From Chloroflexota bacterium (GTDB lineage: Bacteria > Chloroflexota > Dormibacteria > Dormibacterales > Dormibacteraceae), in contig VBEG01000037.1 in assembly GCA_005882115.1 (NCBI GenBank), positions 1 through 42,759 on the forward strand: a stretch of 42,759 nt of DNA. Reading direction: 5' to 3'. The notes below the pieces were generated by a model that was not told where the DNA came from, did not search any database, and was given only the letters and a program-made list of their open reading frames with translations. Each line of letters opens with the position of its first letter. Position 1 is the stretch's first letter. Positions 1 through 42,759 of the stretch are shown piece by piece. A program made the translations under genes and the position numbers.

Positions 1-534
1 CCGAGTGACTCAAGCTGGACCGCCCGGCGCGACCGCTCGGGCACGTCGCTTCACTGGGGCGGGCGATGTGCGGCATGTCCGGCGTCTCAGTTGAGAACTA
101 CTGGCGCCGCCTGGAGCAGTTGGCTGTGGCATCTACGACTGAGCATTAACAACGCAAGCCTGCGTGTTTGAGAGGGTCGTGAGCGCCCGCCTCACGCAAA
201 TCTAGCCCGGTATGTCCACGTACGGGTTCGCATCCCTCCCTTCCCGCCATCTGATGTCTCACGAAATAGTGGACTCGTTTCACCCTATGTCTCACGGCAT
301 CGTAGACCAGCTGATTTCTGGTACCCGCTGGTAACTGGGTTCTGCTCCGTGGGCCGTCTGGGATGGGGGTACAAAGTCCCATTTACGCGGGACTTGTAGC
401 CGCCTAAGTTGCGATTGGGAGGCAGAGGCCGTCTTTCAGTGGAGGGGAGATTTGGCTGGGAGTAACCGCCTTAGGGCCCCTGCCGCCCGCCACAACAGCC
501 CCATCATCACCGCCCCGGCTGAGTCAGGGGTCAA
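1..534. other. Gene-poor left end
   Basis: I see no confident gene here. The plus-strand frame after a stop at 6-8 stays open to a stop at 147-149. It has an ATG at 66 that would encode 27 residues ending in TTEH. This could be the tail of a decayed gene or chance. Positions 255-310 contain two TGTCTCACG copies about 40 bp apart next to a TAGTGGAC/GTAGACC pair. That layout reminds me of the ends of IS481-type elements, but no transposase remains. Bases 208-251 hold the first copy of a repeat described separately. The rest (310-534) shows nothing I can name. Confidence 0.5.
208..251 (+). repeat. tRNA-3'-end-like repeat, copy 1
   Basis: A 44-bp unit shared with 2212-2255. Twelve identical bases (CGGTATGTCCAC) are followed by a 14-bp diverged middle and then 18 identical bases ending CCCGCCATC. 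In this copy the middle plus right half reads GGGTTCGCATCCC, then CCTTCCC, G, CCA. That is the order of a tRNA T-arm, 3' acceptor strand, discriminator and CCA tail, with one departure from the usual TTCGAAT loop and an imperfect T-stem. No matching 5' tRNA half (GGGAAGG) is visible upstream. It may be a tRNA fragment of the kind used as an attachment site; this is inference. Confidence 0.5.
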
Positions 535-738
535 GTGAGTCGCGGGGTCCTATTTCGAGTTGGTCTGTGCAATGTGTTGATCAGCTTCGGCCTGGGCACG
601 GTGGCTTCCATCTACTTATTCGGGATGGACGCTTGGCTGGCCGCCTTGGGTGTCGCCTGCCTGGGCACCGGCCTGTTCGGCCACGCCATCAATCTCGGCA
701 TGCACCTGGCCGAGCGGGGGGTCGAGCGCGAGGGCTGA
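535..738 (+). CDS. Small two-helix membrane protein
   Basis: A 67-residue protein of unknown function starting at GTG 535, with a weak AGGGG about 5 bases upstream. Two hydrophobic segments (about residues 5-28 and 33-55) joined by a short FGMDAW loop predict a helical hairpin in the membrane. A charged tail (ERGVEREG) follows. Third-position GC is high in the second half of the frame, which supports real coding. It lies between the two copies of the 44-bp repeat and about 120 bp before a lipoprotein gene on the same strand. I do not recognise a family. Confidence 0.45.
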   Translation: MSRGVLFRVGLCNVLISFGLGTVASIYLFGMDAWLAALGVACLGTGLFGHAINLGMHLAERGVEREG

Positions 739-856
739 TTCGCAGGTTCGACGCGCGGGCTGCATGTATATCCCAGGTGCCAGCGCGCCTGAAGGACGTC
801 ATCGATCTTCCGGAGATCCGGGAGCGGGGGTGGGGTTGGCCACGTAACTGGGCTGA

Positions 857-2089
857 GTGCCTAACGTTGTACGACTCGTGAGGTGGCCGCTGGCTCTGGC
901 TGTGCTTGGAGCGGTGGCATGCTCGTCAGGACCCAGCGCATCGATCCCGGCCCCGTCCAGCCATGCACAGGTTTCCCCTTCGACGATGTCGGCGGAGGCT
1001 TCCGCTAGCCCCAGCGACCTGGGCGGGGAAGCCGGGGGGATCGAGGCATCGCCGAGCCCGGTGCCTGCGGCGCAGGTCGTGAAGTCGTACGCCGTACTTG
1101 TCGACCTGTTCGCAGGTCGTGGCACATACACCATCGCCCTGGTGGACGGCGATGCCCAGATTGTGGCCCACGCGCAGGCAGCCAGGAGATCGGACATCGC
1201 AGATTCCATCGAGCTGCCTTACGTGAGCGTATCGAAATCACGCGTTTACTACCTCGACGGAGATGGCGCGGTCCGCTACCTCAAGGCGGACGGGACCACG
1301 GGGCTCGTCACGTCCATATCGGGCAGCGGCAAAGTCCACGCCACCTTCGCTGTGAGCCCCGACGACTCACGGATCGCCGTCGCCTTACTTGACTACTCGG
1401 CCAGGCCTGTGCGCTTGACCCTCTACGTTGAGGATCTCGGCCACTCACATCATGCAGTGATTTTCACCTCCACGAGCCGCTACGTCTGGCCGGTTGCATG
1501 GCACGCGGGTCAGCTTGTCGTGGCCTATCTCGGCCCAAACGCCGTCCCTTTCAAAAGTAAGGAAATCCTCTACTCGAGTCGCGACCTCGCCAGATACCCT
1601 TACGGCCCCAACCCTTATGGCGGGATCAACTTCCACGTGATCAGCCCGGTCACCGCAGAGAGGTCCGCGATCATCAGCGGTGGCGGCGCCAGCGGGCTCC
1701 TGAGCAAATCGGGAACCGCGGTCGTTCAGGGTGACGCGGCGGGATGGCACGGGGAGTGGATCCCCTGGAACTCGCCGCATGACTACGGCACTTTCAGCGC
1801 CGCAGGATCGCTATCACCCGATGGCTCGATGATCGCTGCGTGCTGCGAGCAACCCGCCGGCCAGGGCCAGTTGGTGATCTGGTCTCCCAACGACCAATCC
1901 CGCATCCTCCAGGCAACCACAACTTCCGGCGATTGGGCTGGGTGGCTCGATAACAGCCACCTAGTGACGGGCTTCTATCAGAGCTCGGACGGCACACCCA
2001 GCGTGGTCGACCTGACCTCGGGCGCGGTTACGCCGGTCGCCGCGCACGGCATTGTCGTTGCGATCTTTCCGAGCGACCTGGAGGCCTGA
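857..2089 (+). CDS. Exported lipoprotein, propeller-like
   Basis: A 410-residue exported protein. Its hydrophobic N-terminus ends in LGAVACSS, a slightly atypical lipobox. A Ser/Pro/Ala-rich linker to about residue 70 would tether the domain away from the membrane. The rest has repeated short blocks such as AVSPDDSRIAVAL and SLSPDGSMIAAC, which resemble blades of TolB/WD40-like beta-propellers. The start is uncertain: GTG 857 gives 410 residues, while the in-frame GTG at 878 gives a tidier signal (RWPLALAVLG) and 403 residues. No catalytic motif is visible and the ligand is unknown. The protein encoded at 3429-4577 has the same layout and may be a distant paralogue. Confidence 0.85.
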   Translation: MPNVVRLVRWPLALAVLGAVACSSGPSASIPAPSSHAQVSPSTMSAEASASPSDLGGEAGGIEASPSPVPAAQVVKSYAVLVDLFAGRGTYTIALVDGDAQIVAHAQAARRSDIADSIELPYVSVSKSRVYYLDGDGAVRYLKADGTTGLVTSISGSGKVHATFAVSPDDSRIAVALLDYSARPVRLTLYVEDLGHSHHAVIFTSTSRYVWPVAWHAGQLVVAYLGPNAVPFKSKEILYSSRDLARYPYGPNPYGGINFHVISPVTAERSAIISGGGASGLLSKSGTAVVQGDAAGWHGEWIPWNSPHDYGTFSAAGSLSPDGSMIAACCEQPAGQGQLVIWSPNDQSRILQATTTSGDWAGWLDNSHLVTGFYQSSDGTPSVVDLTSGAVTPVAAHGIVVAIFPSDLEA

Positions 2090-2195
2090 GCCACAGGTTC
2101 GCACTGTCGCTTGCCGGACGATTTCGACAGGCGCTGCGTCGACCCGGTCAGCGCTGCGATCGCAGTCTGGCGCCGTTGCGACCGGCTAAGGCATC

Positions 2196-3326
2196 TCAGG
2201 TGAACCTTGCACGGTATGTCCACCTAGGGCATGAGCTCCCTCCCTTCCCGCCATCCGACTGAATCGCGAATGCGACCAACATCACCTTGGCAGCACCCTC
2301 CAGGCTCGACGCATCAACGCGCTTTGAATCGCCAGGCGCACCGACGTGAAAGCGTCCGTCGAGGCCGTTGGACTTGAGTACGGCGTGACAGAGGCCGATG
2401 CAAGTTCGGACCGGCAGTGGCGGGGCCGATGACTGGGCCGCCACCCGCAAGCCGTGCCCATTCGAGCTGAGCTCATCCAGGTAGACGCCGTACTGGCTGG
2501 GACTCTGCCATTGCACCGCATCTTCAACCGCTGTTCCCTCTCCCCACTCATTGAAGGTCGTGACGAGTTGCCAGGGCGCACCCGACGCGACCATGTCCTG
2601 GACGTTGAGGCGCCAGCGGCTGGGATCCCGCACGAGCCGCGGCGCGGCGTCGGTCGCCAACCAGAAGCCGGGACTGATGCTGAACGAGTAACCGGTCTGC
2701 TTGTCTTCCGCGGATGTCGGCGCGTACTGGTGCCAGCTCGCGGGCTGGACAGAACAGAGGCGATAGCCGGCGAACACCTGGGGGTCGAGGTAGAACTGCC
2801 CGGCGTTTGCGGTTTCCCATGTTGCGACGTCGGTGCAGCTGTTGACGGCGCGGGTGTAGATGAAGAGGACGGGCTTGCCGTTGACGTGCAGGAAGTTCGG
2901 GTCGGATCCGTAGTGGGTGGCGATGTAGGTGAGGTCCAAGGCGACCTGCGTGCTGCTCAATGCCGGCTCGTAGTACAGCGTCCAGTAGAAGTTCCTGGAA
3001 TGAGCCTCCGCGAGCAGGAGACTTATCCGCTGGTCAGTCTTGCTCCCCTGTCCCCACCAGGAAGCGATGCCGACATTGATGCCGGCGTACTCCATGCGAG
3101 CGATGTGGTCATCGATGGTGGCCGCGTCACTCGAGTTGTAGTAGCCGAGGGTTGGCGTGTAATGCGTGTACCGGTTGCTCACGGGGCCCCAGGTCTCCGG
3201 GAACCAGGGGTAGTAGAACGCCGCGCGGATGGGGAAAGTGGGCGCGGCGGCTTGGGCATTCGTGGGGCGCGCGGCCAGGAGCGACAGAGGCAAAATCAGA
3301 ATGGTGAGGAGGGCCGGGATTTTCAT
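2196..3326 (-). CDS. Exported GH99-like glycosidase
   Basis: A 376-residue protein with a Sec signal (residues 1 to about 26, LLAARPTNAQA). Residues about 30-290 match the GH99/GH71-like TIM-barrel group: AAFYYPWF (35-42), NVGIASWWGQG (84-94), a VNGKPVLFIY strand (148-157) and FNEWGEGTAVEDA (258-270). The two glutamates E260 and E263 sit where GH99 endo-mannanases have their catalytic pair in WNEWHEG. The likely role is cleavage of a mannan-type or related polysaccharide outside the cell. Residues about 291-376 look unlike the domain, and the last 20 are encoded by the second copy of the 44-bp repeat, so the native C-terminus may have been lost. Substrate is not determinable from sequence. 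Confidence 0.8.
   Translation of the reverse strand: MKIPALLTILILPLSLLAARPTNAQAAAPTFPIRAAFYYPWFPETWGPVSNRYTHYTPTLGYYNSSDAATIDDHIARMEYAGINVGIASWWGQGSKTDQRISLLLAEAHSRNFYWTLYYEPALSSTQVALDLTYIATHYGSDPNFLHVNGKPVLFIYTRAVNSCTDVATWETANAGQFYLDPQVFAGYRLCSVQPASWHQYAPTSAEDKQTGYSFSISPGFWLATDAAPRLVRDPSRWRLNVQDMVASGAPWQLVTTFNEWGEGTAVEDAVQWQSPSQYGVYLDELSSNGHGLRVAAQSSAPPLPVRTCIGLCHAVLKSNGLDGRFHVGAPGDSKRVDASSLEGAAKVMLVAFAIQSDGGKGGSSCPRWTYRARFT
2212..2255 (+). repeat. tRNA-3'-end-like repeat, copy 2
   Basis: The second copy of the unit at 208-251, in the same orientation, with the same 12 + 14 + 18 layout. The outer 12 and 18 bases are identical and the middle matches at 6 of 14. This copy keeps the acceptor-like CCCTTCCCGCCA part but not the T-loop. 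It lies inside the 3' end of the GH99-like gene, on the opposite strand to that gene. The two copies bracket about 2 kb holding the small membrane protein and the first lipoprotein. Confidence 0.6.
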
Positions 3327-3428
3327 ATCGCGGTTGGCGGTTCGGGACGATACTCCACCGCCGCCGGCTCCTCAATAGGTCGCCTGTCCTATCGCCTCCG
3401 CCCGGTCGAGCGGGGAACTGCCGGCGCG

Positions 3429-4577
3429 CTAGAGGTAGCCCACGACAGCGCCATGAGTCAGCTTGAAGAAAAGCGTGCGCGAGCTGCCATCGGCGCTGAA
3501 GAAGTAGGTCCCGTCCAGGCTCGCGTTGCATGGTCCACCGCCCCAATCCACGTAGGCGCACACGTGCGTTCCGACCACTCGCCCATCGGGCAGCCACGCG
3601 TCGGGGAGATAATCGATCGGACCGAACGCGCCAGCCGCCGAGGACGTCAGGTCGGCGACGGCCATCTGGTAGTTGATCACCGGATCCTTGGCTCCGTTCC
3701 GGCCTACGATCAGGCGCTTGTTGTCCGCCGAGACCGCGACCTTGACGTACGCGAAGGCATCCGTCGTGTTGGCGGGGCCACCGATCGTCATCTGAATGAA
3801 GTGCGTCTGCCCCGCCGGCGACCGAACGTCGATCCGGCCGTCAGCGAACGATCTGCGGCAGATCATCGTGCCGTCATCGAGAACCGCGTACACGGTGCAC
3901 GTCGGCGACACGATCGTGACCTTGTGGCTGTTCAAATCGAACTTCGCAAGACTGAAGCGATATTCGAGAAAGGGTCCGGCGCCGCCGAGTCCCGTCGGCT
4001 GTTGGGTCAGATAGACACCGCTGGCGTTCCAGGTGAAACCGCCGTAACTGGTGTCTCTGGCCGGCGCAGGCACCGCGGCGATCTCGCTGTCACTCGTCGG
4101 GGTTCCGAGGTGTATGTGCGTCGTGAATTCGGAGTCGGTCAGCGTGTAGATCCAACGAGAGAGGTCAGGACTTACCGCGACTCGGCCGTTATCGAACCCG
4201 CTCAGACTCGGCGCGAGCTGGCCAAGCTTGCGCACCGTCCCGCTCCTGTCGAGCGACTCGAGGATTCGTCCGTTGAGCAAAATCACGTGATCGTTGACGA
4301 TGCCTTGGTATGAACCAGCGACCTTTGCCGTGTCGCGGGCGTCGAGCCTCGCCAGGCGAACCTGGTTGCCCTGGACATCCTCGATCACGAGCCGGATGTC
4401 CGACGATGACGGCGACGCGGTCGCGCCGGCCGATGGGCTGGCGCTTGTCGTCGGAGCAGAGGCCGTCGGTGAGTGAACCGAGGCAGCCGGGGAAGCACCG
4501 CCGCAGGCGGCGAGCAACACGACCGCCACGGCTGCGCCAAAGGTCGTACCGCCAAGCCTTCGCCTCATGATCCGCAA
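3429..4577 (-). CDS. Exported lipoprotein, propeller-like
   Basis: A 382-residue lipoprotein. An RIMRRR charged start, a hydrophobic core and the lipobox VVLLAACGG predict export and lipidation, followed by a Ser/Thr/Ala/Pro linker (about residues 28-58). The remainder contains blade-like segments such as VAVSPDLSRWIYTL and VAVSADNKRLIVG, with GTVRKLG and DGTYFFSADG turns. These suggest a six- or seven-bladed propeller. It shares the overall plan of the lipoprotein at 857-2089. It stands about 100 bp upstream of the GH99-like gene on the same strand and may be cotranscribed with it. A promoter-like TATAAA lies about 75 bp upstream of its start. Function unknown; a binding or sensing role is a guess. 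Confidence 0.85.
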   Translation of the reverse strand: MRIMRRRLGGTTFGAAVAVVLLAACGGASPAASVHSPTASAPTTSASPSAGATASPSSSDIRLVIEDVQGNQVRLARLDARDTAKVAGSYQGIVNDHVILLNGRILESLDRSGTVRKLGQLAPSLSGFDNGRVAVSPDLSRWIYTLTDSEFTTHIHLGTPTSDSEIAAVPAPARDTSYGGFTWNASGVYLTQQPTGLGGAGPFLEYRFSLAKFDLNSHKVTIVSPTCTVYAVLDDGTMICRRSFADGRIDVRSPAGQTHFIQMTIGGPANTTDAFAYVKVAVSADNKRLIVGRNGAKDPVINYQMAVADLTSSAAGAFGPIDYLPDAWLPDGRVVGTHVCAYVDWGGGPCNASLDGTYFFSADGSSRTLFFKLTHGAVVGYL

Positions 4578-4636
4578 ACGAGACAGCCCGTGGCTCCGTT
4601 ACGGGACTCGCGCTGACCAGGCCAACCCACCAAGTT

Positions 4637-4656
4637 GTCGCTCAGCGACATTTATA
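4637..4656 (-). promoter_or_regulatory. -10-like box and 13-bp inverted repeat
   Basis: Read on the minus strand, TATAAAT (complement of 4650-4656) follows an A-tract. It is followed at once by GTCGCT-G-AGCGAC (4637-4649), a six-base-arm inverted repeat where transcription would begin. No good -35 hexamer is seen at 17 bp. This could be the promoter and an operator of the lipoprotein gene starting at 4577, with an untranslated leader of about 65 nt. The claim rests on pattern only. Confidence 0.35.
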
Positions 4657-4819
4657 CGGTTTTTTTGGCGTAACCAGGCGTTCTCCAAGTGAGTGAGGAG
4701 GCTGACCCGCTCAATCTCCTCACCGATCCGAACAGCAACCCGCAGCGCCGGCACGTTGCGGCGAGCTGCCCTGGACGGGCAGCCTCATTGGCGCGGGCGC
4801 CGGCAAGGGGGAATGCGAA

Positions 4820-5008
4820 ATGGACGAAAAGAGGAGTGCCACCAGGCGCTCGGGGGCGGAGCGACGCACGTCCGAGCGCCGAATTCCCATATTTCACCAC
4901 CGATTCGCCGCAGGACCCGGCCCTCCGCTTCGCTCTCGAGAGCGCAGAAAAGGCCTGCGCCGGCTGGAATATCGGCGCAAAGTCTCCAATCGCCGCGCGG
5001 CGGCCTAG
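4820..5008 (+). CDS. Small Arg-rich protein with RR repeats
   Basis: A 62-residue, strongly basic protein. An AAGGGGG ribosome site 8 bases upstream of ATG 4820 supports the start. The sequence carries paired arginines at short spacing (ATRRSGAERRTSERRI near the N-terminus; RERRKGLRRLEYRRK and NRR near the C-terminus), separated by a hydrophobic and Pro-rich middle (IPIFHHRFAAGPGPP). No family is recognised. Such a peptide could bind nucleic acid or acidic surfaces, but nothing proves it. It ends 15 bp before the convergent sugar dehydrogenase gene. A longer overlapping frame (4689-5018) lacks a ribosome site and looks less protein-like. Confidence 0.45.
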   Translation: MDEKRSATRRSGAERRTSERRIPIFHHRFAAGPGPPLRSRERRKGLRRLEYRRKVSNRRAAA

Positions 5009-5023
5009 CGCTGCGTAGAGCCC

Positions 5024-6274
5024 CTACGCGGGGTCGAACCTGTAAACAGCACCACCGAGGTTGACCAGGTACAGCTCGCCTGATTCGTCCTCGCCGAACG
5101 ACGAGACCAGGAACGCGGTGTCCATCAGCGTCGCCATCGTCCAGTGTCCGGGAAACAGGACGAGCGTCCGCAAGACTCCGCTGCAGTAGTCCGCGAACAC
5201 ATAGAAACCGAACATCGACGGAATCTTCGAACCGCGGTATACATAGCCTCCGGTGACGGAGCAGCTCCCGCCGGCGTGCGAGTACTCCGCCACCGGCTTG
5301 ACGTCGCCCGTCAGCCGCACCCCCGATCGGTACACATGCGACCCCTCGAATACCGGCCAGCCGTAGTTCTCGCCACCCTTGCTCGACGACGCGCGGAAGT
5401 CGACCTCCTCCCATGCGTTCTGGCCGACGTCGCCTATGTAGAGGTCACGCGTGGCACGATCAAAGCTGAATCGCCAGGGATTACGCACTCCGTATGCCCA
5501 GATCTCGTGACGAGTCCCGCTTCCCAGGTTGGGATTGCCGACCGGCACCGTGTATGGACCGGTCGCCTGGACCTCGATCCGCAGGATCTTTCCGAGCAGT
5601 GTCGTAAGGCTCTGCCCGTTGCCCTGGGGCGCGTGGCCCGTGCCGATATCGCCTGCGTTCCCTCCGTCGCCCATCCCGATGTACAGGTATCCGTCGGGTC
5701 CGAACGAAACCAGACCGCCGTTGTGGTTGGACTGCGGCTGCGTGATGGTAAGCAACGCCTGGCCCGAGGAGCGGTCCGCCACGTCGAAGCCAGGCACGGC
5801 CTTGTAGCGCGCGATCACCGTGTCGCCCACATGGCCAGTCGAGCGGGTGTAGTCGACGACGAAAACTCCATTGGTCGCGAAATCAGGATGAAAAGCGACG
5901 CTCAGGAGTCCACGTTCTCCGCCTGCCACGACCAACGAGCGTATGTCGAGGAAAGGCGTGGGCAGCACACGCCCATCCTTCATGACGAGGATGCGCCCCG
6001 CCTGCTCAACGATGAACATACGACCAGAGCCATCGCCGGCACTCGTTACGTAAACCGGACTCCTCAAGCCCGCCGCGACCCGTGTGAGCTTGAATGAACC
6101 GCTGTTGACCGTCGCGGAAATGGGTGACGCCAAAGGCGGCGACGGGGTCGGCGAAGGCGAATTGGTGGGACTCCAGAACAGGGATGGAGACGGCGACCGC
6201 CCCTGAGATTTGTTCTGCTGGCCGGCACAGCTGACCGCGATGAGAATCGCAATGCAACAAGCAGCGCTTCGCAC
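5024..6274 (-). CDS. PQQ-type soluble sugar dehydrogenase
   Basis: A 416-residue exported protein of the glucose/sorbosone dehydrogenase family (GSDH; relatives include E. coli YliI/Asd). These enzymes oxidise aldose sugars, usually with PQQ. The N-terminus carries a lipoprotein-like signal (IAVSCAGQ, Cys16) and a Ser/Pro linker to about residue 50. Family landmarks are GLRSPVYVTSAGDGSGRMFIVEQ (69-91), GERGLLSVAFHPDF (119-132), SNHNGGLVSFGPDGYLYIG with the likely catalytic His184, GKILRI (228-233), YGVRNPWRFSFD, and GDVGQNAWEEV. The C-terminal blades (GGYVYRG, FADYCSG) close the six-bladed propeller. No PQQ biosynthesis gene is in the window, so the cofactor is inferred from family. Confidence 0.92.
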   Translation of the reverse strand: MRSAACCIAILIAVSCAGQQNKSQGRSPSPSLFWSPTNSPSPTPSPPLASPISATVNSGSFKLTRVAAGLRSPVYVTSAGDGSGRMFIVEQAGRILVMKDGRVLPTPFLDIRSLVVAGGERGLLSVAFHPDFATNGVFVVDYTRSTGHVGDTVIARYKAVPGFDVADRSSGQALLTITQPQSNHNGGLVSFGPDGYLYIGMGDGGNAGDIGTGHAPQGNGQSLTTLLGKILRIEVQATGPYTVPVGNPNLGSGTRHEIWAYGVRNPWRFSFDRATRDLYIGDVGQNAWEEVDFRASSSKGGENYGWPVFEGSHVYRSGVRLTGDVKPVAEYSHAGGSCSVTGGYVYRGSKIPSMFGFYVFADYCSGVLRTLVLFPGHWTMATLMDTAFLVSSFGEDESGELYLVNLGGAVYRFDPA

Positions 6275-6341
6275 CGGGGCTAGGTTGACGGAATCCGCTG
6301 CTGAGAGCTAGCTGGGAACTGGGTGTGGTTACATTCCAGGC

Positions 6342-7810
6342 GTGACGGGTCGCGTCGCAAAGTTCCTGGTGCTCGTCACGATCCTCGCCGTTGCGTGCAC
6401 GCGAAACTCGCCGGCGCCATCGCACAGCCCCAGCAACCCGCCACTGCCTGGGAACGTCGCATGGACCGACTGCGGTGGTCGCTTCCAATGTGGCACCTTG
6501 CAGGTGCCGCTCGACTACGACCATCCGGACGCGCGAAAGATCTCGCTCGCATTGATCCGAATCAAGGCGAAAGATCAGGCCAATCGCATCGGCTCTCTCC
6601 TGATGAACCCGGGCGGCCCTGGCGAGTCCGGCATCGAGTTCTTGCGCAGCGACCTCTCCTCGCTGAGCAACCTGAATCGTCGATTCGACCTGGTGACCTG
6701 GGACCCGCGGGGCGTCGCCGCAAGCACGCCAGTGACCTGCGTCGACGGCCCGCAGGAAGACGCCTACCTGGCGATCGATTCGGTGCTGGACGACCCAGGT
6801 GAGAAACAAACCGCGATCCAGGCGGACAAGGACTTTGCCGCGGGGTGCCAACGACGCAGCGGCGACCTGCTTCCGTTCATGGACTCGGCAAGCACCGCTA
6901 GAGACATGGATCAAATCCGGCTTGCGGTTGGCGATCCGCAGCTCACCTACCTTGGATTCTCTTATGGGACGTACATCGGCCAGTGGTACGCGCACCTCTT
7001 CCCCACCCACGTGCGCGCGCTGTCGTTGGACGGCGTCGTCGATCCGACAGTCCCCGCCAACGAAAGCCTCCTCGGCGTGGTCATCGGCTTCGAGGAAAAC
7101 CTGAAGGCTTTCCTGGCCGACTGCCGCTCGCGCAGCACGTGCGGCTACGCACGGTCCGGCGACCCGGGGACGAAGCTCACGGCTCTGATGGCGCGACTCG
7201 ATTCAACGCCGCTCCGGTTCGGTGGCCGGCAGCTCACGCGCACGCTCGCCATGACGGGGCTGCTCGTCACGCTCTACGACCAGAGCCTGTGGCGCTACCT
7301 CGACCAGGCACTAACGGCAGCGGACAGCGGCGACGGCCGCATCCTTCTACTGCTCGCTGACGCATACAACCATCGCAAGGCGGACGGCACCTATTCGAAT
7401 CTCTTCAACGGAGCTTTTCACTCCACGAACTGCCTCGACTTCCCGGTGCCCACCGACATCACCGCGTATGACGAGCTCGGTCCGGCGTTTGCCAAAGCCT
7501 CGCCGCTGTTCGGGCCGTGGTTCCAGTACTCCAACCTGCAGTGCGCTCTGTGGCCCGTGAAGCCGAAAAACCGGCAGGGACCCTTGACGGTCAGCGGAGC
7601 GCCCCCGATCCTCCTGGTCGGCGGCACCAACGACCCGGCGACCCCTTACGCCGAAGCGCAGTCCGTCAACCGGCAGATCGCGGGTTCAGTGCTGCTGACG
7701 CGACAAGGCAACGGCCATACGTCGTACGACTCGAGTGCCTGCGCGCATGCCGCTGAAGACGCCTACCTGATCAGCCTGACCCTTCCCGCCGCCGGAACTG
7801 TTTGCTCGGG

Positions 7811-7814
<4 letters not shown>
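6342..7814 (+). CDS. TAP-like alpha/beta-hydrolase lipoprotein
   Basis: A 490-residue secreted alpha/beta-hydrolase of the tripeptidyl aminopeptidase type (Streptomyces Tap/SlpD/SlpE; MEROPS S33). These remove N-terminal tripeptides or act as exported esterases. The GTG-started N-terminus has a lipoprotein signal ending in Cys19 (LAVACT). The oxyanion-hole motif NPGGPGESG is at 89-97, the nucleophile elbow GFSYG has Ser207, and the TAP-like C-terminal domain carries Asp431 ([10 protein letters not shown]) and His459 (GNGHTS), completing the triad. A TACATT box ends 6 bases before the GTG, so a leaderless transcript is possible. The gene ends tail-to-tail with clpB, with the two stop codons overlapping. 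Confidence 0.92.
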
Positions 7815-10402
<2,588 letters not shown>

Positions 10403-10459
10403 GGTGGAGTTATCCCAAGCGGTTTAGGGGGCCAAACAGATTGTCCGTATCTTTTCGGC

Positions 10460-11287
10460 ATGCCTGAATTGCCCGAATTGGAGGCTCTGCGGATGCGAAT
10501 CGGGCCGCGGGTCGAGGGCAAGCTGATCACGGCTGCGACGGTCAATCCCAAGAAGGCCCACCTGCTCCGCTACCCAGTCGACAACTTCGCCCTCGAGCTG
10601 CCGGCTCGGCGGGTCACTGCGCTCACGCGCCGCGGAAAGCACATGGTCTTCGCAACCGAGCTGGGCGGCGGAGGCCAGCCGAGGTGGCTCGTCATCAACC
10701 CCATGCTGGGCGGCCGATTTCAGATCGTCGGCGGCGACGCTCCGGTCCCGGCGACCGAGGTCTTCACGCTGCGAGTCGAGGGCAAGCAGGAGCTGCGCTA
10801 CCTGGACTTCCGCGATATGGGCCGGATCTACTGGGTGAGCGACTGCTCGCGTGACGTGCCGGCGTGGGACGGCCAGGGTCCGGAGGCGGACTCAGTTGGC
10901 GAGATGGGCCTGGACGTGTTTCGCAAGCGCCTGCGGCGCTTTCGCGACGAGCTGAAGGACCTGCTGCGCAACCAGGAGTTCCTGGCCGGCATCGGCAACG
11001 CGTACTCGGACGAGATCCTGTTCGAAGCGCGGCTCTTGCCGTTACGGCGCCGCGCCTCGCTCAAGCCGGAGGAAGAAGAGGCGCTTTTCCGAGCCATACC
11101 TCTGGTCCTGTCACGCGCGGTCGAAGCCATCCTCGCCAACCCCAACTACGACGAATCGAAACAGGATCGGACCTTCATGTCGGTGCATATGAAGGGCGGC
11201 AAGACGTGCCCCAGGTGCGGCCATCGGATCAGCCAGCTCGGCTCCAACCGGGAGCCGCTGAACTTCTGCCGGGGCTGCCAGCTCTAA
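10460..11287 (+). CDS. Fpg/Nei-family DNA glycosylase
   Basis: A 275-residue bifunctional DNA glycosylase/AP lyase for oxidised bases. Starting at ATG 10460 gives the required N-terminus MPELPELEAL: Pro2 is the Schiff-base nucleophile and Glu3 the catalytic acid. Lys60 (RRGKHM) corresponds to Lys57 of E. coli MutM. The helix-two-turns-helix is at NQEFLAGIGNAYSDEILF, and a C-terminal zinc finger uses C250, C253, C270 and C273. The loop motifs differ from classical MutM: NPMLGGRF replaces HLGMSG and DFRDMG replaces DPRRFG. Substrate preference may therefore differ, and mutM versus nei cannot be decided. The open frame extends upstream to 10247, but that part overlaps clpB and has no family match. 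Confidence 0.92.
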   Translation: MPELPELEALRMRIGPRVEGKLITAATVNPKKAHLLRYPVDNFALELPARRVTALTRRGKHMVFATELGGGGQPRWLVINPMLGGRFQIVGGDAPVPATEVFTLRVEGKQELRYLDFRDMGRIYWVSDCSRDVPAWDGQGPEADSVGEMGLDVFRKRLRRFRDELKDLLRNQEFLAGIGNAYSDEILFEARLLPLRRRASLKPEEEEALFRAIPLVLSRAVEAILANPNYDESKQDRTFMSVHMKGGKTCPRCGHRISQLGSNREPLNFCRGCQL

Positions 11288-11383
11288 AAAGCCGCACCTC
11301 TGGCGGGCCCTCCCTTCTGCTTCCGGCCCCTCCCCCAACCGGCCAACCTCAATTCAGCGTAAGGCCGGCGTCAACCCTGCCCG

Positions 11384-11608
11384 TTAAGAGCGGTGGCCGG
11401 CTCCGGCGAGGTTGCCCGCGATCGACTCCAGCAAGCGGTGCGAAGCGACGCTGATCTCGTCGATCGCCACCTCGAACGCCGCCGCGTGGCGGCTCGAGGG
11501 CTTGGTGAACCCGCTCACCTTACGGACGAACTGTCGCGCGGCCTCTCGGATCTCGTCATCGGTGGCGACAACGTCGGCATGACGGAGGGTCTTGATGCTT
11601 CGACACAT
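11384..11608 (-). CDS. DUF2277 family protein
   Basis: A 74-residue protein matching DUF2277 along its length. It begins MCRSIKTLR, followed by TDDEIREAARQFVRKVSGFTKPS and a C-terminal helix (AFEVAIDEISVASHRLLESI). The conserved Cys2, the RSIKTLR segment and the RKVSGF motif are the hallmarks. Its function is unknown; it is small, soluble and presumably cytosolic. It is the last gene of the long minus-strand run, 21 bp after the unknown membrane protein gene. About 100 bp without recognisable features separate it from the convergent glycosylase gene. Confidence 0.9.
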   Translation of the reverse strand: MCRSIKTLRHADVVATDDEIREAARQFVRKVSGFTKPSSRHAAAFEVAIDEISVASHRLLESIAGNLAGAGHRS

Positions 11609-11629
11609 GGCTCACAACGATAGAGAGCG

Positions 11630-12304
11630 CTACGGGCCGCGATGCGGCGGCAGCTCAGGCAGGTCAGGCGGCGCGAGCCGCGTGGGGTCGAGTCCCGCGC
11701 GTTTCAGCATCGCGTTCGCCAGCCGTTCATAGCGATGCTCGACCAGGTCGCCCACCGGATCCGCACTTGCGCTCATCAGCTGGCGAAAGCTCAAGGTGGA
11801 CACGGCCCGATACGCAAGCACGGCCCGGGCGGCGTCGGCCCGCCCTGTGATCGACGCCACTCGCACGAACGCGAGCGCGGCGCCTGTCTCTCGCATGTCG
11901 CGCCATCGCCACCCGCCGTAGGGAAGCAACACGAGAAGGATGGGCGGCAGCGCGACGAGCAGCGCCAGGGTGATGGCGACGCGGATGATCGCGTCGTGGA
12001 TGTTGTGACCGGCTGAGACCAGTTGGTCGCCGGAGTAGTGCTGCAGAGCATTTGCCATGTCCTGGAGAAATTTGGTCAAGAGAGGAACGTCGTTCGGGAT
12101 CACCTGCCTGAACGCGGCAATCCACTTGTTGAAGGTGGCGCCTGTATTGGTCATGCCGTCGGCGATGGCTTGCAATCCCATCACGGTCTGGTAGATCAGC
12201 CATCCCAGGTAGGCCCAGACAACCGTCCAGAAGAAGACGACCGTGTCGGCGAGAACCCGCAGAAATGCAGGCCATCGGCTGTCCGGGTAAGGCTTGAGCA
12301 TCAT
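11630..12304 (-). CDS. Uncharacterised two-helix membrane protein
   Basis: A 224-residue membrane protein starting at one of two adjacent ATGs (12304 or 12301). An in-frame GTG at 12316 is also possible. Two strong hydrophobic segments are visible: about residues 15-45 (VVFFWTVVWAYLGWLIYQ) and about 105-130 (ITLALLVALPPILLVLLPYGGW). The loop between them (about 60 residues) is amphipathic. The C-terminal third is soluble and ends Pro-rich (APPDLPELPP). An RYERLANAMLKRAGL helix near the end could be cytosolic. No family is recognised. It follows the SIMPL gene by about 80 bp on the same strand. Confidence 0.75.
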   Translation of the reverse strand: MMLKPYPDSRWPAFLRVLADTVVFFWTVVWAYLGWLIYQTVMGLQAIADGMTNTGATFNKWIAAFRQVIPNDVPLLTKFLQDMANALQHYSGDQLVSAGHNIHDAIIRVAITLALLVALPPILLVLLPYGGWRWRDMRETGAALAFVRVASITGRADAARAVLAYRAVSTLSFRQLMSASADPVGDLVEHRYERLANAMLKRAGLDPTRLAPPDLPELPPHRGP

Positions 12305-12385
12305 CGTCCCGCGCACGATAAGTCACCGGCCGCCAAACCGAGCCGCGAGGGGCTCAGGCTTGGATCGACTTGGCGGGGACGCGAC

Positions 12386-13138
12386 CTACGCGATCGAGTA
12401 ATCGACCTCCACGCTGACCTGCACGTCCAGGTCGCCGACCGGGACCTGCGTCACCGCCTTGTCCGGCGCGGCTAGAGCCGCCCCGTAGGTGTACGGATAA
12501 GGGGTCCTGATGATCGAGACATCGCTGACGCGAATCACCTGGCCGACATGCACCCCCGCCGCGGAGGCCATTGCCTGGGCCTTGGCTTTCGCATCGGCGA
12601 TCGCAAGCGCGCGTGCCTCCGCCTGTGCCGCCTTGGGGTTCGAGAGCCCGAAGCCGATCGAGATGTTCGTCGCCCCGCCTTCCTGGACGATGGCGTCCAA
12701 TGTCCTACCGACCGTGTCGACGTTGTGCCACTTGACCTGCAGCTGCTCGCCGGCACGATAGCCGGTGATCGTCTGACCGGTCGATCCGTATTCCGGGCCG
12801 ATCCAGTAGCCCGAGGTGCTGAGGTCCTTGTCGACGACGCCGAGCGACTTGACCCTCGCGATCAGCTTGGCCGCCTTGGTCGCCAGGTCGCTCTGAGCGG
12901 CGGCGGCCGTGCTCGCCCGCGATTCGATCCCGGCGTTCAGCAGGGCAAGGTCGGGTTTCTTAGACACGGTCGCGTCGCCGCTTGCAAGGATCGCGGAGTC
13001 GATCCCTGAAGCGGTTGTGGCGGACCGCACGTTGACGAGGACGGGGGCACGACTGACCACGATCACGGCCGCGACGGCCACCGAGCAAGCGACCACGACG
13101 GCGATGGGGATGACGAGAAGGCGGAAGGATTGGGGCAT
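12386..13138 (-). CDS. SIMPL-domain (DUF541) exported protein
   Basis: A 250-residue protein with an N-terminal signal anchor (residues about 7-28, LLVIPIAVVVACSVAVAAVIVV) followed by a SIMPL/DUF541 domain. Family hallmarks are ASGDATVSKKPDLALLNAGIE, the spacing to TSGYWIGPEY, a central GYRAGEQLQVK, and ALAIADAKAKAQAMASAAGVHVGQV near the C-terminus, ending in VQVSVEVDYSI. SIMPL proteins (E. coli YggE, mammalian SIMPL) form oligomeric periplasmic or extracytoplasmic rings; their role is linked loosely to stress. The start is well fixed by GGAGGT 8 bases before ATG 13138. Confidence 0.92.
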   Translation of the reverse strand: MPQSFRLLVIPIAVVVACSVAVAAVIVVSRAPVLVNVRSATTASGIDSAILASGDATVSKKPDLALLNAGIESRASTAAAAQSDLATKAAKLIARVKSLGVVDKDLSTSGYWIGPEYGSTGQTITGYRAGEQLQVKWHNVDTVGRTLDAIVQEGGATNISIGFGLSNPKAAQAEARALAIADAKAKAQAMASAAGVHVGQVIRVSDVSIIRTPYPYTYGAALAAPDKAVTQVPVGDLDVQVSVEVDYSIA

Positions 13139-13214
13139 GTGGCGCGACCTCCTTGTGCCTGCGGAAACGCCGCCGGACAGCCCCAGGTAACAGGCCGCCT
13201 TAGATCCGGCTCAA

Positions 13215-13565
13215 TCAGTTCTCCGGCCCCAAATCCGGGAACGATGGCGGGTCGAACCCCACGTTGGGCATGGTGCCTGTCCGCCAGTACACGCCACGCC
13301 GGCGCTGCATGAGCTCCTCGTCGACCAGGTAGCGCCGGAGCGCAGCGAAATCCGGATGCCGGCGCGAGATGACGCGATTCACCTCTGACTCCGGGTAGAG
13401 CCGGCCCGGCTGAAAGTCTTCGACGAGCCACTTCAACACGGCGAGGCGCTTTTTGTGCTGGACCGGGATGCTGATCAACCGTCCCGCGAGGTCCACGAAG
13501 TTCTCCAAGACGCGCTCGTCGTCGTGGCCAGGGGTCCGTGACATCGATTCTCTATCGGCAAACAT
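13215..13565 (-). CDS. DUF2087 domain protein
   Basis: A 116-residue protein whose second half is a DUF2087 domain: HKKRLAVLKWLVEDF, PGRLYPESEVNRVI, HPDFAALRRYLVDEELMQR and GVYWR. In other bacteria this winged-helix-like domain is fused to helix-turn-helix transcription factors or stands alone, so nucleic-acid binding is plausible but unproven. The frame is open to 13745, but the upstream part overlaps the DUF4173 gene and is Pro/Arg/Gly-rich. ATG 13565 is the likeliest start, with ATG 13544 as the alternative. The product ends FDPPSFPDLGPEN. Confidence 0.85.
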   Translation of the reverse strand: MFADRESMSRTPGHDDERVLENFVDLAGRLISIPVQHKKRLAVLKWLVEDFQPGRLYPESEVNRVISRRHPDFAALRRYLVDEELMQRRRGVYWRTGTMPNVGFDPPSFPDLGPEN

Positions 13566-13654
13566 GAGATAGCCACGGTCGAACCACGCGGCATCATCGT
13601 AGTGCGAACCTAATGGGCTGAGATGTCGTCTGGGCGAGGCGCCGTTTCCATGGC

Positions 13655-15181
13655 CTAGCACCCGGCCTGGCGGGCGGCTGTGGCCTGGGCGTCCGCCCAG
13701 TTGAATGCCGCGACTGGCGGCGAATAACTTCGCGGGCCGGCGCACGCGGCATCGGTGACCTGCTTACGCAGACCGGAGTCCAGCTCCTCGCGTGAGGCGA
13801 GCAGCGCTGGTGTGGCGTCACTCGAAAGCTCCGCGAGGTAGGCGCCGTCGATCTTGTGCGTGATCTGCGCGTGGTTCGTGTTGAGGGCGACCACGATTGC
13901 CTCGGGACTCGCGACATTCAAAGCAAGAAGGACCGCCGCCGCGGTGGTCGCCGCGGCCCCGATGAACCATCGGCGGTGTCGCCAGAGGCCGATGAAGTCC
14001 GCGGCCAGCAATAGGAACACGAGCCCGATCCACACCGCGAAGACGTGGCTGTACAGGCGCAGCATGGTGAACCCGTATGCCTCCTCATAAAGGTTCAGGC
14101 GGCGAAAGGCGACGACGACGATCATCAGGGTCAATGCGATCGCGCATTCGGCCAGGACGAGAAACGCGAGACGGGTCTTGGGCTCTTTGAAGGCGCTGAT
14201 CCGGCTGAAGATGATCAGCAGCGCGAGCGTGATGCCGCTGACCCACAACAGCTGGAAAAAACCTGACCGGGCGTAGTCGGAGTACGTGAGGCCCGCCGAT
14301 TTCAAGGTCTCTGCCGCCGCGCCGCTCGCCGCCATGACCTGCGCCAGCGCAAAAGCCAGGAAGACCGCATCGAGGACCGCGAGGACGACCAGCGCTTCTG
14401 TTGCCCCCAGTCGCCAAGCGGGTCCGTCCACTCGGTCCGGCGGCTCCGCCAGCGCCAGACGCAGCAGGCCCGCCGCGACGAACGATCCAACGGCGACGAA
14501 GGACACGTCGAGCAGCAGCTGCCCGAGGTCGATGTTGAGGTTGAAGAAGGAGGCAAACACAGGGTCCGCCGCGGCCAGGAGCCCTGCCAGAAGGGCGGCG
14601 ATCGGCAGGGCGATCAGGACGCCGCGCGCGAACGGAATCGCCGAAGAGACGCGATTGCGCGCCCGGAGGATGGGCCTGGCGACGAAGGCAATGCCGGCGA
14701 AGAGTTGAATCATGCCGTGGACTGAGCGCGCCAACGCGTCGATCGCACCCAGGTCGTAGACCGAACCTCGGACGTCGAGCGAGGCGGCCGCACCGAGCAT
14801 CACGAGGGCGGCGATGAGATCCGGCCAGAGCAGCCACGGGCTGGCGCGCAAGCTGAACCACGCGGCAAACACGGCCCCGATAGCGACCAGGATTCTCGAC
14901 TCCACGCGCATCGGGCGCCCGACCCAGACCAGCGCGAAGGCCCCGATCAGAAAAGTGACCGAGGCGGCGAGGCCGAACTTCCCGGTGCGGAGAGCCTGGT
15001 CGGCCAGAAGCCCGGTCGCGACGACGAATGCGAGGGCCGCCCAGGTCGCGGTGGATCTGAGCTTGGTGCTCGCCCAGGCCGGGAGATCCGTCGCGACTGG
15101 GCGCCACGCCGCGCCGTCCCAACGCCACCGGCCGTCGGGAGAGAGTTGACCCACGTGAGTAGGCGTGACGTCGGCCACCAA
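13655..15181 (-). CDS. DUF4173/DUF4153 polytopic membrane protein
   Basis: A 508-residue membrane protein with about ten or eleven hydrophobic segments. The short N-terminal Trp-rich motif (DGRWRWDGAAWRPV, about residues 17-30) precedes the first helix. This motif is common in high-GC Gram-positive membrane proteins. The central to C-terminal part resembles DUF4173: a TYSDYARSGFFQLLWVS loop, RRLNLYEEAYGFTMLRLYSH, and a final extracytoplasmic segment with LNTNHAQI. Function is unknown. The start is TTG 15181 or the adjacent GTG 15178, with no obvious ribosome site. It lies about 40 bp downstream of tRNA-Ser on the same strand. Confidence 0.82.
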   Translation of the reverse strand: MVADVTPTHVGQLSPDGRWRWDGAAWRPVATDLPAWASTKLRSTATWAALAFVVATGLLADQALRTGKFGLAASVTFLIGAFALVWVGRPMRVESRILVAIGAVFAAWFSLRASPWLLWPDLIAALVMLGAAASLDVRGSVYDLGAIDALARSVHGMIQLFAGIAFVARPILRARNRVSSAIPFARGVLIALPIAALLAGLLAAADPVFASFFNLNIDLGQLLLDVSFVAVGSFVAAGLLRLALAEPPDRVDGPAWRLGATEALVVLAVLDAVFLAFALAQVMAASGAAAETLKSAGLTYSDYARSGFFQLLWVSGITLALLIIFSRISAFKEPKTRLAFLVLAECAIALTLMIVVVAFRRLNLYEEAYGFTMLRLYSHVFAVWIGLVFLLLAADFIGLWRHRRWFIGAAATTAAAVLLALNVASPEAIVVALNTNHAQITHKIDGAYLAELSSDATPALLASREELDSGLRKQVTDAACAGPRSYSPPVAAFNWADAQATAARQAGC

Positions 15182-15220
15182 GCACTTGAAGCGCTTCGGC
15201 GCGCCAAATGGTTACGACAT

Positions 15221-15312
15221 TGGCGGAGGGGCAGGGATTTGAACCCTGGATAGGCTTGCACCTATAACAGTTTTCAAGACTGTCGCCATCAACCGGACTC
15301 GGCCACCCCTCC
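15221..15312 (-). tRNA. tRNA-Ser (anticodon UGA)
   Basis: A 92-nt class II tRNA with an encoded CCA end (15221-15223). The acceptor stem GGAGGGG pairs with CCCCTCC, with G as discriminator. The D-arm region reads GGCCGAGTCCGG, and the anticodon stem ACAGT/ACTGT holds the loop CTTGAAA, placing anticodon TGA at 15276-15274. The long variable arm (ATAGGTGCAAGCCTAT) is typical of serine tRNAs. The T-arm is CAGGG-TTCAAAT-CCCTG. It starts 16 bp after the serS stop on the same strand, so it may be processed from the serS transcript. Confidence 0.98.
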
Positions 15313-15328
15313 ACGAGGGCACGAGCGA

Positions 15329-16591
15329 TTATCGCGCTCCGATCAGCTCCACCCCGCCCATGTAGGGCTTCAAGACGTCCGGCACGGTGATCATCCCATC
15401 CGCCCGCTGATACGTCTCCATGATGGCGTCGATGGTCCTTGGCAACGCCAGTCCGGAGCCGTTGATCGTGTGCGCAAACCTCGGCGGCGTCCTACGGCCC
15501 GCGCGGTAGCGGATGTTGGCGCGCATCGCCTGGAAGTCGTTGAAGGTCGAGCACGACGACACCTCGAGATAACGGTCCAGGCCGGGCGCCCAGGCGTTCA
15601 GGTCGTACTTCTTGTACTGCGCGAAGCCCATGTCGCCGCTGCACATGGCCATCACCTGGTAGTGCAGGCCAAGGCGCTGCAAGATGTCCTCTGCGTCGCG
15701 CGTCAGCTTCTCGAACTCCTCCAGCGAGGTCTCAGCGCTGGTGACCTTGACCAGCTCGACCTTGGAGAACTGATGCATGCGGATGAAGCCTCGCGTGTCC
15801 TTGCCCGCGGCGCCCGCCTCGGTCCGCCACGACGGCGCGTAGGAGACGTACTTGAGCGGCAGGCGCTCGCCGTCGAGGATCTCCTCGCGGTGAAAGTTCG
15901 TCACCGGGACCTCGGCCGTGGGGATGAGCCAGAGGTCGCGGTCCTCGATCTTGAACAGCTGGTCTGCGAACTTGGGCAGGTTCGCGGTCCCGGTCATCGA
16001 TGCGCTGTTCACAAGCATCGGCGTCCAGAGCTCGACATAACCGTGTTCGCGGGTGTGCACGTCGAGCATGAACTGCACTAGCGCGCGCTCGAGCCGGGCA
16101 CCATCCCCGATCAGAAAGGCGAATCGCGAGCCGGCGATGCGCGCCGCGTGCTCGAAGTCCATGATCCCCAGCGCCTCGCCGAGGTCATAGTGGGTGCGAG
16201 GCGCGAAGCCGAGCTCGGGCTTGCTCCCCCAGTCCCTCGTCACAACGTTGTCCGCCTCGGTCTCCCCGATCGGCACCGACTCGTGGAAGACGTTCGGCAC
16301 CCGCATCAGAAGGTCATCGAGCTCACGTTTCACCGCGTCCGCGACCGAGAGCTCACTCTTCGCGGTATCCGCCATCTGGCGCAGCCGGTCCTTCAATGCT
16401 TCGTCGCGCGTCCTCGCGAACTCTTTCGAAAGCTCGTTCTGCTCCGCCTTGACCGTCTCGGCCTTGTGCAGGTGCCCACGCCACGCCTCGTCGAGTCGCA
16501 GGATGTCGTCGACGGGTGCCGGCTCGCCCTTCAGCTGCGCCGCACGCTTGACGGCGTCGGGGTTTTTGCGGAGGAATTCGAGAGACAGCAC
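15329..16591 (-). CDS. serS: Seryl-tRNA synthetase
   Basis: A 420-residue class II aminoacyl-tRNA synthetase that charges tRNA-Ser in the cytosol. The N-terminal coiled-coil arm that grips the long variable arm spans roughly residues 25-100 (ETVKAEQNELSKE and following heptads). Motif 2 is PSWRTEAGAAGKDTRGFIR with HQFSKVELV. Motif 3 is NGSGLALPRTIDAIMETYQ. The frame is open to 16699, but GTG 16591 gives the canonical start (LSLEFLRKNPDAV), has GAGG just upstream and begins 2 bp after the lysS stop. The product acts on the tRNA encoded immediately downstream. Confidence 0.97.
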   Translation of the reverse strand: MLSLEFLRKNPDAVKRAAQLKGEPAPVDDILRLDEAWRGHLHKAETVKAEQNELSKEFARTRDEALKDRLRQMADTAKSELSVADAVKRELDDLLMRVPNVFHESVPIGETEADNVVTRDWGSKPELGFAPRTHYDLGEALGIMDFEHAARIAGSRFAFLIGDGARLERALVQFMLDVHTREHGYVELWTPMLVNSASMTGTANLPKFADQLFKIEDRDLWLIPTAEVPVTNFHREEILDGERLPLKYVSYAPSWRTEAGAAGKDTRGFIRMHQFSKVELVKVTSAETSLEEFEKLTRDAEDILQRLGLHYQVMAMCSGDMGFAQYKKYDLNAWAPGLDRYLEVSSCSTFNDFQAMRANIRYRAGRRTPPRFAHTINGSGLALPRTIDAIMETYQRADGMITVPDVLKPYMGGVELIGAR

Positions 16592-16593
16592 CG

Positions 16594-17997
16594 CTACGCC
16601 TCGGACTTCATGACTGGGAAAAGGATGACGTCGCGGATCGACGGCTGGTCTGTCAGGAGCATGACCAGGCGGTCGACGCCGATCCCCAGCCCACCGCACG
16701 GAGGCAGCCCGTACTCCACCGCGCGCAGAAAGTCTTCGTCCATCGGATGCGCCTCGACGTTGCCCGCCGCGCGCATCGCGGCCTGTGCCTCGAAACGTGC
16801 GCGCTGGTCGATCGGATCGGTCAGCTCGGTGAAGGCATTGGCGTATTCGCGGCCGAGGATGATCAGCTCGAAGCGCTCGACGAACCTCGGGTCGTCCTCG
16901 CGAGGCCGGGCCAGTGGCGAGATCTCCACCGGATAGTCGAGCACAAACGTCGGCTGGCGCAGCCGCGGCTCGACGTGCTCCTCGAAAAGGTCGTTGAGCT
17001 CTTCGCCCGCCGCATGGCGGCCTGTGTGCTCGAGCACCAGGTCCGCCATCCGCTCGCGACGGTAGGGCGGTGTCAGGTTGACCGATTCACCCTGGTACGA
17101 AGTTTCGAGGGGCCGATCGGCGGCCATCGCCGAGACCACCATCAGGTCTTCGACCAGTTGCATGACGTCCTCATAGTCGGCATACGCCTGGTACGACTCG
17201 AGCAGCGTGAACTCCGGGTTGTGGCGCGGGGAGAGTCCCTCGTTCCGAAAGACTCGCCCGATCTCGTAGACGCGCTCGAAGCCGCCGACCAGCAGACGCT
17301 TCAGGTGCAGCTCGAGCGCGATGCGCAGATAGAGATCGCGGTCGAGCGAGTTGTGATGCGTCTGGAAGGGACGCGCGTGGCCGCCGCCGGGGATCTCCTG
17401 CAGGACGGGGGTCTCGACGTCGATGAAGCCGCGTTCGTCGAGCAGACCGCGGATCGCGGCGATGATCCTCGTCCGCGCGCGAAAGACGGCGCGGACCTGC
17501 GGGTTTGCGATCAGGTCGACGTAACGCTGCCGGTAGCGGATCTCCACGTCCTTGAGGCCGTGCCACTTCTCGGGCAACGGCCGGAGCGATTTCGTCAGGA
17601 GCTGAATCGAATGGACCTCGAGCGTGATCTCACCACGCTTGGTGCGAAAGATCGGGCCGGACGCACCGATGATGTCGCCGGCGTCCAGGTCTGCGAAGCG
17701 CGAGAACTCCTCCTCGCCGAGGACGTTGCGGTTCGCCATCAGCTGGATCCGTCCGTGACCGTCTTGCAGGTCGGCGAACACCAGCCCACCCTGCAGCCTT
17801 TTCACCATCAGCCGGCCCGCGAGCGCAACCGGCCGGCTGCGTTCGGCGTCGCCAAGGAGGGCCTTGGCGCCTTCGGTGGTGTTCGTGGGCATGAATCCAC
17901 GCGAGTAGGGATCGACCCCCGACGCACGCAAGCGCTCGAGCTTTTCCCGACGATCACGCATGACAGCCGGCAGATCGAGCTCGGTCTCTTCCGTCAC
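16594..17997 (-). CDS. lysS: Lysyl-tRNA synthetase, class II
   Basis: A 467-residue class IIb synthetase charging tRNA-Lys. The N-terminal OB-fold anticodon-binding domain covers about residues 55-160 (VALAGRLMVKRLQGGLVFADLQD). The catalytic core carries motif 1 near RGFIDVETPVLQ, motif 2 VFRNEGLSPRHNPEFTLLESY and motif 3 GLGIGVDRLVMLLT. The length is normal or slightly short for bacterial LysS. The start at GTG 17997 is 16 bp after the stop of the MBL hydrolase, and serS follows 2 bp after the stop. The two synthetases are therefore almost certainly cotranscribed. Confidence 0.97.
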   Translation of the reverse strand: MTEETELDLPAVMRDRREKLERLRASGVDPYSRGFMPTNTTEGAKALLGDAERSRPVALAGRLMVKRLQGGLVFADLQDGHGRIQLMANRNVLGEEEFSRFADLDAGDIIGASGPIFRTKRGEITLEVHSIQLLTKSLRPLPEKWHGLKDVEIRYRQRYVDLIANPQVRAVFRARTRIIAAIRGLLDERGFIDVETPVLQEIPGGGHARPFQTHHNSLDRDLYLRIALELHLKRLLVGGFERVYEIGRVFRNEGLSPRHNPEFTLLESYQAYADYEDVMQLVEDLMVVSAMAADRPLETSYQGESVNLTPPYRRERMADLVLEHTGRHAAGEELNDLFEEHVEPRLRQPTFVLDYPVEISPLARPREDDPRFVERFELIILGREYANAFTELTDPIDQRARFEAQAAMRAAGNVEAHPMDEDFLRAVEYGLPPCGGLGIGVDRLVMLLTDQPSIRDVILFPVMKSEA

Positions 17998-18013
17998 GAT
18001 CGGAAAAGGTTAA

Positions 18014-18862
18014 CTAGAGGCTGAGCTCTTGTTCCTCAGCCGCCGGGAAAGAGTTCACATCCGCGCCGCCGGCCGCCCGATGGTTGCCGAGTGCTTGTTC
18101 GATCAGGGCGTCGACGTCGGTGTCGGAATGCACCGGGTCGTGATGGAAGAACGCGAGCTCTTTGACGCCGGCCTGTTCGGCCAGCGACAAGGCTTCTTCG
18201 TACGTCGAATGTCCGAACCCCGCGTGGGTCTTGTACTCGTCGGAGCTGTATTGCGCGTCGTGGACCAGTAGGTCCGAATCACGACACCAGTTGGCGAGGT
18301 CTTTCAAGGAGCCGTTGCTGCCGTTGGCGAACAGCGCGATCTCGTTGTCGGTGGCAAACGTGAAGCGCGAGTCCCCCTCGTCGATCCGATAACCAAACGT
18401 CGGTATCGGGTGCATCAGAAGGTGCGGGGTGATCCTCAGAGCACCTACCTCGAACATCTCGCCGGGGTTGCGCTCGATGAATTCCATCTCGGCGGGCATG
18501 TGGCTCAAGCGCACCGGGAAGTACGCGGGATCGGTCTGGTCAGCGAACGCCGCTTGCAACGACTTTGCGGAACCGGCAGGCCCGACGATCGTGAGGTGCG
18601 TGCCTGGCACGAATGCGGGCAGGAAGAACGGAAAACCCTGGATGTGATCGAGGTGCGTGTGTGTGATCAAGAGGTGAGCCTGCAATGGCTCGGTCGGGCT
18701 GAACGCATTGCCGAGCTCGGCGATTCCCGAGCCGGAATCGATGATCAGGAGATTGCTCTCCTTGTCGCGGACCTCGATGCACGTCGTGTTGCCGCCGTAG
18801 CGCAGGGTTCGACGTCCCGGGGTGGGTCGCGTTCCCCGCGTGCCCCAAAACTTGACCCTCAT
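18014..18862 (-). CDS. MBL-fold metallohydrolase, PDE-like
   Basis: A 282-residue metallo-beta-lactamase-fold protein of the group annotated as cyclic-nucleotide or phosphoribosyl-cyclic phosphodiesterase-like (COG1235 neighbourhood). It opens KFWGTRGTRPTPG, with RYGGNTTCIEV next. The metal motif is HTHLDH (H68, H70, D72, H73) followed by IQGFPFF. Further ligands probably lie in LLMHPIP, ATDNE, VHDAQYSSDEY, GHST and FFHHDPVHSD. Its start overlaps the stop of the HD-GYP gene by four bases (ATGA), indicating translational coupling. This suggests the two hydrolases work in one signalling or nucleotide-turnover step. The substrate is not shown by sequence. Confidence 0.9.
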   Translation of the reverse strand: MRVKFWGTRGTRPTPGRRTLRYGGNTTCIEVRDKESNLLIIDSGSGIAELGNAFSPTEPLQAHLLITHTHLDHIQGFPFFLPAFVPGTHLTIVGPAGSAKSLQAAFADQTDPAYFPVRLSHMPAEMEFIERNPGEMFEVGALRITPHLLMHPIPTFGYRIDEGDSRFTFATDNEIALFANGSNGSLKDLANWCRDSDLLVHDAQYSSDEYKTHAGFGHSTYEEALSLAEQAGVKELAFFHHDPVHSDTDVDALIEQALGNHRAAGGADVNSFPAAEEQELSL

Positions 18863-20676
18863 CGGGCGGGGACGTAAATCTTCTGGGTCACGAACACGTC
18901 GAGCAGGTCGCGGTCGAGCTTGCCCTGCCGCGCTTCGTCATGAAGGATGTCGAGGGCCGTAGTCGCCGGCACCGCTCTCTTGTACGGACGGTCCTGCGCA
19001 GTCAACGCGTCAAAGATGTCGGCGATCGTCATCATCCTGGCCTGCAGCGGAATCTGCTCGCCGGTCAAGCCACGCGGGTAGCCAGATCCGTCGAGCTTTT
19101 CGTGATGACCGTAAGCGATCTCGGGGATGCCTTTCATCACCGGTGTCCACGGGATCTTGGTCAGGAAGTGGAAGCTGTGAGTGACGTGCGCCTCCATCTC
19201 GAGCCGTTCCTGGGGATCGAGCGTCCCTTTGCGGATGCTGAGGAATCTGAACTCCTGCGGCTCCAGCATCGGATGCGGGTTGCCTGAGATGTCGTAGTAC
19301 GTCTGCTGCGCGAGAAACTCGATCATCGAGGCCTTGTCCTCCGGCATCACCGTCGGCTCATTCGCAGCCACCACACTCTGCACCCACTTTCTCAGCTGCA
19401 CGAGCTCTTCTTGCAACCGCTCGTCGATCTGGTCCAGCGCCGAGCCATTCCTTCCGGCACGCAGCGCCTCGAGCTTCTCCGATGCGTACTTGACCTGCAC
19501 CGACCGCTCGATGAACTCGAATCGGGCCTGGATCACCTCAAGCTGGCCTGGCACCAGCTTTTTCGCCTTGATGAGGATGTGCTCGCGCACACCGACCTTG
19601 CCGAAGTCGTGCAGGAGACACGCGTAGCGCAGCTCCTTGAACTGGTCTTCGGTGAGCCGGACCTCGCGGTACTTGCCCGTGTCGATCTCGGTGACCGCGT
19701 GGGCCAGTCGCGCGGTGAGGCCCTCGACGCGGCCCGAGTGGCCGGCCGTGGTCGGGTCTCGTTGCTCGATCGCGGTGACGCTGGCCTGAACGAATCCGTC
19801 GAACAGCGTCTGAATTGAATCGAGGAGCGACTTGTTGTCGATGGCCACGGCTGCCTGGCTCGCGATCGACTCGATCATCTCCACATCGTCGGGCTGGAAG
19901 CTGGCCACCTCAGCGTCGACGTTGTCAAGCGTGAGCCTCGTTTCGAATTGGCGCTTGGCGTTGATCAGCTGCACGGCGCCGACCACGTCGTTGTTGTAGT
20001 CGCGCATCGGTACGGTGAGCATCGACTTCGTTCGGTAGCCGAACTGCGCGTCAAAGCTCTTGCCGCCGACAGGTTTGCCGGGCGGGGGCTTGTATGCGTC
20101 CTCATAGATCTGGCTCTTGCCGGTGGACACCGTGTAGCCGACCACGCTCCTTTCGTCGACCGGCACGGTGAACGCCGAGTAGGTGTCCTTGTCGATCGAG
20201 TCGTTCTGGCTCGAGGCCAGGAACAGCTTCGGCGTGCCCTCTTCCTCCATCTTCAGCCATAGGCTCGCGCCATCCGCGTTTGTCAGCTGGCGCATCGTGG
20301 TGAGGATGAAGGACTGCAGACGGTCGATGTCCTTCTCCGCTGACAGCGCGATGCCGATTCGGTTGAGCTCGCGAAACTGACGATGCCGCCGGTGTGCCTC
20401 GTCCTCGAACTGCGTGACCTGCCGCTTGAGCGCGATGTTCTCCATGCCGACGCGGACCAGCTCGCGCACGGCCGAGGGCGGGGCGTCGGGAGGAACCTCG
20501 ATGGCGATCTCGGCGAGCTGTTCGGGCGCCTTCTGCCCGGGCCCGAGCACGACCAGAGCCGGCTGCTGGACCTTGGAGGGATCACCGAGCATTTCAGGTT
20601 CCAGACCCGCGCCTTCCAGGCCCGCAATCCGGCCGCCGTCGAGCACGTAGAGATGAAATCGCGGGGCCGTTTTCAT
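18859..20676 (-). CDS. GAF / HD-GYP protein with large insertion
   Basis: A 605-residue cytosolic signalling protein. Residues 1 to about 85 resemble a degenerate receiver-like domain, with a coiled-coil linker to about 105. A GAF sensor domain follows (about 107-285; ADGASLWLKM, KSMLTVPM, VVGAVQLIN). The HD-GYP phosphodiesterase domain (about 295-600) keeps H313, HDFGK (356-360), HHEKLDGSGYP (524-534) and IADIFDALTA (551-560). HD-GYP enzymes hydrolyse cyclic di-GMP or cGAMP-like nucleotides. Between HDFGK and GYP, residues about 372-483 form an extra mostly helical block not found in typical HD-GYP domains. A GTG start at 20697, overlapping coaX, would add seven residues. No GGDEF partner is in the window. 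Confidence 0.92.
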   Translation of the reverse strand: MKTAPRFHLYVLDGGRIAGLEGAGLEPEMLGDPSKVQQPALVVLGPGQKAPEQLAEIAIEVPPDAPPSAVRELVRVGMENIALKRQVTQFEDEAHRRHRQFRELNRIGIALSAEKDIDRLQSFILTTMRQLTNADGASLWLKMEEEGTPKLFLASSQNDSIDKDTYSAFTVPVDERSVVGYTVSTGKSQIYEDAYKPPPGKPVGGKSFDAQFGYRTKSMLTVPMRDYNNDVVGAVQLINAKRQFETRLTLDNVDAEVASFQPDDVEMIESIASQAAVAIDNKSLLDSIQTLFDGFVQASVTAIEQRDPTTAGHSGRVEGLTARLAHAVTEIDTGKYREVRLTEDQFKELRYACLLHDFGKVGVREHILIKAKKLVPGQLEVIQARFEFIERSVQVKYASEKLEALRAGRNGSALDQIDERLQEELVQLRKWVQSVVAANEPTVMPEDKASMIEFLAQQTYYDISGNPHPMLEPQEFRFLSIRKGTLDPQERLEMEAHVTHSFHFLTKIPWTPVMKGIPEIAYGHHEKLDGSGYPRGLTGEQIPLQARMMTIADIFDALTAQDRPYKRAVPATTALDILHDEARQGKLDRDLLDVFVTQKIYVPAR

Positions 20677-20683
20677 GAGCGGG

Positions 20684-21466
20684 CTACGTTCTAGCACCCC
20701 CGTCCGAATTTTGCGCGTAGATAAGGCGTAAACCCTCGAGGGTCAGCAGCGGGTCGGTGGTTTCGATGACGTTGGTGAGTCCCGCCACCAGCGAGGCCTG
20801 GCCGCCTGTGGCGATCACCCGCGCCTTTCCGCCGAGCTCGTCGACCATCCGTTTCACCATGCCCTCGACCTGGGCGACAAAGCCCCAGACAAGGCCGGAC
20901 TGGATCGAGGCCACCGTGTTGCGCCCGATCACCGAGTCGGGGGCCACAGGCTCGACCCGGCGCAGCATTGCCGTCTGGGACACCAAGGCGTCGAGCGAGA
21001 TCTCCACGCCGGGGGCAATTGCCCCGCCGAGGTAGTCGCCTTCGGCGTTGATCGCGTCGTACGTCACCGCGGTGCCGAAGTCGATCACGACGATCGGACC
21101 CCCATACTTCGAATACGCAGCCAGCGCGTTGGCGATCCGGTCGGCGCCTACGTCTTTGGGATTGTCGTAACGGATGCGGACGCTTGTCTTGACGCCCGGT
21201 CCGACCATCACCGGCTCGCATTTCAGGTAGCGCCGGGACGCCTCGACCAGCGCTGGATTCAGAGTCGGCACCACGCTCGAGATGACCACGCCGCTCACGA
21301 CCCCAAGATCGAATCCGCGCAGCTCGAAAAGCTGCTTTAGCTCGAGCGCCACCTCGTCGGCGGTTCGCTCGCGGTGGGACGTCACACGCCAGTCGGCGGC
21401 CAGTCGATCGCCGTCGAATAGCGCCACCGTCACGTTTGTATTGCCGACGTCGATCGCGAGCAGCAT
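20684..21466 (-). CDS. coaX: Type III pantothenate kinase
   Basis: A 260-residue ASKHA-fold kinase catalysing the first step of CoA synthesis (pantothenate to 4'-phosphopantothenate). This type is not inhibited by CoA. Motifs are LLAIDVGNTNVTVALF (2-17) for phosphate binding, DNPKDVGADRIANA with the pantothenate-site Asp/Arg, VIDFGTAVTYDAI, GGAIAPGVEISLDAL, and ATGGQASLV near the C-terminus. It starts 14 bp after the argH stop. It ends 7 bp before the ATG of the HD-GYP gene, or overlaps that gene if the GTG start is used. CoA genes more often sit near birA or ftsH; the argH-coaX order here may be lineage-specific. Confidence 0.95.
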   Translation of the reverse strand: MLLAIDVGNTNVTVALFDGDRLAADWRVTSHRERTADEVALELKQLFELRGFDLGVVSGVVISSVVPTLNPALVEASRRYLKCEPVMVGPGVKTSVRIRYDNPKDVGADRIANALAAYSKYGGPIVVIDFGTAVTYDAINAEGDYLGGAIAPGVEISLDALVSQTAMLRRVEPVAPDSVIGRNTVASIQSGLVWGFVAQVEGMVKRMVDELGGKARVIATGGQASLVAGLTNVIETTDPLLTLEGLRLIYAQNSDGGART

Positions 21467-21480
21467 GAGCCGCCCGAACT

Positions 21481-22830
21481 CTACCGTTCGTGAAGGGGGG
21501 TCGGACGCTTCTGGCCCCAGCGGCGCAACGCGACGGCCTCGCGCCGCACCACCCGGGCCCGGGCAGCCACACGGCGCTGATTGGGACCGCCGACGAGGTC
21601 ACGGCCTGCGACCGAAGACTTGGCATTGAATGATGTCGCGAAGGTGCCCTCCCGCACCTGCCCTGCGACCTCCTGGTGCGCCTTGCGAAAGGCGGTCCCT
21701 CCGCGGACCAGCTCCTCCGCGGCATCGGTGGCGAGCATGCTCGGGTCGCCTGCAGCCGCAGCCAGGCGCTGGCGGTCGAACTCCAGGTGCTCGACCAGGA
21801 TGGCCGCCGCCTCCAGGCAGTCGAACGTGTTGTCAACTGTTGCAAAGAGGGCTGTTTTGTCCTCCTGAAGGTCGCGGTCGTAGGCTAGCGGCAAGCCCTT
21901 GAGCGTGGTGGCGAGGGCGACGAGCGAACCGAGCGATCTCGCCGCACGGCCTCGGAGCAGCTCCGCGACGTCCGGGTTCTTCTTCTGCGGCATCAGGCTC
22001 GAGCCGGTCGAGATTTCGTCGGCCAGAGTCACAAACCCGAACTCCGCGCTCGCCCACAACACGATGTCTTCACCGAGCCGGCTGAGGTGGATACCAAGCA
22101 CGGCGCACGCGTACGCGAGGTCAAGCGCGAAGTCGCGATCTGATACGGCGTCGATGCTGTTCTCCGTGAGCCTGGTGAAGCCGAGCTCGCGGGCGACCAC
22201 GTCACGGCGCAGGGGCAGGGTTGTCGCGGCCAGCGCGCCCGAGCCCAACGGCATTTCTCCCGATGATGCGTATGCCTGCCGGAATCGGGCGGCGTCCCGA
22301 AGCAGCGGTTCGGCGTGTGCCAGGAGGTGGTGCCCCAGCGTGACAGGCTGCGCGCGCTGGAGATGCGTGTAGCCCGGCATGAGCCATCCCGCATGGGTCA
22401 GGGCTTTGCTCGCGAGGGCCTCGATAAGGGCGGCGAGGCCGACCGTCGCCTCGGCCGCGGCGTCACGGCAGAAGAGCCTCAGATCCAGTGCGATCTGGTC
22501 GTTGCGCGAACGACCCGCGTGCAAAGAAGCGCCGGCGGGCGTGATCTCGGTGAGCCTGCGCTCGATCGCCGTGTGGATGTCCTCATCTGTCGGTCGGAAC
22601 TTGAACGCGCCTTCGTCGAGCTCCCGCTTGACCCGGCGAAGTCCGCGCTCGATCGCCGTCGCCTGGGTCTTCGACAGCAGACGTGCCGCCGCAAGACCTC
22701 GAGCATGCGCGAGGCTGCCCGCGACGTCGTACGGATAGAGCTCGTAGTCCATCTCGAGTGAGGAGGCAAACCGTTCGAGCTCGGGCAGCATCGGCCCGCT
22801 GAAGCGCCCGCTCCAGAGCTTCTTACCCAT
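21481..22830 (-). CDS. argH: Argininosuccinate lyase
   Basis: A 449-residue tetrameric lyase of the fumarase/aspartase superfamily. It splits argininosuccinate into arginine and fumarate, the final step of arginine synthesis. The N-terminus is KKLWSGRFSG, then DEDIHTAIERRL, HAGRSRNDQIALDLRL, PGYTHLQRAQPVTLGHHLLAH, and the flexible catalytic loop GSSLMPQKKNPDVAELLRGRA with its Ser. It begins 11 bp after the argG stop. The last ~40 residues (VRREAVALRRWGQKRPTP) are basic and unusual but in frame. It closes the argCJBDRGH operon, and coaX follows closely. Confidence 0.97.
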   Translation of the reverse strand: MGKKLWSGRFSGPMLPELERFASSLEMDYELYPYDVAGSLAHARGLAAARLLSKTQATAIERGLRRVKRELDEGAFKFRPTDEDIHTAIERRLTEITPAGASLHAGRSRNDQIALDLRLFCRDAAAEATVGLAALIEALASKALTHAGWLMPGYTHLQRAQPVTLGHHLLAHAEPLLRDAARFRQAYASSGEMPLGSGALAATTLPLRRDVVARELGFTRLTENSIDAVSDRDFALDLAYACAVLGIHLSRLGEDIVLWASAEFGFVTLADEISTGSSLMPQKKNPDVAELLRGRAARSLGSLVALATTLKGLPLAYDRDLQEDKTALFATVDNTFDCLEAAAILVEHLEFDRQRLAAAAGDPSMLATDAAEELVRGGTAFRKAHQEVAGQVREGTFATSFNAKSSVAGRDLVGGPNQRRVAARARVVRREAVALRRWGQKRPTPLHER

Positions 22831-22841
22831 CGCTTTGCGGG

Positions 22842-24152
22842 CTATGGTGCGAGCCTCTTCACGTCACCCAATAAGTTGCCGAGGTCCCTTTCCTGGAGCC
22901 GGCCCTGGACCCGCGCCGAGGTGCGCACGCCCATACCCCAGAGCTTGATGAAGCCCGCCGCCGCCGACTGGTCGAACTGATCACCCTTGCCGTACGTGGC
23001 GAGCGAGAGCTGATAGAGCTGATGCGGACCCTTCCGGCCCACGACCTGCGACGAGCCTTTGAAGAGCTTCAACCTCACGTCGCCCGTCACGTGGCGTTGC
23101 GTCTCCGCGACGAATGCGTAGAGGGCGTCGCGCAATGGGCTGAACCACAGGCCGTCATAGACCATCTGCGCCCATTGCTGCGCGACAAGGTCTTTGAACC
23201 GCGCGACCTCCTTCGGCAGGGTGATGTCTTCGAGAGCCTGGTGAGCTTGCAAGAGGAGGATGGCAGCGGGTGCCTCGTAGATCTCGCGCGATTTGATGCC
23301 GATGAGCCGGTTCTCGAGATGATCGATCCGGCCGACGCCGCTTTCGCCTCCCACCTTGTTCAACGCAGTTACGAGCTCGAGAGCGGCGGTCGGATTGCCG
23401 TCAAGAGCGACAGGGATCCCTTCCTTGAACGCGATCTCAACGTAGGTGGGCTCGTCGGGACACTGGCGTGGATCGCGTGTCCACGCGTAGACATCTTTTG
23501 GCGGCTCTGCCCACGGATCTTCGAGAACTCCCGCTTCGATCGACCGGCCCCACAGGTTCTCGTCCGTCGAGTACGGCGACCGCGTCGTCGCCGGCACCTC
23601 GATGCCGTGCTTGCTGGCGTACTCGATCTCATCGTCGCGGTTCATGTTCCATTCGCGCACCGGCGCCACGACCTGCAGATCGGGTGCGAGCGCTGCTGTG
23701 GTGACGTCAAACCTCACCTGGTCATTGCCCTTGCCGGTGCAGCCGTGCGCCACTGCCTGCGCGCCCTCCCGGCGGGCGACCTCGACCATCATGGCGGCGA
23801 TCAGCGGGCGCCCGAGCGCGGTGGCGAGGGGATACTCCTTTTCGTAGACGGCGCCCGCCTGCAATGAGGGCCATACGAAAAGCTGGATGAATGGCAGCCT
23901 CCCGTCGGCCACATACGCGGCGGAGGCGCCGGTCTTCAAGGCGCGGGTCTGAATGGCGTCGAGATCTTTCTTCTCACCCAGGTCGACGGTGAACGCGATT
24001 ACGTCCCAGCCCTGGTCTTTCAACCAGCGGATCGCGACCGAGGTGTCCAGCCCGCCCGAATAGGCGAGCACGACTTTCTTGTTTTGGTGGGGGATATCCC
24101 CCCGTCGCGGCGGCCTGGCAGAGCCCGCGCCGGCGCCCCCCTCAGCCGGCAT
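22842..24152 (-). CDS. argG: Argininosuccinate synthase
   Basis: A 436-residue ATP-dependent synthase that joins citrulline and aspartate. The N-type ATP pyrophosphatase P-loop VVLAYSGGLDTSVAIRWL begins about residue 26. Further landmarks are VAHGCTGKGNDQVRFD, REWNMNRDDEIEYA, IDHLENRLIGIKSREIYEAPA and ALYAFVAETQRHVTGDVRLKLFKG. The only plausible initiator before the P-loop is ATG 24152, which overlaps argR by 11 bases and adds about 25 Gly/Ala/Pro/Arg-rich residues missing from most ArgG proteins. No ribosome site is seen, so translation may depend on coupling to argR. A perfect 14-bp palindrome lies in this extension at 24089-24102. Confidence 0.95.
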   Translation of the reverse strand: MPAEGGAGAGSARPPRRGDIPHQNKKVVLAYSGGLDTSVAIRWLKDQGWDVIAFTVDLGEKKDLDAIQTRALKTGASAAYVADGRLPFIQLFVWPSLQAGAVYEKEYPLATALGRPLIAAMMVEVARREGAQAVAHGCTGKGNDQVRFDVTTAALAPDLQVVAPVREWNMNRDDEIEYASKHGIEVPATTRSPYSTDENLWGRSIEAGVLEDPWAEPPKDVYAWTRDPRQCPDEPTYVEIAFKEGIPVALDGNPTAALELVTALNKVGGESGVGRIDHLENRLIGIKSREIYEAPAAILLLQAHQALEDITLPKEVARFKDLVAQQWAQMVYDGLWFSPLRDALYAFVAETQRHVTGDVRLKLFKGSSQVVGRKGPHQLYQLSLATYGKGDQFDQSAAAGFIKLWGMGVRTSARVQGRLQERDLGNLLGDVKRLAP

Positions 24153-24549
24153 TCGCCAGCAGTTCTTTGAGCGCGCGGCCGGCGCTGCGCTTGCGCAGGA
24201 CCGCGATGATCGTGTCATCACCGGCCACCGTGCCGGCGATGCCGGGCAGTGCCGCCTCATCGATCCGGCGCGCGACGAGGTTGGCCGTCCCCGGCGGCGT
24301 CCTGATCACGGCCATCGGGTCGATGAACTCGACTGAGAGGACGAGCTCGCGCACCAGCCCGGACGAGCTGCGGTAGCCGCTGCCCGACCGGACGAGTCCG
24401 AGCTCCTGGATGTCGCGCGAGATCGTGGCCTGGGTCGCGCGCATGCCCCGGCGCGCGAGCGCCGCCGCGATCGCGTGCTGCGTGTGGGCTGAGCCGTGAG
24501 TGACCAGCTCGAGGATCGCGCTGTGCCGCTCGGCCTTGGTCGCTGTCAT
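24142..24549 (-). CDS. argR: Arginine repressor ArgR
   Basis: A 135-residue arginine-responsive transcription factor. The N-terminal winged helix (about 5-60) has the recognition region ATQATISRDIQELGL (38-52). The C-terminal oligomerisation and arginine-binding domain (about 65-135) keeps GTVAGDDTIIAVLR (106-119), whose DD pair contacts arginine. ATG 24549 overlaps the argD stop by four bases, so it is made as part of the operon. It very likely binds the two ARG-box-like sites in front of argC and represses its own operon. The longer open frame upstream to 24855 is an argD shadow. Confidence 0.96.
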   Translation of the reverse strand: MTATKAERHSAILELVTHGSAHTQHAIAAALARRGMRATQATISRDIQELGLVRSGSGYRSSSGLVRELVLSVEFIDPMAVIRTPPGTANLVARRIDEAALPGIAGTVAGDDTIIAVLRKRSAGRALKELLANAG

Positions 24550-25700
24550 CGCGCGGCCTTGCGCATGACCGAATGCGCCCTGTCGATCTGCTCGGCGGTG
24601 ATGATCAGCGGCGGCACCAGGCGCACGGAGTGGTCGTCGACGGCGTTGACGATCAGGCCGCCGTCGAGGCACGCCTGCTGAAACGGCTTCGCCTTCGCGT
24701 CCTCGAACTCGAACGCTTGCATGAGGCCTACCCCCCGAACGTCTTTCGCTCCGAGGTCGCCGAGGGAGGACTCGAGGAGCTCGCCCATCTCCGCCGCATG
24801 GCCGACCAGCCCGTCGCGCTCGATGACATGGAGCACCGCGGACGCGACGGAACATGCGAGCGGATTGCCGCCGAATGTCGAGCCGTGATCACCGGGCTCG
24901 AAGACGTCGGCCCGTTGGTTGGCCAGGCATGCACCGATGGGCAGCCCGCCTCCGAGCCCTTTGGCCAGAGTCATCACGTCCGGCGTGATTCCGGCGTGCT
25001 GATGAGCAAACCAGCGTCCGGTCCGGCCCAGGCCGGTCTGGACCTCATCGAGGATGAGGAGGAGGTTTTGTTTGTCGCACCAGTCTCGCACCTGTCGCAG
25101 GTAGCCCGGTGCGGCGGGGATCACGCCGATCTCGCCCATCACGGGCTCGAGCATCACGGCAACGGTCTTGTCAGTGGTCGCGGCCTGAATGGCCTCGGCG
25201 TCGTTGTACGCGACGTGGACGAAGCCGTCGGGAAGCGGTCGAAACGGGTCGGAGTACTTGTGCTGCCCGCCGGCCGCGATCGTGGCGAGGGTGCGGCCGT
25301 GAAACGAACCGGCGGTGGTGATCATCTCGAAGGCGCCGTCGCGATTCTTGGTCCCCCACTTGCGCGCAAGCTTGATCGCCGCCTCGTTGGCTTCGGCTCC
25401 GGAGTTACAGAAGAAGACGCGCGACGGGAACGACAGCTCAACGAGGCGACGGGCGAGGTCGACCTGTGGCTGCGTGAAGTACAGGTTCGATGTGTGGATC
25501 AGCTCGGCCGACTGTCTCGACACCGCGGCGACGACGTCCGGGTGCGCGTGGCCGAGAAGGTTGACCGCGATGCCGGCCACAAGGTCGAGGTACTCGCGAC
25601 CCGAGTCGTCATAGAGCAGGCAACCGCGACCTCGGACGAACGTCACCGGCAGACGGCGGCCGGTCTGCATCAAGTAGCGCTCGGCGAGCTCTACTGTCAC
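24546..25700 (-). CDS. argD: Acetylornithine aminotransferase
   Basis: A 384-residue class III PLP-dependent aminotransferase converting N-acetylglutamate semialdehyde to N-acetylornithine. The PLP-phosphate site is FFCNSGAEANEAAIKLARKWG, followed by SFHGRTLATIAAGGQ, the LLLILDEVQTGLGRTG Asp that contacts the pyridine nitrogen, the Lys of TLAKGLGGGLPIGA that binds PLP, and STFGGNPLAC. The start GTG 25700 overlaps the argB stop by four bases (GTGA). Upstream residues of the open frame have no family match. argR, not argF, follows directly, so ornithine carbamoyltransferase must be encoded elsewhere. Confidence 0.97.
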   Translation of the reverse strand: MTVELAERYLMQTGRRLPVTFVRGRGCLLYDDSGREYLDLVAGIAVNLLGHAHPDVVAAVSRQSAELIHTSNLYFTQPQVDLARRLVELSFPSRVFFCNSGAEANEAAIKLARKWGTKNRDGAFEMITTAGSFHGRTLATIAAGGQHKYSDPFRPLPDGFVHVAYNDAEAIQAATTDKTVAVMLEPVMGEIGVIPAAPGYLRQVRDWCDKQNLLLILDEVQTGLGRTGRWFAHQHAGITPDVMTLAKGLGGGLPIGACLANQRADVFEPGDHGSTFGGNPLACSVASAVLHVIERDGLVGHAAEMGELLESSLGDLGAKDVRGVGLMQAFEFEDAKAKPFQQACLDGGLIVNAVDDHSVRLVPPLIITAEQIDRAHSVMRKAAR

Positions 25701-26533
25701 GGCGTGACCATCGTCCCGATGCCTGCTTCGGTGAACAGCTCGAGCAGGAGCGCGTGCTTGGTCCTGCCGTCGACGATGTGCGCGAGCGGCACGCCGTCCA
25801 GGGCGCGCAGGCACGCCTCGAGCTTGGGGATCATCCCGCCGGTGACCTCGCCCTTCTCGATGCGTTGGCGCGCGTCGTCCTTCGACAGCACGGCAACCAC
25901 CTCCCCGTCGACGCCCTGGACGCCCGGCACGTCGGTCAGCAGGATGACCTTCGCCGCACCCAGCGCGACCGCGATCTCGGCCGCGACCGTGTCGGCGTTG
26001 ATGTTGTACGCATGGCCGTCGTAGCCCAGGCCGATCGACGCGATCACCGGGATGTAGCCGCGGCTCAGCAGCGCCGTGATCGGCTCCTTATTCACCTGCG
26101 TGACGCGCCCGACGTAGCCCATCGACTCGTCGAGCGGCTCGGCGATGATCGTCGGGCCATCCTCCCCGCTCATGCCGACGGCCTGGCCGCCAAGACGGTG
26201 AATCGCCGCCACGAGGTCCGGGCTGACCTTGCCGGTCAACACCATCTTCACGACCTCCATAGTTTTGTCGTCGGTGATCCGCAATCCGTTCTTGAACTCG
26301 GCCTTGAGACCCAGGCGCTCGCTCATCGCCGTGATCTCGGGTCCGCCCCCATGCACCAACACTGGTTGCATGCCGACGTAGCGCAGGAGCACAACGTCGA
26401 GCAGCGTCTCGTCGCGCGCGTGCTCGATCGCGTTTCCGCCGACCTTGATGACCACGATCTGGCCGTGGAAGCGCTTGATGTAGGGCAGCGCCTCGACGAG
26501 AACCTTGGCCCGTTCCGCGACGGTGAGGGTCAT
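25697..26533 (-). CDS. argB: Acetylglutamate kinase
   Basis: A 278-residue amino-acid kinase phosphorylating N-acetylglutamate with ATP. The N-terminal lobe has QIVVIKVGGNAI with the catalytic Lys, PVLVHGGGPEITAMSERLG for substrate and phosphate binding, and FKNGLRITDDKTMEVVKMVLTGKV. The ATP lobe shows YNINADTVAAEIAVALGA, KVILLTDVPGV and GGMIPKLEACLRAL. ATG 26533 overlaps the argJ stop by four bases. In related linear pathways this is the arginine feedback point. The N-terminal MTLTVAERAKVLVEALPYIKRF helix resembles the extra helix of arginine-sensitive enzymes, so feedback inhibition is plausible. Confidence 0.97.
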   Translation of the reverse strand: MTLTVAERAKVLVEALPYIKRFHGQIVVIKVGGNAIEHARDETLLDVVLLRYVGMQPVLVHGGGPEITAMSERLGLKAEFKNGLRITDDKTMEVVKMVLTGKVSPDLVAAIHRLGGQAVGMSGEDGPTIIAEPLDESMGYVGRVTQVNKEPITALLSRGYIPVIASIGLGYDGHAYNINADTVAAEIAVALGAAKVILLTDVPGVQGVDGEVVAVLSKDDARQRIEKGEVTGGMIPKLEACLRALDGVPLAHIVDGRTKHALLLELFTEAGIGTMVTP

Positions 26534-27747
26534 GTCGTGTAGTCCGCGTTGATTCGCACGTATTCCTCCGATAGGTCGCAGCCCCAGGCCTCGGCGCTTC
26601 CCTCCGCCAGGCCCAGTTTCGCCACGATCTCGATCTCCGGCTGCTCGAACGCGCGGCGTACCGCCGCCAGGTCGACGTCGACGCCCGAGCCGCGCTCGAA
26701 GACAACAAGGCCTCCGACCGTCAGGTGGAGGCGGTCGAGCGCAAGCTCGGCGCCACTGTAGCCGAGGGCGCACACGATGCGGCCCCAGTTCGGATCGCCG
26801 CCGTGGACGGCGGTCTTGACCAGGCTCGAAGACGCCACCGCGCGCGCCGCGGTCCGCGCCTCGTCGTTGGTCGCGGCGTCCAGGACCTTGACGGTGATCA
26901 GCTTGGTCGCGCCCTCGCCATCTCGCGCGATGGCGCGCGACAGCTCCTGCGCCACGTGAGTCAGCGCTGCCTGCAGCTGCTCCTCTTCCACACTCCCCGC
27001 GCGGACTGGCTCGTTGCCGGCCGCGCCGTTGGCAAGGATCAGGAAGCTGTCGTTGGTCGAGCTGTCACCGTCGACCGTCACCTGGTTGAAGCTGCGGTCG
27101 GCGACGGTTTTCACCATCCTTGCCATCAGCCCGGCCTCCACCGCGGCGTCAGTCGTGATGTAGGCGAGCATCGTCGCCATGTTGGGGTGGATCATCCCGG
27201 ACCCCTTGCACATCCCACCCACGCGAACTGTGACGCCGCCGACGTCGACCTCGACGTGGGCGGTCTTGGGGTGGGTGTCGGTCGTCATGATCGCGCGCGC
27301 CGCGGACTCGCCCCCGTCGGGGCTGAGCGTTTCGCACGCTTGCGCGATTCCAGGCTTGATCGCGTCCATCGGCAGGAAGCGGCCGATCACGCCGGTGGAG
27401 CTGACGAGCACCTGGTCCGGGTCGAGGTCGAGCCTGTCCGCCGACAGCTTCGCCATCAGCAGCGCGTCGCGGAATCCCTGCGCTCCCGTGCAAGCATTCG
27501 CGTTGCCGGAGTTGATCGTCAGCGCCTGGACGCGGTTGCGCTGCAGGTGCAACTGGTCGATCACCACAGAGGCCGACTTCACCTTGTTCGTGGTGAAGAC
27601 GCCGCCGGTATCGCACGGATGCGCGGAGTGGACGACGCACAGGTCGTCGCGCTGGTTGGTCGGGATGGCGGACGCGCCGGTGGTGAACGCTTTGATGCCG
27701 CACGCCGCCGTGCCCGCCCGAAATCCGCGGGCGAATGTCACGGCCAT
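26530..27747 (-). CDS. argJ: Bifunctional ArgJ acetyltransferase
   Basis: A 405-residue Ntn-type enzyme that moves acetyl groups from N-acetylornithine to glutamate, and in the bifunctional form also makes N-acetylglutamate from acetyl-CoA. The precursor cleaves itself between Ala191 and Thr192 in KGSGMIHPNMATMLAY, giving two chains with Thr192 as nucleophile. Other marks are INSGNANACTG (78-88), SSTGVIGRFLPM and VKTAVHGGDPNWGRI. The true start is ATG 27747, overlapping argC by 10 bases; the open frame to 28425 is an argC shadow. No argA is seen, as expected for a recycled-acetyl pathway. Confidence 0.96.
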   Translation of the reverse strand: MAVTFARGFRAGTAACGIKAFTTGASAIPTNQRDDLCVVHSAHPCDTGGVFTTNKVKSASVVIDQLHLQRNRVQALTINSGNANACTGAQGFRDALLMAKLSADRLDLDPDQVLVSSTGVIGRFLPMDAIKPGIAQACETLSPDGGESAARAIMTTDTHPKTAHVEVDVGGVTVRVGGMCKGSGMIHPNMATMLAYITTDAAVEAGLMARMVKTVADRSFNQVTVDGDSSTNDSFLILANGAAGNEPVRAGSVEEEQLQAALTHVAQELSRAIARDGEGATKLITVKVLDAATNDEARTAARAVASSSLVKTAVHGGDPNWGRIVCALGYSGAELALDRLHLTVGGLVVFERGSGVDVDLAAVRRAFEQPEIEIVAKLGLAEGSAEAWGCDLSEEYVRINADYTT

Positions 27748-28754
27748 TGCGTCGCACCTTCGAGCGCGGTCGTGCGCGGGAAGCCAAACGCGATGTTGAA
27801 GCACTCGACTCCCTGGCCCGACGCGCCCTTCACCAGGTTGTCGAGCGCGGAGGTGACGACTGCTTTTCCGCCCTGGGCCGAAACGTTGACCAGGCAGAGG
27901 TTCGTGTGCGTCGCGAGCTTGGTGGTCGGCGTCCGCTCGACGACCTTGGTGAACGGTTGGCCGGCGTAGAACTCGCGATACACGTCGCGCAGCTGCTCCA
28001 CCGAGCCTTTCAGGTCGAAGTAGCAGGTCGCAAGGATGCCGCGGACCATCGGCACGAGATGAGGGACGAACGTCACCTGCACCTTGCCGTTCCGGCCCAG
28101 GGCACCAAGCTCTTGCAGGATCTCCGGCAGATGGCGGTGGCCGTCGATGGCGTACGCGCCGACGGATTCGTCCACCTCGCTGAAGTGAGTGCCCAGACCG
28201 ACGGATCGGCCCGCCCCGCTCACGCCCGACTTGGCGTCGACGACGATGTCGGAGCCCACCAGGCCGGCGGAAACCGCCGGCGCCAGGCCGAGGATCGAAG
28301 CCGTTGCGTAGCAGCCGGGCACCGCCACCAGGCGCGCTTCCTTGAGCTCTTGCCCGTGTAGCTCCGGCAATCCGAGGACGGCTTGCTGAAGGAGGGCGGG
28401 CTCTGGGTGGGGCTGCCGGTACCACGTCGGGTATTCAGAGGCGTCGTGCAGCCTGAAATCGGCGCTCATGTCGATCACCCGGATCCCTGCGTCGAGCCAA
28501 GACCTCACCTTCGCCGCGCCCAGGTTGTGCGGCAAGCAACTGAAGATGACATCGAGGCCATCGGCTGCTGTCTCCGGGACGAACTCACCCTCGACTTCGA
28601 GGAGCGGGAAGACGACCGTGAATGGCTTACCGGCGTACGAGCGCGAAGTCAGCTGGATCAGCTCGACCGCCGGATGGCGCGCGAGGAGGTGCACCGCGGT
28701 CATCCCTGCGTACCCGCTGGCGCCGGCGACGGCGGCCCGGAGCTTTTTGGTCAC
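27738..28754 (-). CDS. argC: N-acetyl-glutamyl-phosphate reductase
   Basis: A 338-residue NADPH-dependent reductase making N-acetylglutamate semialdehyde. The Rossmann motif AGASGYAG is at 10-17, the catalytic Cys148 lies in VAVPGCYATAS, and the substrate loop has DAKSGVSGAG. HRHLPEI and VTFVPHLVPMVRGI complete the domain. GTG 28754 is the start, only 2 nt from the nearer ARG-box-like site and about 9 nt from a TATACT hexamer. The mRNA may therefore be leaderless or nearly so. It is the promoter-proximal gene of argCJBDRGH. Confidence 0.97.
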   Translation of the reverse strand: MTKKLRAAVAGASGYAGMTAVHLLARHPAVELIQLTSRSYAGKPFTVVFPLLEVEGEFVPETAADGLDVIFSCLPHNLGAAKVRSWLDAGIRVIDMSADFRLHDASEYPTWYRQPHPEPALLQQAVLGLPELHGQELKEARLVAVPGCYATASILGLAPAVSAGLVGSDIVVDAKSGVSGAGRSVGLGTHFSEVDESVGAYAIDGHRHLPEILQELGALGRNGKVQVTFVPHLVPMVRGILATCYFDLKGSVEQLRDVYREFYAGQPFTKVVERTPTTKLATHTNLCLVNVSAQGGKAVVTSALDNLVKGASGQGVECFNIAFGFPRTTALEGATQWP

Positions 28755-28756
28755 GG

Positions 28757-28793
28757 GCGCATGAGTATACAGTCAAACTGCATAAAGATGCGT
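28757..28793 (-). promoter_or_regulatory. Tandem ARG boxes and argC promoter
   Basis: Two ARG-box-like sites fill the 62-bp gap between hisI and argC. Site A (28778-28793) reads CTGCATAAAGATGCGT on the plus strand. Site B (28757-28772) reads CTGTATACTCATGCGC on the minus strand. Both resemble TTGCATA-NNN-ATGCAA, the operator type I recall for mycobacterial ArgR. Their centres are 21 bp apart, two helical turns, as in paired E. coli ARG boxes. TATACT in site B (complement of 28764-28769) looks like the argC -10 element, so ArgR bound here would block RNA polymerase. No convincing -35 is seen. Confidence 0.75.
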
Positions 28794-28816
28794 TGGTCCA
28801 GGTGGTCCCCACGAAA

Positions 28817-29146
28817 TCACGGCCGAGCCTCAGATTTCGAGGGGTTATCTGGCGTGTTGAAGAAGCACGACTCAGCGCCTGTGTGGCAGGCCGGTCCCGC
28901 GGGGCGCACCCGCAGGAGAACGGCGTCGAGGTCGCAGTCGAGTCGCACCTCGACGACCTCCATGGTGTTGCCCGAGGTCGCGCCCTTCTCCCACAGGCCG
29001 CGCTCGCGTGAAAGGAACCAGGCGCGGCCCGTCTCGCGAGTCTTGTCCCACGCCTCCTGGTCCATGTAGGCGAGCATCAGCACGCGGCCGGTGTCGGCGT
29101 CCTGCGCGACGGCGGGGACGAGCCCCTTCGAAAAGTCGGGCGTCAT
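28817..29146 (-). CDS. hisI: Phosphoribosyl-AMP cyclohydrolase
   Basis: A 109-residue monofunctional HisI that opens the purine ring of phosphoribosyl-AMP in step 3 of histidine synthesis. Motifs are [42 protein letters not shown], and metal ligands in [13 protein letters not shown] and [11 protein letters not shown] (zinc Cys residues). It lacks the HisE pyrophosphohydrolase domain found in enterobacterial HisIE, and no hisE follows. Its start overlaps the hisF stop by four bases. It is the last his gene; the arg promoter region begins about 25 bp after its stop. Confidence 0.97.
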
Positions 29147-29904
29147 TGCCTCACCTCCAGGCCGAGAGCCGCCAGGTCTCTCTTCACGTCACTGATGGAC
29201 AGCTCTTCGAAGTGAAAGATCGACGCCGCCAGCGCGGCCTCCGCGCCTCCGGCCGTCATCGCGTCGTACATGTGCCGAGCCGAGCCCGCCCCGCCCGACG
29301 CGATCACGGGCAGACGTACCGCATCGCTAACCGCCCTTGTCAGCTCGACGTCGTAGCCGGCGTGCGTGCCGTCCCGGTCCATCGACGTCAGCAGGATCTC
29401 CCCCGCCCCCAACCTCTCGCCCATCGCCGCCCACTCGACGGCGTCGCGGCCGGTGGCGCGACGCCCGCCATGGCTGAACACCTCCCATCCAGGGCCGTCT
29501 TGCCGCTCGCGGGCATCGATCGCGAGCACGACGCACTGCGAGCCGAACACTTCCGCGCATCGCGTGATCAGCCGCGGGTCGGCGAGCGCCGCCGTGTTGA
29601 CGGAGACCTTGTCCGCGCCGTGAGTCAGCAGCTCGCCCATGTCCTGCACGCTGCGTACGCCGCCACCCACCGCGAGCGGGATGAAGACCTCATCCGCTGT
29701 CCGTGCCACCGCGTCGAGCAGGATCCGGCGCGCATCTGACGAGGCGGTGATGTCAAGGAAGACGATCTCGTCGGCCCCCAGGCGGCCGTAGGCGGCGGCC
29801 AGCTCCGCCGGGTCGCCCGCGTCGCGTAGATCCTGGAAGCGGACGCCTTTCACGACGCGACCCTCGGTGACGTCCAGGCAGGGGATCACGCGCTTGGCCG
29901 GCAT
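29143..29904 (-). CDS. hisF: Imidazole glycerol phosphate synthase HisF
   Basis: A 253-residue (beta/alpha)8-barrel cyclase subunit of IGP synthase. It uses ammonia from HisH to convert PRFAR to IGP and AICAR. The catalytic aspartates are at the canonical positions: Asp11 ([11 protein letters not shown]) and Asp130 (VVLAIDARE). Phosphate-binding loops are LAVGGGVRS (78-85) and [15 protein letters not shown] 29904 shares one base with the hisH stop (TGATG), and the stop overlaps hisI by four bases. hisA, which usually sits between hisH and hisF, is absent. Confidence 0.98.
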
Positions 29905-30497
29905 CAGCCGCAAAGAGCGACGAAGTTCGCGTACAGCCGAAGCCCGTCCGCGCCGCTCTTCTCCGGATGAAACTGCGTGCCCATGACGTTGCCGTATGCC
30001 GCCGCCGCCGCCGGCGAGTGATCCGAACAACCGACCTGGTGCTCCGACTCGCTCGGCGTGAACGAGTGGACGAAGTAGAAGTAGGAGTGGTCGGGCACTC
30101 CGTCCCACAGCGGAGACGGCCCCGTCTGCGTCACACGGCACCACCCGATCACCGGCAGCCGGCTGGTGCCGGCAACCTCGACGACGCGACCCGGCAGAAG
30201 TCCGAGGCCCGCGTGGCGACCGTGCTCTGTCGACTCTTCGAACAGGAGCTGATAACCGAGGCAAACGCCGAGGACGGGCTTGCCGAGGCGAGACAGCTCG
30301 ACGATCCGGCTGCCGAGGCCCGATTCAATGAGCCTGGCGAGCGCCGGCGCGAACGCGCCGACGCCTGGCAGCACAACCCCGTCAGCCGCGGCCAGATCAT
30401 CCGGAGCCGAGGTCAAACTGACCTCGGCGCCGACGTGTACGAGCGCGCGTTCGACGGAGCGGATGTTGCCCACGCCGTAGTCGACGATCGCGATCAC
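29904..30497 (-). CDS. hisH: Imidazole glycerol phosphate synthase HisH
   Basis: A 197-residue class I glutamine amidotransferase subunit that feeds ammonia to HisF. The N-terminal [16 protein letters not shown] is diagnostic. The triad is Cys79 ([11 protein letters not shown]), His177 and Glu179 (QFHPEKSG). The oxyanion strand is PGVGAF. IGWCRV replaces the common IGWN-V motif at the HisF interface, a modest oddity. Translation starts at GTG 30497 with GGGGA about 7 bases upstream, 52 bp after hisB. Confidence 0.97.
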
Positions 30498-30549
30498 AGG
30501 GGGGTCCCCGAAAAATCGCGGTGGCGGGGTGCGGATTCTTTGGGGTCAA

Positions 30550-31134
30550 TCAACCGAGGAGGCCCTTCGACGATGGGACGCCGGCGGAGGCGCCGGCCGC
30601 CATCGCCTCGCGAAGCGCGAGCCCAAGCGCCTTGAAGGTCGCCTCGGCGACGTGATGGCGGTTGCGGCCGCGGATGAGGTCGACGTGGATCGTCGCGCCG
30701 AGGTGGATGGACAGGGCTCGCCAAAACTCCTCGACCACCTCCGACTCGAGCGTCCCGATGCGGCCCCTCAGCGCGACGTTGTAGGAGAGGAACGGTCGCC
30801 GTCCGAGGTCGACCACGACGCGCGACAGCGATTCGTCGAGCGGGGCGTACGCCGACGCAAATCGCACGATGCCTTCCCGATCACCGAGGGCCTGCGACAG
30901 AGCCTGGCCGAGCACGATGCCGGCGTCCTCGACGAGGTGGTGCGGGTCGACATGGACGTCGCCCGCCCCGCGAAGGGTCAGGTCGAATCCGCCATACCGC
31001 GCGACCTGTTCGAGCATGTGATCCAGAAAGGGCAGTCCGCTGGAGACCTGGACCCGCCCGCGCCCTTCGAGCAAGACCTTCGCTGTCAGCTGCGTCTCCT
31101 TGCTCTTGCGTGCGACCTGCGCTTGCCTACTCAA
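30550..31134 (-). CDS. hisB: Imidazoleglycerol-phosphate dehydratase
   Basis: A 194-residue monofunctional dehydratase making imidazole acetol-phosphate; there is no histidinol-phosphatase domain. The manganese-binding repeats are LPFLDHMLEQVARYGGFDL, DPHHLVEDAGIVLGQAL, and GRNRHHVAEATFKALGLAL. The start is decided by the ribosome site: GGAGG lies six bases before TTG 31134, giving LSRQAQVARKSKET, the expected beginning. This start overlaps the hisD stop by eight bases. The further upstream ATG 31152 would absorb the ribosome site into the coding region and is less likely. hisC, usually between hisD and hisB, is absent. Confidence 0.96.
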   Translation of the reverse strand: MSRQAQVARKSKETQLTAKVLLEGRGRVQVSSGLPFLDHMLEQVARYGGFDLTLRGAGDVHVDPHHLVEDAGIVLGQALSQALGDREGIVRFASAYAPLDESLSRVVVDLGRRPFLSYNVALRGRIGTLESEVVEEFWRALSIHLGATIHVDLIRGRNRHHVAEATFKALGLALREAMAAGASAGVPSSKGLLG

Positions 31135-32398
31135 GTCGCACCTCCACGGCATGCGCGTGTGCGCCAAGACCTTCGAGGTGCGCCAAGCGAACGGTCGCGT
31201 CGTGAAGCGTCTCGACGTCACCCCGGCTTAGGCTCAGCACGCTGGTCCGTTTCAGGAACGTATGCACACCAAGCGGCGATGCGAAGCGAGCCGCCCCGGA
31301 TGTTGGGAGGGTGTGGTTGGGTCCGGCCGTGTAGTCGCCTAGCGGAACCGTCGCGTAGGGACCGACGAAAACAGCTCCCGCGTTTCGCACCGCCTCGGCG
31401 ACGCGGGCCGAGTCCTCGGTGACGATGAGCAGGTGCTCGGGCGCGAAATCATCGGCGAACGACACCGCCTGGTCGATGCTCTCCGCGACCACGACGCAGC
31501 AGTTCGCCTCGCGGATGATCTGGGCCCGCTCCAGGCCGCGAACCAGGCTGCTGAGCTCTTCTTCCACGCGGTCCGCGAGCGGCGCCGAGTCGGTGAAGAG
31601 CACCCCCCACGCGAGCGGATCGTGCTCGAGCTGCGCTGCCAGGTCGGCCGCCACGAAATCCGGCCGAGCTTTCGAGTCCGCGATGACGACGACCTCCGTG
31701 GGCCCCGCGATGCCGTCGATGCCGACCGCGCCGAAGACCTCCTTCTTGGCAAGCGTGACGTAGAGGTTCCCCGGCCCGGCGATCAAGTCGACGCGCGGGA
31801 TGCTCGCCGTTCCATACGCGAGCGCCGCGATCGCCTGGGCTCCGCCGATGCGGTAGACGCGATCGACGCCGGCGATGTGCGCCGCGGCGAGGATGGCGTC
31901 GGGAATCGTGCCGTCCGGCCGCGGCGGCGTGGCGAGCACGAGCTCGGAGACGCCCGCGACACGCGCCGGGATCGCGGTCATCAAGACCGTCGAGGGATAG
32001 GAGGCGCGGCCGCCGGGCGCGTAGAGGCCCACGCGGCGCACCGGCCGAGCGACGAGCCTCAGCACGGCCTGTCCAGTGGAGTCCGGCGCCACCTGCCGCT
32101 CGTGGAACTCCCGTATGCGCGCCGCCGCGAACTCCAGTGCTGCGCGGTCGGCCGAAGCCACGCGTCCGATGGCCGCCGCGAAGTCGTCGGGCGGGACCTC
32201 GAACGACTCCCCTTCCGGAGGCGCCCAGCCATCGAATCGCCGGCCGAGCTCGCTCAGGGCGAGATCCCCATCCGTCAGGACGCGCGAACAGATCTCGGCC
32301 ACCGCCGCCCGCTCCTTGGCAAACTGCGAGAGGTCTAAGCGTCGCGACGCAAAAGGAGAGGCCACCCACGACCGCGCGTCGAACCTCCTAACCGGCAT
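31127..32398 (-). CDS. hisD: Histidinol dehydrogenase
   Basis: A 423-residue zinc enzyme that oxidises histidinol to histidine in two NAD-dependent steps. Motifs include VGLYAPGGRASYPSTVLM, RIGGAQAIAALAYGT, IAGPGNLYVTLAKKEVFG, GIAGPTEVVVIAD, AAQLEHDP, the catalytic Glu-His pair in FAPEHLLIV, and AGPNHTLPTSGAARF. ATG 32398 gives MPVRRFDARSW and overlaps hisG by 11 bases. A GTG five codons earlier (32413) is an alternative. The stop overlaps hisB. Cytosolic homodimer by family. Confidence 0.97.
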   Translation of the reverse strand: MPVRRFDARSWVASPFASRRLDLSQFAKERAAVAEICSRVLTDGDLALSELGRRFDGWAPPEGESFEVPPDDFAAAIGRVASADRAALEFAAARIREFHERQVAPDSTGQAVLRLVARPVRRVGLYAPGGRASYPSTVLMTAIPARVAGVSELVLATPPRPDGTIPDAILAAAHIAGVDRVYRIGGAQAIAALAYGTASIPRVDLIAGPGNLYVTLAKKEVFGAVGIDGIAGPTEVVVIADSKARPDFVAADLAAQLEHDPLAWGVLFTDSAPLADRVEEELSSLVRGLERAQIIREANCCVVVAESIDQAVSFADDFAPEHLLIVTEDSARVAEAVRNAGAVFVGPYATVPLGDYTAGPNHTLPTSGAARFASPLGVHTFLKRTSVLSLSRGDVETLHDATVRLAHLEGLGAHAHAVEVRLE

Positions 32399-33038
32399 GG
32401 TTCGACGCCTCACGAAGTCTCGAAACCACCGACTGCACAGATGCGGTTCTCGTCTTCAGGCTCGCCTGGTTGGCGATGAGTCGCGCCGTCGAGCTACCCA
32501 GCACAGCGGTGACTCGCAGGCCGTTTTCGCGCAGCGTCCTGCCGCTTGCGGTCAGGTCGACGATGCCATCGACGAGGCCGACCTGCGGCGCCAGCTCCAC
32601 CGAGCCGTGCAGACGGACAATCTCCACCGCCTGGCCGCGCGCCTCGAACCACGCATTCGCGGTCCGCGGGTATTTGGTCGCGACCCGCATCAGGGGCGGC
32701 CACGTCTGCGGCCCGTCGAGCGCCGATGCGTTCGGCACCGCAAGCACCAACCGGCATCCGCCGAAGTGAAGGTCGACTAGCTCGTAGTGCGAACCGGGTG
32801 TCTCCCACAGGATGTCCTTCCCGACGATGCCGAGGTCGGCGGCCCCATAGTCCACATAGGCGGGCACATCAGTCGGCCGCACAATGATCACCCGGACACG
32901 TTCGCGTTCGACCAGGAGCTGGCGACCGAGCTCCTCCGCGCTCAGCGCCGCCAGGCCAGAGGTCGCCAGCAGACCGCGCGCCCCGTCAAGGAGGACGCCC
33001 GTCGGGATCGCGATCGAGACCGTCTCCTGGGTCGTCAA
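32388..33038 (-). CDS. hisG: ATP phosphoribosyltransferase, short HisG
   Basis: A 216-residue short-form catalytic subunit for the first step of histidine synthesis (ATP plus PRPP). Core motifs are VSIAIPTGVLLDG, VPAYVDYGAADLGIVGKDIL, CRLVLAVP, RVATKYPRTANAWF, and VDGIVDLTASGRTLRENGL. It has no C-terminal ACT-like regulatory domain, so it needs HisZ, which is encoded directly upstream. The start is TTG 33038, overlapping the hisZ stop by four bases (TTGA). A G7 tract five bases before it can pair with the anti-Shine-Dalgarno. The longer open frame to 33287 is a hisZ shadow. Confidence 0.96.
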   Translation of the reverse strand: MTTQETVSIAIPTGVLLDGARGLLATSGLAALSAEELGRQLLVERERVRVIIVRPTDVPAYVDYGAADLGIVGKDILWETPGSHYELVDLHFGGCRLVLAVPNASALDGPQTWPPLMRVATKYPRTANAWFEARGQAVEIVRLHGSVELAPQVGLVDGIVDLTASGRTLRENGLRVTAVLGSSTARLIANQASLKTRTASVQSVVSRLREASNHAG

Positions 33039-34300
33039 GCAATCCCCCCCGCGAGCCGGGCGGCGACCTGCTCCGGCGGCAGCCGGCGCGCGCGCTGACC
33101 ACGCGCCGACCATGTGACCGTCGATCCATCCGCGCAGTAGATGAGGTTGGCCGCGCCCACGGCCTCCCACCAGTTGCGCGCCGCCTCCTGGCTCCGCGAC
33201 TCCGTATCGACGACAGCGCGCATGCCAAACAGGCGAAGCGTCGAGCCCACACGAAGCGCGCCGCGCAAGCCGGCGGCGCCACGCCACGCGATCGCCGCGT
33301 CCACGCGCGGCAGCTCAGGTGGCCTTGCGGCGCGCGTGAGCATCTCCGAAACCAGGTCGAGCTGGACGACAAAGCCTGTCGCCGGTGCCGCGCGGCCGAA
33401 ACGCGCGAGCAAGCCGTCGTAGCGCCCGCCCTGCGCGACTGGCCGTCCGAGGTCCGGACCGTAGCCCTCGAAGATCACGCCTGTGTAGTAGTCGAAATCG
33501 CGGATGGCTCCGAGGTCGAGGATCACGACGTCGCCAATCCCGTGGTCGGTCAAGAGGTCGTAGACCTCGCGGAGCTGCGCCAGAGCCTTTTCCGATCGCT
33601 CGTTTCGCACGAGGCCAGCCGCGGCGTCGAGGATCTCAAGACCGCCCCGCAACGCCGGGAACCGCAGCAGCAGCTCGTGCTCGGCGGAACGCAGGGGCGT
33701 GTCCTCGAGCAAGGCCTCAAGTCCGACGAAGTCCCGCGCTCCGAGCGCTGTGCGGACCGCGGCCTTGACGTCCTCAGGCAGCCGGACCGCATCCATGATT
33801 CCGTGGAAGAACTCGGCGTGGCCGACGTCGATCTGGTAGCGGCGTATGCCCGTCGCCTCCATGCACTTGGCGGCAAGCGCGATCACCTCGGCGTCAGCGA
33901 CCGACCCCGACGCTCCGATCAGCTCCGCGCCGACCTGGTAGGTCTCGCGCCGGTGCTGAAAGCGGCTTTCCTCGGTGGAGACGACGGGCCCCGCGTAGCA
34001 GAGCCGAAGCGGCAAAGCGGCCGTTCGCAGCTTGCCTGCGACCAACCGCGCGACGGGGACAGTCCTTTCACCGACCAACGCGACGACATCGCCGCGGCCG
34101 TCTGTGAACTTGAAGAGGCGGCGCCGCTGCTCGACGCCAAGACCGAGGTCGAGCACGTCCATCGCCTCCACGAGCGGGGTGATGACGTGGCGGTAGCCCC
34201 AACGTCGCATCTCGGCGAGAAGCGATTCCTGCGCTTCGCGCAGGATCTCGGCCTCGAGCGGTAGCAGATCCCGGAAGCCGGGTACGCCGCCGAGCTGCAC
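33035..34300 (-). CDS. hisZ: HisZ, HisG regulatory subunit
   Basis: A 421-residue paralogue of histidyl-tRNA synthetase that forms the hetero-octamer with short HisG and mediates activation and histidine inhibition. The N-terminal PGFRDLLPLEAEILREAQ is typical. HisRS-like motif 2 is degenerate (RLCYAGPVVSTEESRFQHRRETYQVGAELIG). The C-terminal part has RDFDYYTGVIFEGY and GGRYDGLLARFG, but no anticodon-binding domain. It begins at GTG 34300 without a visible ribosome site and leads the his operon. The TPR gene lies 65 bp upstream on the same strand. Confidence 0.95.
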   Translation of the reverse strand: MQLGGVPGFRDLLPLEAEILREAQESLLAEMRRWGYRHVITPLVEAMDVLDLGLGVEQRRRLFKFTDGRGDVVALVGERTVPVARLVAGKLRTAALPLRLCYAGPVVSTEESRFQHRRETYQVGAELIGASGSVADAEVIALAAKCMEATGIRRYQIDVGHAEFFHGIMDAVRLPEDVKAAVRTALGARDFVGLEALLEDTPLRSAEHELLLRFPALRGGLEILDAAAGLVRNERSEKALAQLREVYDLLTDHGIGDVVILDLGAIRDFDYYTGVIFEGYGPDLGRPVAQGGRYDGLLARFGRAAPATGFVVQLDLVSEMLTRAARPPELPRVDAAIAWRGAAGLRGALRVGSTLRLFGMRAVVDTESRSQEAARNWWEAVGAANLIYCADGSTVTWSARGQRARRLPPEQVAARLAGGIA

Positions 34301-34365
34301 CGGGACCGAGGGGTCAGCCCCGGTGAAGAGACCTCCGGGCCGTGGCCGCTGGAATACCGGCTCTG

Positions 34366-35235
34366 TCAGCTTTCGTCTTCATCGTCATCCTCTGATTCGC
34401 CGTCGGCGTCCTCCGAGAAGTCGAGCGCTTCACCCTCGTCCTCGACCGCGTGCATGCCCTCTTCGATATCGTCGGTGGCCGGCGTCTCGGCCAGCGTCTC
34501 GCCTTCATCCTCGTCGTCGGCGAAGACCTCGACCTCGCGAGTGATCAAGCTCTCTTTCGTGTAAGGCCGGAACTCGACCTCGCGCTTGCGGCGCATCGGG
34601 AAGCTCGGCTTGCCCGCGAACCGGGGGTCCTGGTGGGTTTCCCGAACGATCAGCTTCACGGTGTTGCCATCGACGGAGGTGATGCCGGCCTGGTAGCGGT
34701 TGCCGCCGCGCATGAACTTGATCAACCTGCGCGCGAGCTTGGCCTCTAGCGAGCCGAGGCGGATGCCGCGCGACGTTTCCACGAGGATGCCGTCGCCCTC
34801 GATCTTGAGCTCCGCGACGTCGCCCGCCGCGACCTTGGAGGAGATGTCCGCGCTTGCTGGACTGTCGATCGTGGTGATGATGGTCTTCCCCATCTCCTCG
34901 ACGAAAAGGTTGAGATCTACTCTCGTGCCTCCGACCTTGAGGCCTTCCTTCTGGTGCAGCAGCGCGTTGATCCTCGCCGCGTTCTTCTTGGCGATCGAGT
35001 TCATCGGGTTGAGCTTCAGGGCCGCCTCGTAGGAGGCCTTCGCGTCCTTCAACTTGCCGAGCTCGGACAGTGCCTTGCCCAGACGGTTCTGGGTCTCTTC
35101 GTCGGCGCCGAAGCTCTCGATGATGAAGCGGTTCAATTTGACGGCCTCGTCCCACTTGCCGGCGATCGCAAGCTGCACGGCGTCCTCGGCGTATTGCGAT
35201 CGGGGCTTTAGGTGTTCGCTGGTGTCCGTTTTCAA
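34366..35235 (-). CDS. TPR protein with acidic tail
   Basis: A 289-residue soluble protein of unknown function. Residues about 12-95 form two or three TPR-like helical repeats (AEDAVQLAIAGKWDEAVKLN; LGKLKDAKASYEAALKLNP). Residues about 138-200 form a small beta-rich segment (VAELKIEGDGILVE, RGIRLGSLEAKLARRLIKFM, YQAGITSVDGNTVKLIV) that reminds me weakly of HIRAN domains. Residues 238-289 are a Glu/Asp-rich disordered tail. The start is TTG 35235, with AGGAG 8 bases upstream. It stands first in the minus-strand run, ahead of hisZ, and may share its promoter. A role in protein or nucleic-acid binding is a guess. Confidence 0.8.
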   Translation of the reverse strand: MKTDTSEHLKPRSQYAEDAVQLAIAGKWDEAVKLNRFIIESFGADEETQNRLGKALSELGKLKDAKASYEAALKLNPMNSIAKKNAARINALLHQKEGLKVGGTRVDLNLFVEEMGKTIITTIDSPASADISSKVAAGDVAELKIEGDGILVETSRGIRLGSLEAKLARRLIKFMRGGNRYQAGITSVDGNTVKLIVRETHQDPRFAGKPSFPMRRKREVEFRPYTKESLITREVEVFADDEDEGETLAETPATDDIEEGMHAVEDEGEALDFSEDADGESEDDDEDES

Positions 35236-35275
35236 AAGGCGCGCTCCTATGGCCGGCTGAGGGCGGGAAGGATGC

Positions 35276-35284
35276 TGAGTATAC
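35276..35284 (-). promoter_or_regulatory. -10 element before the TPR/his run
   Basis: On the minus strand GTATACTCA contains TATACT (complement of 35278-35283), about 43 bp ahead of the TTG start. The same nine bases occur in the argC promoter (28762-28770). No clear -35 hexamer is at 17 bp. It may drive the TPR gene and perhaps the his genes. Only one half resembles an ARG-box arm. Confidence 0.4.
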
Positions 35285-35349
35285 GTACCGCGAGGTAATC
35301 GGAGGTCTCAACAGCCCCCATCCGGCCCGGCCGCTACGCAGCGGGGCCA

Positions 35350-35372
35350 CCTTCCCCATCAAGTGGGGAAGG
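35350..35372. repeat. C/G-rich hairpin before the liv locus
   Basis: CCTTCCCC and GGGGAAGG form a perfect 8-bp stem around a 7-base loop (ATCAAGT). There is no U-tract, so an intrinsic terminator is unlikely. It lies in the short divergent gap between the TPR gene and the first substrate-binding protein. A similar C5/G5 hairpin is at 42060-42077 at the far end of the locus. Confidence 0.7.
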
Positions 35373-35395
35373 CAACGTCTGTCATTCTCTCCGCC

Positions 35396-36691
35396 GTGCG
35401 CTTCTGGGCGTCTCTGGTGGCGATCCTTCTCGGCGCTTGCACGATCGGCGGAGGGCAGCCCGCCGGCAGGCCACTGCGCATCGCCGTCGACCTTCCTCTT
35501 ACCGGAACCGAGACTCGAGCCGCGCTCCCGGCGTGGAACGGAATCCGTTTCTTCGTGCAGACGCACCCGACCCTCGACGGGTACGCGATCGAGCTCGTGA
35601 CGGCCGACGACGGGGCCGCGGGCGGCGGCAGCGCGAGTCCGGACCGGGGAGCCGCCAATGTAAGGAGCTTCCTGGCCGACGCGAACGTGGTGGCGATGAT
35701 CGGGCCGTTTGACGGCGCGGTGGCGCGCAAGGAGATCCCGCTGGCCAACGTGGCGGGGCTCGCCATGGTCAGCCCCGCGACCAGCAACCCGTGCCTGACG
35801 CGGGACGTGTACATGCCAACGCTGCTCAATCCTGCTCGGACGCCGATCAGCTGCAAAGTCGCGGGCCTGCCGCCCGCCTCCGACCTCCGCCCCTCGCACG
35901 TCAACAACTTCTTCCGGCTCACCACCACCGACGAGCTTCAGGGCGCGGCCGCGGCGGACTTCGCCGTCGAGAAACTGCATGTGCTGCGTGCTGCCGTCAT
36001 CACAGACCACGAGCTCTATGGGCAGGGATTGGCGGGGGCTTTCAACGCCCGGCTGGTCCGGCGCGGAGGAACGGTGCTCGGCCATCTGGACGTCGAGGCA
36101 GACAACACCGACGCGACGCAATTTCTGAAGCGCATGAATGAGACGGGCGCCCAGGCGATCTACTTCGGCGGGGTGAGCTCGGTGGGTTGCGCGATCCGCG
36201 CCCAGATGGTTTCCGTTTTCGCGCCGGGTGAGGCGACGCCATTTCTGGGCGGCGACGGGATCGCGCACGACCCCAACTGCATCCTGGCCGCCGGGGCCAA
36301 CAGCACCGGCGTCTACGCCACCGCGCCAATCGTCGACGCCGCCTCACTCCCCGCGGCCGCAACGGTGATCGGCGAGTTCAAGGCGAAGTTTGGCCGCCCG
36401 ACCGATTTCGGGCCGTACACGATGCTGGCATACGACGCGACCGCGACCCTGTACGCGGCCTTGAACCGGGCGATCCTGGCCGGCGGCGGCCGTCTGCCGA
36501 GCCGCGAGGCGGTCACCGCCGAGCTGGCGCGCACGATCGGGCTGGAAGGCGTGACCGGAGTGCTCGGATTCGACGCAGCCGGCGATACGACGAACCGGGT
36601 CGTGTCGGTCTTCGAAGCTCCCGGGGCGGACCCCAGGGTCCCTTGGAAGTTCAGCGGAGCCGTGGACTACAGCCTCCGCCTACCTTATTAG
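35396..36691 (+). CDS. Branched-chain-type ABC substrate-binding lipoprotein
   Basis: A 431-residue periplasmic-binding-protein type 1 fold (LivK/HAAT class). From GTG 35396 it begins RFWASLVAILLGACT with a perfect lipobox (Cys15). The GTG at 35363 would add 11 residues but lies inside a hairpin. Diagnostic pieces are LRIAVDLPLTG, NVRSFLADANVVAMIGPFDGAVARKEIPLAN, MVSPATSNPCLT, ITDHELYGQGLAGAFN, FLGGDGI and YTMLAYDATATLYAALNRA. It is a paralogue of the livK product encoded 215 bp downstream and shares several Cys positions with it. The ligand pocket probably differs, so the transporter may serve two ligands or one substrate with two affinities. Confidence 0.92.
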   Translation: MRFWASLVAILLGACTIGGGQPAGRPLRIAVDLPLTGTETRAALPAWNGIRFFVQTHPTLDGYAIELVTADDGAAGGGSASPDRGAANVRSFLADANVVAMIGPFDGAVARKEIPLANVAGLAMVSPATSNPCLTRDVYMPTLLNPARTPISCKVAGLPPASDLRPSHVNNFFRLTTTDELQGAAAADFAVEKLHVLRAAVITDHELYGQGLAGAFNARLVRRGGTVLGHLDVEADNTDATQFLKRMNETGAQAIYFGGVSSVGCAIRAQMVSVFAPGEATPFLGGDGIAHDPNCILAAGANSTGVYATAPIVDAASLPAAATVIGEFKAKFGRPTDFGPYTMLAYDATATLYAALNRAILAGGGRLPSREAVTAELARTIGLEGVTGVLGFDAAGDTTNRVVSVFEAPGADPRVPWKFSGAVDYSLRLPY

Positions 36692-36722
36692 GGGTCCCGA
36701 GCAGCACCTGGCCAACTTCGAC

Positions 36723-36752
36723 TTGACTTGTGGGGCCCTCCGAGTCGATAGT
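36723..36752 (+). promoter_or_regulatory. Putative livK promoter
   Basis: TTGACT (36723-36728) and GATAGT (36747-36752) are separated by 18 bp, a good match to a housekeeping -35/-10 pair. Transcription would start near 36759, giving an untranslated leader of about 150 nt before livK. The promoter sits just after the first substrate-binding gene, so livK can be expressed independently of it. Confidence 0.55.
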
Positions 36753-36823
36753 TTGCCTCGGAGTAGCAGTTCGGCCATCCCATGTGGCCGCACTCGCCGC
36801 CGGCGCACTCTCGCCCCGACCGC

Positions 36824-36888
36824 GGTTGGGAAGAGGGCGGCAAGTGATGGGAGGCGTTTGGTGTGGTTTGCGCATTGCCCTCCCAACC
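36824..36888 (+). other. Possible leader hairpin upstream of livK
   Basis: GGTTGGG (36824-36830) pairs with CCCAACC (36882-36888), and AGGGC (36834-36838) pairs with GCCCT (36877-36881). This gives a 12-bp stem with a 3-base bulge around a 38-base loop. The structure ends five bases before the AAGGGGG ribosome site (36894-36900). It could influence translation or be fortuitous. I do not recognise a known riboswitch class. Confidence 0.35.
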
Positions 36889-36906
36889 AGCACAAGGGGG
36901 AACCAT

Positions 36907-38193
36907 ATGGTTCGAGCTAGGGGACTGATAGTCCTCACCGCGGCGACTCTCGTCGCCTTTGCCTGCGGAGGCGGTGGAGGTGGCGGTGGTACCAACAAAG
37001 GCACCATCAAGATCGGCTCCGACCTTCCTGTATGTACGATCGGCGGCCAGGCAACCGCGAACGGCGTCAAGTTTGCCATCGACCAAAAGAACAGCGCGGG
37101 CGGTGTCGAAGGCTTCACCATCGCCTACCAGAGCTTCGACGACTGCCGCCAGGGTTCGTACAACGCCGACGCAGGCGTCGCCAACGTCCGGCAGATGCTG
37201 GACGACAACAAGTTCCTCGGCATGATCGGGCCGTACAACTCCGCGGTCGCGAAGGCGGAGATCCCGATCGCCGCGCCGAAGAACTTCGTCATGATCAGCC
37301 CGGCCAACACAGCCACGTGTCTGACCATTGACGTCCCGGGCTGCACGTATCACCCGGCGGACCTTCGCGCCGGCAACCCGAACAACTACTGGCGCGTCGT
37401 CACGAATGACAACTTCCAGGGTCCCGCGATGGCCGACTACATATACAAACAGCTCAACATCACGAACGTGGGCATCCTGGACGACAGCACGGTGTTTGGC
37501 GTTGGCATCTCCGGCTCCTTCGAGACGGAGTTCAAGAAGCTGGGCGGCACGGTCGCCAAGCACTCGGAGTACAAGAAGGAGCAGACGAGCGACTTCAAAG
37601 CGATCCTCACTGGCTTCAGGAACGCAGGCGCGAAAGCCGTCTATGTCGGCGGCACGGACGACCAGAACATCTGCATCCCGCGCAAGCAGATGAAGGACAT
37701 CGGCTGGGATGTACCGTTCACCGGCGGTGACGGCATCGAGACGACGGACTGCATCAACCAGGCCTCCGGCAACGAGGTGAACATCTACGCGACCTCCGCC
37801 GGCGCCGACGCCACGCAGGTTCCAGGCGCGGCGCAATCGATCGCGGACTTCCGGAAGGCGTTCCCCGGCGCGAACGACTTCGGTGGTTACACGATGCAGG
37901 CGTACGACGCCGCTAACGTTTTGATGGCCGCGATCGGACGGGCCGTCAAGGACGCGAACGGCATGCCGACGCGGAAGCAGGTCCGGGACGAGATGGCCAA
38001 GACCACCGGCTTCAAGGGCGTCATCGGCACCTACGACTTCGACCAGGCCGGCGACACCAGCCTGAAGATCGTTTCGATCTACGTGGTTCAGCAGGTCACG
38101 GACCCGGCTAAGAGCACCGGCGTCTGCGGCAAGGCGGCCAAGAACGCGTGCTTCGTCTGGAAGACGCAATTCGACTTCGCCAAGAGCAGCTAG
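36907..38193 (+). CDS. livK: LivK-type substrate-binding lipoprotein
   Basis: A 428-residue branched-chain amino acid-type binding protein delivering ligand to LivHMGF. ATG 36907 has AAGGGGG six bases upstream. The signal ends AFAC (Cys20; slightly atypical lipobox), followed by a run of nine glycines as a linker. Fold motifs are TIKIGSDLPV, QATANGVKFAIDQKNSAGG, MIGPYNSAVAKAEIPI, ILDDSTVFGVGISGSFE, FTGGDGIETTDC and YTMQAYDAANVLMAAIGRAV. Several cysteine pairs (TATC/VPGC, TGVC/KNAC) suggest extracytoplasmic disulfides. The exact ligand is not shown; leucine/isoleucine/valine transport is the family norm, but amides and urea occur too. Confidence 0.93.
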   Translation: MVRARGLIVLTAATLVAFACGGGGGGGGTNKGTIKIGSDLPVCTIGGQATANGVKFAIDQKNSAGGVEGFTIAYQSFDDCRQGSYNADAGVANVRQMLDDNKFLGMIGPYNSAVAKAEIPIAAPKNFVMISPANTATCLTIDVPGCTYHPADLRAGNPNNYWRVVTNDNFQGPAMADYIYKQLNITNVGILDDSTVFGVGISGSFETEFKKLGGTVAKHSEYKKEQTSDFKAILTGFRNAGAKAVYVGGTDDQNICIPRKQMKDIGWDVPFTGGDGIETTDCINQASGNEVNIYATSAGADATQVPGAAQSIADFRKAFPGANDFGGYTMQAYDAANVLMAAIGRAVKDANGMPTRKQVRDEMAKTTGFKGVIGTYDFDQAGDTSLKIVSIYVVQQVTDPAKSTGVCGKAAKNACFVWKTQFDFAKSS

Positions 38194-38216
38194 TAGGCTA
38201 GTAGCCCAAAGGTCCA

Positions 38217-38244
38217 GCGAGGAGGCCGGCAGCGGCCTCCTCGC
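38217..38244 (+). terminator. Hairpin terminator or attenuator after livK
   Basis: GCGAGGAGGCC and GGCCTCCTCGC form a perfect 11-bp stem with a 6-base loop, followed by CCTTTAG. The short U-run makes it a weak intrinsic terminator. Placed between livK and livH, it would raise the amount of binding protein over membrane subunits, a common arrangement in ABC operons. Confidence 0.8.
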
Positions 38245-38283
38245 CCTTTAGCTAAACATGGAGGGAATGCACTGGACGCGGGC

Positions 38284-39327
38284 GTGGTAGGAAGCGGCGC
38301 CTCTGTTTTGAAGCGGTTCCGGTCCTCGCAGCTCGGGGGCATGAGCCTTCCCGACTATGGCTTCTATATCCTCTGCGCCACCGCGATCGTCCTCCTGGCG
38401 ACGCAGGCGGTGCTCCATCCCTCAGATTTCGCCCAGATCCTGGTCTTCGGCGTCACGCAGGGCGCGATCTACGCGCTCGTCGCCCTCGGGTACACGATGG
38501 TCTACGGCATCATCGAGCTGATCAACTTCGCGCACGGCGACGTGTTCACGCTGGGCGCCTACATCGGGACCGCGATCCTCGGCTTCTTCTCCCTCACCGA
38601 AGGGTCGTTCACCACGATCAACCTCATCGCTCTGCTCCTGGTGTTTCCGCTGGTGATGCTGATCATGGGGGGCATCAACGTCGCGATCGAGCGCGTCGCC
38701 TACCGGCCCCTGCGCAACGCGCCTCGGCTGGCGCCGCTGATCACGGCGATCGGGATGTCCTTCCTCCTCGAGGGGATCATGTTCCTGTGGAAGGGCCCGG
38801 CAACAGTGCACTTCCCGGATATCCTGCCGCAGGCCTCGACCACCGTCGCGGGCGTCTTCTTCGGATTCAAGGACGTGTTCGTGGTGGTGGTCGCGGCAAT
38901 CCTTGTGACGCTGCTCGCGCTCTTCATCAACCGCACCAGGCTTGGTAAAGCGATGCGTGCCACCGCGCAGGACCGTGACGCGGCGCAGCTGATGGGGATC
39001 GACATCAACCGCACCATCGCGGCCACGTTCTTCATCGGCGCCCTGCTCGCCGGCGCCGGCGGGATGATCTGGGGCCTCTACTACAACACGATCTACTACC
39101 AGCTCGGGTTCCGCAGCGGGCTGATCGCGTTCACCGCCGCGGTGTTCGGCGGCATCGGCAACATCCCCGGAGCGGCGATCGGCGGCCTCGTCATCGGTTT
39201 GACCGCCGCGTTCAGCGACTCCTACATTGGGTCCAAGTGGACGCAGGTGGTGATTTTCGGCATCCTCATCGGAGTGCTGGTGTTCAGGCCCACCGGTCTC
39301 CTCGGCATGCGGGTGCCCGAGAAGTGA
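38284..39327 (+). CDS. livH: LivH-type ABC permease
   Basis: A 347-residue inner permease subunit of the HAAT family, with about eight to nine membrane helices. Family marks are QGAIYALVALGYTMVYGIIELINFAHGDVFTLGAY near residues 60-95, AYRPLRNAPRLAPLITAIGMSFLLEG, and the cytosolic coupling loop LGKAMRATAQDRDAAQLMGID. FGGIGNIPGAAIGG follows near the C-terminus. The N-terminal ~20 residues (GTG 38284) lack a ribosome site; ATG 38341 (MSLPDYGF) is an alternative start. The stop overlaps livM by four bases. Confidence 0.95.
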   Translation: MVGSGASVLKRFRSSQLGGMSLPDYGFYILCATAIVLLATQAVLHPSDFAQILVFGVTQGAIYALVALGYTMVYGIIELINFAHGDVFTLGAYIGTAILGFFSLTEGSFTTINLIALLLVFPLVMLIMGGINVAIERVAYRPLRNAPRLAPLITAIGMSFLLEGIMFLWKGPATVHFPDILPQASTTVAGVFFGFKDVFVVVVAAILVTLLALFINRTRLGKAMRATAQDRDAAQLMGIDINRTIAATFFIGALLAGAGGMIWGLYYNTIYYQLGFRSGLIAFTAAVFGGIGNIPGAAIGGLVIGLTAAFSDSYIGSKWTQVVIFGILIGVLVFRPTGLLGMRVPEK

Positions 39328-40559
39328 GTCAGGCCGCAACTGCCGGCCGGCGCGGTTCGCCACGGCGTTTCAACCTGCGGGAACGGATCCGCGACCGAGA
39401 CACGGCCGTCTACGGCGTCCTGATCATCGTCGCCATCCTGTTTCCGATGGTGACCATCTACGCCACGGACGGCACCGCCCTCGTCTCCCATGCGACGCGG
39501 GCCGGCTATTTCGTGCTCCTGGCGATCGGGCTGAACGTCGTGGTCGGCTTCGCCGGCCTGCTCGACCTCGGTTACGCCGCCTTTTTCGCTATCGGCGCAT
39601 ACAGCTACGCGCTGCTCGCGTCTCCGCAGCTCGAGTCGTCGCCAGCGCACCACGCCGTCCACATCACCTTCTGGATCCTGATGTTCGTGTCGCTGCTTGC
39701 CGCCGCGGCAGCCGGCGCAGTCCTTGGATTTCCTACTTTGCGCCTGCGCGGCGACTACCTGGCGATCGTGACCCTGGGGTTCGGGGAGATCGTGCCCCAG
39801 CTCTTCTACAACTTCGACCAGTGGACTGGCGGCATCAACGCCGTGGGCCTGATCGACCAGCCCAGGCTGCCTGTCTGGGTCCAGGGACCGTGGTCAGGAG
39901 ATGGTCCATTCACATTCGTGAGGGATTTCAGCTTCAACGGGGACCCTGTGGCTTATTACGTCCTGATCGTCATCCTCATCGCGGTCGCGGTCATCCTCGT
40001 CAACAACCTCTATCGCTCGCGGCTAGGTCGCGCCTGGATGGCGATCCGCGAAGACGAGGTCGCCGCCGCCGCGATGGGAATCAACACCGTCACCACCAAG
40101 CTGCTGGCCTTTGGGATCGGCGCATCTTTCAGTGGTTTCGCGGGCGCCTACTACGGAGCCAGCGTGAGCCTGGTGAGCCCCGACTCCTTCCTGTTCATCG
40201 TTTCCATCACAGTGCTCGTCATGGTGGTGCTCGGCGGGATGGGCAACATCACGGGCGTCATCATCGGCGCTCTGGTGATGTACACGGTCATCTTCTACCT
40301 GATCCCGGGCTTGCCCGAGAACGCGGTGTCTTTGGCGAACAACGTCGGTTTGGGCGGAATCGTTCCTGCCAGCGGCGATTGGCCAGGACTTGCCGAGGAG
40401 ACTCAGCGGCTCAACTTCATCATCTACGGCATCATCCTGGTCGGGATGATGCTGCTGCGCCCTCAGGGCATCCTGCCGAGTCGGGTCCGTGAGCAGGAGC
40501 TCAAGCACGCCGCCGTGCAAGAAGAAGAGACCGTTGTCGAGCAGGCGCACGCATCGTGA
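39324..40559 (+). CDS. livM: LivM-type ABC permease
   Basis: A 411-residue second permease subunit pairing with LivH. About nine helices are predicted. Typical segments are FVLLAIGLNVVVGFAGLLDLGYAAFFAIGAYSYALL, GFPTLRLRGDYLAIVTLGFGEI, the coupling loop SRLGRAWMAIREDEVAAAAMGIN, and VLGGMGNITGVIIGALV. GTG 39324 overlaps the livH stop (GTGA), and the stop overlaps livG in the same way. The Arg-rich N-terminus and acidic C-terminal tail (VQEEETVVEQ) are cytosolic extensions. Confidence 0.95.
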   Translation: MSQAATAGRRGSPRRFNLRERIRDRDTAVYGVLIIVAILFPMVTIYATDGTALVSHATRAGYFVLLAIGLNVVVGFAGLLDLGYAAFFAIGAYSYALLASPQLESSPAHHAVHITFWILMFVSLLAAAAAGAVLGFPTLRLRGDYLAIVTLGFGEIVPQLFYNFDQWTGGINAVGLIDQPRLPVWVQGPWSGDGPFTFVRDFSFNGDPVAYYVLIVILIAVAVILVNNLYRSRLGRAWMAIREDEVAAAAMGINTVTTKLLAFGIGASFSGFAGAYYGASVSLVSPDSFLFIVSITVLVMVVLGGMGNITGVIIGALVMYTVIFYLIPGLPENAVSLANNVGLGGIVPASGDWPGLAEETQRLNFIIYGIILVGMMLLRPQGILPSRVREQELKHAAVQEEETVVEQAHAS

Positions 40560-41335
40560 GCGAGCCGGCCGCCGGCAACATCCTCGAGCTCACGGATCTG
40601 ACGAAACGCTTCGGGGGCCTGGTCGCGGTCGACAACGTGAGCCTCAACATCAAGCGAGGAGAGGTTTTCGCGCTCATCGGCCCGAACGGCGCCGGCAAGA
40701 CGACGCTTTTCAACAACGTCACCGGCCTCTTCAAACCGACCAGCGGTCGGGTGTTATTCGACGGCCGCGACATCACGGGCTTCAAGCCCCACCAGGTGGC
40801 GCGGCGGGGCATCGCGCGGACGTTCCAGAACATCAGGCTCTTCGACTACATGAGCTGCCTCGACAACGTGCGTGTCGGACGCCACGTCCGCATGAAGGCC
40901 AAGGTCTGGGACTCGCTTTTCAAGCTGCCGAGGGAGCGCAAAGAAGAGGAACGCGTCACTGAAGAAGCCATGGAGCTGCTGAGGTTCGTCGGCATCGCGA
41001 AGCATGCGAACCAGTACGCGCGCAACCTCGCCTACGGCCAGCAGCGCCGGCTCGAGATCGCCCGGGCCTTGGCCACGGACCCGAAGCTCCTCCTGCTCGA
41101 CGAGCCGGCCGCCGGATTCACGCCCCAAGAGAAGGTCGAGCTCATGCAGCTCGTGAAGAAGATCCTGGGCCGCGGGATCACGGTGTTCTTGATCGAGCAT
41201 GACATGAAGGTCGTGATGGGGATCTCTGAGCGCATCGTGGTCCTCGACCACGGCGAGAAGATCGCGGAGGGCCCTCCTGACGAGGTCCGCAAAGACGTCC
41301 GGGTGATCGAAGCCTACCTGGGCAAGTCGGCCTAG
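40556..41335 (+). CDS. livG: LivG-type ABC ATPase
   Basis: A 259-residue nucleotide-binding subunit powering the Liv transporter. It has Walker A GPNGAGKTT, Q-loop region ARTFQNIRLF, the signature LAYGQQRRLEIARALA, Walker B LLLLDEPAAGF and the H-loop Ser/His in FLIEHDM. The LivG-specific insertion (VGRHVRMKAKVWDSLFKLPRE) lies between Q-loop and signature. GTG 40556 overlaps the livM stop by four bases. It probably heterodimerises with LivF. Confidence 0.97.
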   Translation: MSEPAAGNILELTDLTKRFGGLVAVDNVSLNIKRGEVFALIGPNGAGKTTLFNNVTGLFKPTSGRVLFDGRDITGFKPHQVARRGIARTFQNIRLFDYMSCLDNVRVGRHVRMKAKVWDSLFKLPRERKEEERVTEEAMELLRFVGIAKHANQYARNLAYGQQRRLEIARALATDPKLLLLDEPAAGFTPQEKVELMQLVKKILGRGITVFLIEHDMKVVMGISERIVVLDHGEKIAEGPPDEVRKDVRVIEAYLGKSA

Positions 41336-41342
41336 CCGCCAA

Positions 41343-42053
41343 GTGGCGCTTCTCGAGCTGGAAGGTGTCGACGCCTTCTATGGCCGCATCCAGGCGCTGC
41401 GCGGCGTGTCGATCAAGGTCGACAAGGGCGAGATAGTTGCGCTGATCGGCTCCAACGGCGCGGGCAAGACCACGACGCTGCGTACTATCTCGGGCCTCAT
41501 GCACCCGAACTCAGGGACCATCACCTTCGACGGCAAGGACATCACCCATACGCGGCCGTCGCAGATCGTCGGACTGGGGATCGGCCAGTCGCCCGAAGGC
41601 AGGCGGCTGTTCCCGCGCATGAGCGTGCTCGACAACCTGGTCATGGGCGCGTACACGCGGAACGACAAAGCCGGCATCGCGTCCGATATGGAGCGGGTGT
41701 TTACGCTGTTTCCGCGCCTCCAGGAACGCAGGTCGCAGATCTCGGGCACGCTGTCCGGGGGCGAGCAGCAGATGCTTGCCATGGGCCGCTCGTTGATGTC
41801 GAGACCCAAGGTCCTGTTGCTCGACGAACCGTCGTTGGGCCTCGCGCCGATTCTCGTCGAGACGATCTTCACGATCGTCCGCGAGATCAACTCGCAGGGC
41901 ACGACGGTCCTCCTGGTCGAGCAGAACGCCCACAAGGCGCTCGACGTCGCGCATCGTGGATACGTATTGGAGACCGGCAGTATCGTTCAGCACGGCTCCG
42001 GGCAGCAGCTGTTGGCGTCAGCAGAAGTGCAGAAGGCCTACCTGGGCATGTAG
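41343..42053 (+). CDS. livF: LivF-type ABC ATPase
   Basis: A 236-residue second nucleotide-binding subunit. Motifs are Walker A GSNGAGKTTTLR, Q-loop GIGQSPEGRRLF, signature LSGGEQQMLAMGRSLM, Walker B VLLLDEPSLGLAP, and LLVEQNAHKAL, where Gln-Asn replaces the usual switch His, as is normal in LivF. It starts at GTG 41343, 7 bp after livG. It is the last gene of the operon, with a short hairpin just after its stop. Confidence 0.97.
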   Translation: MALLELEGVDAFYGRIQALRGVSIKVDKGEIVALIGSNGAGKTTTLRTISGLMHPNSGTITFDGKDITHTRPSQIVGLGIGQSPEGRRLFPRMSVLDNLVMGAYTRNDKAGIASDMERVFTLFPRLQERRSQISGTLSGGEQQMLAMGRSLMSRPKVLLLDEPSLGLAPILVETIFTIVREINSQGTTVLLVEQNAHKALDVAHRGYVLETGSIVQHGSGQQLLASAEVQKAYLGM

Positions 42054-42059
42054 GCCCTA

Positions 42060-42077
42060 TCCCCCATGAATGGGGGA
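42060..42077. terminator. C/G-rich hairpin after livF
   Basis: TCCCCCAT and ATGGGGGA form a perfect 8-bp inverted repeat (a stem of six bases with a TGAA tetraloop, or eight with a two-base turn). It lies 6 bp after livF and 12 bp before the convergent membrane gene's stop. It may terminate both genes, though no U-run follows. It resembles the hairpin at 35350-35372. Confidence 0.55.
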
Positions 42078-42089
42078 AGAGTTTCCCTC

Positions 42090-42759
42090 TTAGCGGCCGG
42101 GCTGGTAGCTCGCGACGAACAGGTAGATCAGAACGACCGCGAAAGCGCCGTACTCGAGGATGACGTTGCGGGTGAAGCTGTCCTCCACTGTGTGCCGGAC
42201 CAGGCCGCGGTTGATGTACCAGGCGAAGAGCAGCATCACGGCGAACGTGCCTTCGTAAACGACCAGGTACAGGGACAGCGCCGTGATCGCCCACGCCAGG
42301 AACGTGACGACCTGCCCGACGAACAGCGCGAACGTGAAGGCACGCCTCGGGGTGATGGGCACCCCGTTGATCCGGAAGCTCCGGTAAGAGGCGAGGAAGG
42401 TGATCGTGAAAATCCACAGCAGCTGCAGGATCGGGTTGAAGTGCAGCGTGACGATCACAAGGTAGGCGCCGAAGACGACGACCACGAGCATGAGTTCCTG
42501 GAGGACGATGTGGCCGCGCTTTTCCTGGTCGCGCAGGCGCAGGTAGTCGAGGCGCGCCGCCATCACAAAACCGGTGCCGAAGAGGGCGGTCACGGTCGCG
42601 TACTTCCACAGCTGGACGTCGGGAAACAGCGACAGGCCCGCTAGAGTGATCGCGCCGAGCGCGACCGGGATGTAGTGCTCGATCCGGGGAAACTCCGCCG
42701 TCCCCCGCAGGTAGCCGAGAAGGGCGGGGGCTGCGATCACCACGAGGCCGAGCGCCAGG
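42090..42759 (-). CDS. Polytopic membrane protein, 5' end outside window
   Basis: The C-terminal 223 or so residues of a membrane protein whose start lies beyond the right edge; the frame stays open through 42759. Six or seven hydrophobic segments alternate with short charged loops (RLDYLRLRDQEKRG; SYRSFRINGVPITPRRAF; INRGLVRHTVEDSFTRN), ending VASYQPGR. I do not recognise the family with confidence; similarity to DUF5656-type proteins is only an impression. It converges on livF with a hairpin between. Confidence 0.8.
   Translation of the reverse strand, partial: LALGLVVIAAPALLGYLRGTAEFPRIEHYIPVALGAITLAGLSLFPDVQLWKYATVTALFGTGFVMAARLDYLRLRDQEKRGHIVLQELMLVVVVFGAYLVIVTLHFNPILQLLWIFTITFLASYRSFRINGVPITPRRAFTFALFVGQVVTFLAWAITALSLYLVVYEGTFAVMLLFAWYINRGLVRHTVEDSFTRNVILEYGAFAVVLIYLFVASYQPGR

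Follow-up and report, generated by a model that had tools for sequence, protein, structure and literature searches.

A conserved pair of ARG boxes at the argC promoter of a Dormibacteraceae genome, predicted to be an ArgR operator of the argCJBDRGH operon

The ArgR protein of Escherichia coli governs a regulon of many operons. Its operators consist of two 18-bp palindromes that lie 3 bp apart (2 bp at argR) and overlap the promoter (PMC3293853, PMC6640053). At Streptomyces argC, in the argCJBDR operon of S. clavuligerus and at SCO1580 of S. coelicolor, two tandem boxes are placed about 20 bp apart, argR belongs to the operon, and the half-sites are of the TGCAT-N4-ATGCA type. One study reports 44 functional ARG boxes (PMC5839063), and some of the Streptomyces boxes that it lists reach or overlap a start codon (argG at -2, SCO1086 at 5), so that closeness to a start codon is not new in itself. 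For the proximal argC box of S. coelicolor the same source puts the start codon at a distance of 18 and adds a second value of -3, which we take to refer to the neighbouring gene. The site described here, upstream of argC in a member of the Dormibacteraceae, is by its letters and geometry a putative ArgR operator of the standard kind, and the closest known relative is that of Streptomyces argC.

The stretch of DNA that we analysed (the window, 42,759 nucleotides) is contig C27 of a 3.36-Mb genome in 147 contigs. On its minus strand a run of his genes ending with hisI (28817–29146; PRK00051, 134.7 bits, cut-off 126) is followed by a 62-bp gap and then by argC-argJ-argB-argD-argR-argG-argH, all in the same orientation. 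The argC gene (27738–28754, with a GTG start at 28754–28752) encodes N-acetyl-gamma-glutamyl-phosphate reductase (TIGR01850, 363.6 bits, cut-off 233.6), argD (24546–25700) an acetylornithine transaminase (PRK03244 and TIGR00707, both above cut-off) and argR (24142–24549) an arginine repressor of 135 aa, with 102.6 bits to TIGR01529 and M. tuberculosis ArgR as its best PDB match. From sequence and position we take 26530–27747 to be argJ and 25697–26533 to be argB, while 22842–24083 (start position provisional) and 21481–22830 are presumably argG and argH; the starts of argJ, argB and argD were picked by eye. From argC through argR each gene overlaps the next by 4–10 bp (10 bp between argC and argJ, 4 bp between argJ and argB), which speaks for one operon, and argR is the fifth gene of the cluster, within the operon as had been proposed. 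No terminator-like site was found in 28650–28950, which includes the hisI–argC gap. The argF gene of this genome (G000 C1:46854–47738, L116) is located away from the arg operon. There is no ARG box with at most one mismatch at its locus, and argF therefore seems to be outside the circuit.

The pair of boxes sits in the hisI–argC gap (28755–28816), where the original prediction had placed it, and its coordinates, spacing and letters all check. The sequence CTGCATAAAGATGCGT is found at 28778–28793 (plus strand) and CTGTATACTCATGCGC at 28757–28772 (minus strand), with centres at 28785.5 and 28764.5, 21 bp apart. Taken on the minus strand with argC, the promoter-distal box (28778–28793) has the core CGCATCTTTATGCA at 28779–28792, with one mismatch of ten to TGCAT-N4-ATGCA, and the promoter-proximal box (28757–28772) has the core TGTATACTCATGCG at 28758–28771, with two. 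The fit to the longer pattern that had been put forward, TTGCATA-NNN-ATGCAA, holds as an approximation, with three mismatches in the distal box and four in the proximal one; each box singly is a weak match to it. A TATACT hexamer (28764–28769, minus strand), the putative -10 of the argC promoter, lies inside the proximal box and is separated from the argC GTG by nine bases (28763–28755), again in agreement with what had been claimed, and the start codon follows the 14-bp proximal core after 3 nt. A simple scan of the argC promoter revealed no -35 consensus. The site thus presents two palindromic boxes at the 20–21 bp distance between centres that marks ArgR operators, half-sites of the Streptomyces type (TGCAT / ATGCA) and an overlap with the predicted promoter of an arginine gene.

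The likeness to Streptomyces extends to detail. The TGCAT-N4-ATGCA core fits the Streptomyces consensus AWTGCATRWWYATGCAWT, whereas the E. coli half-site is TGAAT where the window has TGCAT (consensus in PMC4865122), and the spacing of 20 or 21 bp corresponds both to Streptomyces (2-bp gap) and to E. coli, whose 18-bp boxes have 3 bp between them (PMC3293853). When read on the argC strand, the proximal box of S. coelicolor (PMC5839063) holds GTATAGTCATGC, which is nearly the GTATACTCATGC of the window, and its TATAGT may well be a -10, a reading that is ours and not that of the paper. The arrangements differ in that the start codon comes 3 nt after the 14-bp core in the window, compared to the listed 18 in S. 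coelicolor, and in the size of the regulon, with 44 functional boxes reported in PMC5839063 and one strong paired site found in the genome of the window.

By motif alone the pair is no better than chance in the window: with up to three mismatches the 16-bp pattern first proposed has three matches there against 2.2 expected, none of them at the proximal box with its four mismatches. In the 3.36-Mb genome a relaxed two-box pattern with 21-bp spacing and up to three mismatches has one place, at argC, while the backward control also has one, and the same pattern at 20-bp spacing has one other place, on contig C53 with three mismatches (none in the control). A sequence-only model of 42 positions, built from aligned argC upstream regions of which the window is one row, returns a single site at E values up to 10 (E 4.0e-10), and besides the argC site no strong paired site was found in this genome. 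Single boxes with at most one mismatch occur at 46 places against 25 in the backward control, and the 15 of these that were examined as loci comprise the argC site, 11 places inside predicted genes and three between genes, where the printed neighbours, judged by eye, are unlike arginine genes. The pair nevertheless stands far above chance, because it is conserved in relatives and because a paired pattern searched in 110 genomes of the class is found at 18 places with none in the control.

A scan of relatives for the paired motif had been set beforehand as one of the tests that could refute the prediction, and the motif proved to be strongly conserved. The closest argC relatives found (L001–L030; best segments 68–79% identical) come from metagenome-assembled genomes, in nearly every case under the label Chloroflexi or Dormibacterota and once as Bacillota. 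We aligned 28 upstream regions, the window and 27 of these loci; L026 and L030 break off ahead of the argC start, L024 was handled apart, the distant L033 was left out, and in seven rows (L010, L014, L017, L022, L025, L028 and L029) the start codon was moved by eye from the match start. Both boxes are present in 27 of the 28 regions, L027 having one and a half. The distal core has 0–2 mismatches of ten in 27 rows (five in L027) and the proximal core 1–3 in all 28, and mean column identity is 94% over the proximal core (-17 to -4; L017 shifted by 3) against 38–45% in the flanks. In the consensus, nGCATGTTTATGCAGT-N-CTGTATACTCATGCGCTC, 12 columns are invariant, and the boxes are 20 bp apart in 15 rows and 21 bp apart in 13, the latter including L027 with its poor distal box. 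The hexamer at the -10 place is TATACT in 23 rows and another sequence in five. In 27 rows the -10 ends 9 nt, and the proximal core 3 nt, before the start codon, L017 being the exception with 3 nt more (12 nt from its -10), and these distances are kept across start codons that vary (14 ATG, 13 GTG and one TTG); L027 has an additional ATG 6 nt after its -10. A hisI motif lies just upstream (within 300 bp) in 22 rows, and since the six rows that lack it keep the operator, the element goes with argC rather than with its neighbour. In L024 (5895–6000; same contig as L169) the pair is found 72–106 bp ahead of the start of the argC match. A short ORF lies between them and no start codon is adjacent, an arrangement that would be a variant with a leader or else an error in the sequence.

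Applied more widely, the 42-position model, which was trained mostly on one family, matched 20 members of a first set of 31 genomes (E up to 0.1) and, under stricter filters, 46 of 110 genomes of the class (E up to 0.2); many of the 110 contribute the same contigs as the argC relatives, and the genome sets are therefore not independent. The matches are distributed unevenly over the families, with 35 of 42 in that of the window (f1), 3 of 32 in f2, 8 of 18 in f3 and 0 of 18 in f4, and 64 of the 110 genomes have no model match, though an ArgR is found in 97. Eleven of the 46 matches are weak (E above 0.02 and up to 0.2), those of f3 among them, and some of the weak ones may be chance; no argC motif was found near the match in G057. 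In 39 of the 46 genomes argR lies 2.6–4.7 kb downstream of the site on the same strand and contig, a linkage in line with the position of argR in the window, while argR is on another contig in six and was not found in one. The paired pattern (6-nt gap) occurs at its 18 places in 18 of the 110 genomes, and 17 of these are at argC or between lysX and argG; near the place in G031 no argC motif was found.

The lysX/argG arrangement is a variant of family f3. In G022 (L155, C234:32000–38500) the pair lies between a divergent lysX (TIGR02144, 335.5 bits, cut-off 275.6) and an argG-argH-argR-argG cluster, with the ATG of lysX 6 nt after a TATGAT and a leader containing GAGGAGG in front of argG. Two proteins encoded in this cluster score above the argG cut-off. 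In G028 the pair is between lysX-like and argG-like genes, with 12 nt from the -10 to the start of lysX and with argR 2.7 kb away on the argG side. The occurrence of the pair at lysX and argG indicates that the operator stays with arginine-related genes through rearrangements of the cluster.

We consider it highly probable that the pair is an ArgR operator on the argCJBDRGH promoter that combines occlusion of the promoter, autoregulation and a near-leaderless mRNA. ArgR binding, its dependence on arginine, repression and the exact 5' end are what we infer from the site. With arginine plentiful, a hexamer of ArgR and arginine would occupy the two boxes next to each other on one face of the DNA. 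Since the -10 and the likely transcription start lie in the proximal box, RNA polymerase could then not open the promoter. Because argR is within the operon, ArgR would limit its own supply, a negative autoregulation. As arginine falls, ArgR would leave, and a nearly leaderless mRNA would begin 0–4 nt before the argC start codon (28754–28758, minus strand, the zone predicted from its distance downstream of the -10). Occlusion of the -10 and start by the ArgR–arginine hexamer is the simplest reading and would follow what is known of the family (PMC3293853, PMC6640053).

How much of argC expression passes through this promoter is a separate question. The gene could be expressed mainly by read-through from the his genes, with the ArgR site trimming an internal promoter and arginine control being weak. 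The hisI gene ends 62 bp before argC and the search for a terminator-like site found none, which is compatible with this, as is the hisI motif in 22 of the 28 rows, and in E. coli transcription from carP1 continues with ArgR bound at carP2 (PMC6640053). That the six rows without a hisI motif keep the operator suggests selection on the internal promoter itself, and we regard read-through as the main source of argC expression as unlikely, while recognizing that it may blunt the tightness of arginine control.

The near-leaderless start can be set against the genome at large. Leaderless genes with a -10-like TANNNT whose first T is about 12 bp before the start codon have been described in Actinobacteria, Deinococcus-Thermus, some Chloroflexi and others (PMC3160421). 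The argC gene shares with these the -10-like box just upstream of its start codon, with the first T at 15 bp, about 3 more than in the described genes, and this difference leads to the predicted leader of 0–4 nt; by the same spacing a leader of about 3 nt appears as likely as none. We counted TANNNT before all candidate starts in the first third of 354 predicted genes (442,759 bp of this genome, L121–L140 and the window), taking the expectation from positions 12–29. At 6–10 nt there are 38 before ATG and 32 before GTG (argC included), each against 7.5 expected, while the CTG control has 10 against 10.3 and TTG starts show no excess (5 against 4.4). The scrambled control TNNNAT, which overlaps TANNNT at TANNAT, is somewhat raised before ATG (23 against 18.1) and GTG (37 against 21.9) and not before CTG (22 against 28.3). 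Some ATG or GTG candidate has a TANNNT 6–10 nt before it in 70 of the 354 genes, compared to 21 at 16–20 nt. From these counts, near-leaderless starts look to be common in the genome, with argC falling within the band, and the prediction of a near-leaderless argC mRNA gains support from this signal and from the 9-nt spacing in 27 of 28 rows.

It could be, to the contrary, that the true start is further upstream and that TATACT owes its conservation to the ARG box alone. The 9 nt between the -10 and the start codon are more than the 6 nt that a start right at +1 would give, no -35 was found, the lysX of G028 (L113) starts 12 nt after its -10, and argC in L024 starts far from the pair. On the other side, the 18 nt in front of the argC GTG show no Shine-Dalgarno sequence, and the constancy of the spacing while start codons vary, the 6–7 nt at single loci of other families (L112 lysX, L115 and L168 argC) and the breadth of the genome-wide TANNNT excess (6–10 nt) all speak for the near-leaderless form; we therefore judge a start further upstream rather improbable. 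We also considered a mini-ORF, beginning at an ATG inside the proximal box, as a regulator of argC, and dropped it. It would be upstream of where the mRNA probably begins, and its stop, which relies on the second codon of argC, is by eye not kept in all rows.

That the conserved element is nothing more than a strong promoter, its palindrome incidental and the operon controlled by another signal or by none, is very improbable: a -10 context alone would be conserved, as TATACT is in 23 of 28 rows, and the motif match within the window is not above chance, yet the distal box 20–21 bp away is conserved too, though the window has no -35 consensus, the same pair serves divergent lysX and argG near argR in the two f3 genomes, and the paired pattern has its 18 places against none in the control.

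With the pair read as an ArgR operator, a classic feedback circuit is extended to an uncultivated soil lineage, the Dormibacterota, with an operator near the Streptomyces type, and a literature search found no earlier paper on the arginine circuit of this lineage. The locus further suggests that ArgR occurs in nature in a linkerless form. The arginine regulon of this family may even have shrunk to a single paired operator that is fixed to the argC start and read by a linkerless ArgR, which we offer as a tentative possibility and on balance doubt; if true, the DNA-binding heads of the hexamer would be rigid and essentially only the tandem 20–21-bp geometry would be usable, making this a natural minimal arginine switch.

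The ArgR of the window has the two domains of the ArgR/AhrC family, a winged-helix N-domain and an arginine-binding core domain, and it keeps the motifs TQATISRD and GDDT; TQAT-SRD and GDDT are invariant over 35 rows. Its score to TIGR01529 (102.6 bits, E 1.9e-29) is below the curated NCBIfam cut-off of 130.45, which is passed in only one of the 110 class genomes, and this cut-off looks too strict for the class. An AlphaFold2 model (pLDDT 87.1) has a pTM of 0.59, which makes the relative orientation of the domains uncertain, and in a Foldseek search with it ArgR/AhrC entries take ranks 1–32, with TM-scores of about 0.5 to whole ArgR chains. The best match in sequence and fold is M. tuberculosis ArgR (PDB 3ERE, 3FHZ, 3LAJ and 3LAP), with which it shares TQAT-SRD and GDDT. 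The inter-domain linker seen in solved structures, which is not a formal mark of the family, is missing; in the model the wing strand (58–61) runs straight into a helix (62–69). Published work describes the definition and properties of the ArgR linker as unclear and maps mutants to it (PMC7248756). Counted in the alignment, the distance from the TQAT motif to GDDT is 71 residues in the window, 93 in M. tuberculosis (22 more) and 87 in B. halodurans, and the linkerless ArgR might be the part of this system that is new. Among 39 ArgR proteins from the loci (a count that includes the contig repeats L024/L169 and L027/L166 and omits the f4 proteins L161, L163, L164 and L174, in which the search motif is missing) the distance is 69–74 residues in 31 and 88–90 in the other eight, which belong to f2 and f3.
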